A stretch of 64,000 nucleotides of DNA from Cellulomonas edaphi. Lineage in GTDB: Bacteria > Actinomycetota > Actinomycetes > Actinomycetales > Cellulomonadaceae. Made by a program: the position numbers and the translations under genes. The first letter of the stretch is position 1; the number at the start of each line of letters is the position of its first letter. Below the pieces are notes generated by a model, which was given only the letters and a program-made list of their open reading frames with translations, was not told the origin of the DNA and ran no database searches. Of the stretch, positions 1-64,000 are shown piece after piece. The stretch spans positions 1,054,001-1,118,000 of the forward strand of contig NZ_JAUCGR010000002.1 of assembly GCF_030362815.1 (NCBI RefSeq), read 5' to 3'.

Positions 1-41
1 GACGTGGCACAATCAGGACGCGAACCGTCCGGAATGGGTCC

Positions 42-47
42 TACGGT
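42..47 (+). promoter_or_regulatory. -10 element of a leaderless promoter (DinB gene)
   Basis: TACGGT is followed by six bases and then the ATG at 54. The start codon therefore sits where transcription should begin, so the mRNA is probably leaderless. Any -35 would lie before about position 25. Confidence 0.45.
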
Positions 48-53
48 CGCCCC

Positions 54-641
54 ATGACGAAGATCGCACCGTGGGAGACGCCCCTCGCCCGGAGCGAGGT
101 CGACCACCTGGTCGGCTCGCTCGACCTCATGCGCACGACGTTCCGCTGGAAGGCCGACGGGCTCGACGCCGCCGGCCTCGCCGCGACCGTCGGCGCCTCC
201 ACCCTGACGCTCGGCGGCCTGCTCAAGCACCTGGCCGCCGTCGAGGACACCACGTTCTCGTGGAAGCTGGCGGGCCAGCACCCGGGCCCGATCTGGCACC
301 CGGAGACGTGGGAGGAGACGCACTCCGAGCTCCTGGCCGCAGGGGACGACGAACCCGCCGCCCTGTACGCCGTCTGGGACGGCGCGGTCGCCCGCTCGCA
401 CGACCGGCTCGAGCGCGCGCTCGACGGCGGAGGTCTCGACCAGCTGGTCGCGGACACCTACGACGACGGCAGCCACCCCAGCCTGCGCCGCCTGCTGCTC
501 GACCTCATCCAGGAGTACGCGCGCCACGCCGGCCACGCCGACCTGCTCCGCGAGACCGTGGACGGCCGGGTCGGCGAGGACCCGCCGCTCGACTGGCGAC
601 CCGCCTCCGGCGGACCGCTCACCTGGATCCGCGCCTACTGA
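54..641 (+). CDS. DinB-family (DUF664-type) protein
   Basis: This 195-residue protein looks like a four-helix-bundle member of the DinB/DUF664 superfamily, many of whose members are metal-dependent thiol transferases that use mycothiol or bacillithiol. An N-terminal helix is followed by LGGLLKHLAAVEDTTF, which carries the first histidine of the usual metal triad. A later segment, QEYARHAGHADLLRE, supplies the HxxH pair typical of the family. The length is normal. The gene appears leaderless: TACGGT lies six bases before the ATG. Its 3' end overlaps the convergent WYL gene by 7 bp. The substrate cannot be read from sequence; a mycothiol-linked detoxification role is inference. Confidence 0.8.
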   Translation: MTKIAPWETPLARSEVDHLVGSLDLMRTTFRWKADGLDAAGLAATVGASTLTLGGLLKHLAAVEDTTFSWKLAGQHPGPIWHPETWEETHSELLAAGDDEPAALYAVWDGAVARSHDRLERALDGGGLDQLVADTYDDGSHPSLRRLLLDLIQEYARHAGHADLLRETVDGRVGEDPPLDWRPASGGPLTWIRAY

Positions 642-1591
642 GGGTCCGTGGCGGCGAGCAGCCGGCGCCCGACGCTCCGCACGCACGCGACCAGCTCCGG
701 GCCGCCGAGGACGCGCAGCGGCACGGGCACGTCGGCGAGGCGCGCCGCGTACCAGGGCGGGTTGCTGGTGGTCGCGACGAGCCGGCACGACGAGCCGTCG
801 ACCGGCTCGAGCCGCCCGAGGTCACGGGGCAGCCACGTCTGCGCCCGGTGGGCGGGAGCGGCGACGACGACGTCGACCGCGTACTCCCACCCGACCGCGA
901 GGTGCGCCTCGAGCTCGGCGACCGCGTCGAGGCCCACCGGTGGCTTGAACGCGTCGGCGAGGACGTGGACCGACGTCACCCGGTCCACCCGGCAGGTCCG
1001 CCGAGCATCCACGGCATGCGAGTGGCACAGCAGGTACCAGCGCCCGTGCCGGACCACCACCGCCCAGGGATCCACGTCCGCCGTCCATGTCCGACCGGAC
1101 TCCGAGCGGTACTCCACCCGGACCCGTCGCCCGGCCGCGCACGCCTGCACCAGCGCCGACGCGGTCGCGGGATCCGGCCGCGCCGCACCCCGGTCCGGCA
1201 CGGGCGATGCGACGTCGCGCACCGCGCGGACCGGGTCGGCCAGCGCCTCGGGGAGGGACCGGACGATCTTCCCGAGCGCGGAGCCGACCGGCGCGGAAGG
1301 GTCGTCGGCCGCGTGGTGCCCGTCCAGGACGGCCATGACGAGGGCCATCGCCTCGGTCGCGGTGAACACCAGCGGCGGCGGGCGCACGCCGCGGCCCAGC
1401 CGGTAGCCGCCGTACGGGCCGCGGACGGCCACCACGGGGATGTCGGCGGCGCGCAGCGTCGCGACGTACCGGCGGGCTGCCCGGTCGGACACCCCGAGAC
1501 GCTCGGCGATGCGCTCCGCGGTGATCCCGGGAGCAGCCTGGATCAGCTCGAGCGCGGCGAGAGCGCGCGCGGTCGGGTTGCTCTCCCCCAC
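635..1591 (-). CDS. WYL-domain transcriptional regulator (HTH_11 + WYL)
   Basis: This 318-residue protein has an N-terminal winged helix-turn-helix (ITAERIAERLGVSDRAARRY, about residues 23-42). It is followed by the conserved YGGYRLG turn and a central WYL domain of about residues 140-230 with the WYLLCHSH core. WYL domains sense ligands, often nucleotides or nucleic acid, and members of this family regulate neighbouring genes or DNA-damage responses. The GTG start at 1591 is chosen because AAGGAGG lies at proper spacing upstream. The HNH gene lies 32 bp upstream in the same direction, so the two may be co-transcribed. The target is unknown. Confidence 0.85.
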   Translation of the reverse strand: MGESNPTARALAALELIQAAPGITAERIAERLGVSDRAARRYVATLRAADIPVVAVRGPYGGYRLGRGVRPPPLVFTATEAMALVMAVLDGHHAADDPSAPVGSALGKIVRSLPEALADPVRAVRDVASPVPDRGAARPDPATASALVQACAAGRRVRVEYRSESGRTWTADVDPWAVVVRHGRWYLLCHSHAVDARRTCRVDRVTSVHVLADAFKPPVGLDAVAELEAHLAVGWEYAVDVVVAAPAHRAQTWLPRDLGRLEPVDGSSCRLVATTSNPPWYAARLADVPVPLRVLGGPELVACVRSVGRRLLAATDPQ

Positions 1592-1623
1592 CGAGGCCTC
1601 CTTCCGGACGCGATCCGTCCGGG

Positions 1624-2019
1624 TCAGACGCTACTGCCACCGGCGGCGGTGGGTTCCTCGGCCGGCTCGGAGTCGGCTCCGGCGGCCAGGTCCGCCTGGA
1701 TGCGCACGTGCCGCTCGAGGAACGACCGCTCGTCGAGCCGTTTGCGCCGCAGCCACCCGGTGACCTCGTCGTTGCACTTGCTCGCGTTGCAGGACGCGCA
1801 GGCCGGGGCGATGTTCGCCAGGGTGTACCGGCCGCCGCGCGAGATCGGCAGCACGCAGTCGCGCTGCAACGGCACGTCGCGGGCTCCGCAGTAGGCGCAG
1901 CCACCCCACGCGGCGGTCAGCGCGGCCCACTGCGCGGGTGTGAGGTCGTGCTCGACGGCGTCCATCCGCTTCTTGCGGCGGCGCGCGTAGCGGGCCTGGC
2001 GCGAACGGGTGGCGGGCAT
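1624..2019 (-). CDS. HNH endonuclease domain protein
   Basis: This small 131-residue protein has a basic N-terminus (RRRKKR) and an HNH-type zinc-finger nuclease fold. The zinc knuckles are CAYC (C41, C44) and CASC (C74, C77), the conserved asparagine follows at N78, and the central strand reads RDCVLPISRGG. Where most HNH enzymes have Asp-His as the catalytic pair, this protein has Asp54-Cys55, so the usual first histidine is missing. The ATG at 2019 is preceded by TAGCCT and seven bases, a leaderless arrangement. The acidic tail is probably disordered. Genomic HNH proteins of this size are of unknown biological role. Confidence 0.75.
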   Translation of the reverse strand: MPATRSRQARYARRRKKRMDAVEHDLTPAQWAALTAAWGGCAYCGARDVPLQRDCVLPISRGGRYTLANIAPACASCNASKCNDEVTGWLRRKRLDERSFLERHVRIQADLAAGADSEPAEEPTAAGGSSV

Positions 2020-2026
2020 GGGGCCG

Positions 2027-2032
2027 AGGCTA
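2027..2032 (-). promoter_or_regulatory. -10 element of a leaderless promoter (HNH gene)
   Basis: On the minus strand TAGCCT is followed by seven bases and the ATG at 2019. This matches the pattern seen at several other genes of the window. Confidence 0.4.
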
Positions 2033-2055
2033 GCCGTCCGGCCCGCGGTGCCGGG

Positions 2056-2547
2056 TCAGGCGGGGCGGACCAGCTCCACGTCGGTCAGCCGGCTCTGCGC
2101 CGCGCTCCGCACCGCCTGGGTCCGGCCCCCCTCGGCCAGCGCCGCGATGACCGACTGGGTCGGCACGTGATCGATGACCCGGCGCTGCAGCCAGTCGCTC
2201 CACGCCATCGCCTCGCCGGTCGTCGCGTTCTCGCCGGCGACGAGCTCGCGCAGGCGGACCGCCTCTGCGGCGCGGCGCACGTGGAAGTCCTGCCGCGGTG
2301 GCTCGACGAGCGCGATCCAGTCGTCGGCCGGCTCGTCCGCACGCTGCTCGATGATGCGCAGCACGGCCGACCCGACGATCGCCTCGTCCGTCTCCTCGAC
2401 CAGCGCCGCACGCAGCGGAGCGAGGTCGGCCAGCCGGTCGACGGCTCGCGCGTACACGGGCCAGACGGCCACATCGAGCGACGCGTCGGCGTCCTGCTCG
2501 ACCGGCACACCCACCAGGTCCGCGAGCCGCACGAACTCCTCGGTCAT
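2056..2547 (-). CDS. hypothetical protein coupled to Fur regulator
   Basis: This 163-residue protein belongs to no family I recognise. It is acidic and helical, with no membrane segment, signal peptide or cysteine-rich motif. The ATG at 2547 is chosen because it overlaps the TGA of the upstream fur-type gene (ATGA), which implies translational coupling. A longer open frame extends upstream but runs through the regulator gene in another phase. Tight coupling suggests a role connected with the metal response controlled by the regulator; that is inference only. Confidence 0.65.
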   Translation of the reverse strand: MTEEFVRLADLVGVPVEQDADASLDVAVWPVYARAVDRLADLAPLRAALVEETDEAIVGSAVLRIIEQRADEPADDWIALVEPPRQDFHVRRAAEAVRLRELVAGENATTGEAMAWSDWLQRRVIDHVPTQSVIAALAEGGRTQAVRSAAQSRLTDVELVRPA

Positions 2548-2963
2548 CGATTGCCCTCCTGCTCGGCGCGAGCCGCCGCCGCGCAAGCCGCGCACGTGCC
2601 GAACAGCTCGAGAGTGTGCGTCACGTCGACGAACCCGTGGCGGCGGGCCGTCGCCGAGACGAAGGCCTCGATGTCCGGGCCCTCGATCTCGACCGTCTTG
2701 CCGCACGACCGGCAGACGACGTGGTGGTGGTGCGCGTCGCGCTCGCACCGCCGGTAGAGCGACTCGCCGCTCTCGGTGCGCAGCACGTCGAACTCGCCGC
2801 TCTCGGCCATCGCGCTCAGGGCGCGGTAGACGGTGGCCAGGCCGATCTCGGCCCCGCGCTCCTGCAGCAGCGCATGGATCTGCTGGGCGCTGCGGAAGTC
2901 GTCGAGATCCTCCATGAGGGCGCCGACGGCAAGCCGCTGGCGCGTCACTCGCTGCCCGGTCAT
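2544..2963 (-). CDS. Fur-family metal-responsive repressor (Zur-like)
   Basis: This 139-residue protein has the Fur layout: an N-terminal winged helix (FRSAQQIHALLQERG and IGLATVYRALSAM) followed by a dimerisation and metal-binding domain with HHHH, CRSC and a second pair, CAAC. The two CxxC pairs form the structural zinc site of Fur/Zur proteins. Length and the actinobacterial style of the HHHH stretch favour a zinc-uptake regulator, but iron or peroxide sensing cannot be excluded. The ATG at 2963 is preferred over an upstream in-frame start because AGGAGG lies just before it. The gene is coupled to a hypothetical protein downstream. Confidence 0.88.
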   Translation of the reverse strand: MTGQRVTRQRLAVGALMEDLDDFRSAQQIHALLQERGAEIGLATVYRALSAMAESGEFDVLRTESGESLYRRCERDAHHHHVVCRSCGKTVEIEGPDIEAFVSATARRHGFVDVTHTLELFGTCAACAAAARAEQEGNR

Positions 2964-3035
2964 CTCGTCCTCCTGGTCTGCGCGTGCGTGCCGCACGCGC
3001 GATGGCGGGACAAGCCTACGGGCCCGCCGGCGCGG

Positions 3036-5726
3036 TCAGGCATGACCAAGGGCGCCGTCGACGTGGGCGACGTCACGCATCTCGCCGGGCCGACCGAGCC
3101 CGAGGCTCGCCGCGTTGCGGACGATCTCCCGACGGCTCGACAAGCCGAGCTTGGCAAGGATCGCGGACACGTGATGGTCGGCGGTCTTCGCCGAGATGTA
3201 CAGCGCGGTCGCCAGCTCCGCGTTGGTGAGCCCCTGCGCCACGAGGCGCGCGACGTCCAGCTGCCGGTTGGTGAGACCCGAGGGGTTGGCGAGGGTGCCG
3301 GGCCGAGGGCGCGAGGGCAGCGCACGCAGGCCGCGGGCCGTGAGCATCGCCCGGGCCCGGGCCGCCGTGGCGGGGACGTCGAGCGCGTCGAGGCGCGCGA
3401 GGCCGGCCGCGGCGGTGGCGGCATCGCGGGCGTGGACCTCGGCGACCGCCGCGTCATAGGGGGCGCCGAGGTCTCGCCACGCACGCGCCGCGTCGGCGTG
3501 CGCACCGTCGAGCTCGAGCCGGTACGGCTCCGGCAGACCCGCTGTCGGCCCGCCGTCGCCACGGCCGGTACGCGCCAACCAGACGCGCAGGTCACCGACG
3601 GCCCACTGCGTGCCCGGCCGTTGCTCCGCGTCGGCGAGGCGACGTGCGACGTCGTCGAGGCGTGCGTCGTCGGCGCGCCCGTGCCACACGCCCTCGGCGA
3701 CCGCACTGCGCAGCGCGAGGGTGACCAGCGACTCGTCGAGGTCACGCGCGATCTGCTCCGCCGACGCGAGGTGCGCTTCCACCCGGGTGGTGTCCGCCCC
3801 GGTGCGGATCGCGAGGAGGGCCGCCACGATGTGGGGCCACACGGCGGTGAGCGGAGCGCCCTGGTCGTCGAGCACGGCAGCCGCGTCCTCGGCAGACGCG
3901 GCCCAACGGCCACGAAGGAGATGGAGCCGGGATCGCATGCCCGTCTGCCACTGGCGGCACAGCGCGATGTCGAGGTCCACGGTCATGGGGATGGACGTCG
4001 CCAGCACCGCCTCCGCATCGTCGAGCCGTCGGTGCTCGACGTCGAACGCCGACAGGTTCGAGTACGCGGTGGTCGCCACCTCGTCGAACGACCGGCTCAG
4101 TGCGGCGTTCGCGGCGTCGACGAGCCTCGTCCGCGCCGACGCGCGGCCCTCGACCAGGTCCGCGCCCGCCTCGGTGATCGCCAGACGCAGGTCCGCCGCC
4201 CCCGTCGTCGGCCGGTCCCGCTGCGCGTCGGCGATGGCGCGCGCCTCGTCGACGTCCAGGTGGCGGTAGGCGAGGTACGCCCGGGTCGCGTGCGCGGACG
4301 CGAGCGCCTCCGGCCCCGCGCTTGCCGCCGCCGCGGCGTCCGCGTGCCGCTCGGCCTCGCGCCGCTGCGCGGAGTAGTACTCGACGACCGCGCGCCGGTC
4401 GTGCGCCACGCTGACGCCGTCGCGGTCCCCCAGCAGCTCGCGGATGCGCAGCGCTTCGTCGATGGAGGTCAGAGCCGCGGGGAGTCGGCTGACCATGTAC
4501 TGCTCGGTGCTCAGCTGCTCGAGGAGCGTCGCGCGCTGCGCGGTCGCGTCGTCGAGGTGCTCGAGTGCCAGGCTCAAGAACGCGACGGCCTCGGTGTGGG
4601 CTCCCGCCGCCGTCGCGTCGGCCGCCGCCAGGATCGCGTACCTGCGTGTGCGCTCCACGTCGCCGCCCGCGGCGGCGTGGTGGGTCAGCACCGCGTCGGA
4701 TCCAGCCCCGACCTGCTCCCAGGCATCGAGCACGCGCAGGTGCAGCAGGGCGTCGACACCGGGCTCGATGCTGCTTGCGACGGCGAGCCGGGCGAGCTCG
4801 TGACGGAACGCGACACCTCGCGGCGAGCGCACGAGAAGTCCGGTCGACTCGAGACGTCGGAGCAAGGGCACGTCAAGCCCGAGGTAGGGCAGCAGACGGT
4901 TGTCGAGGACGTCGGGAGCCGTCGCGATCAGCTGCAGCGCGTCCACCTCGGCGGGCGCCAGCCCGGCGGTGCTCGAGAGCACCGCGTCCCGCACGGTCGT
5001 CGGGAGGACCTGGCCCGGGTGACGCGCGATCTCGGCGACGAAGAACGGGTTGCCGCCCGTGAGGTCCCGGATCGCCTGGTGGTCGACGCCGTGCTCGCCG
5101 ACACGCTCGCCGACGAGCGCGCGGACGGCCTCGGCGGACAGCGGCGGCAGCGTGAGGCGCTCGGTCGACTCCATCCTCGCGACGTCGCCGAGGAGTGCGA
5201 GCAGCGCGTGGCCGATGGGCACGTCCCGGTACGCGACGACCACGACCACCGGGATGCGCTCGATGCGTCTGACGAGGAAGCGCAGGACCTCGACCGACGC
5301 GGCGTCGATCCACTGGGCGTCGTCCACGACGAGGACGCTGGGGGTCGTGGAGACGGTCGCGGCGAAGTCCGCCTCGGCGCCGAGCAGGGTCTCCGCCGAC
5401 GCCGGACCGTCGATCCCGGCCACGACGTCGCGGATCGGCCCGAGCGGGCGCGGCGTCGAGAGCGGGTCGCAGCGGGCGGCGAGCACGCGCAGGCCCGCCG
5501 GTCGTGCCGCGAGCGCGGCACCGACGACGCTCGTCTTTCCGGCGCCCGCAGCCCCCGCGATCGTGACGACCGTGCCCGACGCCGAACCATCGGTCCGCAG
5601 GACACGCTCCATCGCTCGTCCGAGCGCATCGAGCTGCGGCGCGCGCTCGAACAGCCCCACGGCGCCATGGTAGACGCCGGGGGCCGTCCGAGAACCGGGT
5701 GACGTCTCAGCGAAAGAACCGGCCAC
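3036..5726 (-). CDS. large ATP-binding LuxR-family regulator (LAL/MalT-like)
   Basis: This protein of about 896 residues combines an N-terminal STAND/AAA-type ATPase with a C-terminal LuxR helix-turn-helix. The Walker A is GAAGAGKT (residues 58-65) and the Walker B is VLVVDDAQWID. The long middle is alanine-rich and helical, resembling TPR repeats. The C-terminal HTH contains LTNRQLDVARLVAQGLTNAE and TADHHVSAILAKLGL. LAL regulators use ATP and an inducer to activate their target operons. The GTG at 5726 overlaps the upstream small gene by 20 bp. A second in-frame GTG at 5660 sits right before the conserved GLFERAPQL and could be the true start. The inducer is unknown. Confidence 0.88.
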   Translation of the reverse strand: MAGSFAETSPGSRTAPGVYHGAVGLFERAPQLDALGRAMERVLRTDGSASGTVVTIAGAAGAGKTSVVGAALAARPAGLRVLAARCDPLSTPRPLGPIRDVVAGIDGPASAETLLGAEADFAATVSTTPSVLVVDDAQWIDAASVEVLRFLVRRIERIPVVVVVAYRDVPIGHALLALLGDVARMESTERLTLPPLSAEAVRALVGERVGEHGVDHQAIRDLTGGNPFFVAEIARHPGQVLPTTVRDAVLSSTAGLAPAEVDALQLIATAPDVLDNRLLPYLGLDVPLLRRLESTGLLVRSPRGVAFRHELARLAVASSIEPGVDALLHLRVLDAWEQVGAGSDAVLTHHAAAGGDVERTRRYAILAAADATAAGAHTEAVAFLSLALEHLDDATAQRATLLEQLSTEQYMVSRLPAALTSIDEALRIRELLGDRDGVSVAHDRRAVVEYYSAQRREAERHADAAAAASAGPEALASAHATRAYLAYRHLDVDEARAIADAQRDRPTTGAADLRLAITEAGADLVEGRASARTRLVDAANAALSRSFDEVATTAYSNLSAFDVEHRRLDDAEAVLATSIPMTVDLDIALCRQWQTGMRSRLHLLRGRWAASAEDAAAVLDDQGAPLTAVWPHIVAALLAIRTGADTTRVEAHLASAEQIARDLDESLVTLALRSAVAEGVWHGRADDARLDDVARRLADAEQRPGTQWAVGDLRVWLARTGRGDGGPTAGLPEPYRLELDGAHADAARAWRDLGAPYDAAVAEVHARDAATAAAGLARLDALDVPATAARARAMLTARGLRALPSRPRPGTLANPSGLTNRQLDVARLVAQGLTNAELATALYISAKTADHHVSAILAKLGLSSRREIVRNAASLGLGRPGEMRDVAHVDGALGHA

Positions 5727-5937
5727 CGAGCGCCGCCTCGGTCAGTGCGGCGTGGCGGATCGCCTCGACCACGCGGGCCGTCTCGCGGCGGCGGGCCCTC
5801 TCCTCGTGGTCGCCGGGCACGCGCGCCGTCGTCGGCCGGGTGTCGCGGCGCACGCGACGTGCCGCCCGAGCCACGACCCCCGGCCGGCCGAGCCGAGCTG
5901 GCAGCTCGACCGGCGAGGTGACCACCGCCGTCGTCAT
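5707..5937 (-). CDS. small basic hypothetical protein
   Basis: This 76-residue arginine-rich protein (many RR pairs) has no recognised domain. It starts with an ATG overlapping the stop codon of the DUF4242 gene (ATGA) and ends inside the start region of the LuxR-type regulator gene. It is therefore likely part of a three-gene unit: DUF4242, this protein, LAL regulator. No signal peptide or membrane segment is visible. The tight overlap and compatible codon use support it being translated; its function is unknown. Confidence 0.5.
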   Translation of the reverse strand: MTTAVVTSPVELPARLGRPGVVARAARRVRRDTRPTTARVPGDHEERARRRETARVVEAIRHAALTEAALGGRFFR

Positions 5938-6218
5938 GCCGCGACCTCTCCCGCGGTCTGCGGCCCGAACTCGGCGACGACCTCCGCGACGAGGTCGGCG
6001 GGGAACCCGCCGCGGCGGGCGTGCTCCCGGACGGTCTCCGGCTCGTCGGTCCGGTGGAGGCAGTAGAGCTTGTCCCCCGCGACGTAGGTGGTCACCCACT
6101 CGTAGGGCAGACCGAGCGACTCGACCGCCAGGTTGGAGGTCCGGGCGATGGTGACGAGGTCCTCGTGGCTGAGCTGCGAGGCGCCCGGGACGTTCCGCTC
6201 GATGATGAAGGTGTGCAT
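5934..6218 (-). CDS. DUF4242 (SCO4226-type nickel-binding) protein
   Basis: This compact 94-residue protein starts MHTFIIERNVPGASQLS and keeps the DUF4242 features: a ferredoxin-like alpha/beta fold, an EWVTTYVAGDKLYCLHR core and a helix with REHARRGGFP. A Streptomyces member (SCO4226) is known to bind nickel; others have no known function. The ATG at 6218 is chosen by family alignment; the upstream open frame is not conserved-looking. It is coupled by ATGA to a small basic protein and then to a LuxR-type regulator, suggesting that it feeds a signal into, or is controlled with, that regulator. Confidence 0.75.
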   Translation of the reverse strand: MHTFIIERNVPGASQLSHEDLVTIARTSNLAVESLGLPYEWVTTYVAGDKLYCLHRTDEPETVREHARRGGFPADLVAEVVAEFGPQTAGEVAA

Positions 6219-6381
6219 GGTCTCTTCCGATCCCTGAAGCTGCCCGGGCTTTCCGGGCAGGTCCCAGGCTGGTCGGAGCGGGTCGTGCCGACATCGGGAG
6301 GTCCTCCCCATGTTCGCGCGGCCCGGTCCCCATGCAGACCCGGCCCGGGAAGCACCGGGGCGGTCGGTGCTCGCGCCCCGG

Positions 6382-7170
6382 TCAGTCCGATGCGGCTCGG
6401 GTGTCGGCGGAGGACGAGCCCGCCTGCAGCCGCAGCCCCGCGAGCATCAGGTCCAGCCCCGCGCGGAACTGCTCGGCGTCGTCGTGCGCCGCGAACTCGT
6501 CGACGATGTGGTGCAGGAACGGGAAGTCGTCCACGTCGAGCGCGCGGAGCTCGTCCCGGAAGCTCGCGACGAACGCCCCGCGGTCGACGATTCCGTCGCG
6601 GACCTCCTGCGGCGGGTCCTGACCGCGGTCGGCCGCGACGCCGACGACGTACGCCATGACGGCCGACACGGCGTCGAACTGCTGCCGCCGGGTCAGGTCG
6701 AGTCGCATGACCTCGCGCCCCATCCGGTCGTAGAGCATCAGCCCGTTGGTCTGGGTGCCGGTGTCCTGCAGGAAGTAGGCGCCGAGCCACGGGCGGCCGA
6801 CGGTCGCCTCGTAGAACGCGATCGCCATCTCCCGGATCTCGGCGATCGGGTCGTCGCCGGCTCCGAGGTGGTCCGTCTTGGCCAGGACGTCGGCGAGCAC
6901 GCTGTCGGCCGCACGCTCGAGCAGCTCGTCCTTGCTCGACACGTACCAGTAGATGCTGCCGACGCCGCCGCCGAGCCGCGCCGCGAGGGCGCGGAACGTG
7001 AGCCCGGGCTCGCCGGACTCGTCGAGCAGCGCCACCGCCTCGGCGACGACCGCCTCGAGCGAGTGCGAGGCGCGCTGCCGCCCAGCCGCCCCGCGGCCGC
7101 CTCCGCGCCCACGCCCGGCACGGGATGCCGGGGTCTGTGACGCAGGGCTCATGCCGTCGTCGGTCGTCAT
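6382..7170 (-). CDS. TetR-family repressor of the adjacent MFS pump
   Basis: This 262-residue regulator has an arginine/glycine-rich N-terminal tail of about 40 residues, then a TetR helix-turn-helix (LTFRALAARLGGGVGSIYWY) and a ligand-binding C-terminal domain of the TetR_C type. It is divergent from a DHA2-type efflux gene. The 97-bp spacer between them is filled with GAAC-N3-GTTC inverted repeats, so it very probably represses both its own gene and the pump until a drug-like ligand binds. The ATG at 7170 is retained although a Met at residue 7 is possible. The arginine-rich extension may add nonspecific DNA contacts. Confidence 0.88.
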   Translation of the reverse strand: MTTDDGMSPASQTPASRAGRGRGGGRGAAGRQRASHSLEAVVAEAVALLDESGEPGLTFRALAARLGGGVGSIYWYVSSKDELLERAADSVLADVLAKTDHLGAGDDPIAEIREMAIAFYEATVGRPWLGAYFLQDTGTQTNGLMLYDRMGREVMRLDLTRRQQFDAVSAVMAYVVGVAADRGQDPPQEVRDGIVDRGAFVASFRDELRALDVDDFPFLHHIVDEFAAHDDAEQFRAGLDLMLAGLRLQAGSSSADTRAASD

Positions 7171-7184
7171 GGTTGCACTGTACC

Positions 7185-7251
7185 GAACGGCGTTCTACCG
7201 TACAGAACAGCGTTCGATAAACGAACACTGATCGATCAAAGAACAATGTTC
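7185..7251. promoter_or_regulatory. operator array, GAAC-N3-GTTC repeats
   Basis: Three perfect GAAC-N3-GTTC palindromes lie at 7185-7195, 7205-7215 and 7241-7251. A further inverted repeat, GTTCG-N5-CGAAC, occupies 7212-7226. The first two are exactly 20 bp apart, two helical turns. They fill the spacer between the tetR and MFS starts and are the probable repressor binding sites. Confidence 0.7.
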
Positions 7252-7267
7252 TCTCGAAGGACTCGCC

Positions 7268-8728
7268 ATGACCACCACTCTCACCGCTCCCGCGGCGAGC
7301 CGGACGTACCCATCCCTGCGCGCCGCGTGGATCCCGATGTTCGCGCTCTGTCTCGCCTTCTTCGTCGAGATGGTCGACAACACGCTGCTGACGATCGCGC
7401 TGCCCACCATCGGCCGCGACCTCGGCGCCGGCACCACCGCACTCCAGTGGGTCACCGGCGCGTACTCCCTCACCTTCGGCGGCCTGCTGCTGACCGCGGG
7501 CTCCGCCGCGGACCGGATCGGCCGCCGCCGCGTCCTCCTGTGGGGCCTCGCCGGCTTCGGGCTCATCAGCCTGCTCGTCGTGGGCGTGTCGACCTCCGGC
7601 CAGCTGATCGCGCTGCGCGCCGCGCTCGGCATCACGGCCGCGGCGATGGCGCCGATCACGAACTCGCTCGTGTTCCGCCTGTTCGAGTCGGCGGAGCTGC
7701 GGATGCGGGCGATGACGGTGATGATCGTCGTCGGCATGAGCGGCTTCATCCTCGGCCCGCTGCTCGGCGGCACCGCGCTCGCGCACGTCGGCTGGCAGTG
7801 GCTGCTGCTGGTCAACGCGCCGATCGCGCTGATCGCGTGGGTCGGTGTGCGCAAGGGCGTCGCGGCCGACGACCCCGCGGGCCTGACGAAGGACCGCCTC
7901 GACCTGCCCGGCTCGGTGCTCAGCATCGCCGCGATCGGCTTGGCCTGCTACACGCTCACGAGCGGCGTCGAGCACGGCTGGATGTCGGCGTGGACGTGGG
8001 CGACGGGAGTCGGCGCGGTGCTCGCGCTCGTCGCGTTCGTCCGGCACGAGCGCCGGACCGCGCAGCCGATGCTGGACCTCACGGTGTTCCGTGACGGGAT
8101 CGTCCGCGGCGCGAGCATCGCCCAGGTCGGCACGTCCGTCGCCATGGCTGGTGTCATGTTCGGCCTGATCCTGCACTTCCAGTACGCGTACGGCTGGAGC
8201 CCGGTGCGCGCGGGCCTGGCGAACCTGCCGCTGATCGTGACGATGATCGCCGCGACGCCGCTGTCCGAAGCCCTCGCCAAGCGGTTCGGGCACCGCGTCG
8301 CGTGCCTGGTCGGCGCGGCATTCCTTGCGGGATCGCTCGCCGGTCTGGCCTGGGGTGTGTCGCACGGCTACCTGGCGATCGCGTTCTTCATGGTCACGTT
8401 CACGTTCGGGCTCCGCACCGTCATGACGATCTGCGCCGTGGCCCTCGTCGACGCGATGCCCGAGAACCGCACCTCGCTCGGCGCCGCGCTCAACGACACC
8501 GCGCAGGAGGTCGGCAGCAGCGTCGGCACCGCGGTCGTCGGCACCCTCATCGCCGTGCTCGTGACGACGGTGCTCCCGGACGGGGCGTGGGGGGCGGACC
8601 TCGTCGCGTCCTTCTTCCACGGGGAGCGGATCGTCTACCTGGCCCTGGCCGTGCTGGTCGGGCTCCTCGCCGGCGCGGGCGCGCTGACCCTCAGCAGCTC
8701 CCGCTCGGTCGACGAGCAGCACGACTGA
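7268..8728 (+). CDS. MFS drug-efflux transporter (DHA2, EmrB/QacA-like)
   Basis: This 486-residue integral membrane protein has about 14 predicted transmembrane helices, the number typical of the DHA2 (14-spanner) subfamily. The start of TM1 carries DNTLLTIALPTIGRDLGA, the classic motif of proton-driven multidrug exporters of this group. Later loops contain the AADRIGRRRVL motif A between TM2 and TM3. It should export cationic or hydrophobic compounds in exchange for protons. It is divergent from, and presumably repressed by, the TetR protein at 6382-7170 through the repeated operator. A strong terminator follows the stop codon. The ATG at 7268 is preceded by GAAGGA. Confidence 0.9.
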   Translation: MTTTLTAPAASRTYPSLRAAWIPMFALCLAFFVEMVDNTLLTIALPTIGRDLGAGTTALQWVTGAYSLTFGGLLLTAGSAADRIGRRRVLLWGLAGFGLISLLVVGVSTSGQLIALRAALGITAAAMAPITNSLVFRLFESAELRMRAMTVMIVVGMSGFILGPLLGGTALAHVGWQWLLLVNAPIALIAWVGVRKGVAADDPAGLTKDRLDLPGSVLSIAAIGLACYTLTSGVEHGWMSAWTWATGVGAVLALVAFVRHERRTAQPMLDLTVFRDGIVRGASIAQVGTSVAMAGVMFGLILHFQYAYGWSPVRAGLANLPLIVTMIAATPLSEALAKRFGHRVACLVGAAFLAGSLAGLAWGVSHGYLAIAFFMVTFTFGLRTVMTICAVALVDAMPENRTSLGAALNDTAQEVGSSVGTAVVGTLIAVLVTTVLPDGAWGADLVASFFHGERIVYLALAVLVGLLAGAGALTLSSSRSVDEQHD

Positions 8729-8760
8729 CCAGCGAGCCGATGGCGTCGCGCCGACGACGA

Positions 8761-8795
8761 AGGCCCGGACCATCAGGTCCGGGCCTTCGTCTTTT
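8761..8795 (+). terminator. Rho-independent terminator after MFS gene
   Basis: AGGCCCGGACC (8761-8771) and GGTCCGGGCCT (8776-8786) form an 11-bp perfect stem with a 4-nt loop, followed by TCGTCTTTT. It ends the MFS transcript just before the convergent tRNA gene. Confidence 0.85.
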
Positions 8796-8796
8796 G

Positions 8797-8870
8797 TAGC
8801 GGGGGCAGGATTTGAACCTGCGACCTCTGGGTTATGAGCCCAGCGAGCTACCGAGCTGCTCCACCCCGCG
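8797..8870 (-). tRNA. tRNA-Met (CAT), initiator type
   Basis: A 74-nt tRNA reads 5' CGCGGGG ... CCCCGCTA 3' on the minus strand. The anticodon CAT lies in a stem closed by three G:C pairs (CTGGG-CTCATAA-CCCAG), a hallmark of initiator tRNA. Base 1 is C and base 72 is U, so the first acceptor pair is unpaired, the other initiator feature. The T-arm GGTTCAAATCC is normal. The CCA end is not encoded, as is common in actinobacteria. Confidence 0.93.
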
Positions 8871-8918
8871 TCGGCTCCGTAACCATACGTCAGCCACGGA
8901 GCGAGGCCAAATCGGCCG

Positions 8919-11900
8919 CTACTCGCCCAGCCGCGCCTCCGCGTCGAGCGCGTCCTGGATCGCCTTGTCCAGGCGGTCCTGAGCTGCGCCGTAGGCGGCG
9001 AAGTCGCCGTCCGCGAGCGCCTTCTGCCCGGCCGCCACGGCGTCGTTCGCCTCCTTGAGCGCCTTGTCGAGGTCGGCGCGGGCGGTGGCCGGCGTTCCCG
9101 TCGAGGTGGGTGCGGGAGTCGGCGTGGCGGTCGCCCCCGGCGTCGGGGTCGCGGTGGGGCTCGGGGTCGGCGTGGTCGGCGTCCCGGGCGAGGAGCCCTT
9201 GTCGCCCGCGTCGGCGCCGGAGTCGCCCCCGAACACGTCGTCGAGGGCCTTGTCGAGCGTCGCCGCGAAGCCGACCTTGTCGCCGAAGCCGACGATCACG
9301 CGCTGGAGCAGCGGGTAGGACGTGCCCGTGCCCGCCGCCTGGACGTAGACCGGCTGGACGTAGAGCAGACCGCCGCCCACGGGGAGCGTCAGCAGGTTGC
9401 CCTTCACCACGGTCGAACCGCCGCGGCTCAGGATGTTGAGCTCCTGGGCCACGTCCGGGTCGGTGCTGAAGATGTTGCTCATCTGGCCGGGTCCGGGCAC
9501 GGACGTGTTGCTGGTCAGCTCGAGCAGCCGCAGCTTGCCGTACTCCGACGAGGGCTTGCCCGCCACGTCGCCCGCCTCGGCGTCGACCGCCAGGTAGCCG
9601 GTGAGCACGTTGCGGGCGCCCTCACCGGCGGGGATGAACGTGGACGTGAGCGAGAACTTGGCCGCGTCCTGGTCCGGCATCTGCATGGTGAGGTAGTACG
9701 GCGGCTGGGGCGTGCGCGCGTGGTTCGGGTCGTCCGGCGTGGTCCAGAAGTCGTTGCCGACGAAGAACTGGGCCGGGTCCGTGACGTGATACCGCGAGAG
9801 CAGCGTGCGCTGGACCTTGAACAGGTCCTCCGGGTAGCGGATGTGGCTCATCAGCGCGCTGCTGATCTTCGACACGGGCTCCAGCGAGGTGGGGAACACC
9901 TTCGACCACGCCTTGAGCACCGGGTCCTCGGGGTCCCACGCGTAGAGCGTGACCTTGCCCGAATAGGCGTCGACCGTGGCCTTGACCGAGTTGCGGATGT
10001 AGTTGACCGTCTTGGGCTGCAGCGCCTGGATCGTCGTCGACGTCTCCGTGAGGGAGTCGGTCGTGGCGTTCTCCAGCGACCGTGACGCGGCGTACGGGTA
10101 CTGGTCGCTCGTCGTGTAGCCGTCGACGATCCACACCACGTGGCCGTCGACGACCGCGGGGTAGGTCCGCCCGTCGAGCGTGAGGTACGGCGCCACCTTG
10201 GCCACCCGGTCGCGCGGGCTGCGGTCGTAGAGCACCTGCGACGCCGAGGTCACACGGTCCGAGAACAGGATCTGCTCGGACCCGAACTTGATGGCGTACA
10301 GCAGCTTGTTGATCGGGTTGCCGATGTCGGGACCGGCCGAGACGGTGTCGGTGGGGAATGCCGTGTTCACCGAGCCCGTGCTGCCGCCCGGGTAGTCCAG
10401 CTCCCAGGGCGCCTTGCCCTCGGGCACGCCGACGATCGAGTACGCCGGCGAGGTGGGGCCGAAGTAGATGCGCGGCTCGTACGGGCCCATGTCGCCCGTC
10501 GAGGGGATGTCGGCCTCCCAGAACGCGGGCGCACCACCCGGGGCGGTGGTGTTGCCGTACGCGGCGGCCACGCCGTACCCGTGCGTGTACACGGTCGTGT
10601 CGTTGGTCCAGTTCCGCTGCTGGGCGGACAGCCCGGCGAGGTTGAGGTCGCGGACCGCGATCACCGTGTCGCGCGTCTTGCCGTCGATCGTGTACTTGTC
10701 CACCGACAGCGAGTCGGGGAACTGGTAGAAGTTCTTGTTCGCCTGCAGCTGCTTGAACGACGGGCTGACGATCTGCGGGTCGAGCAGGCGGATCGAGGCC
10801 GTGGTCTCGGCGTCCTGGCGCAGCGCGTCCTTCTCCGCCGTGACCACTGCGGAGTACGGCTGGACGTCGACGTCGTTGAGGCCGTAGGCGGCCTTGGTCG
10901 CCTCGATGTTGCGCTCGATGTACTCCGACTCGGCGTCCTGCTGGTTGGGCTGCACCTGGAAGCGCTGCACCACCGCCGGGTAGATGCCGCCGACGGCGAT
11001 CGCGGCGATCACCATGAGGCCCACGCCGATCAGCGGCAGCCGCCAGTTGCCGCGCGCCGCGGTCACGATGAACGTGATCGCGACGAACACCGCGATGCCG
11101 GCCAGGATCGCCTTCGAGGGGATGACGGCGTGCACGTCGGTGTACGCGGCGCCCTCGAACTTCTCGCGCGTCTTGGTGAGGATGGAGTAGCGGTCCAGCC
11201 AGTAGTTGGCCGCGACCAGCAGCATGAGCACCGCGCCGATGACCGACAGGTGCACCCGCGCGGCCTTCGTCGTGCGGGGTGTGTCGCTCTTGGGACCGCC
11301 GATGCGCAGGCCGCCGTACAGGTACTGCGTCGCGACCCCGGCGATGCCAGCCAGCACGGTGACGGCCAGCAGGAACGAGACGACGAACCGCAGCCCGGGC
11401 AGGGTGAACAGGTAGAACCCGAGGTCGATGCCGTACTGGGGGTCCGCGGTGCCGACCTTCGAGCCGTGCATCCACAGCTGGATGGTCGCCCACTGCTGGG
11501 AGGCGGCCCCGCCGGCGAACAGGCCGACGATGACGGGGGCGACGATGAGCACCAGGCGGCGCAGCGGCTCGACGGCCTCGCGGTACTGGTCGAGGTTGGC
11601 CTGCTCCTGCGTGCTGGGCGCGTACACGGGCCGCGAGCGGTAGCCGTACGACAGGCTCCACCAGACCGCGCCGCCCATGATGAGGAAGCCCGCGAGACCG
11701 AGCAGCGCGCGCGTGCCCCACTCGGTGCGGATCACCTCGACGAAGCCGAGCTGCTGGTACCAGAGCACCTCCGTCCACACCTGGGCGAGGATCAGGACGA
11801 TCACCACGATCGCTGCCAGGACGAGGAGCGTCGGGATCAGTGGTCCGCGGCGCCGGCGCGGGCCGGCGGGGCGGGGGCGGGTCGAGCTGGCGAAGGTCAC
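8919..11900 (-). CDS. UPF0182 family integral membrane protein
   Basis: This 993-residue protein of the UPF0182 family is widespread in actinobacteria, with a close analogue at M. tuberculosis Rv3193c. The N-terminal third holds about seven transmembrane helices, the first at about residues 22-42. The remainder is a large extracytoplasmic domain with family segments such as YGIDLGFYLFTLPGLRF. The C-terminus has a proline/threonine-rich linker (TPTPSPTATPTPG) and then a charged helical tail. The GTG at 11900 is preceded by GGGAG. Its molecular function is unknown. As in other actinobacteria it lies close to the Lon-like PDZ protease and DUF2342 genes. Confidence 0.92.
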   Translation of the reverse strand: MTFASSTRPRPAGPRRRRGPLIPTLLVLAAIVVIVLILAQVWTEVLWYQQLGFVEVIRTEWGTRALLGLAGFLIMGGAVWWSLSYGYRSRPVYAPSTQEQANLDQYREAVEPLRRLVLIVAPVIVGLFAGGAASQQWATIQLWMHGSKVGTADPQYGIDLGFYLFTLPGLRFVVSFLLAVTVLAGIAGVATQYLYGGLRIGGPKSDTPRTTKAARVHLSVIGAVLMLLVAANYWLDRYSILTKTREKFEGAAYTDVHAVIPSKAILAGIAVFVAITFIVTAARGNWRLPLIGVGLMVIAAIAVGGIYPAVVQRFQVQPNQQDAESEYIERNIEATKAAYGLNDVDVQPYSAVVTAEKDALRQDAETTASIRLLDPQIVSPSFKQLQANKNFYQFPDSLSVDKYTIDGKTRDTVIAVRDLNLAGLSAQQRNWTNDTTVYTHGYGVAAAYGNTTAPGGAPAFWEADIPSTGDMGPYEPRIYFGPTSPAYSIVGVPEGKAPWELDYPGGSTGSVNTAFPTDTVSAGPDIGNPINKLLYAIKFGSEQILFSDRVTSASQVLYDRSPRDRVAKVAPYLTLDGRTYPAVVDGHVVWIVDGYTTSDQYPYAASRSLENATTDSLTETSTTIQALQPKTVNYIRNSVKATVDAYSGKVTLYAWDPEDPVLKAWSKVFPTSLEPVSKISSALMSHIRYPEDLFKVQRTLLSRYHVTDPAQFFVGNDFWTTPDDPNHARTPQPPYYLTMQMPDQDAAKFSLTSTFIPAGEGARNVLTGYLAVDAEAGDVAGKPSSEYGKLRLLELTSNTSVPGPGQMSNIFSTDPDVAQELNILSRGGSTVVKGNLLTLPVGGGLLYVQPVYVQAAGTGTSYPLLQRVIVGFGDKVGFAATLDKALDDVFGGDSGADAGDKGSSPGTPTTPTPSPTATPTPGATATPTPAPTSTGTPATARADLDKALKEANDAVAAGQKALADGDFAAYGAAQDRLDKAIQDALDAEARLGE

Positions 11901-11999
11901 GGAACTCCCAACGGGTCGGTCTGAGCACAGGTTCCCACAAGGTTCCGACGAAACGCCCGCAGACCTGCGGATCGACCGGTGGCCGGCGAGGGGGCCGGC

Positions 12000-12066
12000 G
12001 ATGGGCCGTCCGATGGGCCGTCCGGTGGGCCGACGATGGGCCGTCGGGTGGGCCGTCGGGTGGGAG
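12000..12066. repeat. tandem 12-bp repeat upstream of the PPA1309-family gene
   Basis: About six head-to-tail copies of a 12-bp unit close to GATGGGCCGTCC occupy 12000-12066. The third copy is one base shorter. The last degenerate copy, GGTGGGAG, doubles as the ribosome-binding region of the gene starting at 12068 or 12077. Confidence 0.8.
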
Positions 12067-12067
12067 C

Positions 12068-12631
12068 ATGGGACGCGTGACCGAGCCGCTCCCCCCGCAC
12101 CCCGCCACCGCCGACCTCGCCGACGCCGTCCGGGAGATCGAGCACCACGTCGCCGCCGCCGGGTGGGACGCGCCAGTCCGCGTCTTCGCGCTGGTCCGCA
12201 CCCAGGCGGCGCTCGAGGCCGAGCCCGGCCTGGCCGACCAGCTGCACGACGACGTGCTCGCCGCGGCCGGGTCCGCGCCCTGGCACCTGACGTCGATCGA
12301 GCAGGAGGGGCTCCCGGCGGCGGCCGATCTCGAGGCGCTGCTGGCGGAGCTCTCCTGGCCCGCGTCGGTGGACGGCGTCGCGGTGACCGTCGAGCGCGTG
12401 GTGCTGCCGCCCGAGGCCGAGGCGCAGATGCCGCGGGACAAGGCCCAGGCGCTCGACTACCTGCTCACCCACCCCGACCGCCAGGACGTGCGCCTGGCCG
12501 TCGGCGTGCTGCGCGACGGGCCGTCGTGGTGCGCGGTCCGCACGCGCGCGAACGACTCCGACGACCAGGTGGGCCAGGGCCCCCACCTGGTGCCCGGTCT
12601 GGTCGCCGCCCTGCGCTCCACCCTGGACTGA
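12068..12631 (+). CDS. PPA1309 family protein
   Basis: This protein of about 187 residues matches the small actinobacterial PPA1309 family of unknown function. The body is alpha/beta and acidic, with family stretches such as HLTSIEQEGLP and MPRDKAQALDYLLTHPD. No membrane or signal sequence is seen. The start is either the ATG at 12068 or the GTG at 12077 (VTEPLPPHPA); the GTG has better spacing from GGGAG. It lies between UPF0182 and the PDZ protease, a conserved neighbourhood, and is convergent with the protease gene. Confidence 0.75.
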   Translation: MGRVTEPLPPHPATADLADAVREIEHHVAAAGWDAPVRVFALVRTQAALEAEPGLADQLHDDVLAAAGSAPWHLTSIEQEGLPAAADLEALLAELSWPASVDGVAVTVERVVLPPEAEAQMPRDKAQALDYLLTHPDRQDVRLAVGVLRDGPSWCAVRTRANDSDDQVGQGPHLVPGLVAALRSTLD

Positions 12632-12647
12632 CGCCGCGGGGTCGCCG

Positions 12648-13832
12648 TCAGCCGGCCGTGCAGGTGGGCAGGCTCGCGCCCTTCCCGGCGCCGATCGCCG
12701 TCATCGCCTCGCGCGCCTCGTGCAGCGTGGCGATCTTGGCGACGTGCAGGTCGCCGGGGACGTGACCGACGACCTCCTTGCAGTTGCTGGCGGGGGCGAG
12801 GAACCACGTGGCGCCGTCCCGGCGGGCACCCTCGAGCTTCTGCCGGATGCCGCCGATGGGGCCGACCGCGCCGTTGACGTCGATGGTCCCGGTGCCCGCG
12901 ATCACCTCGCCGTTCGCCTCGTCGAGCTTGGTCATCTTGTCCACGATGCCGAGCGCGAACATGGTGCCCGCACTGGGCCCGCCGATCCCGTCGATGCTGA
13001 TGGTGATGTCCACGGGCATGTCGAACGTCGGGTCGATGTACACGCCGATCATGGCGCTGCCGTCGACCTTGGTGCCCGTCTCGATCGTCAGGTCCTTCTC
13101 GGCGCCGTTGCGGCGCACGGTGAGCGTGATCGTGTCGCCCGCCTCGACACCGGCCAGGCCGTCCAGCAGCGACTGGTAGTCCGGCAGCGGCGTGCCGTCG
13201 AGCGCCACGATGATGTCGCCGGTCTGCACCACCCCCTCGGCGTGGCTGCCCTGCACGGCGCCCGCGACGGTGAGCGTGGCCGGCACCTCGTACCCCAGCT
13301 CGGTGAGCGCGGCGACGCTCGCGTTCTCCTGGGAGGACACCATCGCCTGCTGGTTCGCCTTGTCGACCTGCTCGCGCGTCTCGCCGGCGTCCGGGAAGAG
13401 CACCTCGCGCGGCTGCACGTTGGACCACGGCGAGAACCACCCCTGCAGCACCCGCAGGGGGGTCGAGGGGTAGCCGGGGCCGCCGGTCGCGGAGACCGTG
13501 GTCAGGTGCAGCTCGCCCGTCGAGGGGTAGGTGGGCGCGCCCGAGATGGTGATGAGGGGCTTGCCCTGGTCCTCGCCGAGCACGTCCTTGGTGGGGCCGG
13601 GCGAGCTGACCGCGTACGCGGTGGGGACGACGAGCATGACGGCGAACACGGCGGCGCTCACGAGCATGCTCAGCGTGAGGGTCACGGCACGCGCGCCGGG
13701 CCGCGGGGCGTCCGCGGGCACGTCGTCGGTCCGCGCGACCTCCGCCGGCCCGACGTCGCCGTGCGCGGGCTCGTCGGACGGCGGGAACGGCAGGGGCTCG
13801 TCGGGCACGGCCCGATCATGCCCCACGCTCAT
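12648..13832 (-). CDS. membrane-anchored PDZ/Lon-like (S16) protease, YlbL type
   Basis: This 394-residue protein has a short cytoplasmic N-terminus and one transmembrane helix (about residues 50-72, LTLSMLVSAAVFAVMLVV). An extracellular PDZ domain follows (about 190-250), then a Lon-type S16 protease domain. The catalytic serine is in GGPSAGT and the partner lysine in GGIRQK, so the Ser-Lys dyad is intact, but there is no ATPase domain. M. tuberculosis Rv3194c and B. subtilis YlbL are similar. It probably cleaves extracytoplasmic substrates. The ATG at 13832 is chosen because it overlaps the stop of the upstream SDR gene (ATGA); the longer open frame is a shadow. Confidence 0.9.
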   Translation of the reverse strand: MSVGHDRAVPDEPLPFPPSDEPAHGDVGPAEVARTDDVPADAPRPGARAVTLTLSMLVSAAVFAVMLVVPTAYAVSSPGPTKDVLGEDQGKPLITISGAPTYPSTGELHLTTVSATGGPGYPSTPLRVLQGWFSPWSNVQPREVLFPDAGETREQVDKANQQAMVSSQENASVAALTELGYEVPATLTVAGAVQGSHAEGVVQTGDIIVALDGTPLPDYQSLLDGLAGVEAGDTITLTVRRNGAEKDLTIETGTKVDGSAMIGVYIDPTFDMPVDITISIDGIGGPSAGTMFALGIVDKMTKLDEANGEVIAGTGTIDVNGAVGPIGGIRQKLEGARRDGATWFLAPASNCKEVVGHVPGDLHVAKIATLHEAREAMTAIGAGKGASLPTCTAG

Positions 13833-14911
13833 GCGCGTCGCCGTCCGCGCGCCTGGCGCCACACCGCCGCGGTGCCGATGAGCGCCACGGCGGCGCCCGC
13901 GGCACCCAGTGCGGCGGCGTCGCGCGCGCCCACGCGCCGGCCCGCCACCCCCAGCCGGCCACGCACGCCCTCGAGCAGCACGTCGAGGCTGGCCGCGTTC
14001 GACCAGCGCGGCGTCCAGCCCGCCGCCAGCAGCCGGTCGGCGGCGACGGTCCACGGGTAGACGACGAACGCGAGCTCGGAGGCCGGCGCCGGCAGCACGC
14101 CCACCCGGTGCAGCCGCTCCGCGGTGCCGAAGGCGGTGGTCGCGGCCAGCTCGATGCGGCGCATGCCGGACGCGGCCTCGACCTGGGCGGGCGTCAGCAC
14201 GTCGGGCGCGCCGACCGTGAGGGCCCCGGTCAGTGCGTGGTCCACCGCGAACCGGGCGGCCGACGCGACGTCCTCCACATGTGCGAACTGCCAGGCCCGG
14301 ACCGAGCCGCGCACCGTCAGCAGCCGCGGCGCCTCGAAGTGGCGGGTGACGAGCGTGTCCACGCCCGGGCCGACGAGCGCCGCCGGCCTCAGCACCGTGA
14401 GCAGGGGCGTGCGACGGCGGGCGGCGCGCGCCACGACGGCCTCGACGCCCAGCAACCCGCCCACGAGCAGCCCGCGGTCCGCCTCGTCGGGCTGGAACAG
14501 GTCGTCGCCGTCGTGGATCACCGGCCGGTCGGACCAGGCGCCATGCACCACGGCCGAGGTCACGACCACGACGTGCGCCACCCCGGCGTCCCGCGCCGCC
14601 GAGAGGGTGCGCTGGGTGGCGGCGACCAGCTCCGCAACCTCCGCGCTCCCGCCGCGGGACCCCGGCGGGGCGATGTCGCCCGAGTGAGCCACGAGCACGA
14701 GCACCCGGGCTCCGTCCAGCGCCGCCGCCGGCTCGCGCTCGGGCAGCGCCTCGAGGGTGCGCACCGGGCCGTCCCAGGCGGCGGTCATCGCGGCCGCGAG
14801 CGCTCCTGAGCCGACGACGACGACGTCGCCGCCCGGTCCCGACGCGGAGCCGGGGCTCGCGGCGGCGGCCTTCGCGCGCGCACTGCGCCCTGAGCGAACC
14901 TGCGAGATCAC
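13829..14911 (-). CDS. NAD-dependent epimerase/SDR-like protein
   Basis: This protein of about 360 residues has an atypical short-chain dehydrogenase/epimerase fold. A GSGALAAAMTAAW segment sits where the nucleotide-binding glycine motif belongs, followed by VVVVTSAVVHG and LRPAALVGPGVDTLVTR, the usual core of extended SDRs with a divergent active site. The C-terminus has a hydrophobic stretch (AALGAAGAAVALIGTAAVW) and a basic tail, suggesting membrane attachment. The GTG at 14911 is chosen because GAGGG precedes it; an upstream in-frame ATG at 14962 would run into the next gene's promoter region. The gene is coupled to the PDZ protease. Substrate unknown. Confidence 0.75.
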   Translation of the reverse strand: MISQVRSGRSARAKAAAASPGSASGPGGDVVVVGSGALAAAMTAAWDGPVRTLEALPEREPAAALDGARVLVLVAHSGDIAPPGSRGGSAEVAELVAATQRTLSAARDAGVAHVVVVTSAVVHGAWSDRPVIHDGDDLFQPDEADRGLLVGGLLGVEAVVARAARRRTPLLTVLRPAALVGPGVDTLVTRHFEAPRLLTVRGSVRAWQFAHVEDVASAARFAVDHALTGALTVGAPDVLTPAQVEAASGMRRIELAATTAFGTAERLHRVGVLPAPASELAFVVYPWTVAADRLLAAGWTPRWSNAASLDVLLEGVRGRLGVAGRRVGARDAAALGAAGAAVALIGTAAVWRQARGRRRA

Positions 14912-14979
14912 CTGCCCTCGTTCCCCGGCCACGTGGTTACGGTGGGCGTAGCCGGCCCCCATCGTCGCAGGAGTCCCTC

Positions 14980-16368
14980 ATGAGTTCCGACACCCCCGCC
15001 GTCCCCGGTCCCGACGGGTCGGGCGAGCCCTGGGAGCAGATGCTGCGCGCGATGCTGGGCCCCGGGGCCGACGAGGCGATCCGCGAGCTGCGTGAGCGCG
15101 GCATCGACCCGTCCGCGATGCCGGGTCTGCCGACCGACCCGGTGCAGCTGCAGCAGGCGTTCACCCAGATGCAGAGCATGCTCGCGGCGTCGGGCGACGA
15201 GCCCGTGAACTGGCAGATGGCGCACGACCTCGCTCGTCAGCAGGCGTCCGCCGAGGGCGACCCGTCGCTGACCCCCGCGCAGACGCGCCAGGTGCTGGAG
15301 GCGCTCACGGTCGCCGAGCTGTGGCTCGACGCCGCGACCGAGCTGCCGCCCGCGTCCGGCTCTCCGCGGGCATGGAGCCGCGCGGAGTGGGTCGAGGCGA
15401 CGCTGCCCACGTGGCGGACGCTGACCGAGCCCGTCGCGACCTCCCTGTCCCATGCGCTGGTCGGGACGCTGGGCGACGCGATGGGTGAGGGGCTCGGCGC
15501 CGAGCTCGAGGGCGTGCTGCCGGGCGGCATCGACGCGACCGCGCTCCTGCGCCGCCTCGGCTCGGCCGTGTTCGGGCTCCAGGTGGGCCAGGCCGCGGGG
15601 ACGCTGGCCCGCGACGTCTTCGGCACCACGGACATCGGCCTGCCGCTGCTGGCCAGCCCGGCGCCCGCGCTCGTCGCGAGCAACGTCGACGCCTTCGCGG
15701 CCGGCCTGGACGCCCCCGTGGACGAGGTGCGGCTGTTCCTGGCGCTGCGGGAGGCCGCCGCCACCCGCCTGTTCACGCACGTCCCCTGGCTGCGCGCCCA
15801 CCTGCTCGCGACCGTCGAGGCCTACGCGCGCGGCATCACGATCGACGCCGAGCAGCTCGAGGAGGCGGTGCGCTCGATCGACCCCACGGACGCGGCCGCC
15901 CTGCAGCAGGCGCTGTCCGGCGGCGTCTTCGCGCCGCACACCACGCCCGAGCAGAAGGCCGCGCTCGAGCGGCTCGAGACCGCGCTCGCGCTCGTGGAGG
16001 GGTGGGTCGACGAGGTGGCCGCCGCGGCGGCGATGCCGCACCTGCCCCACACGGTCGCCCTGCGGGAGATGATCCGCCGCCGCCGCGCCGCCGGCGGACC
16101 GGCGGAGCAGACCTTCGCGACGCTCGTCGGCCTGGAGCTGCGGCCGCGGCGCCTGCGCGACGCGGCGGCGCTGTGGGCGCAGATCGCGCGCGACAACGGC
16201 ACGCACGCCCGTGACGCGGTCTGGGACCACCCCGACCTGCTGCCCACGGCGGAGGACCTCGACGACCCGGCGGGCTACGCGACCCGGCGGGCCGCGGCGG
16301 TCGACGAGGCGGCCGAGGTGGACCGGGCGCTGGCCGAGATCCTCGGCGAGGAGCCCGGCACGCCGTAG
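14980..16368 (+). CDS. DUF2342 protein (annotated as zinc-dependent metalloprotease)
   Basis: This 462-residue protein of the actinobacterial DUF2342 family is often labelled a putative zinc-dependent metalloprotease or F420-associated protein. The N-terminus is disordered. The rest is largely helical, with family blocks such as GLQVGQAAGTLARDVFGTTDIGLPL (quoted in part) and LFTHVPWLRAHL. I see no HExxH, so the metalloprotease label rests on family annotation only. The start is supported by AGGAG before the ATG. It is divergent from the SDR-PDZ protease pair, as in M. tuberculosis Rv3194c/Rv3195, which points to a linked envelope-maintenance role (inference). Confidence 0.85.
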   Translation: MSSDTPAVPGPDGSGEPWEQMLRAMLGPGADEAIRELRERGIDPSAMPGLPTDPVQLQQAFTQMQSMLAASGDEPVNWQMAHDLARQQASAEGDPSLTPAQTRQVLEALTVAELWLDAATELPPASGSPRAWSRAEWVEATLPTWRTLTEPVATSLSHALVGTLGDAMGEGLGAELEGVLPGGIDATALLRRLGSAVFGLQVGQAAGTLARDVFGTTDIGLPLLASPAPALVASNVDAFAAGLDAPVDEVRLFLALREAAATRLFTHVPWLRAHLLATVEAYARGITIDAEQLEEAVRSIDPTDAAALQQALSGGVFAPHTTPEQKAALERLETALALVEGWVDEVAAAAAMPHLPHTVALREMIRRRRAAGGPAEQTFATLVGLELRPRRLRDAAALWAQIARDNGTHARDAVWDHPDLLPTAEDLDDPAGYATRRAAAVDEAAEVDRALAEILGEEPGTP

Positions 16369-16374
16369 CGGGGA

Positions 16375-17034
16375 CTACGCCCGCGGCGGGACGTCGTCGA
16401 ACAGGGTGAGGCGACCCCCGTCCTCCGGCGGCTCCTCGTCGGTCACCTCGGGCTCGCCGTCCACGAGGTCGGGCGTCTCGTCCTCGTCGGCGTCCGTCGC
16501 CTCCGGCCCGGACGGCTCGTCACCGCGGTCGGCGCCGTAGGCGAAGCCCTCGAGGAAGCCCTGGGCGCGCTGCGTGCGCGGGTACGCCTCGAGCTCGGCC
16601 CAGAACTCGGGCCCGTGGCCTGCGTGCAGCAGGTGGACCAGCTCGTGCAGCAGCACGTAGTCGATGACCCAGCGCGGCATGCCCCGCACGCGGTCCGAGA
16701 TCCGGATGGTGCCCTCCGACGGCGTGCACGACCCCCATCGGCGCCCCTGGTTGCTGGACCACCGGACGCTGGTGGGCACCGCGCGGCTCGACAGGTACCG
16801 CGCGGAGAGCTCCCGCGCGCGGGTCGCCAGCTCGACGTCCGACGGTCGCCTCCGGCGCTCCTGCGCCGCCAGCCGGGTGACCATGCGGTGCACCCACTCC
16901 TTCTCCTGCGCTCGCGTGAACCGGGCCGGGATGGCGATGACCGTCCGCTCCCCCTCCCGCCACGCGCTGACGGTCCGCACGCGCTTGCGCGACCTGCGGA
17001 CCTCGACCAGCGCCGGGTCGGGATGGGGGCTCAC
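16375..17034 (-). CDS. YgjP-like (DUF45) M48-type metallopeptidase
   Basis: This 219-residue protein has the YgjP/DUF45 zincin signature HELVHLLHAGHGPEFW, in which two histidines of HExxH and a third histidine bind zinc. A conserved RWGSCT segment lies ahead of it. E. coli YgjP is reported to act as a UTP pyrophosphatase-type or peptidase-like enzyme, so the true reaction is uncertain. The last 60 residues form an acidic low-complexity tail not usual in the family. The gene is convergent with DUF2342, the two stops lying 6 bp apart. Confidence 0.85.
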   Translation of the reverse strand: MSPHPDPALVEVRRSRKRVRTVSAWREGERTVIAIPARFTRAQEKEWVHRMVTRLAAQERRRRPSDVELATRARELSARYLSSRAVPTSVRWSSNQGRRWGSCTPSEGTIRISDRVRGMPRWVIDYVLLHELVHLLHAGHGPEFWAELEAYPRTQRAQGFLEGFAYGADRGDEPSGPEATDADEDETPDLVDGEPEVTDEEPPEDGGRLTLFDDVPPRA

Positions 17035-17227
17035 ACGGGCACGCTAGCGCGCGGCACCCGCGGCTCACCCGATTGCCGCACGGACATCCCGGCGCGTCAC
17101 GCTCAGAGATCGGCTCGGCGACCTGCCGCCGCGGCTAGGGTTGTGGCGCCCGACCTGGTCGATCGACCGGTCACAGCGCCGGCCCGCGGAACCCCGGTCC
17201 GGCTCACGACACCGAGGGAGAACGGCG

Positions 17228-17386
17228 ATGGCCGAGACCTATGCAGGCGAGTTCTACTGCGTGAAGTGCAAGGAGAAGCGTGAGGCCGAGGGTGACGTCG
17301 TCGTCTCCGAATCCGGCCGCAGGATGGCCAAGGCCACGTGTCCGGTCTGCGGCACGAAGCTGAACCGCATCCTCGGCAAGGCCTGA
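17228..17386 (+). CDS. DUF5679 zinc-ribbon small protein
   Basis: This 52-residue actinobacterial protein has two CxxC pairs: CVKC near the N-terminus and CPVC towards the end. It will fold as a single zinc ribbon. The start ATG is preceded by GGGAG at good spacing; the longer upstream open frame is not used. Homologous tiny proteins are highly conserved in actinobacteria and are often abundant, but no function is established. A perfect hairpin follows 14 bp after the stop. Confidence 0.85.
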   Translation: MAETYAGEFYCVKCKEKREAEGDVVVSESGRRMAKATCPVCGTKLNRILGKA

Positions 17387-17400
17387 GCACCAGCACCTCC

Positions 17401-17436
17401 GCGAGGGGCGTCGTCCACCAGGACGACGCCCCTCGC
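17401..17436 (+). terminator. strong hairpin terminator after DUF5679 gene
   Basis: GCGAGGGGCGTCGTCC and its exact complement form a 16-bp stem around ACCA. No T-run follows, a common style of terminator in high-GC actinobacteria. Confidence 0.7.
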
Positions 17437-17513
17437 CGCGTCTGCCCGGCTGTGGATGGCGCCGGTCGGCGTCCCCGCGTGCGTGGCAGGGTGAGCGCGT
17501 CGAAGGAGGGGCG

Positions 17514-18476
17514 ATGCGCCTGCGAGAAGGGCTGCGGGTGGTGCGCCGCTCAGCGAGCGAGGTCCAGGTCGGCACGGACCCGCGGTGGGCGGTGCGCGTG
17601 ACCGACCTGACGCCCGACGAGGTCGGCGCGCTGCTCGCCGCGGACGACGGCCATCGCCGCGTGCTGCCGACCGCGACGGCCCGGCTCCGCGCGGTGGCCG
17701 GACAGCTCGCGGCGGCTCAGCTCGCCACGGCGCGTGACGAGCGCAGGTCGACCGGCACCGCCGCTCCCGACGCGACCGCCTGGGACCTGCACGACGGGGA
17801 CGGCCCCGCCCGGGTCGCGGCGCGGCGCGCGCGCAGGGTCGGCGTGCTCGGCCTGGGCCCCACGGGCACCACGACGGCCGTCAGCCTCGCGGCGGCCGGG
17901 GTGGGAACCGTGCTGGTCGACGACGCGCGGCCGGTCCGGTCGGTCGACGTCGGGGCGTGCGGGTTCCGGTGGGCCGACGTGGGGCGAGAGCGCGAGGCGG
18001 TGGTCGCCCGCCTGCTGCGCGACACGGCCCCGGACGTGGCGATCGATGCGGCCGGCGACCCCGACCTGCTCGTGGTCGTGGAGCACGGAGCGACCGACCC
18101 CGTGCGTGCCGCGATGCTGCTGGCCGCCGACGTGCCGCACCTGTCGGTCGTCGTGCGCGAGGCGGACGTCGTCGTCGGGCCGCTGGTGGTGGGCGGCGAG
18201 GGGCCGTGCCTGCTGTGCCTCGACCTGCACCGCACCGAGGTGGACCCGGCCTGGCCGCTGGTGGCCGACGGGCTGGCGAGGCCCGCGTGGGACGGCCAGG
18301 AGGTGGCCGTGCTGGCCGGCGTCGCGGGAGGGATGGCCGCGGCGGCCGCCCTCGCCTATCTCGACCGGGACGTGCGCCTCGCCGCGAGCTACGAGATCGG
18401 GCTCGCGGACGCCGTGCCCCGTCGGCGCGACTGGGCGGTGCACCCCTCCTGCGGGTGCACCGCCCCGTCCGTGTGA
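17514..18476 (+). CDS. stand-alone ThiF/E1-like adenylyltransferase-fold protein
   Basis: This 320-residue protein has a Rossmann core, RRVGVLGLGPTGTTTAVSL (about residues 100-125), resembling ThiF/MoeB/E1 enzymes that adenylate a partner C-terminus. Two cysteine pairs, CLLC and the C-terminal CGC, are placed like the zinc site of such proteins. The N-terminal 90 residues resemble a small wing domain of the kind found in cyclodehydratase partners. No partner ubiquitin-like or peptide-precursor gene lies nearby. The ATG at 17514 has AAGGAGGGG ahead of it. The family recurs near whiB7 in actinobacteria, but its substrate is unknown. The catalytic cysteine cannot be assigned. Confidence 0.65.
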   Translation: MRLREGLRVVRRSASEVQVGTDPRWAVRVTDLTPDEVGALLAADDGHRRVLPTATARLRAVAGQLAAAQLATARDERRSTGTAAPDATAWDLHDGDGPARVAARRARRVGVLGLGPTGTTTAVSLAAAGVGTVLVDDARPVRSVDVGACGFRWADVGREREAVVARLLRDTAPDVAIDAAGDPDLLVVVEHGATDPVRAAMLLAADVPHLSVVVREADVVVGPLVVGGEGPCLLCLDLHRTEVDPAWPLVADGLARPAWDGQEVAVLAGVAGGMAAAAALAYLDRDVRLAASYEIGLADAVPRRRDWAVHPSCGCTAPSV

Positions 18477-18481
18477 GCAGC

Positions 18482-18503
18482 CGGCCGCGTGGTCACGCGG
18501 CCG
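18482..18503. terminator. bidirectional hairpin between ThiF-like gene and whiB7
   Basis: CGGCCGCGTG and CACGCGGCCG form a perfect 10-bp stem with a 2-nt gap. It lies between two convergent genes and could stop transcription from both sides. Confidence 0.55.
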
Positions 18504-18515
18504 CCGTCCCGGCCG

Positions 18516-18863
18516 TCACGCGACGACCGCGTTCTTCCGTGGCCGTCCCCGGCCGCGCTTGGTCGCGACCACGACACCACCGACGAAGACCTCTCCTCCC
18601 CAGACGCCCCACGGCTCGGCGCGCTCGATCGCGCCCGCGAGGCATCCCTCGATGAGCGGGCACTCGCGGCACAGGGCCTTGGCGCGCTCGACCTGAGAGG
18701 TCTGCTCCGCGAACCAGAGCTCGGGGTCGCCCGAGCGGCACGGGATGAAGTCGGCGACGAGCTGGTCGAAGCTCTGGCGCTCGTCGTTGGTCGTGGTGCT
18801 GGCGGCGGCCGGCCACGGACCGGAGCCGGTCCGGTCGGTGTCGAGCAGCGTCGTGAGCCGCAC
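18516..18863 (-). CDS. whiB7: WhiB7 iron-sulfur transcription factor
   Basis: This 115-residue Wbl protein carries the four cluster-binding cysteines (IPCRSG, then CRECPLIEGC), the GVWGG turn and the C-terminal AT-hook KRGRGRPRK that marks WhiB7. WhiB7 binds SigA and AT-rich DNA next to -35 elements and switches on intrinsic antibiotic resistance when translation is disturbed. The GTG at 18863 is preceded by AGGAGG. The 430-nt leader upstream contains a short reading frame and a Rho-independent attenuator, the known mode of whiB7 control. As in mycobacteria the gene sits directly downstream of uvrD2. Confidence 0.93.
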   Translation of the reverse strand: MRLTTLLDTDRTGSGPWPAAASTTTNDERQSFDQLVADFIPCRSGDPELWFAEQTSQVERAKALCRECPLIEGCLAGAIERAEPWGVWGGEVFVGGVVVATKRGRGRPRKNAVVA

Positions 18864-18934
18864 GATGTCCTCCTGATGTCCTTGCTGGTGGATCGAGGTC
18901 GGAGGGATCACGGCCCCGATCCCCGCATCAGGGG

Positions 18935-18976
18935 GAAAGAGAAAGGCCGCGGATCCGGTGACGGACTCCGCGGCCT
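18935..18976 (-). terminator. attenuator (Rho-independent) in whiB7 leader
   Basis: On the minus strand AGGCCGCGGA (18976-18967) pairs with TCCGCGGCCT (18953-18944), and the transcript continues TTTCTCTTTC. It begins 16 nt after the stop codon of the leader reading frame and ends 80 nt before the whiB7 start, so it must be read through for whiB7 to be expressed. Confidence 0.85.
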
Positions 18977-18991
18977 GCTGATCGGTGAGGA

Positions 18992-19231
18992 TCAGAGTGG
19001 CGGTGTCCGAGGGAGTCGGTGATCGGTCGTGCCGATCGCTCCGAGGGCGATGACCTGGGTGTCCCACGTGGCGGGAGCGCCGCCGACGGGCTTGGTCACC
19101 TGAACGTCGGTCCCGATGGGCGCAAACCCGTACGTGGACACAGAACGCCCCTGGAACGTCGTAGCGACGGGTGCGAGGGAGCGCAGGCGCGGCTCAGACA
19201 CAAGCGTCGACGTGACCGTCATGTTCTTCAT
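18992..19231 (-). CDS. whiB7 leader reading frame (uORF)
   Basis: This 79-codon reading frame starts with the ATG at 19231 after GGAG at good spacing and ends just ahead of the attenuator. The encoded peptide (starting MKNMTVTSTLVSEPRLRSLA) has no recognised domain, signal or membrane segment. Position and spacing suggest that ribosome progress through it decides whether the terminator at 18944-18976 forms, as in mycobacterial and Streptomyces whiB7/wblC leaders. Near its end the RNA contains GACTCC (19017-19012), which could pair with GGAGTC in the terminator arm. The peptide itself may have no function. Confidence 0.6.
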   Translation of the reverse strand: MKNMTVTSTLVSEPRLRSLAPVATTFQGRSVSTYGFAPIGTDVQVTKPVGGAPATWDTQVIALGAIGTTDHRLPRTPPL

Positions 19232-19297
19232 CGCGGACTCCACCCCCTTCTGCTACGAGCCAGCCTCTCGGCGTGGCCTCTCTACAAGGACGTGACC

Positions 19298-19327
19298 ACC
19301 CTAGGCGGGGGCCGGAAGTGCGGACAA
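19298..19327 (-). promoter_or_regulatory. probable whiB7 promoter with WhiB7-type AT-rich box
   Basis: On the minus strand TTGTCC (19327-19322) and TAGGGT (19303-19298) are spaced by 18 bp. An AT-rich segment, CCGATATTCGG, immediately precedes the -35, matching the feature WhiB7 needs for auto-activation. Transcription would start near 19291. Confidence 0.6.
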
Positions 19328-19409
19328 CCGAATATCGGAGATTTCTTCGACGAGTTTTTTGAGCGCCCGCGAAGGCCGGAAATTCCGCCAGGAATGGGGC
19401 GACGACGCC

Positions 19410-21401
19410 CTAGCGAACCGGCGCGACGGCGTCCGCGACGACCTCGAGGATGCGGTCGCCGACGGTGGCGAGCGTCTGTTGGCCGACGCCTCGCAGCTGT
19501 GCGAGCTCCTCGAGCGTCGCGGGCCGGCGGGCGGCGATCGCCTCGAGCGCCGTGGTCGTCAGCACCCTGGTCGCCGTCACGCCCGTCTGGCGCGCCTGCT
19601 CCTCGCGCCAGATCGTGAGCCGCTCCGCGACCCTGCGCGCCGCCGGGTCGTCGCTCACCTCGCGGGGGACGTGCGGCTGGGAGCGCGTCGCGCCCGGCCA
19701 CAGGGGTACCAGGAACCGCGACAGCGACCGGGACGCGCGCCCGCCCGGCATCCGCGAGCGCGCCCAGGAGAGCTGCAGGTGCTCGCGCGCGCGCGTGACG
19801 CCGACGTACAGCAGCCGACGCTCCTCGGCGACGGCCGCGGGCGTGTCGGCGAGCGCCGTGGGCAGCAGCCCCTCGCTGAGCCCGGCGAGGAACACCGCGT
19901 CCCACTCCAGGCCCTTGGCCGCGTGCAGCGACGCGAGCGTCACCCCCTCGACCGTCGGCGCGTGCTGGGCGGCGGCACGCTCGACGAGCTCGGCGACGAA
20001 GTCGGCCACGGTGGCCTCGGGCGTCGCCGCCGCGAGCTCGTCGGCCAGGGTGACCAGCGCCTGCAGCGCGTCCCACCGCTCGCGCGCGGCACCCCGCGTC
20101 GCCGGCGGCTCGGGCGTCCAGTGCGCCCCCACCAGGATCTCCCGGACCGCCTCCGGCATCGGCTGCGTGGGGTCGGCCGCGCGCGCACCGCCGCGCAGCA
20201 GCACCAGCGCGTCGCGCACGTCGCGGCGGGCGAAGAACCGCTCGCCGCCGCGCACCTGGTAGCCGACGCCGACGGACGCGAGCGCCTCCTCGAAAGCCTC
20301 GGACTGGGCGTTGGTGCGGTAGAGGATCGCGATCTCGCTGGGCCGCGTGCCCGCCGCGATGAGGCGTGCCGCGGCACGCGCGATGGCGGTCGCCTCCGCG
20401 TCGTCGTCGTCGTAGGTGGTGAATCCCACCTCGGGACCGTCCGGCCGCTGCGCACGCAGCTCGAGGGGGGTCGGGCCGCCCGCGCGCCGGGTCGCGTCGA
20501 TCACGCGGTTGGCCAGCGAGACGACCTGCGGCGTCGAGCGGTAGTCGCGCACGAGCCGGACCACCTGCGCACCCGGGTAGGCCGAGGCGAAGGACGTGAG
20601 GTGGTGCGGCGTGGCCCCCGCGAACGAGTAGATGGTCTGGCTGGGGTCGCCCACCACGCACAGCTCCTTGCGGCCGCCGAGCCACTGGTCCAGCAGGTAC
20701 TGCTGCAGCGGGCTGACGTCCTGGTACTCGTCCACCACGAAGTGCCGGTACTGGCCGCGCACCTCGTCGGCGACGTCCCGGCGCTCGGCGAGCATGGCGG
20801 CGAGCAGCAGCAGCACGTCCTCGAAGTCGATGACGGCGCGCTCGTCCTTGACCTCCTCGTAGGCGGTCATGAGGCGGGCGACGGCCTGCGCGTCGTTGCC
20901 GCCGGGCACCACCCGGTCGATGGCTGCCGTCGCCTTGGCGTACTCGTCGGCCACCACGAGCGAGACCTTCGCCCACTCGATCTCCGACGCGAGATCACGC
21001 ACGGCCGTGCGGTCCGCGGCGATGCCGACGCGGCGGGCGGCCTCCGCCACCAGCTGCGCCTTCTGCTCGAGGATGCGCGGCGGGGCGCCGCCCACCACCT
21101 TGGGCCAGAAGAACCCGAGCTGGCGCAGCGCGGCGGCGTGGAACGTGCGGGCCTGGACACCGCCCGCTCCGAGGGCCCGCAGTCGTGTGCGCATCTCGCC
21201 CGCGGCGCGGGCGGTGAACGTCACGGCGAGGACGTTGCCCGGCTTGTACACGCCGGCGGCGATGCCGTACGCGATGCGGTGCGTGATGGCGCGCGTCTTG
21301 CCCGTGCCCGCACCGGCGAGCACGCAGACGGGTCCGCGCAGGGCGGTGGCGACGGCGCGCTGCTCGGGGTCGAGCGCGGCCAGCAGGTCGTCGGCGGACA
21401 T
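19410..21401 (-). CDS. uvrD2: UvrD2-like superfamily 1 DNA helicase with HRDC domain
   Basis: This 663-residue SF1A helicase has Walker A AGAGTGKT (about residues 29-36), Walker B VVDEYQDVSP, DPSQTIYSFAGA, a VTRAREHL helicase motif VI region and a C-terminal HRDC domain (about 600-663, LEELAQLRGVGQQTL). It should unwind 3'-tailed DNA using ATP. Mycobacterial UvrD2 links helicase and HRDC through a four-cysteine zinc motif; no cysteine pair is present in this linker. The ATG at 21401 fits the family start; an earlier in-frame ATG adds 15 unconserved residues. Neighbours whiB7, mycoredoxin and nudC match the mycobacterial order. Confidence 0.9.
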   Translation of the reverse strand: MSADDLLAALDPEQRAVATALRGPVCVLAGAGTGKTRAITHRIAYGIAAGVYKPGNVLAVTFTARAAGEMRTRLRALGAGGVQARTFHAAALRQLGFFWPKVVGGAPPRILEQKAQLVAEAARRVGIAADRTAVRDLASEIEWAKVSLVVADEYAKATAAIDRVVPGGNDAQAVARLMTAYEEVKDERAVIDFEDVLLLLAAMLAERRDVADEVRGQYRHFVVDEYQDVSPLQQYLLDQWLGGRKELCVVGDPSQTIYSFAGATPHHLTSFASAYPGAQVVRLVRDYRSTPQVVSLANRVIDATRRAGGPTPLELRAQRPDGPEVGFTTYDDDDAEATAIARAAARLIAAGTRPSEIAILYRTNAQSEAFEEALASVGVGYQVRGGERFFARRDVRDALVLLRGGARAADPTQPMPEAVREILVGAHWTPEPPATRGAARERWDALQALVTLADELAAATPEATVADFVAELVERAAAQHAPTVEGVTLASLHAAKGLEWDAVFLAGLSEGLLPTALADTPAAVAEERRLLYVGVTRAREHLQLSWARSRMPGGRASRSLSRFLVPLWPGATRSQPHVPREVSDDPAARRVAERLTIWREEQARQTGVTATRVLTTTALEAIAARRPATLEELAQLRGVGQQTLATVGDRILEVVADAVAPVR

Positions 21402-21575
21402 CGTGCCCAGTCTCGCAGCCGCCGCCGACAACCACGGACCGTCCACAGGTGCGACCGTGGTCCGACCTCACGCCGCACGCGGGAAGAGGACGGGTACGGT
21501 CGCGGTTGCACCAAGCGGCCGGCGTCCGAGGCGTCGGCCATGAGCGAAGCCCACGACGACCACCCCGAGGACTCG

Positions 21576-21839
21576 ATGACCGCGCAGACCCTGCCCGCAC
21601 CCGGCACCATCACGATGTACTCCACCGCCTGGTGCGGCTACTGCCGCCGGCTCAAGACGCAGCTCGACTCCGAGGGCATCGGCTACACCGAGATCGACAT
21701 CGAGGACGTGCCGGACGCAGCCGAGCTCGTGGCGTCGCTCAACGGCGGCAACCAGACCGTGCCGACCGTGATCTTCCCCGACGGCTCCGCGGCCACCAAC
21801 CCCTCGCTCGTCGAGGTCAAGCAGCGCGTCTCGGCCTGA
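21576..21839 (+). CDS. mrx1: mycoredoxin (glutaredoxin-like)
   Basis: This 87-residue thioredoxin-fold protein carries the active site WCGYC, followed by the cis-proline segment TVPTVIF. Mycoredoxin-1 uses mycothiol to reduce protein-mycothiol mixed disulfides. The ATG at 21576 is preferred because it matches family length and has GAGG upstream; an in-frame ATG at 21540 would add 12 residues. The gene is divergent from uvrD2, as Rv3198A is in M. tuberculosis. A hairpin terminator lies directly after the stop. Confidence 0.88.
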   Translation: MTAQTLPAPGTITMYSTAWCGYCRRLKTQLDSEGIGYTEIDIEDVPDAAELVASLNGGNQTVPTVIFPDGSAATNPSLVEVKQRVSA

Positions 21840-21842
21840 CCG

Positions 21843-21863
21843 CCCGCCCCGCACCGGGGCGGG
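21843..21863. terminator. bidirectional hairpin between mycoredoxin and nudC genes
   Basis: CCCGCCCCG and CGGGGCGGG form a perfect 9-bp stem around CAC. It separates two convergent genes whose stops are 33 bp apart. Confidence 0.65.
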
Positions 21864-21872
21864 TCACGGCAC

Positions 21873-22910
21873 TCAGCGCCAGGTGTCGCGCGGGTCGAGC
21901 GGCTCCGGCAGCGGACCGCCGAACCAGTCCTCGACCAGCGCCCGCGCGATCGACGCGCGTCCCGGGGGGATCACCTCGCCGGCCCGCACGGCCGCCGCGA
22001 GCTCCTCGCGCGTGAACCAGCGCGCGTCGACCAGCTCCTTGCCGTCGGGCCGCGGCACCGTGCCGGTCGCGTGCGCGACGAACCCGACCATGAGCGACGC
22101 CGGGAAGGGCCAGGGCTGGCTGCCCTGGTACTCCACCTCGCCGACGACGACGCCGGCCTCTTCGAGCACCTCGCGGCGGACCGCGTGCTCGAGCGACTCC
22201 CCCGGTTCGACGAAACCCGCGAGCGTCGAGAACCGCTTCTCGGCCCACGCGGCCGAGCGCCCCAGCAGCAGCCGGTGCTCGGGATCGAGGACGGCCATGA
22301 TCACCGCGGCGTCGGTGCGGGGGTAGTGCTCCGAGCCGTCGACCGTGCACCGGCGCACCCACCCGGCCTGCTCGACGCTGGTGGCGGCCCCGCACCGCGG
22401 GCACCGCGGGTGTCGGGCGTGCCAGGCGTCGACGGCGACCGCGGTGGTGGCCAGCCCGGCCTCCAGCGCGCCCAGCTCTCCGCCGATCTGGCGCAGGGAC
22501 GACCATCCGGCGGACGAGGCGGACGGGGTGCCCGGGCCGCGGTGCACCAGCACGTCCGCCGACTCGCCCCGCGGCGGCGCCGGGTGGTCGGCGGGGACGC
22601 GCAGCGCGAGGTACGTCACGTCGGCGTGCCGGCCGAGCAGCACCCAGGCATCGACATCGGCTGATTCCTGCGCCGCGGCTCGCGCGGGCTCCGGGGTCGT
22701 CCGGGCCCCCGAGGCTCCGGACGCGATCGCCTCGGCGACCGTGAGCAGTGCCAACGTGCTCGGCCCCTCGGTGAGCACCTTGCCGTCGGAGACCAGCAGC
22801 ACGCGGGTCGCGGGATCGGCGAGCGCGTCGGCCAGCGCGCCCGGGCTCGTCCGGAGCTCGGCGGAACGGTCGGCCTCCGCACGCGAGAGGGGCAGCTCGT
22901 CGGAGTTCAC
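21873..22910 (-). CDS. nudC: NAD(H) pyrophosphatase NudC
   Basis: This 345-residue protein has an N-terminal domain of about 150 residues, a zinc ribbon (CPRCG and RRC) and a C-terminal Nudix domain. The Nudix box reads GFVEPGESLEHAVRREVLEE, with all catalytic glutamates present, and is followed by SQPWPFPAS, the motif that defines NADH specificity. It hydrolyses NAD(H) to NMN(H) and AMP and may remove NAD caps from RNA. Only three cysteines of the zinc ribbon are visible. The GTG at 22910 lies six bases after TAAGGT, so the mRNA is probably leaderless. It corresponds to Rv3199c in the mycobacterial order. Confidence 0.9.
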   Translation of the reverse strand: MNSDELPLSRAEADRSAELRTSPGALADALADPATRVLLVSDGKVLTEGPSTLALLTVAEAIASGASGARTTPEPARAAAQESADVDAWVLLGRHADVTYLALRVPADHPAPPRGESADVLVHRGPGTPSASSAGWSSLRQIGGELGALEAGLATTAVAVDAWHARHPRCPRCGAATSVEQAGWVRRCTVDGSEHYPRTDAAVIMAVLDPEHRLLLGRSAAWAEKRFSTLAGFVEPGESLEHAVRREVLEEAGVVVGEVEYQGSQPWPFPASLMVGFVAHATGTVPRPDGKELVDARWFTREELAAAVRAGEVIPPGRASIARALVEDWFGGPLPEPLDPRDTWR

Positions 22911-22916
22911 GGCGCC

Positions 22917-22922
22917 ACCTTA
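22917..22922 (-). promoter_or_regulatory. -10 element of a leaderless promoter (nudC)
   Basis: On the minus strand TAAGGT is followed by six bases and the GTG start of nudC. Confidence 0.5.
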
Positions 22923-23106
22923 GGCAGGCGCACGCGCGACGGGTCGGGCGACCAGCTGCCGGGCATCCGCCCGGGTCGGTCGTCACGGGCGACGTGGGCA
23001 TCGCTGGACGCCGGTCTCCCCTCACGCGCGCGCCGACTTCGGCCATGACGGGACGAAGCGGGCAGACACGCCGCGTGGCCCGCCGGGACTGAGCCCGTGC
23101 GCGCCC

Positions 23107-23112
23107 TACTCT
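23107..23112 (+). promoter_or_regulatory. -10 element of a leaderless promoter (kinase-like gene)
   Basis: TACTCT is followed by GGGCGC and the GTG at 23119. Confidence 0.5.
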
Positions 23113-23118
23113 GGGCGC

Positions 23119-24060
23119 GTGCCTCGCTCTCCGCTCGCTCTCGCCGCCCTGGCGACTGTCGCCGTGCCCGGACTGGACGCCTTCGACGTCCGGCGCCCCG
23201 CGCACCCGGGGACCGACTACGACATCGCGGTGGTCATCGACTCCACCCGGCGCCGCTGGGTGGTGCGTGCCCCCGTCCACGCGAGCGCGGGAGCGGCGCT
23301 CGAGGCCGAGGTCGTGCTGCTCGAGGCGTTGGGCGCCGCCGTCGAGGCGGAGGTCCTCCCGTTCGACGTCCCCCGGCCGGTCGGCTTCGCGCACCTGCCC
23401 GAGGGGGGTCGCGCCACAGTCCACGCCGAGATCCAGGGCCGGACCCTGTCACTGGGCGAGCTGCACCCGGGTCCCGGGCTGTCGGCATCGGTGGGCAGGG
23501 CCATCGCTGCCATCCACGAGCTGTCGCCGTCGGTCGTCGAGAACGCGGGTCTGCCCGTGTACGACGCCGAGAGCTACCGCGCCCGCCGGCTGGCCGAGGT
23601 CGACGAGGCGGCCCGCACCGGACGCGTGCCCGCCACGCTGCTGCGCCGGTGGGAGGAGCGTCTCGAGGACGTCGCGATGTGGCGGTTCCGTCCCGTCGTC
23701 ACCCACGGCGACCTGACCAACGAGCGCATCCTGGTCCGCGACGGGGTGGTCAGCGGCATCCTGCACTGGGGCGACGCCTGCGTCGCCGACCCGGCAGACG
23801 ACCTGTCCTCGATCCTGGTGGCCGCGCCGCCGGACGCGACCGACTCGATCATCGAGGCGTACCAGCTGCGCCGCACCGAGCTGCTCGACCCCCACCTGGT
23901 GGATCGCGCCCTGCTGGTGGGCGAGCTCGCGCTCGCGCGCTGGCTGCTCTACGGCGTGCGGTCGGGCAGCGCCGAGATCGTCGAGGACGCCGTCGCCATG
24001 CTCGAGGACCTCGACGCTCACACGCGCGCAGGCGCCGACGCGGAGCCCTCGCTGGCCTGA
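23119..24060 (+). CDS. aminoglycoside/macrolide-phosphotransferase-like protein, probably inactive
   Basis: This 313-residue protein has the APH/choline-kinase fold. An N-lobe with RRWVVRAP precedes a C-lobe containing VVTHGDLTNERILV and GILHWGDACVADPADDL. In active members the catalytic loop is HGDxxxxN and the metal-binding segment begins with IDW. Here the asparagine is arginine and the aspartate is histidine, so both metal ligands appear lost and catalysis is doubtful. The fold resembles the macrolide-phosphotransferase branch. The GTG at 23119 follows TACTCT by six bases. The gene's last 43 bp overlap the 3' end of adnB on the other strand. A ligand-binding or regulatory role is possible. 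Confidence 0.7.
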   Translation: MPRSPLALAALATVAVPGLDAFDVRRPAHPGTDYDIAVVIDSTRRRWVVRAPVHASAGAALEAEVVLLEALGAAVEAEVLPFDVPRPVGFAHLPEGGRATVHAEIQGRTLSLGELHPGPGLSASVGRAIAAIHELSPSVVENAGLPVYDAESYRARRLAEVDEAARTGRVPATLLRRWEERLEDVAMWRFRPVVTHGDLTNERILVRDGVVSGILHWGDACVADPADDLSSILVAAPPDATDSIIEAYQLRRTELLDPHLVDRALLVGELALARWLLYGVRSGSAEIVEDAVAMLEDLDAHTRAGADAEPSLA

Positions 24061-27000
24061 TCCGCGGCGGTCGACGACCGCAGCAGCGCGACGATCTCCT
24101 CCTCGCCGAGCAGCCGCTCCGGGTACACCGTCTCCTGGGCCCGCACGTAGCAGAACGCCGCGGAGACGTCCGCGAGCGGCGTGCCGGTCCAGCGCGACCA
24201 GGCGAGCCGGTACACGGCGAGCTGGATCTCGCGGGCAGCCCGCGTCTGCGGGTCGGTGGGTGGCGCGCCGGTCTTCCAGTCGACCACCACCACCCGCCCG
24301 CGCGACGATCCGTCGGCTGCGGCTGCCGCTCCGGTCCCCGGCGCCGCTCCGGCCCCCCGCGGCGCGGGCCGCGGATCGGGGAACACCGCGTCGATCCGCG
24401 AGCGCAGGACGTAGCCGTCGACGCTCGTCTCCACGTCCACCTCGACCGCGACCGGCGTACGGTGCGCCCACTCCCCGGCCATGAACGCGGCGCGCAGCGC
24501 GCCGACGTCCGCGTCGAGCCCCGTGGGATCGGCGTCGCCGTCGCGCGCGTCCTCCGCTCCGGGCAGCGCGTCCACGTCGACGAGGGCGGCCGAGCCGAAG
24601 TAGCCCTCGACCCACGCGTGGAACAGCGTCCCGACGCGGGCCTGGGCCGACGGCTCCTGCGGCACGGGCCGGCGCAACGCGCGCGAGAACTCGTCGCGGT
24701 CGGCACCGAGCCGCACGAGCGCCGAGGCCGAGAGGTGCGCGGGCAGCTCCACGTCGCGGGTCGACGCGCGCGCGCGTGACTGCTCGGCGAGCAGCCGCTC
24801 GGCGAGCGCCGCCCAGCCCTGCGCGTCGGCGTCCGCCGGCTCTCCCGCATGCACGCCAGCGACGGCGTTCGCGGGCTCCGCCGGACGCGCGCCGCGCGCC
24901 GGGGCCGCGCGCTGCGAGTCCTCGATGGCCTGGCGCACCCACCGCGCGGCCACCTCCAGGGCGGGACGTCTGCCGGCCGAGCCGTCCTCCGTCGCGAGCG
25001 GGTCCGCCGGCCACGGTGCCGTGACCGTGACGCCCGCACGCGGGTTGCCGGCGGACTCGTCGGGGGCGGGCGCCCAGTCGGCCCGCTCGACCAGACCCGC
25101 CTCCGCGAGCTCGAGCAGGAACGTCGACACCTTCCGCGCGCGGCTGCCGTCACCCCACCACGCCGCCGTCAGCAGCAGATCCGTGCGCGCGCGGGTCAGG
25201 GCGACGTACGCGAGCCGGCGCTCCTCGGCGACCTCGTGGTCGCCGGCCTCGAGGACGAAACTCCGACGCCGCTCCTCGAGGTCCTTGGGGTCCGCGGCAC
25301 CCTCGTAGGCGAAGGCCGGCAGGTGGGCGCGGTCGCCGCGCAGCGGGTACGGCAGGGTGCCGAGCCCGACGAGCCACGCCGAGTCCTTGGGGCCGTCCTT
25401 GCCCTGCGTGGCGGTGGCGGGCAGCCCGCCGTCCACCATGCCCGCGACGGCGACCACGTCCCACTCGAGTCCCTTCGCGGCGTGGATCGTGATGATCTGC
25501 ACAGCGTCGGGGTTCGGCTCGGTGACCGGCATCTCGAGGCCGTTCTCGCGGGCGTCGGCTGCCTCGAGCCAGGACAGGAACCCACCGAGCGTCGGGTGGT
25601 CCGAAGCCCGCGAGAACTCCACCGCGACGTCCCGGAACGCGTCGAGATGGGCGCGCGCGGCGCCCGGGCTCACGCCCGGTCGGGCGGCCACCTCGATGTC
25701 CAGGCCCAGCACGCGCTCGGCCTCCGCGACGAGCTCGGGAACGGCGAGGTAGGCGTGCGCCCGGAGCGTGCGCAGCAGGCCCGCGAGCTCGACCAGCCGC
25801 GCCCTGCCGGTCTCCGAGAGGGCCCTCCCGGCGGGGCTGCGCCACCCGGGGCGCGGCAGGTCGTCGAGCGCGTCGACGATGCTGCGCGCGTCCACGGAGT
25901 CGGCCTCGACGCCCGCGTCGCGCCCCCGCCCCGCGAGCCGGCCCGCGAGCTCGCTGGACCACGCACCGAGCGCGTGCAGGTCCGACGCGCCGAGCCGCGT
26001 GCGCGCTCCCGTCAACAACCGCATGAGGGCGTCGCCGCGCGTGGGGTCGTGCGCGGCCTGCAACGCCGCCAGCAGGTCCACCACCTCGGGCACCGACAGG
26101 AGCCCGCCCAGGCCGACCACCTCGACCGGCAGCCCGCGGGCACGCAGCGCACGGCGCAGGGGCTCGAACTGCGAGCGCTTGCGGCACAGCACCGCGGCGC
26201 TCACGCGCGTGCCGTCGCGGCCGGCGGGCCGCCACCGCTCGGCGACGAACTCCGCCACGGCGCGCGCCTCGTCCTCGACGGTCTCCGCGACGTGGGCCAG
26301 GACGCGACCGCGCCCGGCGCCTGGACGCGTGGCGAGCATCGGGACCGCGACCGGCGCGTCCGCGACCCGCAGCGGCGCCGCCACCTGGTTGGCCGCGTCG
26401 AGCACGGCAGCGTCGTTGCGCCACGACGTGGAGAGCTGGTGCACGTCCGCACGCCGCAGACCGCCGCCGTCCTCCACGATCGGGAACGTGGCCGGGAAGC
26501 CCTCGAGACCGCCCGCACTGGCACCGCGCCACCCGTAGATGGACTGGTGCGGGTCACCGACGGCCGTCACGGGGTGGCCACCGCCGAAGAGCGCGGACAG
26601 CAACGTGAGCTGGGCGAACGAGGTGTCCTGGTACTCGTCGAGCAGCACCACGCGGAACCGCTCGCGCTCGGCGGCGCCCACCTCCGGCACGTCCCGCGCG
26701 AGCCGTGCCGCGAGCGCCACCTGGTCGCCGAAGTCGATCGCGTCGGCGGCGCGCTTGCGCTCCCGGTATCGCGCCACGACGTCGAGCAGGCGCGCGCGCT
26801 CCCCCAGCGAGCCGACCAGCTTGAGGATCTCGGCGTACGGCTTGCGCGGCGGCATCCCCGCGGGGGTTGCGAGCAGGGCGTCGGCGATGCCCTCGATGCC
26901 GGCCCGCGCCCGGGACGGGTCGAGCAGGTGCTCGTCGAGCGCACCGGACATGGCCAGCACCGCCTCGACGACCGTCGAGAGTGCCGCGTCGGTGCCGAGG

Positions 27001-27521
27001 TCGTCGTCCCAGGCCTCGACGACCTCGCTGGCGAGCTGCCACTGGGCCGCCTCGCCCAGCAGCCGCGCGGACGGGTCGAGGCCGAGGCGCAGGGCGTGGT
27101 CGGAGACGAGCGAGGCGGCGTAGGAGTTGTAGGTCGAGATGGTGGGCCGCGCCAGCCCGTCCAGCACGCCGCCGGCGCCGAGCGCGTCACGGCCCGGCAG
27201 CTCGACACCCGCAGCCGCCGCGCACCGCACGAGCAGGCGCACGCGCCGCCGCACGCGCTCGCCCAGCTCGCCCGCGGCCTTGCGGGTGAACGTCAGCCCG
27301 AGCACGTGCTCGGGGGCCACCCACCCGTTGGCGAGCAGCCACACCACGCGGGCAGCCATCGTCTCCGTCTTGCCGGAGCCCGCCCCCGCCACCACCAGCG
27401 CGGGCAGCAGCGGGGCCTCGATGATGCGCTCCTGCTCCGCGGTGGGGCGCGGCTGGCCAGTCAGCTCCGCGATCTGGACCGCGCTCAGCGTCGAGGCCCT
27501 GGGGAGTGCCACGGTGCTCAT
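24018..27521 (-). CDS. adnB: AdnB-like helicase-nuclease subunit
   Basis: This 1167-residue UvrD-type SF1 helicase is fused to a C-terminal RecB-family nuclease. Walker A is AGAGSGKT (about residues 45-52) and Walker B is VVLLDEYQDTS, followed by DPHQSIYGWRGAS. Motif V/VI sequences such as IHAAKGLEWDVV and VALTRARTDLL are present. The nuclease motif VVVVDWKTG lies near residue 1070. With AdnA it resects DNA double-strand ends in actinobacteria. The ATG at 27521 overlaps the adnA stop (ATGA), fixing the start. The open frame extends far upstream only as a shadow. Rv3201c is the mycobacterial counterpart. Confidence 0.92.
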   Translation of the reverse strand: MSTVALPRASTLSAVQIAELTGQPRPTAEQERIIEAPLLPALVVAGAGSGKTETMAARVVWLLANGWVAPEHVLGLTFTRKAAGELGERVRRRVRLLVRCAAAAGVELPGRDALGAGGVLDGLARPTISTYNSYAASLVSDHALRLGLDPSARLLGEAAQWQLASEVVEAWDDDLGTDAALSTVVEAVLAMSGALDEHLLDPSRARAGIEGIADALLATPAGMPPRKPYAEILKLVGSLGERARLLDVVARYRERKRAADAIDFGDQVALAARLARDVPEVGAAERERFRVVLLDEYQDTSFAQLTLLSALFGGGHPVTAVGDPHQSIYGWRGASAGGLEGFPATFPIVEDGGGLRRADVHQLSTSWRNDAAVLDAANQVAAPLRVADAPVAVPMLATRPGAGRGRVLAHVAETVEDEARAVAEFVAERWRPAGRDGTRVSAAVLCRKRSQFEPLRRALRARGLPVEVVGLGGLLSVPEVVDLLAALQAAHDPTRGDALMRLLTGARTRLGASDLHALGAWSSELAGRLAGRGRDAGVEADSVDARSIVDALDDLPRPGWRSPAGRALSETGRARLVELAGLLRTLRAHAYLAVPELVAEAERVLGLDIEVAARPGVSPGAARAHLDAFRDVAVEFSRASDHPTLGGFLSWLEAADARENGLEMPVTEPNPDAVQIITIHAAKGLEWDVVAVAGMVDGGLPATATQGKDGPKDSAWLVGLGTLPYPLRGDRAHLPAFAYEGAADPKDLEERRRSFVLEAGDHEVAEERRLAYVALTRARTDLLLTAAWWGDGSRARKVSTFLLELAEAGLVERADWAPAPDESAGNPRAGVTVTAPWPADPLATEDGSAGRRPALEVAARWVRQAIEDSQRAAPARGARPAEPANAVAGVHAGEPADADAQGWAALAERLLAEQSRARASTRDVELPAHLSASALVRLGADRDEFSRALRRPVPQEPSAQARVGTLFHAWVEGYFGSAALVDVDALPGAEDARDGDADPTGLDADVGALRAAFMAGEWAHRTPVAVEVDVETSVDGYVLRSRIDAVFPDPRPAPRGAGAAPGTGAAAAADGSSRGRVVVVDWKTGAPPTDPQTRAAREIQLAVYRLAWSRWTGTPLADVSAAFCYVRAQETVYPERLLGEEEIVALLRSSTAADQASEGSASAPARV

Positions 27522-30500
27522 GCGACCACCTGCGCACCCTCGCCGCGCACGGGGCACGAGCGGCGCACGGGGCAGCGGTCGCACAGGTCGTTGGCGGTCG
27601 CGACGAAGGTCGAGGCCGCCATCGAGCCGGCGACGGCGTCGACGAGCGTGCGAGCCCACCCGGGCCCGTCGACCTCCCGCTCCAGGCCGGGCTGGGTACG
27701 CAGCGTCGCGGACGACCCCGTGCCGAGGAAGACCAGCGCAGCCTCCGCCGACCTCACGCCCTCGGGCAGCTCCGCGAAGGCGCCCTCGTCGACCGCGAGC
27801 TGGTACGCCGCGAGCTGCGGGTTCTCGGCGGCCTTGGCCACCGACGGTGGGCTCGCACCCGTCTTGAGGTCGACGACCCGCACCGCGCCCGGGCCAGCGG
27901 ACTCGATCCGGTCGGCGGTGCCCCGGACGAGCGCGCGGTCGGTGGCGAGCTCGAAGCCGCCCTCCACGAGCAGCGCCTCGCCCGCGCCCGCGAGGTAGCC
28001 GGCCAGCCGCCTGACCATGGCCTCGGCCTTGGCGCGGGTGGCTCGTGCCGGCCAGCCCGTCCCGAGCCCGAGCTCGCCCCACCGCGCGTCGAGCGCGGCG
28101 ACCAGCTCGTCGTAGGTGCCGTCCGGGTGCTCCTGCGCGATCGCGTGCACGAGCGTGCCGAGCGTCTGGTGACCGGTGTCGGCCGCGGTCCCTCCCGCCG
28201 CCTCGAGCGCCCAGCGCAGCGTGCACCGCTGGGCCGTCTCGATGCGCGACGGCGACACCGGCACGCGCTCGTCCGGCCCCCACAGCGGCTCGTCGCTGGA
28301 CGGCTCGGCCAGCCCCTGCCAGGTGCTCGGGTCCGCACCGTCCACGCCCGCGGCCGCCAGGCGCGCGAGCGTCGCGACCGCATCGGGGTCGGGGTCGTCG
28401 CCCCGCTCCGCCGCGGCCTCCACCGTCGACCGCAGACGAGCCACCAGCCCGCGCAGGTCCAGCGGCGAGCCCACCGACGTGCGCCGCGGGTCGTCGGTCT
28501 CGTCGTCGACAGCGTGGACCAGGTCGAGGAACGGCGACGGCTGGGAGTCCGCGTCCGCGACGGCGGTCACGAGCAGCCGGGAGCGCGCCCGCGAGCACGC
28601 CGTCGCGAACGAGCGCAGCTCGTCGGACAGCACGGCCTGCCGCGCCTGGGCGGCGCGCTCCGCGGCGTCGGCGCCCGGTGCGGGCGCTCGTCCCGCGACG
28701 ACGTCCGCGAGCACCTGCGACCCGAGCATGGAGTCGCGCAGGCGCAGGTCGGGCCACGTGCCCTCCTGCACGCCCGCCACGACGACCACCTGCCACTCGC
28801 GACCCGCCGCTCCCGCGGGGGTCAGCACCTGGACGTCGGCCCGCCGCGCGCGTGCGGCGATGCTGTCCGAGGGCAGGTCCTGCGCCTGCAGCCAGTCGAC
28901 GAACGCGGCGGGGGTCGCGCGCGGCATGCGGTCGACGAAGGTCTCGGCGGCGCGGAACAGCGCGAGCACCGCGTCGAGGTCGCGGTCGGCGCGCTCCCCG
29001 GCGGCGCCGCCGGCGAGAGCCGACCGGCGCCACGGCTCGGCCAGCCCGGAAGCCGCCCACAGCGCCCACAGGACGCGCTGGGCGTCGGCGCCGGGCGCCT
29101 CGGCCGCCTCCCGCGCCGAGGCGAGCACGTCGGCGAGCCGGTGCACCGGACGCGCGACCGACGACGCGAGGGTGATGGCGCGGTCACGACCGCCGAGCGC
29201 CTCCACCAGCAGCGCGTCGCTGCTGCGGCCGCCTCCGCCGGCGAGCTCCTCCGCACGCAGCGCGCGCCGTACCCGGCGCAGCGCGACGGCGTCGAGTCCG
29301 CCCAGCGGCGAGCAGGCGAGCTGCGTGGCGACCGCGGCGTCCAGCGACCTGCTTCCCACGGCGACCGCCATGGCGAGCAGCAGCGGGCGCACGGCCGGCT
29401 CGTCGCGCAGCGGCACGTCGCTGCCCAGCACGCTCACCGGCACCGCGGCGCTCGCCAGCGCGCGGCGCATGGCGGTCACCTGAGCCCCCGAGCGGGCGAC
29501 GACCGCCATGTCCGACCAGTCCACCGCGTCCTGCAGGTAGGCGCTGCGCAGGGCGCGGGCGACGAACGCCGCCTCCTGCGCGGCGCTCGGAAGGACCGCG
29601 GCGCGCACGGACCCGCCCGTCTCGTCGTGCGTCGCGGCCCGCCGGTGACGCACCGCCCCGACCGTCCCGACGCGCTCGGTGATCCGGGCGACCACCTCGC
29701 GCACGGCCGCACCGTGCCGCCACACCGCGTCGAGGCATATGACCCGCGCGCCCAGCTCGCCCTCGCCGTCGCCGACCACGGCGGCCCTGCCCACGAGGGC
29801 CGGGCTGGCACCGCGGAACGTCTGGACCGCGACGTCGGGGTCGGCGAGCAGCAGCAGTCGCGCGCCGTCGTCGGCCAGGACGCGCAGCAGCCGCGCGGTG
29901 GCCGACGTGCTCTCCTGGTAGTCGTCCACCACGACGAGGTCCCAGCGTGGCCGCGCAGCGCGCGGGACCTCGTCGTCCCAGGCGAGGAGGGCCTGCGAGG
30001 CCTCGTCGACCACGACCGCGGGGTCGTACCGGACGCCCAGGTCGGGGGTGCCGCTGCGCAGCTGGAGCACGTCGAGGTACTCCTCGTACAACCGGGCAGC
30101 AGCCCCCCACTGCGGCTGGCCGTGCCGTGCGCCCAGCTCCGCGAGGTCCACGGGCGACAGGCCACGCTCGGCGGCGCGCATGAGCAGGTCGCGCAGCTCG
30201 TCGCGGAACGCACGCACGCCCAGCGCCTCCGGCGGCACCTGCGGGGGCCAGTCGATGCGGACGCCCTCGCCCTCGGCGTGGCCCGCGAGCAGGTCCCCCA
30301 GCAGCAGGTCCTGCTCGGCGCCGGACACCAGCGTCGGCGCCGGCTCGCCCAGGAGCCCCGCCCGGGCGCGCAGCACGGCGAACGCCGCCGCGGCGGGCGT
30401 CTGCACCAGCCCTCGCCCGGCGGTGCGCCGCAACCGCGCGGCGAGCCGGTCGCGCAGGTCCGCCGCCCCCCGGCGGCTGGCGGCGAGGACGAGGACGCGG

Positions 30501-30736
30501 TCGGGATCCGTCCCCGCCTCCACGGCCGACACGACCGACTCCAGGGCCACCGTCGTCTTGCCCGAACCGGGTGCCCCGAGCGCGAGCACGGCCGGCACCC
30601 CGTCCACCACCTTGCGCACGACGGCCGCCTGGCTCTCGTCGAGCGCGACGGCTGGGGCCTCCCGTGCCAGCGCAGGACGCAGCAGGCGCAGGGCGGGATC
30701 GGTCACGCGGTAGATCCCATCACGGCCCGCCGACAT
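27518..30736 (-). CDS. adnA: AdnA-like helicase-nuclease subunit with Fe-S cluster
   Basis: This 1072-residue protein has Walker A GAPGSGKT (residues 54-61), Walker B VVVDDYQES and a C-terminal PD-(D/E)XK nuclease of the AddB type. The nuclease domain starts with a cysteine in ETAQRCTLRW, contains VRVVDLKTG as catalytic motif and ends with CDRCPVRRSC, so four cysteines can hold a 4Fe-4S cluster. AdnA and AdnB form the heterodimeric end-resection motor of actinobacteria. It precedes adnB with a 4-nt overlap, ensuring equal synthesis. DUF3152 lies 18 bp upstream on the same strand and could share its transcript. Rv3202c is the counterpart. Confidence 0.92.
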   Translation of the reverse strand: MSAGRDGIYRVTDPALRLLRPALAREAPAVALDESQAAVVRKVVDGVPAVLALGAPGSGKTTVALESVVSAVEAGTDPDRVLVLAASRRGAADLRDRLAARLRRTAGRGLVQTPAAAAFAVLRARAGLLGEPAPTLVSGAEQDLLLGDLLAGHAEGEGVRIDWPPQVPPEALGVRAFRDELRDLLMRAAERGLSPVDLAELGARHGQPQWGAAARLYEEYLDVLQLRSGTPDLGVRYDPAVVVDEASQALLAWDDEVPRAARPRWDLVVVDDYQESTSATARLLRVLADDGARLLLLADPDVAVQTFRGASPALVGRAAVVGDGEGELGARVICLDAVWRHGAAVREVVARITERVGTVGAVRHRRAATHDETGGSVRAAVLPSAAQEAAFVARALRSAYLQDAVDWSDMAVVARSGAQVTAMRRALASAAVPVSVLGSDVPLRDEPAVRPLLLAMAVAVGSRSLDAAVATQLACSPLGGLDAVALRRVRRALRAEELAGGGGRSSDALLVEALGGRDRAITLASSVARPVHRLADVLASAREAAEAPGADAQRVLWALWAASGLAEPWRRSALAGGAAGERADRDLDAVLALFRAAETFVDRMPRATPAAFVDWLQAQDLPSDSIAARARRADVQVLTPAGAAGREWQVVVVAGVQEGTWPDLRLRDSMLGSQVLADVVAGRAPAPGADAAERAAQARQAVLSDELRSFATACSRARSRLLVTAVADADSQPSPFLDLVHAVDDETDDPRRTSVGSPLDLRGLVARLRSTVEAAAERGDDPDPDAVATLARLAAAGVDGADPSTWQGLAEPSSDEPLWGPDERVPVSPSRIETAQRCTLRWALEAAGGTAADTGHQTLGTLVHAIAQEHPDGTYDELVAALDARWGELGLGTGWPARATRAKAEAMVRRLAGYLAGAGEALLVEGGFELATDRALVRGTADRIESAGPGAVRVVDLKTGASPPSVAKAAENPQLAAYQLAVDEGAFAELPEGVRSAEAALVFLGTGSSATLRTQPGLEREVDGPGWARTLVDAVAGSMAASTFVATANDLCDRCPVRRSCPVRGEGAQVVA

Positions 30737-30754
30737 GCGCGTCGCCCGCGATCA

Positions 30755-31717
30755 CTACCCGGCGTGGGGGTGCGGCCAGGCGTTGGGGACGCACGGCGCG
30801 ACCTGGTACGACTGCTGCTGCATCACGGGCGCGAGCTTCCCCGCGCCGGGGCATCCCTGGTGCGGGTGACCGAGCAGGTGCCCGACCTCGTGGTTCACCA
30901 CGTAGTGGCGGTACACGGTGTGGTCGTCGAACTCGTCGGTGGCCCGGACCCAGCGGCGGAAGTTGAGCGTCGCGTGGCCTCCGCGGCCGCACGAGACCTC
31001 GCCACGGGTGCGCAGCGGTGCGCACATCTGGTCGACCATGTCGGGCGAGGCGAGCACCACCCGGATGTCCGCCGGTCCGTCGGTCCGCGCGAACGAGAGC
31101 GAGCCGTCCGCACCCCAGCCGCGCGGGTCGTTCAGCGTGGCCATGACGAACGCCGCGAACCTGGCACGGTCCACCGGCAGGCCCTTCTCGACCTCGACCC
31201 GCACGCGCCGGACCGACCCGACACCCGGTCCCGGGTCCGATCCCGGGACCACCACGAGCCTGCCCGACGCGGAGTCGTGCACCGTCTCGCCCCGGAGCCC
31301 GGCATCCACGTCGGCCTGCGTCAGGCCCGGCGGGAGCGTCGGCTTCGGCGTCGGCGTCTGCTTCGGAGCGCGGCGGTCCGCGAGCGCGGGGACGGGCGTC
31401 GCCCGGACCGACGGAGCCGAGGAGGCCGCGGGCACCGCACCGGCGGGCTGCGAGGCGGCGGGTCCTGAGGCGGGCGGTCCCGAGGCGGCCGGTCCCGGAG
31501 CAGCCGCAGCAGCGGACCGGGACGTCTCCGACGACGCCGCGGCGGGTTCCTCGGTCCGCGCCGAGCGCGCGGTGACCCCGCCCGCCACGAGCCCGACCGC
31601 GACCGCCGTGACCACGAGCGGCAGCAACGAACGCCGAGCACGCGGCCGGATGTGCCGCCGATCGGGTGGCTGCGGCGTCCCCGAGGCGTCCGAGGCGTGG
31701 GATCCCGCGGATGTCAC
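30755..31717 (-). CDS. DUF3152 secreted or anchored metzincin-like protein
   Basis: This 320-residue protein has one N-terminal transmembrane or signal helix (about residues 30-48), an Ala/Pro/Ser-rich linker, and a C-terminal DUF3152 domain. The motif HEVGHLLGHPH is a full HExxHxxGxxH zinc site, and MQQQSYQVAPC nearby may supply the Met-turn. The domain is a predicted extracytoplasmic zinc peptidase; substrates are unknown. The GTG at 31717 lies inside one arm of an inverted repeat (31709-31735) shared with the divergent TetR gene. The pairing of DUF3152 with a TetR and DUF3107 gene is conserved in actinobacteria (Rv3207c-Rv3208A). Confidence 0.85.
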   Translation of the reverse strand: MTSAGSHASDASGTPQPPDRRHIRPRARRSLLPLVVTAVAVGLVAGGVTARSARTEEPAAASSETSRSAAAAAPGPAASGPPASGPAASQPAGAVPAASSAPSVRATPVPALADRRAPKQTPTPKPTLPPGLTQADVDAGLRGETVHDSASGRLVVVPGSDPGPGVGSVRRVRVEVEKGLPVDRARFAAFVMATLNDPRGWGADGSLSFARTDGPADIRVVLASPDMVDQMCAPLRTRGEVSCGRGGHATLNFRRWVRATDEFDDHTVYRHYVVNHEVGHLLGHPHQGCPGAGKLAPVMQQQSYQVAPCVPNAWPHPHAG

Positions 31718-31735
31718 AGCGACATCGTGACATCC
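31709..31735. promoter_or_regulatory. inverted repeat, possible operator
   Basis: GGATGTCAC (31709-31717) and GTGACATCC (31727-31735) are exact inverted repeats with a 9-bp spacer. They lie between the divergent DUF3152 and TetR genes and cover the DUF3152 start codon. Confidence 0.5.
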
Positions 31736-31752
31736 CCGTCACATGCCGTGGC

Positions 31753-31758
31753 TACCAT
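31753..31758 (+). promoter_or_regulatory. -10 element of a leaderless promoter (tetR)
   Basis: TACCAT is followed by CGCGGC and the ATG at 31765. Confidence 0.5.
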
Positions 31759-31764
31759 CGCGGC

Positions 31765-32433
31765 ATGACGGCGGCGGCGAGCACACCGGGGCACCGGCCC
31801 CGCAGCCCCCGCATGGCGCGCGACGAGCGACGCGCCCAGGTGCTCCGGATCGCCCAGGAGCTGTTCTCCTCCGAGGGCTTCCACCACGTCTCGATGGACG
31901 ACATCGCCGAACGCGCCGAGGTCTCCAAGCCGGTGCTCTACCGGCACTTCCCGTCCAAGCTGGACCTGTACCTCGCGGTGGTGGACCAGCGCGGGACGGA
32001 CCTGCTCGCCGCGGTCGAGGAGGCGGTGCGGCCCGTCGAGACCGGACCGGTCGCGCCGGGTGACGGTCGTGCCGTCGTCGCGGCCATCGTCCGGGCGTAC
32101 ATGACCTTCGTCGAGACGGCGGGCGAGTCCTCCGCACTGCTCTTCGAGTCGGACGTCACGCACGACGCCGACGTGCGCGCGCGGGTCGAGTACGCGTCGT
32201 CCGAGACCGCCCGCCGCATCGCTGCGGTGCTCGAACCCGTGACGGGTCTGCCCGCCGACGACTGCGAGATCCTGGCCGTCGCGCTCATCTCGCTCGCCCA
32301 GGGTGCCGCGACGCACCGCTACCGCACGCCGGACGACGAGGGGCACGAGCACGCCGCCGAGCTGGTGTCCCAGCTCGCGTGGGCCGGCGTCCAGGGCCTG
32401 ATCCGCCCCGACTTCGAGTACACCGCGGGCTGA
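31765..32433 (+). CDS. TetR-family transcriptional regulator (Rv3208-like)
   Basis: This 222-residue regulator has an N-terminal HTH in the segment FSSEGFHHVSMDDIAERAEV and SKPVLYRHFPSKLDLY, then a TetR_C ligand domain. The ATG at 31765 is chosen because the -10 element TACCAT lies six bases upstream, implying a leaderless mRNA; earlier in-frame starts lie within the divergent DUF3152 gene. In M. tuberculosis the equivalent TetR gene is also followed by DUF3107. An inverted repeat at 31709-31735 is a candidate binding site, so it may repress DUF3152. Confidence 0.87.
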   Translation: MTAAASTPGHRPRSPRMARDERRAQVLRIAQELFSSEGFHHVSMDDIAERAEVSKPVLYRHFPSKLDLYLAVVDQRGTDLLAAVEEAVRPVETGPVAPGDGRAVVAAIVRAYMTFVETAGESSALLFESDVTHDADVRARVEYASSETARRIAAVLEPVTGLPADDCEILAVALISLAQGAATHRYRTPDDEGHEHAAELVSQLAWAGVQGLIRPDFEYTAG

Positions 32434-32555
32434 CGCCACGGCCGCACGCTGCGGTTTCGCCGAGCGCGGACGCAGCGGAACCCGGGCCGACGACGACCTA
32501 GGATCGAGCCAGCAGCGGCAGGTGCCGCGCATCGGGCCACAACAAGGAGCTGACG

Positions 32556-32780
32556 GTGGAGATCACGATCGGGGTGCAGAACCTGGCGCGGGAGATCGTG
32601 CTGGAGTCGGAGCAGACGGCCGACGAGGTCGCCGCGGCCGTGGCCGCCGCCCTGGCGGGCAAGCCCGCGCTGGAGCTGGTCGACTCGCGCGGCCGGCACA
32701 TCATCGTGCCGACGGCGTCGCTCGGCTTCGTCGAGATCGGCGCGGAGACCAAGGGGCGGGTCGGCTTCGGCACCATCTGA
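32556..32780 (+). CDS. DUF3107 small conserved actinobacterial protein
   Basis: This 74-residue protein starts MEITIGVQNLAREIVLES and belongs to DUF3107 (TB9.4 in M. tuberculosis). It is a short beta/alpha protein ending in GRVGFGTI, with no cysteines, signal or membrane segment. The GTG at 32556 is preceded by AAGGAG. It follows the TetR gene in a conserved pair. Its function is unknown; an adapter role is one possibility but nothing in the sequence proves it. A long terminator stem follows. Confidence 0.9.
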   Translation: MEITIGVQNLAREIVLESEQTADEVAAAVAAALAGKPALELVDSRGRHIIVPTASLGFVEIGAETKGRVGFGTI

Positions 32781-32794
32781 GGTCGGACGAGCTC

Positions 32795-32829
32795 GAAGCG
32801 GGACGGTTCCTCACGGGCCGTCCCGCTTC
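32795..32829. terminator. terminator hairpin after DUF3107
   Basis: GAAGCGGGACGG and CCGTCCCGCTTC form a perfect 12-bp stem with an 11-nt loop, followed by GTCGTT. It lies between convergent genes. Confidence 0.75.
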
Positions 32830-32868
32830 GTCGTTCGTCGGGGCCGGCGTCGCAACGCGCCCCGCAGC

Positions 32869-33618
32869 TCAGGGCGTGAGGCCGAGACGGGACATGCGCC
32901 GCGTGTGCTGCGCGGTGAGCTCGCTGAACACCTTCGCCGGCGCGTTCGTGGTCACGGCAGCGGCGGGCGCGGGCTGCTCGCCGTTCGCCGCTGCGGTGCG
33001 CTCGTCGGACCGCGCGAGCAGACGGGCCAGTGCGGGCCGCTGCGTGAGCAGCCCCTGGACCACGCCGAGCGCCTCCCCCACGAGCCGGCGACCCCACAGC
33101 GCGAGCCGCGACGTGAGCACGCCGTCGTCGGAGCCGGCGGCGTCGAGCTCGGTGACCGCGAGGTCGGCGTGCGAGGCGTCGTCGAGCACCTCGAGGACGA
33201 TCTCGCGCGAGCGCTCGTCGAGGCCCTCCGCGACGATGCGACAGAAGTCGTCGGCGACGCCGTAACCGACGTAAGCCTTGAGCAGGCGCTCCCACCAGGT
33301 GCTGGGCTGCGTGCGCTCGTCGAAGTCCACGAGGACGTCCACGAACTGGCCCATCGCCACCTCGGGCTCCGCGCCGAGCTCGACGACGCGCGCGAGCACG
33401 CGGTCGCGCCGCTCGACGGCGGCGGCGGCGAACCGGCTCAGCTCGAGGCGCTGACCGACCGTGGGGGCGATGGCCGAGTCGTTGGCCAGCCGGACGAACG
33501 CCGTGTGCTCCAAGTGGGCCACCAGGCCCAGCAGCTCGACGACGTCGGCGCTGTTGGCGGGGGCGTCGGACCTGTCGACTGCGGGCTGCGATGCTGCGTC
33601 GGGCCGTGTGGTCGTCAT
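32869..33618 (-). CDS. ferritin-like/MiaE-like diiron protein
   Basis: This 249-residue helical protein belongs to the actinobacterial ferritin-like fold family (Rv3210c type), related to tRNA hydroxylase MiaE. The four-helix core has HLEHTAF in the first helix and later helices with ERRDR and DDASHADLAV, so most candidate metal ligands (Glu/His) are there, though I cannot confirm a complete diiron site. The ATG at 33618 is chosen because TAAAAT lies seven bases upstream, giving a leaderless mRNA. It sits between DUF3107 and an RhlE-type helicase, a conserved order. Function is unproven. Confidence 0.7.
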   Translation of the reverse strand: MTTTRPDAASQPAVDRSDAPANSADVVELLGLVAHLEHTAFVRLANDSAIAPTVGQRLELSRFAAAAVERRDRVLARVVELGAEPEVAMGQFVDVLVDFDERTQPSTWWERLLKAYVGYGVADDFCRIVAEGLDERSREIVLEVLDDASHADLAVTELDAAGSDDGVLTSRLALWGRRLVGEALGVVQGLLTQRPALARLLARSDERTAAANGEQPAPAAAVTTNAPAKVFSELTAQHTRRMSRLGLTP

Positions 33619-33968
33619 CCGGCGCATTTTAGTCGCGTCCTGCCGGCGCGAACACCGGAGGCGGCGGGAGTCCTCGTCGCGCGGGCCTCCGGAAGCGCCC
33701 GCGGGGCGCAACCACCGCCGCGGGGTCCGTCAGATAGACTGCAGGGGTACATCGGTTGCCCGGTCGTCTCGGTTTCCCGGTCTGACGACCATCCCGCGTA
33801 GCCCCGAACCTCCTCGACGGAGTGCTCGGAGGAGCTCGCGGGACGACTTTCACGATCGGCTGCCGGCCAACCCGAGTGGCGACGACCGCTGTCGCCCGGG
33901 ATGCCCGACGCCCGTCGTCGGCCCCGGACCGCGCGCGGCGCACCACCCTTCGCAGTGAAGAGTCGACC
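33619..33968. other. divergent intergenic region with helicase 5' leader
   Basis: This 350-bp stretch holds no gene. It contains the leaderless promoter of the ferritin-like gene and a candidate -10 (TAGACT, 33735-33740) for the helicase, giving a leader of about 220 nt. Inside the leader, CTCCTC and GAGGAG (about 33812-33838) can form a hairpin. Long structured leaders are common for RNA helicase genes with cold or autoregulatory control. Confidence 0.45.
33626..33631 (-). promoter_or_regulatory. -10 element of a leaderless promoter (ferritin-like gene)
   Basis: On the minus strand TAAAAT is followed by seven bases and the ATG at 33618. It is the best -10 match in the window. Confidence 0.55.
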
Positions 33969-35684
33969 GTGACCACCATCGATCCTGAGATCGAGACCAC
34001 CGAGGCCTCCGCCCTCGCCGCCCCCATGACGCGTCCGCTGAAGAGCACGTACTCCTCGGTCCAGGCCGTCGACGCGTCCTTCTCGGACTTCGACGTCCGC
34101 CCCGAGATCGTCGAGGCGCTCGCCGCCGCCGGCATCACGCACCCCTTCCCCATCCAGGCCATGACGCTGCCGGTCGCCCTCGCGGGCCACGACATCATCG
34201 GCCAGGCCAAGACGGGCACCGGCAAGACGCTGGGCTTCGGCGTCCCGCTGCTCAACCGCGTGCTCGCCCCCGGCGAGGACGGATTCGACGCGCTGCCGGC
34301 CCCCGGCAAGCCGCAGGCGCTCGTCGTGGTGCCGACGCGCGAGCTCGCTGTCCAGGTGGCGGGCGACCTCGCCACCGCGTCGGCCAAGCGCTCGGTGCGC
34401 GTGGTGCAGGTGTACGGCGGCCGCGCGTACGAGCCGCAGATCGCTGCGCTCAACAGCGGCGTCGACGTGGTGGTCGGCACGCCCGGCCGCATGATCGACC
34501 TGCTCAAGCAGCGGCACCTGGACCTGTCGTTCGCCAAGACCGTGGTGCTCGACGAGGCCGACGAGATGCTCGACCTGGGCTTCCTGCCCGACGTCGAGAC
34601 CCTGCTCGCCGCCACGCCGGCGTCGCGCCACACGATGCTGTTCTCGGCCACCATGCCCGGCGCCGTCGTCGCGATGGCCCGTCGGTACATGACGCAGCCG
34701 ACGCACATCCGCGCGCAGGACCCGGACGACGACGGCAGCCAGACGGTCAAGAACATCAAGCAGGTCGTCTACCGCGCGCACGCGCTCGACAAGGTCGAGA
34801 TGGTGGCCCGCATCCTGCAGGCCAACGGCCGCGGCCTCACCATCGTCTTCGCGCGCACCAAGCGCACGGCGGCCAAGGTGGCCGACGACCTCGTCGAGCG
34901 CGGCTTCGCCGCCGGCGCGCTGCACGGCGACCTGGGCCAGGGCGCGCGCGAGCAGGCGCTGCGCGCGTTTCGCCACGGCAAGGTGGACGTGCTCGTCGCC
35001 ACCGACGTCGCCGCCCGCGGCATCGACGTCGAGGACGTCACGCACGTCATCAACTACCAGTGCCCCGAGGACGAGAAGACCTACCTGCACCGCACCGGTC
35101 GCACCGGCCGCGCGGGCAACAAGGGCACGGCCGTGACGTTCGTCGACTGGGACGACATCCCGCGCTGGGGCCTGATCGACCGGGCGCTCGGGCTCGGCAT
35201 CCCGGAGCCGGTCGAGACCTACTCGAGCTCGCCCAACCTGTACGAGGACCTCGACATCCCGGCCGGCACCAAGGGACGCCTGCCCAAGTCGCAGCAGACC
35301 CGCGAGGGCCTGTCGGCCGAGGCGCTCGAGGACCTGGGCGAGACCGGCAAGCGGGGCGGTGGCGCACGCCCCGTCGGCGGCGACCGGGGCCCGCGTCAGG
35401 GCGGCCGGGACGGTGGCAGGCGTGACGGTGGCGGCCGGGCCGGCGGCGCGCGTCGTGACGGTGGCCGCGGCCGGTCGGGCGGCGGCGACAGCCGTCCACG
35501 CACCGACCAGGGCCCGCCGACGACCTCGACGAACCCCGCACCGTGCTCCGACTCGGGCCAGGCACCGACGGGCGAGGGCGAGGCCCGCACGGGCGCACGC
35601 CGCGGCCGCAACCGCCGCCGCACGCGCAGCGGTCGCCCCACCGAGGGCGGCGCGCCCACGCAGTCGGCCCCGACCGCCGACTGA
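33969..35684 (+). CDS. DEAD-box RNA helicase, RhlE/DeaD type
   Basis: This 571-residue ATP-dependent RNA helicase has all core motifs: the Q motif region FPIQAMTLPVAL, Walker A AKTGTGKT, PTRELAVQ, DEAD in VLDEADEMLD, SAT in FSATMP, and HRTGRTGRAG. The C-terminal 110 residues are Gly/Arg-rich (repeated GGRD and RRDGG units), a typical RNA-binding and condensate-forming tail. It remodels structured RNA, for example in cold stress or RNA decay. The GTG at 33969 is chosen because it precedes the conserved start TTIDPEIE and has GAAGAG upstream. It corresponds to Rv3211. A strong terminator follows. Confidence 0.92.
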   Translation: MTTIDPEIETTEASALAAPMTRPLKSTYSSVQAVDASFSDFDVRPEIVEALAAAGITHPFPIQAMTLPVALAGHDIIGQAKTGTGKTLGFGVPLLNRVLAPGEDGFDALPAPGKPQALVVVPTRELAVQVAGDLATASAKRSVRVVQVYGGRAYEPQIAALNSGVDVVVGTPGRMIDLLKQRHLDLSFAKTVVLDEADEMLDLGFLPDVETLLAATPASRHTMLFSATMPGAVVAMARRYMTQPTHIRAQDPDDDGSQTVKNIKQVVYRAHALDKVEMVARILQANGRGLTIVFARTKRTAAKVADDLVERGFAAGALHGDLGQGAREQALRAFRHGKVDVLVATDVAARGIDVEDVTHVINYQCPEDEKTYLHRTGRTGRAGNKGTAVTFVDWDDIPRWGLIDRALGLGIPEPVETYSSSPNLYEDLDIPAGTKGRLPKSQQTREGLSAEALEDLGETGKRGGGARPVGGDRGPRQGGRDGGRRDGGGRAGGARRDGGRGRSGGGDSRPRTDQGPPTTSTNPAPCSDSGQAPTGEGEARTGARRGRNRRRTRSGRPTEGGAPTQSAPTAD

Positions 35685-35702
35685 CCGCACCCGCATCACA
35701 CG

Positions 35703-35738
35703 ACGAAGGGGCGCCCGCGACCGCGGGCGCCCCTTCGT
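35703..35738. terminator. strong terminator between helicase and MarC genes
   Basis: ACGAAGGGGCGCCCGCG and its exact complement form a 17-bp stem (35703-35719 with 35722-35738). Both converging genes could use it. Confidence 0.8.
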
Positions 35739-35755
35739 GCTGTCCGGCGCTCTGC

Positions 35756-36379
35756 TCAGGCGGCCTGCACGAAGGCGGTGACCGCGTCGGCGATCAGCTG
35801 GCAGGCGATCGCGGCGAGCAGCAGACCGGCGATGCGGGTGACCAGGATGGTGCCGGAGTCCTTGAGCACGCTGTGGATGACGTTGGCGAAGCGCATCGAG
35901 AGGTAGAGGCAGACGTGCACGGCGAGCACGCCGGCCGCGATCGCGAACCAGTCGGCGGGCGTGCCGTCGGACTGCTGCACGAACACCATGGTCGCGACGA
36001 TCGCGCCCGGGCCCGCCAGCAGAGGGGTGCCGAGCGGCACGAGGGCGACGTTGACCTTGGAGTTGCCCGACGGCTGCGGCTCCTCCATCTTTCCGGTCAG
36101 CAGCTCCATGGCGACGAGCAGCAGCAGCAGGCCGCCCGACGCCTGCAGCGCCGCCAGCGAGATGTGCAGGTAGTTGAGCAGCTGCTGACCGAAGATCGCG
36201 AACGACACGATCACGCCGAACGCGACGAGGATCGCCTGCCGCGCGGCCCGGTTGCGCTGCTTGCGCGTCATGGCGGCCGTCAGGCCCAGGAAGATGGGGA
36301 CCGTGCCGGGCGGGTCCATGATCACGAACAACGTGATGAACACGGACCCGAACAGCCGCGGGTCCAGCACGTCGTTCAC
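35756..36379 (-). CDS. MarC family integral membrane protein
   Basis: This 207-residue MarC-type protein has about six transmembrane helices and the family segments FVIMDPPGTVPIFLGLT and PLGTPLLAGPGAIVATM. MarC proteins are of unknown function; the early link to multiple antibiotic resistance in E. coli was not confirmed. The GTG at 36379 overlaps the stop codon of the upstream PHP gene (GTGA), so the two are coupled. The much longer open frame in this phase is a shadow of the PHP gene. Confidence 0.88.
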   Translation of the reverse strand: MNDVLDPRLFGSVFITLFVIMDPPGTVPIFLGLTAAMTRKQRNRAARQAILVAFGVIVSFAIFGQQLLNYLHISLAALQASGGLLLLLVAMELLTGKMEEPQPSGNSKVNVALVPLGTPLLAGPGAIVATMVFVQQSDGTPADWFAIAAGVLAVHVCLYLSMRFANVIHSVLKDSGTILVTRIAGLLLAAIACQLIADAVTAFVQAA

Positions 36380-37218
36380 GCGCGGATCACCTCGAACTCT
36401 CCTTGCTCCTCGATCGCCGCCAGGACGTGCGGCTCGGTGAGATTCTCCCCCAGCCGGTTGGCCTTGCCGGACCCGTGGTAGTCCGACGAGCCCGTGACGA
36501 GCAGGCCCAGGCGTGCGGCGATCCCGGAGAGGCGTTCGCGCTGCGCGGGCGAGTGGTCGCGATGGAACACCTCGATGCCGGCAAGGCCCGCCTCCACGAG
36601 CTCGTCGAAGACCGCGTCGGGCACCACCCGGCCGCGGGCGTCCGCGCCCGGGTGGGCGAACACGGGCACGCCGCCCGCCGCACGGATCGCCGCCACGGCG
36701 TCGGGCGCGTCGGGCGCGTAGTGCGGCACGTGGTAGCGGCCGTCGGCGCGCAGCAGGTCGTGGAAGGCCACGTCCCGGCTGGGGACCACGCCGCGGGCGA
36801 CGAGCGCGTCCGCTATGTGCGGCCGCCCGACGACGACCGCGCCGCGGGAGTGCTCGAGGACGTCCTGCCAGGTGATCGGCACGTCCCGGCTCAGCTTCTC
36901 GACCATCCGCTGCGCCCGGTGCACGCGCGCCTCCCGCGTGAGGTCGAGCTCCGCCACCAGAGCCGGGTGCTCCGGGTCCTGCAGGTAGCTGAGCAGGTGC
37001 ACCGAGATGCCGCGCGAGCGACCGGACACCTCCGTGCCCCTCACGAGCGCGACGCCGTGCGCACGCGCCGCCTCGGCCGCCTCGGCCCAGCCGGCGGTCG
37101 TGTCGTGGTCGGTCAGCGCGACGACGTCCAGCCCGGCGGCGGCCGCCTCGGCGATCACCTGGGCGGGCGAGCCCGTGCCGTCCGAGGCGGTCGAGTGGGT
37201 ATGCAGGTCGATGCGCAC
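36376..37218 (-). CDS. PHP-domain phosphoesterase
   Basis: This 280-residue protein starts with the PHP metal motif DLHTHSTASDGTG and later has LTDHDT, HPGADARG and GSSDYHGSGK. Together these supply the histidine and aspartate ligands of a trinuclear metal site. Relatives include the RNase AM/YciV type that degrades 5'-phosphorylated short RNA or 3',5'-bisphosphonucleotides. The GTG at 37218 is chosen because it starts directly at the beta strand RIDLHTH; the extra upstream frame is repetitive and lies in the repeat region. It is coupled with marC downstream. Confidence 0.88.
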   Translation of the reverse strand: MRIDLHTHSTASDGTGSPAQVIAEAAAAGLDVVALTDHDTTAGWAEAAEAARAHGVALVRGTEVSGRSRGISVHLLSYLQDPEHPALVAELDLTREARVHRAQRMVEKLSRDVPITWQDVLEHSRGAVVVGRPHIADALVARGVVPSRDVAFHDLLRADGRYHVPHYAPDAPDAVAAIRAAGGVPVFAHPGADARGRVVPDAVFDELVEAGLAGIEVFHRDHSPAQRERLSGIAARLGLLVTGSSDYHGSGKANRLGENLTEPHVLAAIEEQGEFEVIRA

Positions 37219-37280
37219 GATCCCCCACGCTAGCGGCCGTGACGTCACGCGCGGCCGCTCCCGCGTCGTCGCGACACCCC

Positions 37281-37803
37281 GCAGCCACCAGCCGACCGGC
37301 GCGCAGCCAGCCCGGCGCGCAGCGAGCGGACTGGCGCGCAGCCAGCGGACCGGCGCGCAGCCAGCCCTACGCCGACCGCGGGTCATACGGCACGAGCGCT
37401 AGCCGCGCGCCACACGCGGTCGGGCCGCACGACGCGCGGTCGGCGCTGCCGCGCAGCCAGCCCCGGCGCGCAGCCAGCCGACCGGCGCGCAGCCAGCCGA
37501 CCGGCGCGCAGCCAGCCCCTGGCGCGCGGCCAGCCCTGCGCCGACCGAGGGCCATACGGCGCGAGCGCTAGCCGCGCGCCACGCGCGGTCGGACCGCAGG
37601 ACGCGCGGTCGGCATTGGCGCGCAGCCAGCCCCGGCGCGCAGCCAGCCGACCGGCGCGCAGCCAGCCCCGGCGCGCGGCCAGCCGACCGGCGCGCAGCCA
37701 GCCCCTGGCGCGCGGCCAGCCCTGCGCCGACCGCGGGTCATGCGGCGCGAGCGCTAGCCGCGCGCCACGCGCGGTCGGGCCGCAGGACGCGCGGTCGGCG
37801 CGA
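37281..37803. repeat. nested tandem-repeat block, three units of about 170-186 bp
   Basis: About fifteen copies of a 17-19-bp unit based on GGCGCGCAGCCAGC are arranged in three clusters. Each cluster is followed by a longer segment of about 78 bp that starts CGCCGACCG at 37370, 37539 and 37725. The spacings are 169 and 186 bp, so the last unit has gained one small repeat. The 78-bp segment contains AGCGCTAGC and pairs of CCGACCG/CGGTCGG that could fold into large hairpins. All six reading frames stay largely open, an effect of composition. No gene is convincing here. Confidence 0.85.
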
Positions 37804-37904
37804 CCGACGGGGGTGGGCAGAGAGGAGCGAGGCCCGGGCGACGGTGCATGCGCTCCAGCAGACGTCCCGGCCGGACGCCCCGGGCGCGGTGGGACAATGG
37901 CCGC

Positions 37905-39446
37905 ATGAGCCAGGACGTGACGCCCGAGACCCCCGCACAGGCCGCCCCGACCGAGCCCCAGCCGCTGGCTGACCGCGGCTCGAACCGTGCCCAGCGCCCC
38001 GGCTCCCCCGAGTTCCTCCGCTGGATCACCTCGGGCTGGGACGCGCGCCCCGCGTCCAGCGCCACCCGCAGCCCGGCGGCCGACCACACCGCCGCCCGCC
38101 GCAGCGCGCTCTCGGCGCAGTTCCCGGGCGACCGCCTCGTCGTGCCGGCGGGCACCTTCAAGGTCCGCTCCAACGACACCGACTACCGGTTCCGCCCGCA
38201 CTCCGCGTTCGCCCACCTCACGGGCCTGGGTGTCGAGCAGGAGCCCGACGCGGTCCTCGTGCTGCACCCCGTCGCGGACGGCACGGGCGACGACGGCAGC
38301 GGCCACCGGGCCGTGCTGTACGTCCGGCCGATGGCGGGGCGCGACACCGACGAGTTCTTCTCCGACTCCCGCTACGGCGAGTTCTGGGTGGGCGCGCGCC
38401 CCACGCTGGAGGACCTCGAGACGTCGACCGGCATCCCCACCGCCCACGTCGACGAGCTGCGCGACGCGCTGTCCAAGGACGTCGGCCCCGACGGGGTGCA
38501 GGTGCTGGTGGTGCCCGGCGCCGACGAAACCATCGAGGCCGTCGTCGAGGAGATCCGGGCCTCCGAGGCAGCGGGCGAGCGCGACGAGAAGCTCGCCGAG
38601 GCGCTGTCCGAGCTGCGGCTCGTCAAGGACGCCTACGAGATCGAGCAGATGCAGCTGGCGGTCGACGTGACGATCGAGGGGTTCGTGAAGATGGTCGCGC
38701 GGCTCCCCGTCGCGCAGGAGCACGCTCGCGGGGAGCGGGTCATCGAGGGCACCTTCGTCGGGCACGCCCGGCAGGAGGGCAACGCGGTCGGCTACGAGAC
38801 CATCGCCGCGGCCGGTGAGCACGCCACCACGCTGCACTGGACCGAGAACGACGGCCCGGTCCGCGCGGGCGAGCTGGTGCTCATCGACGCGGGCGTCGAG
38901 GTGGACTCGCTCTACACCGCCGACGTGACGCGGACGCTGCCCGTGTCGGGCACGTTCACCGAGGTGCAGCGACGCGTCTACCAGGCGGTCCTCGACGCCG
39001 CCGACGCCGCGTTCGCCGCGGCCGTCCCGGGCGCGCGGTTCCGTGACATCCACGCGGCCGCCATGGATGTCATCGCCCACCGTCTCGAGGACTGGGGCCT
39101 GCTGCCCGTGCCCGCGGAGGTCGCGCTCGACCCGGAGAACCAGCACCACCGCCGCTGGATGGTGCACGGCACCAGCCACCACCTCGGCATCGACGTGCAC
39201 GACTGCGCGCAGGCCCGCGCCGAGCTGTACCTGGACGGCGTGCTCGAGCCCGGCATGGTGTTCACCATCGAGCCGGGCCTGTACTTCAAGTCCGACGACC
39301 TCATGGTGCCTGCCGAGTACCGCGGCATCGGCGTGCGCATCGAGGACGACGTGCTCATCACGGCGGACGGCAACGTGAACCTGAGCGCGGCGCTCCCCCG
39401 CGAGCCCGACGCGATCGAGGCCTGGATGGCCGACCTGCTGCCCTGA
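37905..39446 (+). CDS. pepP: Xaa-Pro aminopeptidase (aminopeptidase P, M24B)
   Basis: This 513-residue protein has an N-terminal creatinase-like domain (DYRFRPHSAFAHLTGL) and a C-terminal pita-bread domain. Metal ligands are visible in LIDAGVEVDSLYTADVTRT (two Asp), GTSHHLGIDVHD (His), TIEPGLYF (Glu) and RIEDDVLIT (Glu), the five-ligand di-manganese site of aminopeptidase P. It removes N-terminal residues preceding proline. The ATG at 37905 follows GACAAT and six bases, possibly a leaderless mRNA; an earlier in-frame start would extend into unconserved sequence near the repeats. The gene lies directly after the tandem-repeat block. Confidence 0.92.
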   Translation: MSQDVTPETPAQAAPTEPQPLADRGSNRAQRPGSPEFLRWITSGWDARPASSATRSPAADHTAARRSALSAQFPGDRLVVPAGTFKVRSNDTDYRFRPHSAFAHLTGLGVEQEPDAVLVLHPVADGTGDDGSGHRAVLYVRPMAGRDTDEFFSDSRYGEFWVGARPTLEDLETSTGIPTAHVDELRDALSKDVGPDGVQVLVVPGADETIEAVVEEIRASEAAGERDEKLAEALSELRLVKDAYEIEQMQLAVDVTIEGFVKMVARLPVAQEHARGERVIEGTFVGHARQEGNAVGYETIAAAGEHATTLHWTENDGPVRAGELVLIDAGVEVDSLYTADVTRTLPVSGTFTEVQRRVYQAVLDAADAAFAAAVPGARFRDIHAAAMDVIAHRLEDWGLLPVPAEVALDPENQHHRRWMVHGTSHHLGIDVHDCAQARAELYLDGVLEPGMVFTIEPGLYFKSDDLMVPAEYRGIGVRIEDDVLITADGNVNLSAALPREPDAIEAWMADLLP

Positions 39447-39482
39447 GTCGAGATCGGCCGCCACCGGCCGTCATCCCTGCGA

Positions 39483-39501
39483 GCGGGCCACCCGGGCCCG
39501 C
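39483..39501 (+). terminator. hairpin after aminopeptidase P gene
   Basis: GCGGGCC and GGCCCGC form a 7-bp stem with a 5-nt loop 36 bp after the stop. No T-run follows. Confidence 0.4.
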
Positions 39502-39519
39502 ACGAGCAGGAGGTCGGTC

Positions 39520-39807
39520 ATGGATCCCGCACCGTTCGGCATGCTGATGGCGGTCAAGGCGACCACGGTCGTCTCGACCAGCGCCTTCCCAGGCGCACCG
39601 GTCGTCGAGGTGACGCCCGGAAGGTTCCGGTCGTGGGTGGACTACTTCGTCACGCCGAGGGGGACGCGCGCGGGGGTGCGAGGCCGACGCGTCCGGATCA
39701 GGACTGCGGCGGCGCAGGAGGCTGCGTCGGGGTCTCCGGAGCGCCCGGCGCCTCGGGACCCGGTGCGGGCGCCGACCCCCCGTCCTCCGGCAGCCGCGGC
39801 TTCGTGA
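39520..39807 (+). CDS. small hypothetical ORF (doubtful)
   Basis: This 95-codon frame starts MDPAPFGMLMAVKATTVV and has a perfect AGGAGG six bases before its ATG. Its second half lies antisense to the 3' end of the general stress protein gene and turns into low-complexity Arg/Ala/Pro. Only the first 55 or so residues look protein-like. No family is recognised. It could be a real small protein with an extended tail or a chance frame. Confidence 0.3.
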   Translation: MDPAPFGMLMAVKATTVVSTSAFPGAPVVEVTPGRFRSWVDYFVTPRGTRAGVRGRRVRIRTAAAQEAASGSPERPAPRDPVRAPTPRPPAAAAS

Positions 39808-40375
39808 GCCCGAGCGGCTGGGTGGGCACGGCCGGCGGCTGGGTCGGCGTCGGGACGCCGCCCGCGGTGGCGGCGGGCGGCCATCCGGCGTTGACCCCGC
39901 CGATGCCCTGCAGCAGATGGCGCGCCTGGTGCGCCTTCTCCGGGTGGCACAGCACGGCGTAGGAGGACGCGACGATCTGGCTCGACGACGTGAAGTCGCG
40001 CCGCCCGCGGGCGAACGCGTACGTCAGCACGGAGAACAGCAGACCGAAGGCACCGCCGATGATGATCGACGGCAGGAACGGGCTGGTGCCCTCCTCCGTC
40101 GAGAACAGCGTCAGCACCAGCCCGACGAACAAGCCGAACCACGCGCCGGTGAGGAAGCCGCCGGAGGCGACGCGCGGGTAGGAGAGCTTGCCCGTGACCC
40201 GCTCGACCATCCGCAGGTCGGCCCCGACGATGGTCAGCATGGGCACCGGGAACGACTTCTCGGCGAGCAGCTCGACGGCGCGCTGGGCCTCCAGGTACGT
40301 CCCGTACGTCGCCACCGTCTCTCCCTGCGGCAGCGTTGGCGTGCGCGGGACCTTGGTGGGGCGGTTGAAGGACAT
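39698..40375 (-). CDS. general stress protein 17M-like membrane protein
   Basis: This 225-residue protein begins with a general-stress-protein 17M-like domain (ATYGTYLEAQRAVELLAEKSFPV). Two glycine-rich transmembrane helices follow (about residues 75-95 and 105-125). It ends in a Pro/Thr/Gln-rich tail of about 60 residues. The counterpart in M. tuberculosis is probably Rv1234, which also sits beside the MgtE-like and Mrp genes. The ATG at 40375 precedes the conserved MSFNRPTK. It is divergent from the MgtE-like gene. Its role is unknown. Confidence 0.75.
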   Translation of the reverse strand: MSFNRPTKVPRTPTLPQGETVATYGTYLEAQRAVELLAEKSFPVPMLTIVGADLRMVERVTGKLSYPRVASGGFLTGAWFGLFVGLVLTLFSTEEGTSPFLPSIIIGGAFGLLFSVLTYAFARGRRDFTSSSQIVASSYAVLCHPEKAHQARHLLQGIGGVNAGWPPAATAGGVPTPTQPPAVPTQPLGLTKPRLPEDGGSAPAPGPEAPGAPETPTQPPAPPQS

Positions 40376-40486
40376 GCGCTCGATCCTCCCCTGCCGCACC
40401 GGCCGCCCGCCACCCCGGCTCACCCCCGTGTGAGGACCAGGTCGGGCGCCACGCCCGCGACGAACCGCGCGCGGGCGCACAGCGTC

Positions 40487-40492
40487 TACTCT
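40487..40492 (+). promoter_or_regulatory. -10 element of a leaderless promoter (mgtE-like gene)
   Basis: TACTCT is followed by GACCCCT and the GTG at 40500. Confidence 0.5.
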
Positions 40493-40499
40493 GACCCCT

Positions 40500-41801
40500 G
40501 TGAGCAGCGTCGGGACCAGGGTGTTCGTCGCGCGCCTCGCCGGGACGACCGTCTTCGACCCCTTGGGTGACCAGGTCGGGCGGGTGCGCGACGTCGTCGT
40601 GCTGATCCGGCCCAAGGGCGCGCCCCGAGCCGTCGGCCTCGTGGTCGAGGTCCCGGGCAAGCGCCGCGTGTTCCTGCCCCTGACCAGGGTCACGTCCGTG
40701 GACGCCGGCCAGGTCATCTCGACGGGCCTGGTGAACATGCGCCGGTTCGAGCAGCGCGCGTTCGAGACGATGGCGGTCGGCGAGCTGCTGGACCGCGCAG
40801 TCGAGTTCGTCGACGGCTCCGGCACCGCCACGGTCGAGGACGTCGCGATCGAGCTCCAGCGCACCGGCGACTGGCTCGTCACCAAGCTGTTCGTCCGCCG
40901 GCACACCCCGGGGCACCGCAGCCTCCTGCGCCGCCGTGGGGAGACCACGCTCGTCGACGTCGGCGAGGTCACCGGCCTGTCGCGCGCCTCGGCGGCACAG
41001 GGCGCGGAGCTGCTCCTCGCGCAGTACGAGGACCTCAAGCCCGCCGACCTCGCCGACGTGCTGCACGACCTGGGCAGCACCCGGCGGCTCGAGGTCGCCA
41101 GCGCGCTGGACAACGACCGCCTCGCCGACGTGCTCGAGGAGCTGCCGGAGGACGACCAGGTCGCGATCCTGCAGGGTCTTGCCCTGGGGCGGGCCGCCGA
41201 CGTGCTCGAGGCCATGGAGCCCGACGACGCGGCCGACCTCCTGGGTGAGCTGCCCGACGAGCAGGCCGCCGAGCTGCTCGAGCTCATGGAGCCCGACGAG
41301 GCCAAGGACGTGCGCCGGCTGCTCGCGTACGAGGACAACACCGCGGGCGGCCTGATGACCACCGAGCCGGTCATCCTGGGCCCGGAGACGTCGATCGCCG
41401 CGGCGCTCGCGCACGTGCGGCGGCAGGACCTGACGCCCGCGCTCGCCTCGATGGTCTTCGTCGCGCGGCCGCCGCTCGAGACGCCGACCGGCCGCTTCAT
41501 CGGCGTGGTCCACCTGCAGCGGATGCTGCGCGAGCCCCCGCACGACTCGATCGGCTCCTACGTCGACACCGACATCGAGCCGATCCTCGTGGACGCGCCG
41601 CTCATGAACGTCACACGGCGGCTCGCCACCTACAACCTGCTCGCCCTGCCCGTCGTGGACCCCGAGCGGCGTCTCCTGGGCGCGGTCTCGGTCGACGACG
41701 TGCTCGACCACCTGCTGCCCGAGGACTGGCGCGAGGCGGACGACGACGGGGACGAGGCGGACGGCGCCCTGCCGGCGCTGCCGGAGGTGGACCGTGGCTG
41801 A
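40500..41801 (+). CDS. PRC-barrel/MgtE-N/CBS domain protein
   Basis: This 433-residue soluble protein has an N-terminal PRC-barrel region (VFDPLGDQVGRVRDVVV). An MgtE N-terminal superhelix follows, with repeated DDAADLL and LPDEQAAELLELM motifs, then a CBS pair (LMTTEP, VVDPERRLLGAVSVDDVLDHLLP). It matches the cytosolic half of the MgtE magnesium channel but has no transmembrane domain, so it cannot transport alone. It may sense Mg2+ or nucleotides and act on a partner. The GTG at 40500 lies seven bases after TACTCT. It overlaps the DUF1003 gene by 8 bp. Rv1232c is a likely counterpart. Confidence 0.85.
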   Translation: MSSVGTRVFVARLAGTTVFDPLGDQVGRVRDVVVLIRPKGAPRAVGLVVEVPGKRRVFLPLTRVTSVDAGQVISTGLVNMRRFEQRAFETMAVGELLDRAVEFVDGSGTATVEDVAIELQRTGDWLVTKLFVRRHTPGHRSLLRRRGETTLVDVGEVTGLSRASAAQGAELLLAQYEDLKPADLADVLHDLGSTRRLEVASALDNDRLADVLEELPEDDQVAILQGLALGRAADVLEAMEPDDAADLLGELPDEQAAELLELMEPDEAKDVRRLLAYEDNTAGGLMTTEPVILGPETSIAAALAHVRRQDLTPALASMVFVARPPLETPTGRFIGVVHLQRMLREPPHDSIGSYVDTDIEPILVDAPLMNVTRRLATYNLLALPVVDPERRLLGAVSVDDVLDHLLPEDWREADDDGDEADGALPALPEVDRG

Positions 41802-42300
41802 CCGCCTGGACCAGCCGCGCACCACCCGCCGCACCCTGATCCCGCGTCCGCGCGAGGCGGACGCCGCGGGCCGCCTGTCCGAGTCCATCGCTCGGTTCCT
41901 GGGCACGCCGACGTTCATCATCTGGCTGACGGTGTTCTGCGCGGCGTGGATCGCGTGGAACTCCCTCATGCCGGACCACCTGGTGTTCGACAAGCCGTCC
42001 AACGGCTTCACGGCGCTGACCCTGATGCTCTCGCTGCAGGCCTCGTACGCCGCTCCCCTGATCCTGCTCTCGCAGAACCGGCAGACCGACCGTGACCGCG
42101 TCCAGATCGAGCAGGACCGGCAGCGCTCGGAGCGGAACCTCGCCGACACCGAGTTCCTCGCCCGCGAGATGGCTGCGCTGCGCATCGCCCTGTCGGAGGT
42201 CGCCACCCGAGACTTCGTGCGCTCGGAGTTGCGCAACCTGCTCGAGGACATCCTCTCGGAGCGCGACGAGGCCGACGACGAGGCGGAGCGCTCGTCCTGA
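41794..42300 (+). CDS. DUF1003 membrane protein
   Basis: This 168-residue protein has two transmembrane helices (TFIIWLTVFCAAWIAWNSL and LMLSLQASYAAPLILLSQ) joined by a short loop, then a charged coiled-coil tail with many Asp/Arg/Glu. This is the DUF1003 pattern. The GTG at 41794 overlaps the end of the MgtE-like gene by 8 bp, so translation is coupled and the two proteins may work together at the membrane. Function unknown. Confidence 0.88.
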   Translation: MADRLDQPRTTRRTLIPRPREADAAGRLSESIARFLGTPTFIIWLTVFCAAWIAWNSLMPDHLVFDKPSNGFTALTLMLSLQASYAAPLILLSQNRQTDRDRVQIEQDRQRSERNLADTEFLAREMAALRIALSEVATRDFVRSELRNLLEDILSERDEADDEAERSS

Positions 42301-42356
42301 GCCGGTCGTGAGCCCGTCCTGAGCCGGACGGCCCAGGGAAGGCCCGCCGAGCGACC

Positions 42357-42362
42357 TACGAT
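42357..42362 (+). promoter_or_regulatory. -10 element of a leaderless promoter (mrp)
   Basis: TACGAT is followed by GGGCGCC and the ATG at 42370. This supports that ATG over the one at 42361, which overlaps the -10 itself. Confidence 0.5.
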
Positions 42363-42369
42363 GGGCGCC

Positions 42370-43512
42370 ATGCCCCAGCCCGTTGCCGACGCACTCGTCG
42401 CCGCAGTCCGCGCCGCCCTGGACACGGTCCTCGACCCGGAGATCCGACGACCCATCACCGAGCTCGGCATGGTGCGCTCCGTCGACGTCGAGGGCGGCGT
42501 CGCGACCGTGGGCATCGACCTGACCACCCCGGGCTGCCCCTTGAAGGAGACGCTGACCCGCGACGTCACGGCGGCGGCGGTCGGCGTGGAGGGCATCGAG
42601 GACGCGCGCGTGGTGATGGGCGTGATGAGCGCCGACCAGCGGGCGGCGCTGCGCACCATGCTGCGCGGCACGGACGCCGAGCCCGTGATCCCCTTCGCGC
42701 AACCGGGCTCGCTGACCAAGGTCTTCGCGATCGCCTCGGGAAAGGGGGGCGTGGGCAAGTCGTCGGTGACCGCCAACCTCGCGGTCGCCATGGCCGCCGA
42801 CGGGCTGCGCGTCGGCGTGGTCGACGCCGACATCTACGGCTTCTCGATCCCCCGCATGCTCGGGGTGACGCGGCAGCCCACGCGGGTCGACGACATGCTC
42901 CTGCCGCCGGTCGAGCACGGCGTGAAGGTCGTCTCGATCGGCATGTTCGTGCCGCAGGGCCAGCCCGTCGTCTGGCGGGGGCCGATGCTGCACCGCGCGC
43001 TGCAGCAGTTCCTCGCGGACGTGTTCTGGGGCGACCTGGACGTGCTGCTCCTCGACCTGCCGCCCGGCACGGGCGACATCGCGATCTCCGTGGCGCAGCT
43101 GCTGCCGGGGTCGCAGATCGTCGTCGTCACCACTCCCCAGCTCGCGGCCGCCGAGGTCGCCGAGCGCGCCGGCTCCGTGGCCGTCCAGACCCGGCAGCAC
43201 GTGGTGGGCGTCGTGGAGAACATGTCCTGGCTCGAGCAGCCGGACGGCTCGCGCCTGCACCTGTTCGGCGAGGGCGGCGGCGAGCGCGTCGCCGCGAGCC
43301 TCACGACGCTGACGGGGACCGACGTCCCCGTGCTGGGTCAGGTCCCGCTGGACGTGCGCCTGCGGGAGGCGGGCGACGGCGGCACCCCCGTGGTGCTCTC
43401 CGCCCCCGAGTCCCCCGCGGCGCAGGCCCTGCTGGGCGTGGCCCGCTCCCTCACCGCCCGCAAGCGTGGCCTGGCCGGCATGGCGCTGGGGCTCACGCCG
43501 GCCGGTCGCTGA
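42370..43512 (+). CDS. mrp: Mrp/ApbC-type Fe-S cluster carrier ATPase
   Basis: This 380-residue protein has an N-terminal MIP18/DUF59 domain (about residues 1-90) and a ParA/MinD-type P-loop ATPase with the deviant Walker A SGKGGVGKSS. Mrp proteins bind and transfer iron-sulfur clusters to apoproteins. The CxxC usually seen near the C-terminus of many Mrp proteins is not visible here, which some actinobacterial members share. The ATG at 42370 is chosen from the promoter position. The last 20 bp overlap the convergent regulator gene. Rv1229c is the mycobacterial counterpart. Confidence 0.9.
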   Translation: MPQPVADALVAAVRAALDTVLDPEIRRPITELGMVRSVDVEGGVATVGIDLTTPGCPLKETLTRDVTAAAVGVEGIEDARVVMGVMSADQRAALRTMLRGTDAEPVIPFAQPGSLTKVFAIASGKGGVGKSSVTANLAVAMAADGLRVGVVDADIYGFSIPRMLGVTRQPTRVDDMLLPPVEHGVKVVSIGMFVPQGQPVVWRGPMLHRALQQFLADVFWGDLDVLLLDLPPGTGDIAISVAQLLPGSQIVVVTTPQLAAAEVAERAGSVAVQTRQHVVGVVENMSWLEQPDGSRLHLFGEGGGERVAASLTTLTGTDVPVLGQVPLDVRLREAGDGGTPVVLSAPESPAAQALLGVARSLTARKRGLAGMALGLTPAGR

Positions 43513-44026
43513 CCGGGGCGCTGCGGCGCGAGCGCGACACGTCCTCGTGCAGCGCCAGGAAGATCGAGTAGGGCTCGCCGTCCGGGTCGGGCTCGCGGGC
43601 GGCGTACTCCTCGAGCAGGTCGCTGAGCCGGCGCTCGAGCTCCGCGTGCGCCTCGGCGTCCAGCCGCAGGCCCAGCCGGATGGTACGCATCGCGTCCGGG
43701 TCGGGCAGCAGGGCGACCTCCTGCAGGAACGCGTCGATCAGCACCCGCGACTGCCCCGCTCCGCCCGGCGCGTGCCACGAGCGCCGGGTGGCCAGGTAGG
43801 GCACCTCACGCGACCCGCGTGCGCCGCGTCGCGCCGGCTGGGCCGCCAGGAACCCGCGGTCCACGAGCGTGCGCACGTGGTGCAGCACCGTGGCCGGGTT
43901 GCGGCCCAGGCGTGCCGCGATCTCGCGGTTGGTCAGGGCCTCGTCCAGGCACAGCCGCAGGATGCGGATGCGCACGGTCGACGCGAGGGCTCGCGCGTCG
44001 GCGTCGGCGTCCTCCGTGGTGCTCAC
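43493..44026 (-). CDS. winged-helix (ArsR-type) regulator of adjacent MFS gene
   Basis: This 177-residue protein has an N-terminal winged helix with STVRIRILRLCLDEALTNRE and LGRNPATVLHHVRTLVDRGF, typical of ArsR/HTH_20 regulators, and a helical C-terminus that probably dimerises or binds ligand. No metal-binding cysteine motif is present. The GTG at 44026 is chosen because the longer frame would run through the operator region. It is divergent from an MFS gene. Two palindromes between them at 44047-44062 and 44079-44094 are the likely binding sites. Confidence 0.8.
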   Translation of the reverse strand: MSTTEDADADARALASTVRIRILRLCLDEALTNREIAARLGRNPATVLHHVRTLVDRGFLAAQPARRGARGSREVPYLATRRSWHAPGGAGQSRVLIDAFLQEVALLPDPDAMRTIRLGLRLDAEAHAELERRLSDLLEEYAAREPDPDGEPYSIFLALHEDVSRSRRSAPVSDRPA

Positions 44027-44046
44027 GGGCCCATCGTCGCCGACCG

Positions 44047-44094
44047 ATTGAGATTTCTCAATGAGAGACGTCGAAGTGATTGACTTTTCCCAAT
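44047..44094. promoter_or_regulatory. two-copy operator between regulator and MFS gene
   Basis: ATTGAGA-TT-TCTCAAT (44047-44062) is a perfect 7-bp inverted repeat. A related 16-mer, ATTGACTTTTCCCAAT (44079-44094), differs at three positions. Their starts are 32 bp apart, three helical turns. Confidence 0.65.
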
Positions 44095-44115
44095 CGCTCG
44101 CCGCACCCTGTCCTG

Positions 44116-45483
44116 GTGACGACCGCCCGCCGCTCCCTGATCCACCACCCCGACTTCCGTCGGCTCTGGACGGGCGACGCCCTGGGCCAGCTCGGAGCGC
44201 AGCTGACGTTCCTGGCACTGCCGGTGTTCGCGGTCGAGCACCTCGACGCGACCGAGTGGCAGATGGGCGCCCTCACCGCCGCGGAGACGGCCGCGTTCCT
44301 GGTCATCGGGCTTCCCGCCGGCGCGTGGGTGGACCGCATGCTCAAGCGGCGCGTGCTGATCGTGTCCGACCTGGTCCGGGCCACGGTGCTCGCCGTGGTG
44401 GTGCTCGCGGCGCTCACCGATCACGCGAGCATGCCGCTGCTGATCGTCGCCGGCCTGGTGATCAGCGGCGCGTCGGTCTTCTTCGACGTGGCCCACCAGA
44501 GCTACGTCCCGGGCCTGGTGGGGCTGGAGCACATCGTCGAGGGGAACTCGAAGCTCCAGGCCACGCAGTCGGTCGCGCAGGTCGCGGCGCCCGCCGTCGG
44601 CGGCGCGCTGCTGCGCGTGGTGAGCGCGCCCGCCCTGATCGGCGTGAACGTGGTCACCTACGTGGTCTCGGCCGTCGCCGTGTGGCGCATCAAGCATCTG
44701 GAGCAGCCCCCATCCCCCGAGTCGCGCCGGCCGCTGCGCACCGAGATCGCCGAGGGCATGAGCTTCGTCGTCCACCAGCCGCTGCTGCGCCGCATCGTGG
44801 CATGCACGGGCGGGTCGAACTTCGCGAGCGCGATCACCAACGCGGTGTTCGTCATCTACGCGCTGCGCACGCTCGGCCTGAGCACGCCGACGTTCGGCGC
44901 CGTGATGTCCGCCTCGGCGATCGGCGGGCTGCTGGGCGCGGTCACCGCCGACCGCCTGGCGAGGCTGATCGGGGAGGCGCGCGTGATCCCCGTGGCGGCG
45001 GTCGCGTGCGTGCCCGCGCTCGCGATGACGCCGCTGGCGGGCCTGACCGGCCTGCCGCCCGCGGCGCTCATGGTCACCGGCGGCGTGACCGTCTCGTTCT
45101 GCGTGGTCGTCTACAACGTGGCGCAGGTGAGCTTCCGGCAGCGGCTGTGCCCGCCGGCGCTGCTCGGCAGGATGAACGCCTCGGTGCGGTTCATCGTCTG
45201 GGGCTGCATGCCGATCGGCGGCCTGCTGGGCGGCTGGCTCGGCACGCACCTGGGCGTGCAGCCCACGCTGTGGATCGCCGTCGGCGTCGGCGCCCTGGCC
45301 ACGCTGCCGGTGCTGCTCGGCCCGTTCCTGGGCATGCGCGACCTGCCGGGCACGCCCGACGAGCACGAGCCGGCCGACACCGAGGGCGAGCCGACCGAGG
45401 TGGGGCCGGCCGCACCCGACGAGGCGACCGTGGCCGCCACGTCCGCGCCCGACCCGGGCACGTCCCCCGTCGACCATGCCTGA
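44116..45483 (+). CDS. MFS transporter (MFS_3/enterobactin-exporter-like)
   Basis: This 455-residue membrane protein has about 12 transmembrane helices and the layout of MFS_3 exporters, with HHPDFRRLWTGDALGQLGAQ at the start of TM1 and AGAWVDRMLKRRVLI as motif A after TM2. Relatives include macrolide and siderophore exporters. A hydrophilic acidic tail of about 55 residues closes it. The GTG at 44116 is preferred because earlier in-frame codons overlap the operator. It is divergent from the ArsR-type gene, which probably represses it. The substrate is unknown. Confidence 0.85.
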   Translation: MTTARRSLIHHPDFRRLWTGDALGQLGAQLTFLALPVFAVEHLDATEWQMGALTAAETAAFLVIGLPAGAWVDRMLKRRVLIVSDLVRATVLAVVVLAALTDHASMPLLIVAGLVISGASVFFDVAHQSYVPGLVGLEHIVEGNSKLQATQSVAQVAAPAVGGALLRVVSAPALIGVNVVTYVVSAVAVWRIKHLEQPPSPESRRPLRTEIAEGMSFVVHQPLLRRIVACTGGSNFASAITNAVFVIYALRTLGLSTPTFGAVMSASAIGGLLGAVTADRLARLIGEARVIPVAAVACVPALAMTPLAGLTGLPPAALMVTGGVTVSFCVVVYNVAQVSFRQRLCPPALLGRMNASVRFIVWGCMPIGGLLGGWLGTHLGVQPTLWIAVGVGALATLPVLLGPFLGMRDLPGTPDEHEPADTEGEPTEVGPAAPDEATVAATSAPDPGTSPVDHA

Positions 45484-45497
45484 GACCCGGCCTGCCG

Positions 45498-46310
45498 TCA
45501 GAGGTCGTACTCGACCACCAGCGGCGCGTGGTCCGAGAATCGCTCGGCATACGTCGCCGCACGGTCCACGGTGGCGCTCACCGCGGCGTCGGCGAGCTCC
45601 GGCGTCGCGAGCTGGTAGTCGATGCGCCAGCCCGAGTCGTTGTCGTAGGCGGCGCCGCGCCACGACCACCACGTGAACGGGCCGGGGCCGTCACCGCCCA
45701 GCTCACGACCCATGTCCCGCCAGCCCAGGTCGTCGAACCACCGGTCCAGGTAGGCCCGCTCCCGCGGCAGGAACCCCGCGGACTTGAGGTTGCCCTTCCA
45801 GTTCTTGATGTCGACCTCGCGGTGCGCGATGTTCAGGTCGCCCGCGACGACGGCGCAGCCGCCACCCTCGGCGATGTCCGCCAGCCGCGCGGTCACGTGA
45901 TCGAGGAAGGCGTACTTCTCGTCCATGGACGGCTGCCCCACGGTGCCGGAGTGGATGTAGGTCGAGACCACCGTGACCCGGCGCGCCGGGGCGCCCTCGT
46001 GCGGCGCGACCTCCAGGTCCGCCTCGACCCACCGGCCGGTGTCGCCCGTGACCCCGGTCCGCATCCCGATCCGCACGGCGCTCATGGGCAGGCGCGACGC
46101 GATCGCGACGCCCGCGCGGCCCTTGGTCTCGCTGGCCTCGTGTGCCAGGTGCCACCCGTCGGCAGCGAGGTGGTCGGCGAGGATCTCGTCGGACGCTCGC
46201 ACCTCCTGCAGCAGCAGCACGTCGGGCTTGCGCTGCTCGAGCCAGGTGTCCATCCCCCGGCGGAAGGCGGCACGGATGCCGTTGACGTTGACGGTGGCGA
46301 TCGTGAGCAC
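45498..46310 (-). CDS. xth: exodeoxyribonuclease III (AP endonuclease)
   Basis: This 270-residue protein of the exonuclease III family has TVNVNGIRAAF near the start, LLLQEVRASD with the metal-binding Glu, GDLNIAH with the Asp/Asn pair, and the C-terminal SDHAPLVVEYD with the catalytic His. It cleaves DNA at abasic sites and degrades 3' ends in base-excision repair. The GTG at 46310 gives the normal family start VLTIATVNVNG; two more GTG codons lie 2 and 6 codons upstream. The first codons lie within a 52-bp sequence that recurs at 49477-49528, so the gene borders an inserted segment. Confidence 0.92.
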   Translation of the reverse strand: MLTIATVNVNGIRAAFRRGMDTWLEQRKPDVLLLQEVRASDEILADHLAADGWHLAHEASETKGRAGVAIASRLPMSAVRIGMRTGVTGDTGRWVEADLEVAPHEGAPARRVTVVSTYIHSGTVGQPSMDEKYAFLDHVTARLADIAEGGGCAVVAGDLNIAHREVDIKNWKGNLKSAGFLPRERAYLDRWFDDLGWRDMGRELGGDGPGPFTWWSWRGAAYDNDSGWRIDYQLATPELADAAVSATVDRAATYAERFSDHAPLVVEYDL

Positions 46311-46339
46311 CTGCACATCCAACCCCACGCCGGTGACAC
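46288..46339. repeat. left copy of 52-bp direct repeat (insert boundary)
   Basis: This 52-bp sequence covers the start of xth and its upstream region. It recurs in the same orientation at 49477-49528 with only three mismatches (relative positions 8, 11 and 30). The last 22 bases are identical in both. Weaker similarity continues for about 30 bp beyond. Confidence 0.85.
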
Positions 46340-46379
46340 TGGTGCGCGCTCGGCCGCCCGGGCCGGAGGCGGTCAGCGG

Positions 46380-47393
46380 CTAATTGTCGGGCTCGATGCG
46401 AACCCGGCTCTCGACACCCTCATCGGCGGTCTGCGGGAGCGCCTCGGGGTCGAGCCCGTTCATGTCGATAGTGACCCGGGCTTGAGGGTGTGGTGTCTTC
46501 CCGACGTCGATGGAACCGAGGTAGCCCAGGGGCGAGGTGAGCGTGGCATTGGCGTCCATGAGCCAGAACTCGAGGCTGCCGACGTCGCCGACGTACCCCC
46601 CGAGGGTGACCCCGTCGCGGAGCATGCTGCTGGGGGCGCAGTCGTTCCAGCCCTCGGCGATGTGGGTGCAGATTGACGTGGTGTCGTCCAGCGCGTCGCC
46701 GTCCGTCGAGCTCAGGTGGAGTGTGGCCACGCGCAGGCTCTCCAAGAGCTCCTGGGGCGCGGTCTCGGGATTCAGGATCACCGGTTGATCCGTCGGGCTT
46801 CCCTCGGGCACATCCGGGTCGAGCAGCGCCTGCGCTCGCTGCGGGGTGCCGTGCACCACCTCGAGCATCTTGGCGCGCGCGCCCGTGCCGAACAGGGAGT
46901 GCACAGGGCGGTAGAACATCTGGTCGCCGCAGTCGCCTGGGAAGAAGAGGTCGTCCGCCGTGACGACAACGGCGGTCCCGACGTTCTCGAACTCGTACGC
47001 AACGAGCGGCTCGATGCCGAGCCAGACGTCCGCCTTGTTGCCCAACCCCCAACGGACTCCCTCGAGTGCGGACTCGCCGAGCAGCGCCGTGCGGTCTTTG
47101 CCGTCGGCGTCGGTGTAGGCGACCTCGAGGAGGGCCGACCCGGGGTGGTCGTCGGACCGCTCGGTGCCCCTGATCGCGACCACCTGACGCCACGGCGTAA
47201 GTCCCGCGAGATAGCTTCCCGCAGGTTCGATGTCGCCAAGTGACGTCGCACATCCCCCGTACTGCTTGCTCAGCACCGCGCCCTGGCCGGCGCCAGCCGC
47301 CTCGCTGGGGGCGAGCGTTGCGCACCCTGCGGCGACCTGCACGATGGCGGCGAGCGCCCCTGCCCCCACCGCAAGCCTCGAGATCCGATTCAC
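46380..47393 (-). CDS. predicted lipoprotein of unknown function
   Basis: This 337-residue protein starts with a lipoprotein signal (hydrophobic stretch LAVGAGALAAIVQ and lipobox VAAGC, lipidated Cys at residue 24). The mature part is a beta-rich globular domain with five further cysteines, mostly paired in sequence (YGGCATS, PGDCGDQ, SICTHI, NDCAPS). I recognise no family. The GTG at 47393 has GAGGAG ahead of it. The gene lies inside the 3.1-kb insert bounded by the 52-bp repeats, is less GC-rich than its neighbours and faces the same way as the secreted peptidase upstream. Surface attachment is well supported; its role is not. Confidence 0.75.
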   Translation of the reverse strand: MNRISRLAVGAGALAAIVQVAAGCATLAPSEAAGAGQGAVLSKQYGGCATSLGDIEPAGSYLAGLTPWRQVVAIRGTERSDDHPGSALLEVAYTDADGKDRTALLGESALEGVRWGLGNKADVWLGIEPLVAYEFENVGTAVVVTADDLFFPGDCGDQMFYRPVHSLFGTGARAKMLEVVHGTPQRAQALLDPDVPEGSPTDQPVILNPETAPQELLESLRVATLHLSSTDGDALDDTTSICTHIAEGWNDCAPSSMLRDGVTLGGYVGDVGSLEFWLMDANATLTSPLGYLGSIDVGKTPHPQARVTIDMNGLDPEALPQTADEGVESRVRIEPDN

Positions 47394-47600
47394 AGCAGCT
47401 CTCCTCGCGCGTCATCGAAGTAAACCGGATTGTCACCCTCAGTGTTGCCAAGCCGCGGACCTGCAGCTCCTGACCTTCCTGGCGGCTCCCGACCGGGATG
47501 GTCACTGCTGGCGTAACAAGGGCCGTCCAGGCCGTTCCCACGGTCGTCATACTCGTCTCAGCAGCAAGAAGCCAACCCGTCGCCGAGACATTATCGACGT

Positions 47601-48539
47601 TTAAATGCTGCAGGCCGAGGGATATTCGGGCTGGCATTCTTCACCTGATCCCGTGAACAGCGCTCTGCGATAGAGACCGGCCTGCGCGTGTGTGACCAGA
47701 CCGCCGCTTGGACCGCGCGCGTTCATCCTCGCCCGATACTGTCCATCGCCGGCAGTTCCAGTCCAGATCCTGATGGTTTGGTAGATGTACGAGTTATCTG
47801 CCGTTGACGTAGGGTCAAAACGCGCGCCACCCTCGCCGTGAGCGACGTACGCGTTCTGATACGAGATGGTGCCGAACGTGGAACCCCAGTAGCGGACCCC
47901 CTGCTCGAAGCCGTAATTGGCGTGCAACTGCCGAAAACCCGGGGACGAGTGCAGGTACTGCAGGTACGCATTTGCATCCTGATCGAGCAAGCTGTCGGTG
48001 CGGAAGTCAGCGCGTGAAACACAACTTGACATCGTGGCCGGATTATCTCCGTTCTTCGAGTCATTGCGACCGCCGTGGTACGCCCCGGTCAAGTGCATCA
48101 TCTCGTGACGGCCGGTTTGCCAGATCACCTTGGCAGACCGGTCCCCAATGTCGATATGGAGATAGGGCGAGAGCGAGCAACTCGCGCGGCCGATGGTGCT
48201 TCCTCCCAACTCGACGAGCCTGACCTTCACGTCGCTGACGCCCGGGTCCGCCACCTCAGTTAGCGCCAGGGGCTGCGTGCCGTCGAAGTCGCGCGCTCCT
48301 TCCAACGATGCCATCGCTGCTGGGAACGCCGTCTTCTCGCTAGCTGTCCAGTCCTCGTAGTCATTCGAGAAACCCCACGTGATGGTGTTGTCATCACACC
48401 CATCGCTCGAGCCCGCATTCGTGAACGCGAACGCCGGGGAAGCGGAACTGACCAAGAAAAACACGGTGGCAGCGAACGCGGCTACCAACTTCCTACGCGC
48501 ATTCCAATCGAGAGGAACGAGGCCAGGTGGGTTGTGCAT
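47601..48539 (-). CDS. secreted metzincin-like metallopeptidase
   Basis: This 312-residue protein has a clear signal peptide (ARRKLVAAFAATVFFLVSSA, cleavage after SPAFA). The zinc site HEMMHLTGAYH is a complete HExxHxxGxxH, and NPATMSSCV some 15 residues later is a candidate Met-turn, so it should be an active secreted metzincin. The last 110 residues are beta-rich (GFEQGVRYWGSTFGTISYQN and on), resembling a small carbohydrate-binding or jelly-roll module. The ATG at 48539 is preceded by GGAG. It lies in the insert next to the xth gene, with visibly lower GC than the flanks. Substrate unknown; I find no close named family. Confidence 0.8.
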   Translation of the reverse strand: MHNPPGLVPLDWNARRKLVAAFAATVFFLVSSASPAFAFTNAGSSDGCDDNTITWGFSNDYEDWTASEKTAFPAAMASLEGARDFDGTQPLALTEVADPGVSDVKVRLVELGGSTIGRASCSLSPYLHIDIGDRSAKVIWQTGRHEMMHLTGAYHGGRNDSKNGDNPATMSSCVSRADFRTDSLLDQDANAYLQYLHSSPGFRQLHANYGFEQGVRYWGSTFGTISYQNAYVAHGEGGARFDPTSTADNSYIYQTIRIWTGTAGDGQYRARMNARGPSGGLVTHAQAGLYRRALFTGSGEECQPEYPSACSI

Positions 48540-49044
48540 CAACACTCCATCCGGGACGGCGTTCGCGAACTGTGCCAGTTACCGTGGGACGCCGTCTATG
48601 GGAAAGGCATCGTGTCGCCCGAAGGGGGGTCTCGAATCGCGTCTATGCACTGGCTCGGGCCGTTAGTCGTCGAGGAGCCGATCCGGCCCGGCCCGTCGTG
48701 ACAGGCAGCCCGGCGCCACGCACCACGAAGCGCGCCCCACCTGCTAAGCGGGTGAGCACTCTGTGGTGTTGCCGCCTCAGGCCAGGGAGTGAGAGTTCGA
48801 TGACATGGTGGGGCCCTTCCCCACTTCCGCGGCGACGCGGTCGCGCGCCGTTCGAGCATCCAGTCTCGCTCCTCGTACTCCACCCCAAGCGCCTGAGCGG
48901 CTAGCCGACTTTGGATCTGGTCGACTTCGACACGTCACGCCGGAGGAGGTGGCCGAGATCTACCCGGGCGTCACGACTGAGGGCGCCGACAGTGCGCGTG
49001 CGTTTACCGAGCGGATCGCGGCGATCGGCGCAGCGTAACCCTGA
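48540..49044. other. non-coding stretch inside the insert
   Basis: This 505-bp stretch has no convincing gene. Short frames exist on both strands but none has a good ribosome-binding site together with sensible composition. A plus-strand segment at about 48930-49038 (reading VTPEEVAEIYPGVTTEGADS) looks protein-like and may be the front part of the broken frame that follows. Confidence 0.5.
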
Positions 49045-49443
49045 AAGTGCTTCGCCGACGGGAACCTGCCACCCTTCCTCGTCAACCCGCTCCGGCGCCT
49101 GCACCGCCAGCACCGGTTTCGGCCAGCAGCCGAGTGCGGCACTCGGGGCCTCGGAAACATCGAACTGATCGAATATGTTGCACGGTTCGACTTTGACTCG
49201 GTCGTCACCCTCGACTGGCAGCGGCTGGAGAACGCGGACGAATTCGCAGCTCTGAAGGGCGAGCGGCTGAATTGGCTCGGAATGCCGGCTATCAAGGCCA
49301 ATGGGAGACACCACCTAGAGCTGCAGACTGCTGTCGCGGTGTCCGCCGTCGGCCACGTCATCGACCAGTGGGGCCGGCGACGTTCCGTCTCACCCAGCTC
49401 GAGCTCGACGATGGGAAACGTGAGCAGTCGCACGGCGCCGTAG
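49045..49443 (+). pseudogene. truncated reading frame, probably a gene remnant
   Basis: An open frame of 133 codons runs from just after a TGA at 49042 to a TAG at 49441. Codon use is native-looking, with segments such as IELIEYVARFDFDSVVTLDW and GERLNWLGMPAIKANGRHH. It has no upstream start codon, and the preceding protein-like stretch is in another phase, ending in TAA at 49036. This fits a frameshifted or 5'-truncated gene. No family is recognised. It ends 33 bp before the right copy of the 52-bp repeat. Confidence 0.4.
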
Positions 49444-49476
49444 TCCGTGCTCTGGCGCGAGTGCGACTTGGGCACC

Positions 49477-49528
49477 TTGACGGGGGTGATCGTGAGCACC
49501 TGCAGATCCAACCCCACGCCGGTGACAC
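49477..49528. repeat. right copy of 52-bp direct repeat (insert boundary)
   Basis: This is the same sequence as 46288-46339 with three mismatches. On the minus strand it encodes a false start of exonuclease III (VLTITPV) that loses similarity after about eight codons. Confidence 0.85.
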
Positions 49529-49564
49529 GGCGCCCCAGCCGCCCGGGGGCGGTGCACCGGTCGG

Positions 49565-49828
49565 TCAGTGGGTCCTGTCGAAGTCATCGACGCGCCGGCG
49601 AAGATCGCGAGTGAGCACGATCCACAGGCCGGCGACCACGAGAGCCATCCCGATCAGGACCCAGCCGACGACCGGATCGTCGCCCTCGCTCGGCCGCCGC
49701 ACGAGCACCGCACCCAGGACGACGAGCACCGCGACCCACGCGGCGACCGCCCAGCGGATGCCCACCGCGTGCTTCGCCACCCACCGCTGCGGGCGCGTGG
49801 GTGGCACGTCGGGCGAGTACCTGATCAT
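49565..49828 (-). CDS. small membrane protein, unknown
   Basis: This 87-residue protein has two transmembrane helices (about residues 25-43, WAVAAWVAVLVVLGAVLV, and 53-71, GWVLIGMALVVAGLWIVL), with a basic N-terminus and an acidic/basic tail ending DDFDRTH. It starts with an ATG overlapping the VOC gene stop (ATGA), so it is translated with that protein. No family is recognised. Before the insertion it was probably directly upstream of xth. Confidence 0.65.
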   Translation of the reverse strand: MIRYSPDVPPTRPQRWVAKHAVGIRWAVAAWVAVLVVLGAVLVRRPSEGDDPVVGWVLIGMALVVAGLWIVLTRDLRRRVDDFDRTH

Positions 49829-50316
49829 GTCGACTCCCCCCGGTACGCCGCCTCCAGCGCCGCGATGTCCAGCTTCACCTGCGTGAGCATCTCGGCGGTG
49901 GCGCGCGCGGCACCCTCCGGGTCGGCGTCGGGCGACAGGGTCCACTCGAGCAGCTGGCGCGGCACCACCTGCCACGAGAGGCCGAAGCGGTCGGTGAGCC
50001 AGCCGCACTGGACCTCCTGGCCGCCGCCCTCCAGCAGGGCCGACCAGTAGCGGTCCACCTCCTCCTGCGTGTCGCAGTCGACCACCATCGAGAACGCGGC
50101 GTTGAGCTTCAGCGACGGCCCGGCCGAGAGGGCCTCGACCGGCTGGCCGTCGAGCACGAAGTGCACGACGAACGGGTCGCCCTTGGTCACGCCGGGCATG
50201 TCGGCGGGCGCGTGCAGCACGTCGGTGATCGAGGAGTTCGGGAAGATCGAGACGTAGAACTGCGCGGCCTCGAGTGCGTTGTCGTCGAACCACAGGTGCG
50301 GGCGGACGATGCCCAT
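49825..50316 (-). CDS. VOC-superfamily protein (PhnB/3-demethylubiquinone methyltransferase-like)
   Basis: This 163-residue protein of the glyoxalase/VOC fold starts MGIVRPHLWFDDNALEAAQFY, the typical opening of PhnB-like proteins, and continues with FPNSSI and GWLTDRFGLSWQVVP. Such proteins are often labelled 3-demethylubiquinone-9 methyltransferase-like but lack a methyltransferase fold; their reactions are unknown. The ATG at 50316 is preceded by AGGAGG. It is coupled to a small membrane protein. Confidence 0.85.
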   Translation of the reverse strand: MGIVRPHLWFDDNALEAAQFYVSIFPNSSITDVLHAPADMPGVTKGDPFVVHFVLDGQPVEALSAGPSLKLNAAFSMVVDCDTQEEVDRYWSALLEGGGQEVQCGWLTDRFGLSWQVVPRQLLEWTLSPDADPEGAARATAEMLTQVKLDIAALEAAYRGEST

Positions 50317-50352
50317 GACGGTTCCTCCTGACGCGGACGGCGAGGACGCAGG

Positions 50353-50384
50353 ACGCCCCCGGGACCGTGGTCGGTCCCGAGGGC
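50353..50384 (-). terminator. hairpin after folD
   Basis: On the minus strand GCCCTCGGGACC pairs with GGTCCCGGGGGC around a 6-nt loop, 24 bp past the folD stop. One T:G pair lies in the stem and no T-run follows. Confidence 0.6.
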
Positions 50385-50407
50385 GATCCTCGTCTCTCCG
50401 GTGCCGG

Positions 50408-51295
50408 TCAGGCCATGCCTGCGGCCCGCTCCGCCGAGTCCACCACATTGCTGAGCAGCATCGCGCGGGTCATCGGACCGACGCCGCCCGGGTTCGGTGA
50501 CACCCACGCCGCGACGTCGAGCACGCTCGGGTGCACGTCGCCCGTCACGCGGCTCTTGCCGGTCTCCGGGTCGGTCACGCGCGAGACGCCCACGTCCACG
50601 ACGACGGCGCCCGGCTTGACGATGTCGGCCGTGATGACGCCCTGGACGCCCGCCGCCGCGATGATGACGTCCGCGTTGCGGGTGTGCTCCGCGAGGTCCG
50701 CCGTGCCGGTGTGCGTGAGGGTGACGGTGGCGTTGACCTCGCGCCGCGTGAGCAGCAGCCCGATCGACCGGCCCACCGTCACGCCGCGTCCGACGACCAC
50801 GACGTCCGCACCGGCCAGGTCGATCCCGTGCCGTTCGACGAGCTCGATGATGCCGCGCGGCGTGCACGGCAGCGGGCTGGTGACGGGCTCGCTGACCCGC
50901 AGCACCAGCCGCCCGAGGTTCGTCGGGTGCAGGCCGTCGGCGTCCTTGTCGGGGTCGACGAGCTCGAGCACGCGGTTGGTGTCGATGCCCGCCGGCAGCG
51001 GCAGCTGCACGATGAAGCCCGTGCACGCCGGGTCCTCGTTGAGGCGACGCACCGCGGCCTCGATCTCCTCCTGGGTGGCGTCGGCGGGAAGGTCCTCGCG
51101 CAGGGAGGCGATGCCCACCTCCGCGCAGTCCTTGTGCTTGCCGGCCACGTACCACTGCGAGCCGGGGTCGTCGCCGACGAGCAGCGTGCCCAGCCCGGGC
51201 CGGATGCCGCGGGCCGCCAGCGCCGCCACCCGCTCGGTCAGCTCGGCCTTGATGCCCGCCGCGGTCGCCTTGCCGTCCAGGAGCTGTGCCGTCAT
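50408..51295 (-). CDS. folD: methylenetetrahydrofolate dehydrogenase/cyclohydrolase FolD
   Basis: This 295-residue bifunctional enzyme interconverts 5,10-methylene-, methenyl- and 10-formyl-tetrahydrofolate with [21 protein letters not shown] carries the catalytic lysine region, GFIVQLPLP is the family signature, and [15 protein letters not shown] is the NADP-binding loop. The C-terminal signature [14 protein letters not shown] is intact. The ATG at 51295 lies one base after the glyA stop, so it is in an operon with glyA and under the ZTP riboswitch upstream. Confidence 0.95.
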
Positions 51296-51296
51296 C

Positions 51297-52589
51297 TCAG
51301 TACTGCTCCAGGCCGGAGTACAGGGGGAAGGCCTCCGCGAGCTTGGCGACCCGCGCGCGCAGAGCCGGGATGTCGAGCGCCTCGCCGCCCACCAGCGCGG
51401 TGGCGATGACGTCCGCGACCTCGGTGAACTCGGCATCGCCGAACCCGCGAGTCGCGAGCGCGGGCGTGCCGATGCGCAGGCCCGAGGTGACCATCGGCGG
51501 GCGGGGGTCGTTGGGCACCGCGTTGCGGTTCACCGTGATGCCGACCTCGTGCAGCAGGTCCTCGGCCTGCTTGCCGTCGAGGGCGGCGTCGCGCAGGTCG
51601 ACGAGCACCAGGTGCACGTCGGTGCCGCCCGAGCGCACGGTGATGCCGGCGCCCGCGACGTCCGCCGCCGTGAGCCGCTCGGCCACGATCCGCGCACCAC
51701 GCACGGTGCGCTCCTGGCGGTCGCGGAACTCGGGCGTGCCGGCGATCTTGAAGGCGACGGCCTTGGCTGCGATCACGTGCATGAGCGGGCCACCCTGCTG
51801 GCCCGGGAACACCGCGGTGTTGAGCTTCTTGGCCAGGTCCGCGTCGTTGGTGAGGATGAAGCCGGAGCGCGGTCCGCCGATGGTCTTGTGCACGGTCGAG
51901 GACACGACGTGCGCGTGCGGCACGGGCGAGGGGTGGATGCCCGCCGCCACGAGGCCGGCGAAGTGGGCCATGTCGACCCACAGGTAGGCACCCACCTCGT
52001 CGGCGATGGCCCGGAACTCGGCGAAGTCGATCTCGCGCGGGTACGCCGACCAGCCGGCGATGAGCACCTTCGGCTTGTGCTCGATCGCGAGGCGGCGCAC
52101 CTCCGCCATGTCGATGATCGAGGTGGTCGGGTCCACGCCGTACGCCACGACGTTGTAGAGCCGGCCGGAGAAGTTGATCTTCATGCCGTGCGTGAGGTGG
52201 CCGCCCTGGTCCAGCGCGAGGCCGAGGATCGTGTCGCCCGGGCGGGCCAGCGCGTGCAGCACCGCGGCGTTGGCGGTCGCGCCCGAGTGCGGCTGGACGT
52301 TGGCGAACTCGGCGCCGAACAGCGCCTTGGCGCGCTCGATCGCGATGTTCTCGGCGACGTCCACGTGCTCGCAGCCGCCGTAGTAGCGGCGGCCCGGGTA
52401 GCCCTCGGCGTACTTGTTGGTGAGCACGGAGCCCTGCGCCTGCAGGACGGCGCGCGGCACGAAGTTCTCGGACGCGATCATCTCGAGGGTGGACTGCTGG
52501 CGTGCCAGCTCCGCGTCGAGGACGGCGGCGATCTCCGGGTCGAGCACGGAGATGTTCTGGTCGAGGATCGGGGTGTTGTCGGCGCTCAC
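51297..52589 (-). CDS. glyA: serine hydroxymethyltransferase
   Basis: This 430-residue PLP enzyme makes glycine and methylene-tetrahydrofolate from serine. The PLP lysine is in [13 protein letters not shown], preceded by [24 protein letters not shown] and YYGGCEHVD are typical. The GTG at 52589 has AAGGAG upstream and is preferred over an in-frame start 14 codons earlier. It lies directly after a ZTP riboswitch and shares the message with folD, so one-carbon flux responds to folate stress through ZTP. Confidence 0.95.
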
Positions 52590-52664
52590 GAAAGCTCCTT
52601 CGGCAGCGTGCGGGGTACGGGGGTCCGTCACCGCGCACTCGGTGGGGACCGGTGTGGTGGTGAC

Positions 52665-52752
52665 CGGGGGCCCAGGCGTCCGACCCGTTGGTCCTGCTGC
52701 TCGTCGCTCCCCGGTGGTGCCCCACCCGTTGCGCCAGTCACGACAGCGGACA
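52665..52752 (-). promoter_or_regulatory. ZTP (pfl) riboswitch upstream of glyA
   Basis: On the minus strand GTCCGCTGTCGTGACTGGC (52751-52733) is followed by GGGGCACCACCGGGGAGCG and, after a variable loop, CGGACGCCTGGGC (52682-52670). These are the conserved blocks of the ZTP aptamer; the outer GTCCG/CGGAC pairs close the first helix. The expression platform lies between it and the glyA start, where GTCACC and GGTGAC can pair. Confidence 0.88.
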
Positions 52753-52902
52753 CAGTAGCAAGACCGCGACGCCGGAACACCTCACATCACGACGAGCGCG
52801 GACGAAGGGCAGGCGGACCGGCCACCTGACCTGCGTGGGTGTCCGGATGCCGCAATGGTCGCTACTGTCGGCGCCATCAGCCGACGATCGAGGAGGACCT
52901 CG

Positions 52903-53796
52903 GTGACCCACCGCGCCCGCACGGCGGTCTCCACGCTCGTCGTCGCCGCGCTCGCCTGCGTCGGCCTGGTGCTCGCACCGGCCGCCTCCGCCGCGACCGC
53001 GCCGTTCGTCAGCGTGATCACGCCGCAGTACGCGCTGTCCACCGCCACCGTCCGGTTCAGCGGGAAGGTGTATCCCGCGCGGGGGCAGAAGGTCACCGTG
53101 CAGCGCAAGGACGGCTCGCGGTGGGTGACGATCGACACCGCCAGGGTCTCGACGTCCACCGCGAAGTTCTCGGTCGCGTACAGGGTCAAGCCCGGCAAGA
53201 AGGCGTTCCGGCTCCTCGTCGCCAAGACCTCGCAGTCCACGTGGGCGAAGCAGAGCTGGACCACCTGGACCACGGACGGCGTGAAGTACAAGTCGTACAT
53301 CGCGCGCGCCCGGTCGTACATGAAGTCGTACTGCCCCCGGACGCCGATCTTCGTGAGCACCCCGTTGGTGAACTCGCGGACCGTCGGCATGGCCACGGAG
53401 AAGTACACGTGGACCTCCTCCAGCAGCTCGGGCCCGCGGACGTACACGTGGCAGCACCAGATCCACATCGAGGGCGGGCTGTCCAGGCCCTTGCTGCGGC
53501 ACGTCGCGCTGCACGAGTGCGCCCACGTGGTGCAGTTCCGCCGCCTGGTGAAGGGACCCACCGCACGTGCGGCGGCCGAGAAGACGACGGCCAAGGTATT
53601 CAAGCGCAGGAGCGGTGAGTACGGCGACGGCAACGAGCGCCAGGCGGACTGCATGGCGATCGTCATCACGCACAAGAAGCAGTACGGCGGCTACACGCAG
53701 TCCTGCACGGGCGCGCGCGCCACGTCGGCCAAGGCGCTGTGGCGGGCGTACGGCAAGAAGTACCAGTCGTCGGTCTACACGTTCACGCGTCGCTGA
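52903..53796 (+). CDS. secreted HExxH-containing protein
   Basis: This 297-residue protein starts with a signal peptide (AVSTLVVAALACVGLVLAPA, cleavage after ASA). An Ig-like beta domain follows (ATVRFSGKVYPARGQKVTVQ), then a C-terminal domain with HVALHECAHVVQ. A later ERQADC segment gives a glutamate that may be the third zinc ligand, as in gluzincins (HExxH plus ExxAD). It is probably an extracellular zinc protein, perhaps a peptidase. The GTG at 52903 is preceded by AGGAGG. It is divergent from the glyA riboswitch. No close family is recognised. Confidence 0.8.
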   Translation: MTHRARTAVSTLVVAALACVGLVLAPAASAATAPFVSVITPQYALSTATVRFSGKVYPARGQKVTVQRKDGSRWVTIDTARVSTSTAKFSVAYRVKPGKKAFRLLVAKTSQSTWAKQSWTTWTTDGVKYKSYIARARSYMKSYCPRTPIFVSTPLVNSRTVGMATEKYTWTSSSSSGPRTYTWQHQIHIEGGLSRPLLRHVALHECAHVVQFRRLVKGPTARAAAEKTTAKVFKRRSGEYGDGNERQADCMAIVITHKKQYGGYTQSCTGARATSAKALWRAYGKKYQSSVYTFTRR

Positions 53797-53800
53797 CGCG

Positions 53801-54574
53801 TCAGGTCGCGTCCCACAGCCGGCGGTAGAACGCGATACGGCCCTGGTCGGGCTCGACGCCGTAGCCGGCGTAGACGTCCGCGTCGTAGCCGGGCCCGTAG
53901 TTCCACTCGGTGCTCCACGCGGCGATGGCGAGGTCGCCCCACAGGTCCCCGACGCCCAGGCGACCGAGGTCGACGTGGCCGGTCCAGCTGCCGTCGTCCG
54001 ACAGCAGGGTGTTCGGCGCGCACGCGTCGCCGTGGCACACCACGAGGCGACCCACGGGCGGGGCGAGGCCCACCCGGGCCGGGTCGATGCCCGCGCGGGC
54101 CGTACGCTCCGCCACGCTCCAGTCGAACGGGCACCCCTCGACCGGCAGGGCGTCGTGCAGGTCGCGCAGAGCGGCGCCGATCAGGCGAGCCGCCTGGGCC
54201 GGCCGTGCCGCCCAGTACGGGTCCACCGCGTTGCGGCCCGCGAGCGCGCGCGTCACGAGCCACGAGCCGTCGTCGTCGCGGCCGTGACCCAGCAGCTCGG
54301 GCACCGTCGTCCAGCGCGCCGCCCACTCCAGGCGAGCACGCTCCGCCTCGAGGTCGAGCCCCGACCCGGCGGGAGCCCACTTCACGAACCGGTCGCCGGA
54401 CGAGAACGTCAGTCCGCCCAGCTCGTTGCGCCACACCGCCTCGGTGGTCCCGGGGTCCACGATCGCCGCCACGGCCGCGGGGAGGTCGACCGCCCCGGTC
54501 GGCCGGCCCGAGAGCGGGAGCGGGCGCGGGACGGCGAGGGCCTCGCCGACCGGCCTACTCCGAGCGGTCGTCAC
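53801..54574 (-). CDS. aminoglycoside phosphotransferase family protein
   Basis: This 257-residue kinase-fold protein resembles APH(3'). The catalytic loop VCHGDACAPN and the metal-binding HVDLGRLGVGDLWGDLA are both complete. The N-lobe contains DRFVKWAP with the ATP lysine. It could phosphorylate an aminoglycoside or another small alcohol; resistance cannot be claimed from sequence. The GTG start overlaps the GNAT gene's end by 20 bp, so the two may be co-transcribed. It stands in contrast to the degenerate relative at 23119-24060. Confidence 0.85.
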   Translation of the reverse strand: MTTARSRPVGEALAVPRPLPLSGRPTGAVDLPAAVAAIVDPGTTEAVWRNELGGLTFSSGDRFVKWAPAGSGLDLEAERARLEWAARWTTVPELLGHGRDDDGSWLVTRALAGRNAVDPYWAARPAQAARLIGAALRDLHDALPVEGCPFDWSVAERTARAGIDPARVGLAPPVGRLVVCHGDACAPNTLLSDDGSWTGHVDLGRLGVGDLWGDLAIAAWSTEWNYGPGYDADVYAGYGVEPDQGRIAFYRRLWDAT

Positions 54575-55046
54575 CGAGCGTCTTGCGCAGGAACGCGTAC
54601 GTCAGGTCGCCGGCGGTCTGGTCGTGCTGGTGCTCGTAGCCGTGCTTGGCGTACAGCGCGAGGTTCTGCACCGAGTCGCGTCCGGTGAACACCCAGACCT
54701 CCTCGATGCCGTCGGGCAGGTAGGGCAGGATCGCGAGCAGCATCTGGGTACCGAACCCCTGGCCCTGCAGGTCCGGCGCGACGGCGAACCGGCCGAGCGT
54801 GGCCTTGCCGCCCTCGACCAGGACGCGGATGGAACCCACCATGCGGTGGCCGTGCCAGCCGCCGAGCGTGATGACGCCGTCCGCCTGGAGGTCGTCGACG
54901 AGCTCGTCGAGCGTCTGGGTCAGCGGCGGGATGTGCGGGTCGCCGTACTGCTGGGCCTCGGTCACGAAGGCGGCGCGGCGCAGCGTCAGCAGCTCGCCGG
55001 CCTCCTCGAGAACGACCGGGCGGATGTCGAGATCGGCCTGCGTCAT
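54555..55046 (-). CDS. GNAT-family N-acetyltransferase
   Basis: This 163-residue protein has the GNAT fold, with the acetyl-CoA loop in VAPDLQGQGFGTQML (Q/RxxGxG/A type). Strands VGSIRVLVEGGKATLGRFAV precede it and YAKHGYEHQ follows. It transfers an acetyl group to an unknown amine. The ATG at 55046 lies about 35 bp from the divergent purU promoter. It overlaps the APH-type gene, so the pair may modify related small molecules (inference). Confidence 0.87.
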   Translation of the reverse strand: MTQADLDIRPVVLEEAGELLTLRRAAFVTEAQQYGDPHIPPLTQTLDELVDDLQADGVITLGGWHGHRMVGSIRVLVEGGKATLGRFAVAPDLQGQGFGTQMLLAILPYLPDGIEEVWVFTGRDSVQNLALYAKHGYEHQHDQTAGDLTYAFLRKTLGDDRSE

Positions 55047-55080
55047 GACCCCATCGTGACAGCCGGTCGCGCGAGCGCAC

Positions 55081-55086
55081 TACTCT
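55081..55086 (+). promoter_or_regulatory. -10 element of a near-leaderless promoter (purU)
   Basis: TACTCT is followed by eight bases and the GTG at 55095. Confidence 0.45.
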
Positions 55087-55094
55087 CGGTGCTC

Positions 55095-55970
55095 GTGTCC
55101 CCTGCTGCGTCCCAACCTGCGGATGGTGCGACCCCCTGGGTCCTGACCCTGTCGTGCCCCGACCGCCCCGGAATCGTCCACGCCGTCGCCGGGCTGCTCG
55201 CCGAGCACGGCGGCAACATCACGGAGTCGCAGCAGTTCGGGGACCCGCTCTCCGGCCTGTTCTTCATGCGGGTGCAGGTCACCTCCCCCGCGCAGCGGTC
55301 CGAGCTCGAGTCGGCGCTCGCCGCCCTGTCCGACGAGTTCGACCTCACGTGGTCCCTCGACGTGGCGGGCCGGCCGGTCCGCACGCTCGTCATGGGCTCG
55401 ACGGCGGCGCACTGCCTCAACGACCTCGCCTTCCGGCAGCGCTCGGAGAACCTCCCCGTCGAGCTGGTGGCGGTGGTGTCGAACCACACCACGCTCGAGC
55501 CGCTCGCGGAGTTCTACGGGATCCCGTTCCACCACGTCCCGGTCACGGCGGCGACCAAGGCGGACGCGGAGGCCCGGCTGCTCGAGCTCGTCGAGGAGCT
55601 CGACGTGGAGCTCGTGGTGCTCGCGCGCTACATGCAGATCCTGTCCGACGACCTGTGCCGCGCGCTGTCCGGCCGGGTGATCAACATCCACCACTCGTTC
55701 CTACCGTCGTTCAAGGGCGCACGGCCGTACGCGCAGGCCCACGACCGCGGGGTGAAGCTCATCGGCGCGACCGCCCACTACGTGACCGGGGACCTCGACG
55801 AGGGCCCGATCATCGAGCAGGACGTCGAGCGCGTCGACCACTCGCGCGCGGTCGAGGACCTGGTCGCGCTGGGCCAGGACGTCGAGCGCCGCGCGCTGGC
55901 ACGCGCGGTGCGCTGGCACGCGGAGCACCGCGTGCTGCTGGACGGTCACCGCACCATCGTCTTCCGCTGA
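55095..55970 (+). CDS. purU: formyltetrahydrofolate deformylase PurU
   Basis: This 291-residue enzyme hydrolyses 10-formyl-tetrahydrofolate to formate and tetrahydrofolate. An N-terminal ACT domain (LSCPDRPGIVHAVAGLLAEH) is followed by a formyltransferase-type domain with NIHHSFLPSFKGARPY and TGDLDEGPIIEQD, holding the catalytic Asn, His and Asp. The GTG at 55095 is chosen from the promoter spacing. Together with the nearby folD-glyA operon it controls the one-carbon pool. Confidence 0.94.
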   Translation: MSPAASQPADGATPWVLTLSCPDRPGIVHAVAGLLAEHGGNITESQQFGDPLSGLFFMRVQVTSPAQRSELESALAALSDEFDLTWSLDVAGRPVRTLVMGSTAAHCLNDLAFRQRSENLPVELVAVVSNHTTLEPLAEFYGIPFHHVPVTAATKADAEARLLELVEELDVELVVLARYMQILSDDLCRALSGRVINIHHSFLPSFKGARPYAQAHDRGVKLIGATAHYVTGDLDEGPIIEQDVERVDHSRAVEDLVALGQDVERRALARAVRWHAEHRVLLDGHRTIVFR

Positions 55971-55977
55971 CAACCTC

Positions 55978-56034
55978 TTGACGGGTCGGCGCACCCGCGC
56001 GTACGTTTGTATTCAACGGATTAGTTGATCAACT
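55978..56034 (+). promoter_or_regulatory. promoter and operator of the arsR-SRPBCC operon
   Basis: TTGACG (55978-55983) and TACGTT (56002-56007) are spaced by 18 bp. Just downstream AGTTGATCAACT (56023-56034) is a perfect 12-bp palindrome, extended outward with one mismatch. It covers the likely transcription start region and is the probable autorepressor site. Confidence 0.65.
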
Positions 56035-56048
56035 GATTGGTAGATGAC

Positions 56049-56429
56049 GTGCTTCCCGACCCGACGTCCGACGACAGGCTCGACCGCGCGTTCGTCGCGC
56101 TGGGCGACCCGGTCCGGCGCCGGATCGTGGCCCGGCTGAGCCGGGGCCCGGCCACCGTCGGCGACCTCGCGGCGCCCTTCGCGATCTCGCTGCAGGCGGT
56201 CTCCAAGCACATCCAGGTGCTCGAGCAGGCGGGGCTGGTCACGCGCACGCGCGACGCCCAGCGCCGGCCCGTGCACCTCAACCCGGGCGCGCTCGAGGAG
56301 CTCACCGCGTGGATCGACCGCTACCGGCTGGTCCACGAGCAGAGCTACCGGACCCTCGACGCCCTGCTCACCGACCCACCGACCGCTCCCCCGGGGGCGG
56401 CGGAACCGAGCCAGGAGGACAGATCATGA
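56049..56429 (+). CDS. ArsR-family regulator (SRPBCC-associated)
   Basis: This 126-residue winged-helix protein has DRAFVALGDPVRRRIVARL and FAISLQAVSKHIQVLEQAGL, the usual ArsR core. It has no metal-binding cysteines. This subclass is commonly paired with an AHSA1/SRPBCC gene, as here: the SRPBCC ATG overlaps its TGA (ATGA). The GTG at 56049 is chosen because earlier TTG or GTA codons lie next to the operator. It likely represses its own operon. Confidence 0.87.
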   Translation: MLPDPTSDDRLDRAFVALGDPVRRRIVARLSRGPATVGDLAAPFAISLQAVSKHIQVLEQAGLVTRTRDAQRRPVHLNPGALEELTAWIDRYRLVHEQSYRTLDALLTDPPTAPPGAAEPSQEDRS

Positions 56430-56896
56430 GCAACGACCTGCACGTCAACGCGCCCGAGGGCGTGCCGTTCATCGACATCACCCGCGAGTTCGACGCCCCG
56501 GTGGCCAAGGTGTTCGAGGCCCACGCGAAGCCGGAGCTCGTCGCGCAGTGGATGGGTCCACGGGACCTGACCATGGACATCAAGGAGTGGGACTTCGTCT
56601 CCGGCGGCCGCTGGAGCTACGTCAGCACGGGCCGCGACGGCGAGGCGTTCGGCTTCCGCGGGATGTTCCACACCGTGCGCCCCGACGAGTTCGCGATCCA
56701 GACGTTCGAGTTCGAGGGGTACCCCGACGTCGTCGCGATCGAGAGCATCACGTTCGAGGACCTCGGGGCCGACCGGACCCGGATCCGCATCCACTCCGTC
56801 TACCCCACGCTCGAGGCGCGTGACGGCATGGTGGCCAGCGGCATGGAGGGCGGCGTCAAGGTGGGGTACGAGCGCCTCGACGAGCTCGTCGCGTGA
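56426..56896 (+). CDS. SRPBCC/AHSA1-domain protein
   Basis: This 156-residue protein has the START-like hydrophobic cavity fold: FIDITREFDAPVAKVFEAH at the start, the WMGP segment, and a C-terminal helix with GMEGGVKVGYERLDELV typical of AHSA1 proteins. Such proteins bind hydrophobic ligands; the specific ligand is unknown. AGGAGG precedes its ATG and it is translationally coupled to the ArsR regulator. Confidence 0.88.
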   Translation: MSNDLHVNAPEGVPFIDITREFDAPVAKVFEAHAKPELVAQWMGPRDLTMDIKEWDFVSGGRWSYVSTGRDGEAFGFRGMFHTVRPDEFAIQTFEFEGYPDVVAIESITFEDLGADRTRIRIHSVYPTLEARDGMVASGMEGGVKVGYERLDELVA

Positions 56897-56903
56897 GCGG
56901 TCC

Positions 56904-56941
56904 GGCCCCCGCCGCCCGGCATCGGTCGGGCGACGGGGGCC
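56904..56941. terminator. hairpin terminator between SRPBCC and permease genes
   Basis: GGCCCCCG and CGGGGGCC form an 8-bp outer stem, with an inner GCCCG/CGGGC stem. It lies between convergent genes. Confidence 0.6.
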
Positions 56942-56944
56942 GCG

Positions 56945-58123
56945 CTACGCCTCCCGGGCGCGCCGCTGGAGCGCGTCGACGACGACCGCGACCGCGAGCA
57001 CCAGGCCCGTGACCACGTACCGCACAGACTGGTCCTGGTTGAGGAGCGTGAGGCCGGTCGAGATCGACTGGATCACCAGGATCCCCAGCAGGGCCGACCA
57101 GGCCGACCCGCGGCCGCCGTACATGCTGGTGCCGCCGATGACGGCCGCCGCGACCGCGGTCAGCGTGACGTCGACCGCGCCGGACGCCTGGTTGGCGGCG
57201 GCGAGGCGACCGGCGGCCAGGACGCCGCCCAGCGCCGCGAGCGTGGAGCACGCCGCGAAGACGGCGAGGAGCACCGGTCGCACCGGGACGCCGGCCCGGC
57301 GCGCGGCCTCGGCGTCGCCGCCCACGGCCCGCACGAACCGGCCCCAGCGCGTGCGGCGCAGGGCGAGGTCGGTGAGCGCGACGAGAGCCACGAATAGTGC
57401 GAACACCGCGCCCACGCCGCGGTCGGTGCCCAGGTAGGCGACCGCGCCCGCGAGCACGGCCGCGAGCGCGGCGACGCGCCCGAGCACCGAGGCCAGCGAC
57501 GGCGCGGCGAGCTCCGCACCGAGCCGACGGGCGCGGTCACGCAGCCGGGCCAGGGCGAACACCAGCACGACGGCCGTGACGATGAGCCAGGACGCGAGCG
57601 GCGGGATGAAGGCCGTCTGGCAGAACCGCACCAGCCACGACTCGAAGGGGAGGTTGACGGAGCCCGCGTCGCCGAGCACGCGCAGCTGCAGCCCGCCCAC
57701 CACGAGCAGCCCGGCGAGCGTGAACACGAAGGTCGGCACGCCGAGCCGGGTGTGCACCACGCCGTAGAGGAGCCCCACGAGCAGCCCCGCGGCAACCGCC
57801 GCGAGCAGCGTGAGCGCGAGCGGCCACCCCCACGTCACGGATCCGACCGCGACGATCGCCGCGGCGAGCCCGGACACCGCGCCCACGGAGAGGTCGATCT
57901 GCCCGAGGTGGAGCGTGAGCACCACGCCGAGCGCGACCACGCCCGCGGCGGCCGACTGCTGGGTGAGGTTGACCAGGTTGTCGCTCGAGAGGAACGCGCC
58001 GTTCAGGGCCTGGAAGACGATCCAGATGACCACGAGCAGTGCCGTGATGGGCAGTGCGCTCGTCTCGCCGCTGCGCAGCCGCCGCGCGAGGTCGCTGCGC
58101 ACGGGCGCCGCCTGCCCGCTCAC
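56945..58123 (-). CDS. sugar ABC transporter permease, XylH-like
   Basis: This 392-residue permease of the BPD_transp_2 (RbsC/XylH) family has about ten transmembrane helices. It has the family stretch LGVVLTLHLGQIDLSVGAVSG near the start, LGVPTFVFTLAGLL in the middle and AAVIGGTSMYGGRGSAWSALLG, the ATPase-contact loop, near the end. It ends in an arginine-rich tail. The GTG at 58123 overlaps the ATPase stop (GTGA). Length and inserted TM pair fit XylH better than RbsC. Confidence 0.87.
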   Translation of the reverse strand: MSGQAAPVRSDLARRLRSGETSALPITALLVVIWIVFQALNGAFLSSDNLVNLTQQSAAAGVVALGVVLTLHLGQIDLSVGAVSGLAAAIVAVGSVTWGWPLALTLLAAVAAGLLVGLLYGVVHTRLGVPTFVFTLAGLLVVGGLQLRVLGDAGSVNLPFESWLVRFCQTAFIPPLASWLIVTAVVLVFALARLRDRARRLGAELAAPSLASVLGRVAALAAVLAGAVAYLGTDRGVGAVFALFVALVALTDLALRRTRWGRFVRAVGGDAEAARRAGVPVRPVLLAVFAACSTLAALGGVLAAGRLAAANQASGAVDVTLTAVAAAVIGGTSMYGGRGSAWSALLGILVIQSISTGLTLLNQDQSVRYVVTGLVLAVAVVVDALQRRAREA

Positions 58124-58881
58124 CGGGCCACCCCCGTCACCGCGGCGAGCAGGTCCTCGTACGTGACGTGGTCGGCGCGGAACTCGCCGTTGGTACGACC
58201 GAGGCGCAGCACGACGATGCGATCCGCCACGGCCTGCAGGTCCGAGAGCGAGTGGCTGGTGATGAGCACGGCGTGGCCGCGAGCACGCAGCCTCTCGACC
58301 AGGGTGAGGAACTCGGCGACCTGCGTGAGCCCCAGCGAGGCCGTCGGCTCGTCGAGCAGGATCACCCGCGGCTCGCCGAGCAGCGAGCGGGCGATGGCCA
58401 CGGCGCGGCGCTGCGCGCTCGACAGGCCCGCCACCGGGATCCGCACCGACGGGACCCGCGCGGCGAGCTGTCCGAGCAGGTTCCACGCCTGCTTCTCCAT
58501 CGCGACCTCGTCGAGGAGCGAGCCGCGGACCACCTCCTGCCCGAGGAAGAGGTTCTCCACCACGTCGAGGTTGGCGCACAGCGCCAGGTCCTGGAACACC
58601 GCCGCGATGCCCAGCGACCGCGCGGAGGCCGGGTCGGCGAGCGCGACAGGAGAGCCGTCCACGAGCACCTGCCCCTCGTCCGGCTGCTGCGCCCCGGACA
58701 GGACGCCGACCAGGGTGGACTTGCCCGCGCCGGTGTCGCCGACGACGGCGACCACCTCGTGCGCGTAGACGTCCAGGTCGATGTCGAGCAGGGCGCGGGC
58801 GGCGCCGAAGCTGCGCGACACCCCTCGCAGCGAGAGCACCGGCGTGGGGGCCGACGTGCCGGCCTGCTCGGTGGCGGTCAT
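58120..58881 (-). CDS. sugar ABC transporter ATPase, single domain (XylG-like)
   Basis: This 253-residue ABC ATPase has Walker A GDTGAGKST, Walker B RVILLDEPTA, H-loop LITSHSL, and a signature that reads LSSAQ instead of the usual LSGGQ. Sugar ATPases of the RbsA/XylG group normally contain two ABC domains in about 500 residues; this protein has only one and would act as a homodimer. The ATG at 58881 overlaps the stop of the binding-protein gene (ATGA). Confidence 0.87.
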   Translation of the reverse strand: MTATEQAGTSAPTPVLSLRGVSRSFGAARALLDIDLDVYAHEVVAVVGDTGAGKSTLVGVLSGAQQPDEGQVLVDGSPVALADPASARSLGIAAVFQDLALCANLDVVENLFLGQEVVRGSLLDEVAMEKQAWNLLGQLAARVPSVRIPVAGLSSAQRRAVAIARSLLGEPRVILLDEPTASLGLTQVAEFLTLVERLRARGHAVLITSHSLSDLQAVADRIVVLRLGRTNGEFRADHVTYEDLLAAVTGVAR

Positions 58882-59975
58882 CGGGAGGCCCCGTCCAGCA
58901 GCCCGGCCCTGGCGCAGGCCTCGGCGTACGGCGTCACGCAGATCTCCTTGGTGGTGTACACGCCGCCGTCGATGATGACGCGGCGGACGTTGGTGAGGTC
59001 GACGGCGACCGGCGTGAGGAACAGGGCCGGGATGCCGTCCAGCTGCGACGTGGCGGTGGGCTGCTCGCCGCGGACCACGCGGACCGCGAGCTGCGCGGCC
59101 GTCCGGCTCTGCTCGGCGATCGCGCGGTACACCGTCATGAGCTGGGTGCCCGACACGATCCGCTGGATCGCCGCGAGCTCGGCGTCCTGGCCCGTGACCG
59201 GCGGCACCGGGTCGAAGCCCGCCGCGATCATGGCGGAGATCGCCCCGCCGGCCTCGGCGTCGTTCGCGGCGTAGACGCCGTCCACCCGGTGGCCGAACTG
59301 CGTGAGCTGGTCGCTCACCCAGGCCTGCGTCTTGTCGGGGCTCCAGTCGGGCGTGTCGTAGGAGGCCAGCACGTCGACCGGCGTGCCGACGAGCGCCGCC
59401 TCGAAGCCGGCCTTGAACCGCGCGGCGTTCGGGTCGGTCGTCGAGCCGTGCACCGCGAGGATCCCGGCGCGCGCGGAACGGGTGCTGGTGCGGCGGTCCG
59501 CGAGCGCGGCGGCGAGCGCCTCTCCTTGCAGGCGGCCGACGCGTACCCCGTCGACGCCGACGAAGTAGTCGATGGGTGCGCCGGCGATGAACCGGTCGTA
59601 GGCGATCACCGGGACGCCGCGGGCGGCGGCCCGCTGCACGATCGTCACCGCGCCCGTCGCGTCCACGGCGTCGAGCACCAGCACCCCGGCCCCGCGCGTC
59701 AGCATGGACTCGGCCTGCTGCTGCTGGCGGGCGGCGTCCTGATCGGCGTTGGCGTACAGCACCTGGCAGTCGGGGCAGGTCTCCGCGACCGTCTGCTCGA
59801 ACGACGGACGGTCCGTGCTCTCGTACCGTGCCGCCTTGGACTCGGGCAGCAGCAGGCCGATGGTCGTCGACGACGGCTCCTGCGGGCTCGGTGCCTGGAC
59901 GCAGCCGCCGAGGAGGAGCATCAGGGCCAGCCCCAGGGACACGACGGCGGTCGCACGGGTACGGATCCCTCTCAC
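58878..59975 (-). CDS. sugar-binding lipoprotein, XylF-like
   Basis: This 365-residue periplasmic-binding-type protein has a lipoprotein signal (ALMLLLGGC). The domain resembles D-xylose-binding XylF: AESMLTRGAGVLVLDAVD, GVPVIAYDRFI, PIDYFVGVDGVRVGRLQGEA and VTGQDAELAAIQRIVSGTQL are placed as in that family. It should deliver a pentose, probably xylose, to the permease. The GTG at 59975 overlaps the ROK gene's stop (GTGA). It is part of the ROK-xylF-xylG-xylH-like unit. Confidence 0.86.
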   Translation of the reverse strand: MRGIRTRATAVVSLGLALMLLLGGCVQAPSPQEPSSTTIGLLLPESKAARYESTDRPSFEQTVAETCPDCQVLYANADQDAARQQQQAESMLTRGAGVLVLDAVDATGAVTIVQRAAARGVPVIAYDRFIAGAPIDYFVGVDGVRVGRLQGEALAAALADRRTSTRSARAGILAVHGSTTDPNAARFKAGFEAALVGTPVDVLASYDTPDWSPDKTQAWVSDQLTQFGHRVDGVYAANDAEAGGAISAMIAAGFDPVPPVTGQDAELAAIQRIVSGTQLMTVYRAIAEQSRTAAQLAVRVVRGEQPTATSQLDGIPALFLTPVAVDLTNVRRVIIDGGVYTTKEICVTPYAEACARAGLLDGASR

Positions 59976-61168
59976 GGCGCCAGCACCCCCGCCGTGATCG
60001 AGACGCGGTCGAGTGCGACGACGAGCGCCCCGCGCACCTCGGCTGACGCGCCCAGCGCGCCCTGCACCACCTCGACGGGTCCGCTCGTGCTGGGGATCGC
60101 ACGCTCCATGACCGTCGCGCGCAGCGACCCGAGGAGCATCTCGCCCGCCTCGGCGAGCTGACCACCCACCACGACGATCTCCGGGTCGATGAGGTTGCAC
60201 ACGCTGGCCGCGGCCACCCCGAGGTGGCGGCCCGCGTCGCTCAGCACGCGCCGACAGCCCGGGTCGCCCTGCTCCGCACGCGTGATCACGTCGCGCAGCG
60301 TGAGGTGCCCGTGGGTGGGGCGCAGGGTCTCGAGGATCGCGGCGGCGCCCACGAACGTCTCCAGGCAGCCGCGGTTGCCGCACCGGCAGACCGTGCCGTT
60401 GTCGTCGATGGTGACGTGGCCGACCTCCCCCGCCGCGCCCACCCGGCCGTGGTACAGCTCGCCGTTGAGCACGAGGCCGCCGCCGACGCCGTGCGACGCG
60501 CGGAGGTAGACGACGTTGCGACGCCCGCGCGCGGCACCGAGGCGCTCCTCGGCCAGGGCGCCGAGGTTGGCGTCGTTGTCGACGTGCACCGGCACGCCGA
60601 GCCGCGCACCGAGGATCTCAGGCACGGCCGCGCCGTCCCAGCCGCGCAGCAGCCCGCGCGTGGACACCTGCCCCGTGCGGACGTCGACCGGCGCGGGGAC
60701 GCCCACGCCGACCGCGAGGACCTCGGACATCGTGGCGCCGACGGAGGCGACCATCTCGGCCGTGAGCATGGCGCCGCGCTCCAGCCCGGAGTCGGCGCGA
60801 TGGTCGGGCGGGAGGGGCAGGCGCTGCTCGGCGACGATCCGGTGGGCGACGTCCGAGAGCGCGACGCGCAGGCTGCGGGTGCCGAAGTGCAGGCCCGCGA
60901 CGAGCCCGAGATTCCGCGCGAGCGTGACCTGCTGCGCACGGCGGCCGCTGCGCGTGGTAGGCGCGGTGTGCAGCACGCCCGAGCCCGTGAGCTCGTTGAC
61001 GATGTTCGAGACCGTCGCCGGGGACAGCCCAGTGACGCCGGCCAGCTCGACCTGTGTCAGGGAGCCTCGTTGCTGGACGGCGTTGACGATCCGTGCCCTG
61101 TTCGCTTCACGCAGTGAAGTCTGAGAGCCCGGAGTGACCCGGTCTTCGCCCACGCGCGCAGGATACAT
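59972..61168 (-). CDS. ROK-family transcriptional regulator (XylR-like)
   Basis: This 398-residue regulator has an N-terminal winged helix (QVELAGVTGLSPATVSNIVN) and a ROK sugar-kinase-like domain with the zinc motif CRCGNRGCLE and VDNDANLGALAEER. ROK regulators bind a sugar and repress transport genes. It is the first gene of the transporter operon and overlaps the binding-protein gene by 4 bp, so it probably autoregulates with the transporter and responds to xylose or a related sugar. A terminator hairpin separates it from the upstream GH3 gene. Confidence 0.87.
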   Translation of the reverse strand: MYPARVGEDRVTPGSQTSLREANRARIVNAVQQRGSLTQVELAGVTGLSPATVSNIVNELTGSGVLHTAPTTRSGRRAQQVTLARNLGLVAGLHFGTRSLRVALSDVAHRIVAEQRLPLPPDHRADSGLERGAMLTAEMVASVGATMSEVLAVGVGVPAPVDVRTGQVSTRGLLRGWDGAAVPEILGARLGVPVHVDNDANLGALAEERLGAARGRRNVVYLRASHGVGGGLVLNGELYHGRVGAAGEVGHVTIDDNGTVCRCGNRGCLETFVGAAAILETLRPTHGHLTLRDVITRAEQGDPGCRRVLSDAGRHLGVAAASVCNLIDPEIVVVGGQLAEAGEMLLGSLRATVMERAIPSTSGPVEVVQGALGASAEVRGALVVALDRVSITAGVLAP

Positions 61169-61231
61169 GGCGGCGACGGCCGTCCCGCGCTCCGCGGAGG
61201 CCTGACCAGTGGCTTCGCTGCGCGGAAGGGA

Positions 61232-61258
61232 GGGCGCCGGACCGGCGGTCCGGCGCCC
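61232..61258 (-). terminator. hairpin terminator after the GH3 gene
   Basis: GGGCGCCGGACC and GGTCCGGCGCCC form a perfect 12-bp stem with a 3-nt loop, 11 bp past the GH3 stop. Confidence 0.7.
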
Positions 61259-61269
61259 CCGCCCCCACG

Positions 61270-64000
61270 TCAGTCCGTCAGCCGGAGCGTGGAGATGCGC
61301 TGGGCGGAGTCGAACACCACGTACACGTCCTGCACCCCCCGCACCCGGTCGAGCGCGGCCCGGACGGTCCGGTACGCGTACACGTCGCCGGTGCTCGGCA
61401 CCACGGCCGTGCCGACCACGCGGCCCTTCGGCGAGCCCAGCCGGATCGAGATCCGTCCGTTGCCCGCCTCGGCCTTGGCGACCTTGGCCGTGAACGTGCG
61501 CGGACCGGTGCGCAGGTCGACGTGCTTGAACGCGATCCAGCTGTTCGCGCCGCTCGCACCCACCGAGGTGCCCTCCACCTTCGAGGTGTCGACCAGCGTC
61601 GCGCCGCGGTAGGCGTCGAAGTTCTGCGCCTGCGTGGTCCTGCTCAGGTCACGCGGCGGGATCCTCTCCCCGACCACCTTGACGGTCGAGGCCGCCCGGA
61701 TGTCGCTCGAGGACGCACCGACCCGCACGTCGTACGTGCTCGTCTCGACCACCCACCGGTTGCGCGTGACGTCCCAGTGCGCGAGGTCCTTGACCGGGAC
61801 CTCGAGGGTGACCCGCTTCGTCTGACCGGCATCCAGGCTCACGCGGTCGAAGTCGCGCAGCTGTGTGAGCGGCTGGACGTCCCGGGACCTGCGCTGGTGC
61901 GTGTAGAGCTGTACCACCTCGTCGCCCGCGCGCTTGCCGGTGTTCGTCACGTCGACGCTCACCGTCAGGGTGCCCCTGCTGCCGAGCGACCGGTCCGCGA
62001 TCCGCAGGTGCGAGTAGCGGAACGACGTGTACGACAGCCCGTAGCCGAACGGGTAGAGCGGCTTGGTGGTGTCGTACAGGTAGGTCTGCCCCGACGAGAT
62101 GATGTCGTAGTTCAGCAGGTCGGCCGGGAGGTCGTCGACCGACGACGGCCACGTCTGGGTGAGGCGCCCGGCCGGGTTGGTGTCGCCGAACAGCACGTCG
62201 GCGATCGCGTTCCCCGTCTCCTGCCCGGCGTGCGTGGTCCAGACGATGGCCGGGACCTTCTTGGCCAGCTCCGTGATGGTGTCCGGGTAGCTGGTCTGGA
62301 GCACGACGACGGTCTTCGGGTTGGCCTTGACCACGGCGCGCACCAGCGCCTCCTGGCTCGGGGCCAGGTCGAGGTCGGCGCGGTCGTGGTCCTCGCGGCC
62401 GTTGATGAAGGGCATGCTGCCCACGACGAGCACGGCGGCGTCCGCCTTCTTCGCGGCGGCGACCGCCTGTGCCGTTCCGCTGGTCAGCACCTCGCGGGAG
62501 AACTTGGCGGCCTTGTCGGCGGTCGGCGCCCCCAGCACGAGCGCGCCGTCGCCGTTCACGGTGATGTACGGGTTGGCGTAGGACGGAGCCCAGTCCGAGG
62601 TCGACTCGTAGCCCGCGTAGCGCAGCGCCACGGTGCCGTCACCCTGGTCCTCAAGCTTGAACTGCTGCTGCACGAACCAGCCGTTGGGCTGCGTCTGGTC
62701 GTTGGCGAAGCCGCTCCAGTTGTAGCCGACGTACTTGCCGTTGGCGGCGCTGCGCAGCGTGACGATCCCGCTGCCCCAGTCGAAGACGTCGAACTGCGAC
62801 GTGGCGTCGGCGCTCGTCGCGGACGCCGTCAGCGCACCGCCCGCGTCACCGGTGCCGCCGGCGACGTACTTGCCGGACGCGACGTCCTTGAGCGCGATCC
62901 TGTCGACACCCTCGGAGCCCGACACGTTGCCCGCGCCGACCTTGGCCGCGACGCCGTCGCGCGCGGTGACGGCGTAGGGCAGCCCGCCGCCGTACCAGTC
63001 GGTGTACAGCGTGTCGGCGAGCGGTCCGATGACGGCGACCTTGTGGGTGCTCCGGGTGTCGAGCGGCAGCGCCCGGCCGGCGTTCTTCAGCAGGACCATG
63101 GCGTCGGCGGCCGTCTTGCGCGACAGCTTCCGGTTGGCGGGCGTGTCGACGGCGGCCTTGGTGATGTGCGCGTAGGGCCCCCCGTCGGGGTCGAACTCAC
63201 CGAGCCGGAAGCGGATGGACAGCTGGTGGGACGCCGCGTCGTCGATGTCCGCCTGGGTGAGGAGGCCCTGGTTCAGGGCGTCCTTGATGGCCGCGATGGT
63301 GGGCTGCGGGTTGTTGTCGTTCACGGTCATGCTGTCGAGGCCGGCCTTGATCGCGGCGGCGTTCGCCTCGGGTGCGGTCGCGAAGTACTTCTGCGAGCTG
63401 ACCAGGTTGTTCGGCGCCGCGGCGTCGCTGACGTTGAACAGAGTCTTGTCCGTCCAGGTGCGCAGCAGCGAGTCCATGGTGGGGTCGACGGTCGCGGGGC
63501 GGCCGTTGACCAGGTTGTAGGACGCCATGACGCCCGTCGCGGCGTCGGCCGTGATGGCCGGCTTGAACGCCTGCTCGTCGTACTCGTGCAGCACCCGCGG
63601 CGGGACGCTCGAGGAGGTCGTGTCGCGGTGGACCTCGTTGTTGTAGGCCAGGTAGTGCTTCAGCGTCGGCGCGGTCTTGAGGTAGAACGGGTCGTCGCCC
63701 GACATGCCCTTGCCGTACGCCGTGGAGATCGCGCCCGTGAGCGTGGTGTCCTCGGAGTAGCCCTCCTCGTTGCGGCCCCAGCGCGGGTCGCGGAGCAGGT
63801 TGACCACGGGCGCCCAGAGGTTGAGGCCCCAGAGCGCGGGGTCCTCGGAGTTGTAGCCGCGGGCCTCGTCTCCCACCACCGCGCCGACCTGCGTGACCAG
63901 GTCGGGGTCCCAGGTGCTCGCCAGGCCCACGGCCTGCGGGAACGTGGTCGCCTTCGCGGTGTGCACGGCGCCGTCCACGTAGCTCGTGGTCCAGGCGAGC
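61270..64000 (-). CDS. glycoside hydrolase family 3 enzyme (5' end outside the window)
   Basis: More than 909 residues are visible. The frame runs to the window's right edge, so the N-terminus is missing. The (alpha/beta)8 domain has LWAPVVNLLRDPRWGR and LKHYLAYNNE. The nucleophile region reads NVSDAAAPNN (most members have SDW). Next come the second GH3 domain (LLKNAGRALPL, GPLADTLYTDWYGG) and an inserted beta-trefoil/fascin-like module (DVASGKYVAGG, SAANGKYVGYNW). A fibronectin-III-like domain (VDVTNTGKRAGDEVVQLYTH) and a C-terminal CBM6-like domain complete it. It is likely a secreted beta-glucosidase or beta-xylosidase; context favours xylosides. The downstream operon would import the product. 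Confidence 0.88.
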   Translation of the reverse strand, partial: LAWTTSYVDGAVHTAKATTFPQAVGLASTWDPDLVTQVGAVVGDEARGYNSEDPALWGLNLWAPVVNLLRDPRWGRNEEGYSEDTTLTGAISTAYGKGMSGDDPFYLKTAPTLKHYLAYNNEVHRDTTSSSVPPRVLHEYDEQAFKPAITADAATGVMASYNLVNGRPATVDPTMDSLLRTWTDKTLFNVSDAAAPNNLVSSQKYFATAPEANAAAIKAGLDSMTVNDNNPQPTIAAIKDALNQGLLTQADIDDAASHQLSIRFRLGEFDPDGGPYAHITKAAVDTPANRKLSRKTAADAMVLLKNAGRALPLDTRSTHKVAVIGPLADTLYTDWYGGGLPYAVTARDGVAAKVGAGNVSGSEGVDRIALKDVASGKYVAGGTGDAGGALTASATSADATSQFDVFDWGSGIVTLRSAANGKYVGYNWSGFANDQTQPNGWFVQQQFKLEDQGDGTVALRYAGYESTSDWAPSYANPYITVNGDGALVLGAPTADKAAKFSREVLTSGTAQAVAAAKKADAAVLVVGSMPFINGREDHDRADLDLAPSQEALVRAVVKANPKTVVVLQTSYPDTITELAKKVPAIVWTTHAGQETGNAIADVLFGDTNPAGRLTQTWPSSVDDLPADLLNYDIISSGQTYLYDTTKPLYPFGYGLSYTSFRYSHLRIADRSLGSRGTLTVSVDVTNTGKRAGDEVVQLYTHQRRSRDVQPLTQLRDFDRVSLDAGQTKRVTLEVPVKDLAHWDVTRNRWVVETSTYDVRVGASSSDIRAASTVKVVGERIPPRDLSRTTQAQNFDAYRGATLVDTSKVEGTSVGASGANSWIAFKHVDLRTGPRTFTAKVAKAEAGNGRISIRLGSPKGRVVGTAVVPSTGDVYAYRTVRAALDRVRGVQDVYVVFDSAQRISTLRLTD

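Follow-up and report, generated by a model that had tools for sequence, protein, structure and literature searches.

In Cellulomonas edaphi, the start of xth, the gene for exodeoxyribonuclease III, carries an insert of about 3.1 kb whose edges coincide exactly with the two copies of a direct repeat, and the left of these copies completes xth. Overall, we believe that this insert may be the remnant of a gene-end-restoring insertion of the att type, a reading to which we give a probability of roughly 0.45. The gain of foreign DNA at the xth start, already proposed in a preliminary description of the window (the whole stretch of 64,000 nucleotides that was analysed), is itself supported by sequence comparison, because relatives have empty sites, because the insert is low in G+C, and because its cargo is rare in the host's order but paired in another class.

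The repeat, recovered by repeat finding in the window, is 55 bp long, with both copies in the same orientation and 51 of 55 positions identical, and all that xth requires for its start lies within it: the promoter, the start codon and about 12 codons. It is among the three best same-strand ungapped 55-mer matches at a spacing of 200-6000 bp in the whole window, the other two both falling within a tandem-repeat tract at 37.3-37.8 kb. Local alignment of the two copies scores 47.5, as compared with at most 18 for shuffles. The preliminary description had given this repeat as 52 bp with three mismatches (46288-46339 and 49477-49528); the repeat is real and proves slightly longer. Its account of the two copies agrees with the alignment: the intact xth draws on the left copy, and the right copy is a dead start that loses its similarity to xth early, after about 12 codons. 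RNA hairpins beside the repeats are no better than those of shuffled sequence. The tandem-repeat tract itself (window 37288-37799) consists of G+C-rich imperfect repeats with a higher-order unit of 186 bp.

Table 1. Features of the xth locus and its insert, in window coordinates
Feature	Position	Strand	Evidence and remarks
xth (exodeoxyribonuclease III), intact	45498..46310	-	TIGR00633 6.5e-53; start GTG 46310-46308 by alignment
Left (gene-proximal) repeat copy	46285..46339	-	Promoter, start codon and first codons used by xth
Promoter motif TGTCACCG-N8-TTGGAT-G	46316..46338	-	5 nt ahead of the xth start codon
Lipoprotein gene	46380..47393	-	Lipobox in sequence; BLASTP 3e-7 to the peptidase's neighbour in L141 (G427)
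Secreted, putatively metzincin-like zinc protease gene	47601..48545	-	HEMMHLTGAYH; weak profile matches; lowest G+C
DUF433-type antitoxin remnant (C-terminal part)	48805..49038	+	Pattern EIYPGVTTEGADSARAF; intact homologue pair in L081
PIN-like toxin remnant (PIN_10/DUF5615 type)	49045..49440	+	Homologues L081, L082; weak PIN_10 match 0.06
Right (displaced) repeat copy	49474..49528	-	Promoter, dead start, about 12 codons
Small membrane-protein gene	49568..49828	-	Overlaps the stop of the VOC-fold gene; absent from the locus in relatives
VOC-fold (3-dmu-9_3-mt) gene	49825..50328	-	PF06983 2.5e-41; synteny; conserved neighbour, far edge of the empty site

The surroundings of xth in related genomes show what the site looks like when nothing has been gained. 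The gene order xth, VOC-fold gene, folD, glyA is conserved, and in most of 82 Cellulomonas genomes 37-150 bp separate xth from the VOC-fold gene upstream of it and the repeat is present as a single copy. The preliminary description had reasoned that close relatives all carrying the same genes, with no empty site, would speak against an insertion; the three nearest relatives, Cellulomonas sp. PhB150 (G032), JH27-2 (G002) and C. rhizosphaerae (G345), are instead empty sites with one repeat copy each, and the 3.1-kb insert is exclusive to the window among the Cellulomonas xth loci compared. The small membrane-protein gene is also missing from the locus in relatives, so that the DNA they lack reaches almost as far as the VOC-fold gene. 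Extra DNA ahead of the xth promoter occurs in several other Cellulomonas too, there without any repeats (5 kb between the VOC-fold gene and xth in G006, for example), which counts against an att-type remnant. Cell-wall-hydrolase-like genes (M15-like, M23-like and amidase-like, by eye) were seen next to xth in several Cellulomonas, upstream of it at L120, L047, L124 and L140 and in the L052 insert.

The composition and gene content of the insert both point to an origin elsewhere. Its G+C is 0.652 against 0.735 for the window, confirming the lower value suggested earlier, and that of the peptidase gene, 0.602, is the lowest in the window, with a GC3 of 0.72 as compared with 0.95 for xth. The lipoprotein, secreted peptidase and broken frame first read between the repeats were seen again, as a lipobox, the motif HEMMHLTGAYH and a broken toxin frame. 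Neither the peptidase nor the lipoprotein belongs to any Pfam, NCBIfam, PHROG or PADLOC family. The peptidase nonetheless contains the HEXXHXXGXXH zinc motif, of which its homologue in G427, a genome of another actinobacterial class, retains HE..H..G..H. We regard it as probably metzincin-like, because a two-sequence profile built from these two proteins weakly matches snake-venom metalloproteinases (reprolysins) and stromelysins (matrixins) in the PDB and because homologues match Peptidase_M10. Structure models of the protease and the lipoprotein were discarded, with pLDDT values of 33-34 (33 for the protease).

Across 297 genomes of the host's order, nothing else matches the peptidase, and the lipoprotein finds a single distant match. 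Within the class to which G427 belongs, 12 of 198 genomes (about 6%) have the peptidase family, and at most of the loci inspected the peptidase gene is followed, on its own strand, by a lipoprotein-like one; in G427 itself the neighbour is homologous to the window lipoprotein. As the pair is conserved in that class and nearly missing from the host's order, the two genes are a conserved pair gained from far outside the order. Their function may be guessed to be that of a secreted protease with a membrane-anchored partner or inhibitor. Pairs of a protease and a lipoprotein or membrane-anchored protein, undescribed, also occur in L142, L143, L144, L147 and L149-L151. The remaining cargo, a DUF433/PIN-like toxin-antitoxin system, appears here only as a decayed remnant: the toxin frame lacks an in-frame start and is shifted near its end, and intact homologues of the antitoxin and toxin adjoin each other in L081. 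Toxin-antitoxin remnants are common cargo of mobile elements. No sigma-70 promoter above chance was found in the insert. The stranded right copy, as a former xth promoter, faces the insert with its protease and lipoprotein genes and so could read them, after a leader of about 0.95 kb.

The gene completed by the left copy is 92-93% identical to the homologues in G032 and G002; the mechanically predicted start of its reading frame is six codons too early, and the conserved GTG is the one given in Table 1. Upstream of xth in 63 loci lies the motif TGTCGGTG-N8-(T/C)(T/A)GGATG, and since it stands only 5 or 6 nt from the GTG (in 60 of the 63), the xth transcript is suggested to be leaderless. We take the layout of this motif to be that of the RecA-NDp/PafBC-type DNA-damage promoter of actinobacteria; the RecA-NDp-type promoter reportedly goes back to work by Gamulin et al. 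in 2004 (cited in PMC6789036), on which the PafBC assignment draws. Judging from the layout, the xth promoter is probably regulated by DNA damage. The resemblance extends to the TGTCGGTG-N8-hexamer arrangement ahead of xth in most Cellulomonas, but both window copies read TGTCACCG instead. This PafBC-like promoter is deeply conserved across Cellulomonas and Actinotalea, with the box altered in the present genome.

The alteration, TGTCAC for TGTCGG, replaces GG by AC at positions 5-6, where GG is nearly universal and AC occurs in none of the 62 other loci. Since both copies share this lineage-private variant, both would derive from this lineage, which is compatible alike with target duplication, gene conversion or an intraspecific element. 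A recombined foreign 5' half of xth was ruled out, since the nearest relatives match its first 90 nt as closely as they do the remainder.

A second Cellulomonas genome, G329 (L096), is an independent case of the same kind of event. There, an intact xth beginning GTGATCACGATCGCCACC has a canonical promoter, a GTG and seven codons stranded 993 bp upstream of it; the 5' end of that intact gene (GTGATCACG) differs from the stranded one, the sequence upstream of it is new, and between the two lies one ABC-transporter-like membrane gene on the opposite strand, named from sequence only. The near and stranded copies match at only about 17 of 21 nt, the promoter is not duplicated, and the points on xth at which similarity breaks off in G329 and in the window are about 10 nt apart. 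Sister species are also without the canonical promoter and have other genes there, some of them lysin-like, so this edge of xth has been rebuilt more than once. Besides the window and G329, no duplicated xth start was found in any other scanned Cellulomonas locus. Narrow passes of the duplication flag (L040, L117 and L126 in Cellulomonas and L066 outside the genus) are treated as chance: they score 20-23, and the two real cases 43-47. A match to the xth start in G010 (C16) is likewise chance, embedded in unrelated DNA, and the second xth in G357 is a separate, divergent fragment at a contig edge and not a relic.

At the same time, nothing that could have moved the insert has been located. The preliminary description saw no integrase; profile searches likewise find neither an integrase nor a transposase nor any further phage gene in it, and no recombinase plausibly its own elsewhere in the host genome, both of which tell against an att-type remnant. 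The genome has two strong tyrosine-recombinase matches, which look like a putative XerC/XerD pair, one further phage-type integrase about 300 kb from the insert on contig 2 (L154:1348-2619), and no serine recombinase. Because the insert has no integrase, the integrative element suggested earlier as the cause is unproven; of the features generally expected of such elements, an empty one-copy site in relatives is present and a recombinase gene is absent. Carriers were equally elusive: no phage, plasmid or viral contig has the repeat site or the insert, a further point against the att-type reading, the insert matches no plasmid, and a search for xth in viral contigs and phages gave no provirus with an actinobacterial xth edge. 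A promoter-motif match in the viral contig L083 was dismissed as chance, lying inside a phage tape-measure-like gene.

How, then, might the insert have arrived? Consider a Cellulomonas lineage in which a foreign segment of about 3.1 kb enters the start of xth by an insertion that restores the gene end, with the 55-bp repeats as its two hybrid attachment sites. The right edge, the far one, would then keep the original promoter, start codon and some 12 codons, cut off from the gene; the left edge, the near one, would provide an equivalent promoter and start, and xth would stay expressed. The remnant seen today would retain only cargo, a protease-lipoprotein operon and a broken toxin-antitoxin system, its recombinase having been lost or never having lain inside. 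We infer a site-specific recombinase as the agent, with the left copy arriving as part of the insert. The earlier proposal that the insertion restored the 5' end of the gene thus fits the anatomy, and G329 offers a like event; the mechanism is the part that has to be supplied by inference. Survival may bias what is observed, in that an insertion failing to restore promoter and start would remove xth and may be lost.

The closest known parallel is the dusA islands, which supply the gene with a new 5' end and displace the old one (Farrugia et al. 2015, PMC4482086). With the present insert they share their site, the 5' end of a housekeeping gene, as well as imperfect direct repeats (PMC4482086) and a rebuilt gene end whose original is displaced to the far edge, with a promoter before and after insertion. 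They differ in that the target here is xth and not dusA, that the repeat is 55 bp and spans promoter and start as compared with their 21-bp core, and that the insert is only 3.1 kb and has no integrase of the dusA-specific family. The insert therefore resembles a dusA island in its anatomy but cannot be assigned to that family. It also resembles remnant or cargo-only genomic islands with direct repeats, in its foreign composition, its toxin-antitoxin remnant, its repeats and the lack of a recombinase; the xth target and the promoter-restoring anatomy set it apart, and a limited literature search found no description of these and nothing relevant on xth or exodeoxyribonuclease III as an integration site.

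The att-type reading gathers the empty one-copy sites, the repeats at the edges, the foreign composition and cargo, the toxin-antitoxin remnant and the dusA-like anatomy into one event, and G329, with its nearby breakpoint and non-identical near copy, argues for it as well. What it does not anticipate is a lineage-private variant in both copies, unexpected of an element from outside. For that observation the simplest explanation is duplication at insertion, a serious rival that is possible, with the odds leaning against it. Here a staggered double-strand break over the xth promoter and start would be filled in during capture of a foreign fragment, by end joining or template switching, giving two host 55-bp copies. 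The duplicated piece would be exactly promoter and start because only insertions keeping both working survived selection; no integrase would be needed, and the VOC-xth junction does take other insertions without repeats. Against such a break, a 55-nt stagger is long, the near copy in G329 is no copy of the stranded one, and two species would have been broken within about 10 nt of each other.

The shared variant would be natural, too, if a circle bearing the 5' end of xth from this species or a very near one had entered by a RecA-type single crossover without a site-specific enzyme, and the closeness of the first 90 nt of xth to the nearest relatives, equal to that of the remaining gene, agrees with this. 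We consider it unlikely all the same, since the circle would have needed to recombine through only about 55 bp of homology, which is near the lower limit for RecA, and no plasmid matches. Ordinary variation of the neighbourhood, with an ancestral insert lost elsewhere and a repeat left over from an old duplication of xth, draws on the variability of the xth upstream region in Cellulomonas, but it is very improbable in view of a cargo nearly absent from the order, an empty site in all near relatives, and the foreign composition.

Regardless of the route, the insert brings to light a conserved protease-lipoprotein gene pair without a family model. If the att-type reading is true, a DNA-repair gene with a probable DNA-damage promoter joins the few protein-coding genes whose ends are rebuilt by inserts, and the question is raised of how small integrase-less elements reach a fixed site. 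If the insert was a one-off capture, it is still a horizontal gain of the ordinary sort, instructive for the survival constraint that it shows.

Other genera suggest that xth is a recurrent insertion target. Three relatives in the order (G040, G058 and G050) have an intact xth and displaced 3' fragments (residues ~227-276) 5-7 kb off (L067:4927-10804, L068:619-7287 and L069:2998-11728). The intact 3' ends of G040 and G058 use A+T-richer synonymous codons, a foreign codon choice (L067, L068), and the displaced fragments host-like ones, as if the new 3' end had been supplied by an insert. The ends are separated by a DpnII/MboI-type nuclease together with an AlbA protein, by an AbiU/AIPR protein, or by a type ISP restriction enzyme, and no integrase was seen among the genes inspected there, which are part of the frames. 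It is doubtful, if conceivable, that xth is an undescribed recurrent actinobacterial landing site for small integrase-less elements. These would use its 5' end in Cellulomonas (the window and G329) and, in other Micrococcales, its 3' end, with the last ~50 codons insert-supplied in foreign codon usage and the displaced end 5-7 kb off behind restriction, AbiU/AIPR or type ISP genes. Two of these loci contain related-looking genes (L067:9268-9954 and L068:968-1519; EEAWSRFW...EGRLPEW...LWITKLI) with no Pfam match, a candidate gene of a shared element.

What the first reader, a model, noticed from the sequence alone, without database searches (positions are those of the whole stretch)
47601..48539. 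Unclassified secreted metzincin carried by the insert
The protein has a signal peptide, a complete HExxHxxGxxH zinc site, a candidate Met-turn and a beta-rich C-terminal module, yet I cannot place it in a named family. Located beside a cysteine-rich lipoprotein on probable mobile DNA, it could be a secreted toxin-like or niche-specific protease with a surface partner.
Basis: partly seen in the sequence, partly recalled or inferred. Interest (0 to 1): 0.6.

Follow-up and report, generated by a model that had tools for sequence, protein, structure and literature searches.

The report
Bacterial matrixin protease with lipoprotein partner
A small lineage-specific DNA insert carries a secreted zinc protease, distantly related to animal matrix metalloproteinases, and right behind it the gene for a membrane-tethered partner; the same two-gene set recurs in distant actinobacteria, where one partner is predicted to fold like the animal inhibitors of these proteases, although in this genome the end of the protease gene looks broken by frameshifts.

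Summary
The protein is not unclassifiable: it belongs to a divergent matrixin-like (Pfam M10) family spread thinly over Actinomycetota. It scores 151 bits against a profile of 15 relatives built without it, and the family profile hits MMPs in the PDB (1.3e-6).

The partner guess also holds. In all 22 homologous loci (17 genomes) the protease gene is followed closely, often with overlapping codons, by a gene for a lipoprotein or other membrane-anchored exported protein. The window lipoprotein is a member, and the two families diverge in parallel. A model of one family lipoprotein (pLDDT 75) matches NTR/TIMP domains, the fold of animal MMP inhibitors. This resembles the Listeria Mtz-Tim pair.

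Limits: the TIMP-like domain is not shown for the window's own lipoprotein. The window protease ORF probably ends early through frameshifts; the catalytic domain is whole, but the end of the C-terminal module lies out of frame. The insert sits at the exonuclease III gene start between 55-nt direct repeats, with an empty site in relatives and no recognisable integrase. Most likely function: a secreted protease held in check by its tethered partner. Toxin activity is unsupported.

The parts
47601..48539 (-). Secreted matrixin-like metalloprotease, ORF as assembled (312 aa)
   Evidence: 151 bits against family profile built without it
48426..48539 (-). Signal peptide, residues 1-38
   Evidence: Sequence: RRK, hydrophobic stretch, SASPAFA; no prediction program was run
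48075..48107 (-). Zinc site HEMMHLTGAYH, residues 145-155
   Evidence: invariant His/Glu in 16 sequences
48021..48032 (-). Met-turn MSSC, residues 170-173
   Evidence: MSTC/MATC in most homologues
47604..47921 (-). In-frame part of the C-terminal beta module (HANYGFEQGVRYWG...)
   Evidence: Aligned with homologues, conserved N, F, E, W and C302
47390..47640 (-). Out-of-frame remainder of the C-terminal module in the two other frames, ending in a TGA that overlaps the lipoprotein start
   Evidence: homologue length and stop-start overlap. Individual scores weak
46380..47393 (-). Lipoprotein partner (337 aa, GTG start)
   Evidence: E 2.4e-11 against profile of partners in four other loci
47322..47333 (-). 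Lipobox AAGC of the partner, lipidated Cys24
   Evidence: Sequence
46285..46339 (-). Direct repeat, copy at the start of the intact xthA
   Evidence: 93% identical to the other copy
49474..49528 (-). Direct repeat, copy upstream of the insert (truncated xthA start)
   Evidence: joins the native upstream sequence in relatives
45498..46328 (-). Exonuclease III type gene (xthA), insertion target
   Evidence: Pfam Exo_endo_phos E 1.6e-27; empty site in relatives

Best explanation
A two-gene module: a secreted matrixin-like metalloprotease made without a recognisable pro-domain, and a closely coupled gene for a membrane-anchored lipoprotein dedicated to it. Most likely the lipoprotein is the cognate regulator, an inhibitor (possibly also a substrate) that caps or holds the protease at the producing cell's surface, as TIMPs cap MMPs. 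Shown: family, gene pair, anchor, parallel divergence, and a predicted NTR/TIMP-like domain in one family lipoprotein. Inferred: binding, inhibition, control at the surface, and that the window's own lipoprotein has an NTR-like domain. In this genome the pair was gained on an insert at the xthA start and the protease's C-terminal module has probably been broken by frameshifts, so the local copy may be decaying or reduced to its catalytic domain.
For: Homology of the protease; matrixin profile matches; partner directly downstream in 22/22 loci, gap -38 to +31 nt, lipobox in 17 by pattern versus 5 of 76 control ORFs; window lipoprotein in the partner family; similarity matrices of the two proteins correlate, r 0.80, 0 of 5000 permutations; modelled partner L083 matches NTR/TIMP domains; precedents Mtz-Tim (PMC8235301) and karilysin-potempin (PMC7296668).
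Against: NTR-like domain not detected in the window lipoprotein's N-terminal half (hhalign E 0.1). TM-scores of the NTR matches are modest. Some partners have an anchor without a lipobox. In Listeria the partner is cleaved by the protease rather than shown to inhibit it. Shared ancestry alone could give part of the parallel divergence. A lipoprotein-like homologue exists without a protease nearby in one genome.
Confidence: 0.55

Rival explanations
1. The lipoprotein is mainly the substrate: the protease clips it off the membrane and the released domain acts on the cell wall or on neighbouring cells, as proposed for Listeria Tim.
For: Same architecture as Mtz-Tim, where active Mtz is needed for a specific Tim cleavage (PMC8235301); variable, probably flexible linker after the lipid anchor in several partners.
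Against: No cleavage site conserved across the actinobacterial partners is visible; substrates rarely need the inhibitor fold.
Confidence: 0.2
2. The lipoprotein is a folding or secretion helper (or surface docking site) for the protease rather than an inhibitor.
For: Coupled expression, membrane anchor and co-divergence fit; the protease has no pro-domain that could act as an internal chaperone.
Against: Best structural matches are NTR/TIMP domains, not known foldases.
Confidence: 0.12
3. An interbacterial toxin-immunity pair: the protease attacks neighbours' surface proteins and the lipoprotein protects the producer.
For: Patchy distribution, an acquired insert and a self-side tethered partner; Mtz-Tim sensitises neighbouring cells to lysis (PMC8235301).
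Against: No delivery system, target or toxicity evidence; protease-inhibitor pairs also serve nutrition.
Confidence: 0.08
4. The window copy is simply a dead gene pair on an old insert and tells nothing beyond decay.
For: Probable frameshifts in the protease, no other copy in 82 genomes of the genus.
Against: The catalytic domain is intact with all conserved residues; the lipoprotein frame is open with GC3 about 0.9, typical of a coding gene; shifts could be assembly errors.
Confidence: 0.35

Closest known systems
Listeria Mtz-Tim pair (metzincin plus TIMP-like lipoprotein; PMC8235301)
   Same: Secreted HExxHxxGxxH/D metzincin with Met-turn, immediately followed by a lipoprotein gene with a TIMP-like region; associated with mobile DNA; described from Firmicutes
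   Different: Actinobacterial, no sequence match sought successfully; usually an extra C-terminal beta module on the protease and a second domain on the partner; no cI-cro switch here; the paper's text does not mention Actinobacteria
Tannerella forsythia karilysin and potempins (KLIKK proteases; PMC7296668, PMC4404884)
   Same: Bacterial matrixin (karilysin is in the profile hits) with an adjacent specific lipoprotein inhibitor
   Different: Potempin genes lie upstream and are small; KLIKK C-terminal domain absent here
Animal matrix metalloproteinases and TIMPs
   Same: Catalytic-domain profile match beyond the zinc site; NTR/TIMP-like fold of one family partner
   Different: No recognised pro-domain cysteine switch or hemopexin domain; partner membrane-anchored and encoded next to the protease
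Pseudomonas alkaline protease and its inhibitor AprI (cited in PMC8235301)
   Same: Metzincin with an endogenous inhibitor
   Different: Serralysin family, inhibitor not TIMP-like

Membership tests
Metzincins (clan MA(M)) | HExxHxxGxxH/D zinc site | tested here: met
   HEMMHLTGAYH, invariant in the family
Metzincins (clan MA(M)) | Met-turn downstream of the zinc site | tested here: met
   MSSC at 170-173, Met170 conserved in at least 90%
Metzincins (clan MA(M)) | Metzincin fold | tested here: inconclusive
   Single-sequence model failed, pLDDT 32
Matrixins (M10A-like, Pfam PF00413) | Profile score above Pfam gathering cut-off | tested here: inconclusive
   Window protein: no hit; homologue P0003 24.2 vs 24 bits; 15 of 16 members hit at E<0.1
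Matrixins (M10A-like, Pfam PF00413) | Family profile closest to matrixins among solved structures | tested here: met
   Stromelysin-3 1.3e-6, other MMPs, karilysin 1.6e-4
Matrixins (M10A-like, Pfam PF00413) | Structural zinc and calcium sites | not tested
   Needs a good structure
Mtz-Tim gene pair | Lipoprotein gene immediately downstream of the metzincin | tested here: met
   22 of 22 loci have a coupled anchored exported protein; 17 lipobox by pattern
Mtz-Tim gene pair | TIMP-like fold of the partner | tested here: inconclusive
   Met for the modelled relative L083; not shown for the window lipoprotein
Mtz-Tim gene pair | Protease cleaves the partner | not testable with these tools
   Needs experiment
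Mtz-Tim gene pair | Sequence homology to Listeria Mtz/Tim | not tested
   Listeria sequences not obtained; phage A118 carries no such pair after its lysin
KLIKK protease/potempin | C-terminal KLIKK domain and upstream inhibitor gene | tested here: not met
   Different C-terminus in homologues, partner downstream
Snapalysin (M7) | HExxHxxGxxD with Asp as third ligand | tested here: not met
   Third ligand is His155
Integrative mobile element | Flanking direct repeats and empty site in relatives | tested here: met
   55-nt repeats; L011, L013 contiguous
Integrative mobile element | Own integrase or transposase | tested here: not met
   No such gene recognised between the repeats

The most novel reading that the evidence does not exclude
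Actinomycetota carry a widespread, partly mobile bacterial counterpart of the MMP-TIMP pair: a secreted matrixin and its own membrane-tethered NTR-fold inhibitor encoded together, an independent or ancestral case of matrixin control by an NTR domain, used as a protease with built-in self-protection.
Probability: 0.35. Interest if true: 0.8.

Novelty: new variant of a known kind. Interest (0 to 1): 0.58.

Why it matters
Control of matrix metalloproteinases by TIMPs is usually seen as an animal trait; the one bacterial TIMP-like parallel I found in the literature (Listeria Mtz-Tim) rested on a Phyre2 prediction. A separate, co-diverging matrixin/NTR-lipoprotein gene-pair family in Actinomycetota would suggest that the pairing is a general bacterial device and offers small, testable protein pairs for asking how NTR domains came to regulate matrixins. 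It also names a gene pair that Pfam hardly sees: no lipoprotein reaches significance, and one protease homologue only just passes its cut-off.

Tried and rejected
The window protein on its own found nothing in Pfam, NCBIfam, PHROGs, PDB sequences, phages, plasmids, viral contigs or genome contigs; its order gave only chance hits. The way in was a weak hit in another family of the class, used as a stepping stone. A first lipoprotein hit without a protease nearby (L006/L040) suggested no co-occurrence; later loci overturned this. AF2 of the window protease alone was useless. Sequence searches of the lipoproteins in Pfam and PDB found nothing. The viral structure library gave no match at E <= 0.001. 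The out-of-frame C-terminal pieces score only weakly by profile, so the frameshift claim rests on homologue length, order of the pieces and the conserved stop-start overlap. Snapalysin and KLIKK proteases were considered and rejected. One caveat of my own making: in the lipoprotein alignments the L089 entry is the copy upstream of its protease, not the downstream one.

Full report
What is there. The ORF lies on the minus strand, ATG 48539 to TAA 47601, 312 aa. It has a signal peptide (residues 1-38), HEMMHLTGAYH (145-155), an MSSC Met-turn (170-173) and a beta-type segment starting HANYGFEQGVRYWG. Its own sequence found no relative in the family libraries, the PDB, phages, plasmids, viral contigs or genome contigs; in its genus it is alone among 82 genomes.

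Relatives. A weak hit in another family of the class (G416, 33%, E 2.4e-8) gave a full-length homologue. That found G870 in the phylum, which in turn found 8 of 148 genomes of G870's class and, as a profile, 20 of 119 genomes of the order of G1189 (the weakest of these, confined to the zinc-site region, may be other metzincins). Against a profile of 15 relatives that excludes it, the window protein scores 151 bits, E 2.4e-45. In the 16-member alignment the zinc His residues, the catalytic Glu, D160, D188, N208, F211, E212, W218 and C302 are invariant. The window copy has Met where nearly all others have Gly (HExGH).

Family. Peptidase_M10 (matrixin) is hit by 15 of 16 members at E<0.1, best 1.2e-6, and one member just passes the curated cut-off (24.2 vs 24 bits). 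The family profile finds human stromelysin-3 at 1.3e-6, other MMPs, and bacterial karilysin at 1.6e-4; the MMP matches extend past the zinc site into the LSQDD..AIQ region after the Met-turn. I place it as a divergent matrixin-like family with a signal peptide, no recognisable pro-domain and usually a C-terminal beta module. A direct fold test of the protease failed (single-sequence model, pLDDT 32).

Truncation. Full-length homologues run about 60-100 residues further, and their stop overlaps or nearly touches the next gene. In the window the stop at 47601 is followed by 207 nt before the lipoprotein start, but the expected pieces occur out of frame: TAWTALVTPAVTIPVG in one frame, then GDNPVYFDDARGELL in the other, whose TGA overlaps the lipoprotein GTG by 4 nt (47393-47390), as in G416 and G870. 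Each piece scores weakly alone. The catalytic domain is unaffected.

Partner. In every homologous locus where the downstream gene could be read (22 loci, 17 genomes) the protease is followed on the same strand, at -38 to +31 nt, by a gene for an exported anchored protein. Seventeen have a lipobox by pattern; the others have an N-terminal hydrophobic segment or, in L085, a lipobox-like LYAC that the pattern missed. With the same loose pattern, control ORFs show this for 5 of 76. The window lipoprotein scores 34 bits (E 2.4e-11 in a set of 23) against a profile of the partners in G416, G870, G1189 and G1325 that excludes it. Protease and lipoprotein similarity matrices correlate, r 0.80, with none of 5000 permutations as high; shared vertical history may contribute. 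The window protease and the window lipoprotein have the same two nearest neighbours, those of G870 and G1189.

Partner fold. The lipoprotein of G1292 (L083), modelled with 11 relatives, reached pLDDT 74.8, pTM 0.54: five strands followed by helices, then a second alpha/beta part. Foldseek's best PDB matches are nearly all NTR/TIMP-superfamily proteins: complement C3/C4/C5, PCOLCE NTR (4.2e-4), agrin NtA (1.1e-3, its entry title says 'structurally related to N-TIMP-1'), meteorin NTR (2.5e-3), TIMP-1 (4.7e-3), N-TIMP-3 (2.8e-2). TM-scores are modest. For the window lipoprotein this domain is not demonstrated: its group aligns with the modelled group only over the C-terminal part (hhalign E 2e-5), and the N-terminal halves give E 0.1.

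Mechanism. The Listeria Mtz-Tim pair has the same architecture: secreted metzincin, downstream lipoprotein with a TIMP-like region, mobile DNA; there Mtz clips Tim and the two together sensitise cells to lysis (PMC8235301). Tannerella karilysin and its siblings have adjacent lipoprotein inhibitors, the potempins, encoded upstream (PMC7296668). I commit to a tethered cognate inhibitor or regulator of a secreted matrixin without pro-domain, 0.55. Binding and inhibition are inferred, not shown.

Insert. The module sits between 55-nt direct repeats (93% identical) that copy the start region of xthA. Two relatives have the empty arrangement, the 3-dmu-9_3-mt family gene followed directly by xthA (L011, L013). 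GC drops to 0.64. Between the repeats I found no integrase, only unassigned remnants. Relatives carry GTGTCGGTGGC[GA]TG[GA]GG..GGATG at this place, which from my own knowledge resembles the actinobacterial DNA-damage (PafBC-type) promoter; this was not tested.

Noticed in passing
window 46285-46339 and 49474-49528: The duplicated repeat contains what looks, from own knowledge, like a PafBC-type DNA-damage promoter of xthA; both copies share GTGTCACCGG where relatives have GTGTCGGTGG, so the duplication probably arose from this lineage's own site.
   Followed up: partly
window 48793-49443 (+): Plus-strand stretches between the repeat and the protease (for example ELIEYVARFDFDSVVTLDWQRLENADEFAALKGERLNWLGMPAIKANGRHHLELQTAVAVSAVGHVIDQ) look like the remains of another gene; only a sub-threshold PIN-like hit (E 0.06).
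   Followed up: partly
window 52855-53796 (+): A second exported-looking protein with an HExxH motif (LHECAHVVQF), sub-threshold DUF6782 putative metallopeptidase (E 0.004).
   Followed up: no
L089 (G1313:C54): The protease is flanked on both sides by two similar lipoprotein genes.
   Followed up: no
L074, L075/L102, L091: Short versions of the module: proteases of 240-270 codons open frame, essentially catalytic domain only, each followed by a lipoprotein of about 250 residues.
   Followed up: partly
window lipoprotein 46383-47393 and P0006, L068, L085: Window-type partners share a Cys some 13-47 residues after the lipid-anchor Cys and a later Cys (GDC/LPC/SDC/GGC), plus a conserved C...GW..C pair near the C-terminal domain; possible disulfides.
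   Followed up: no
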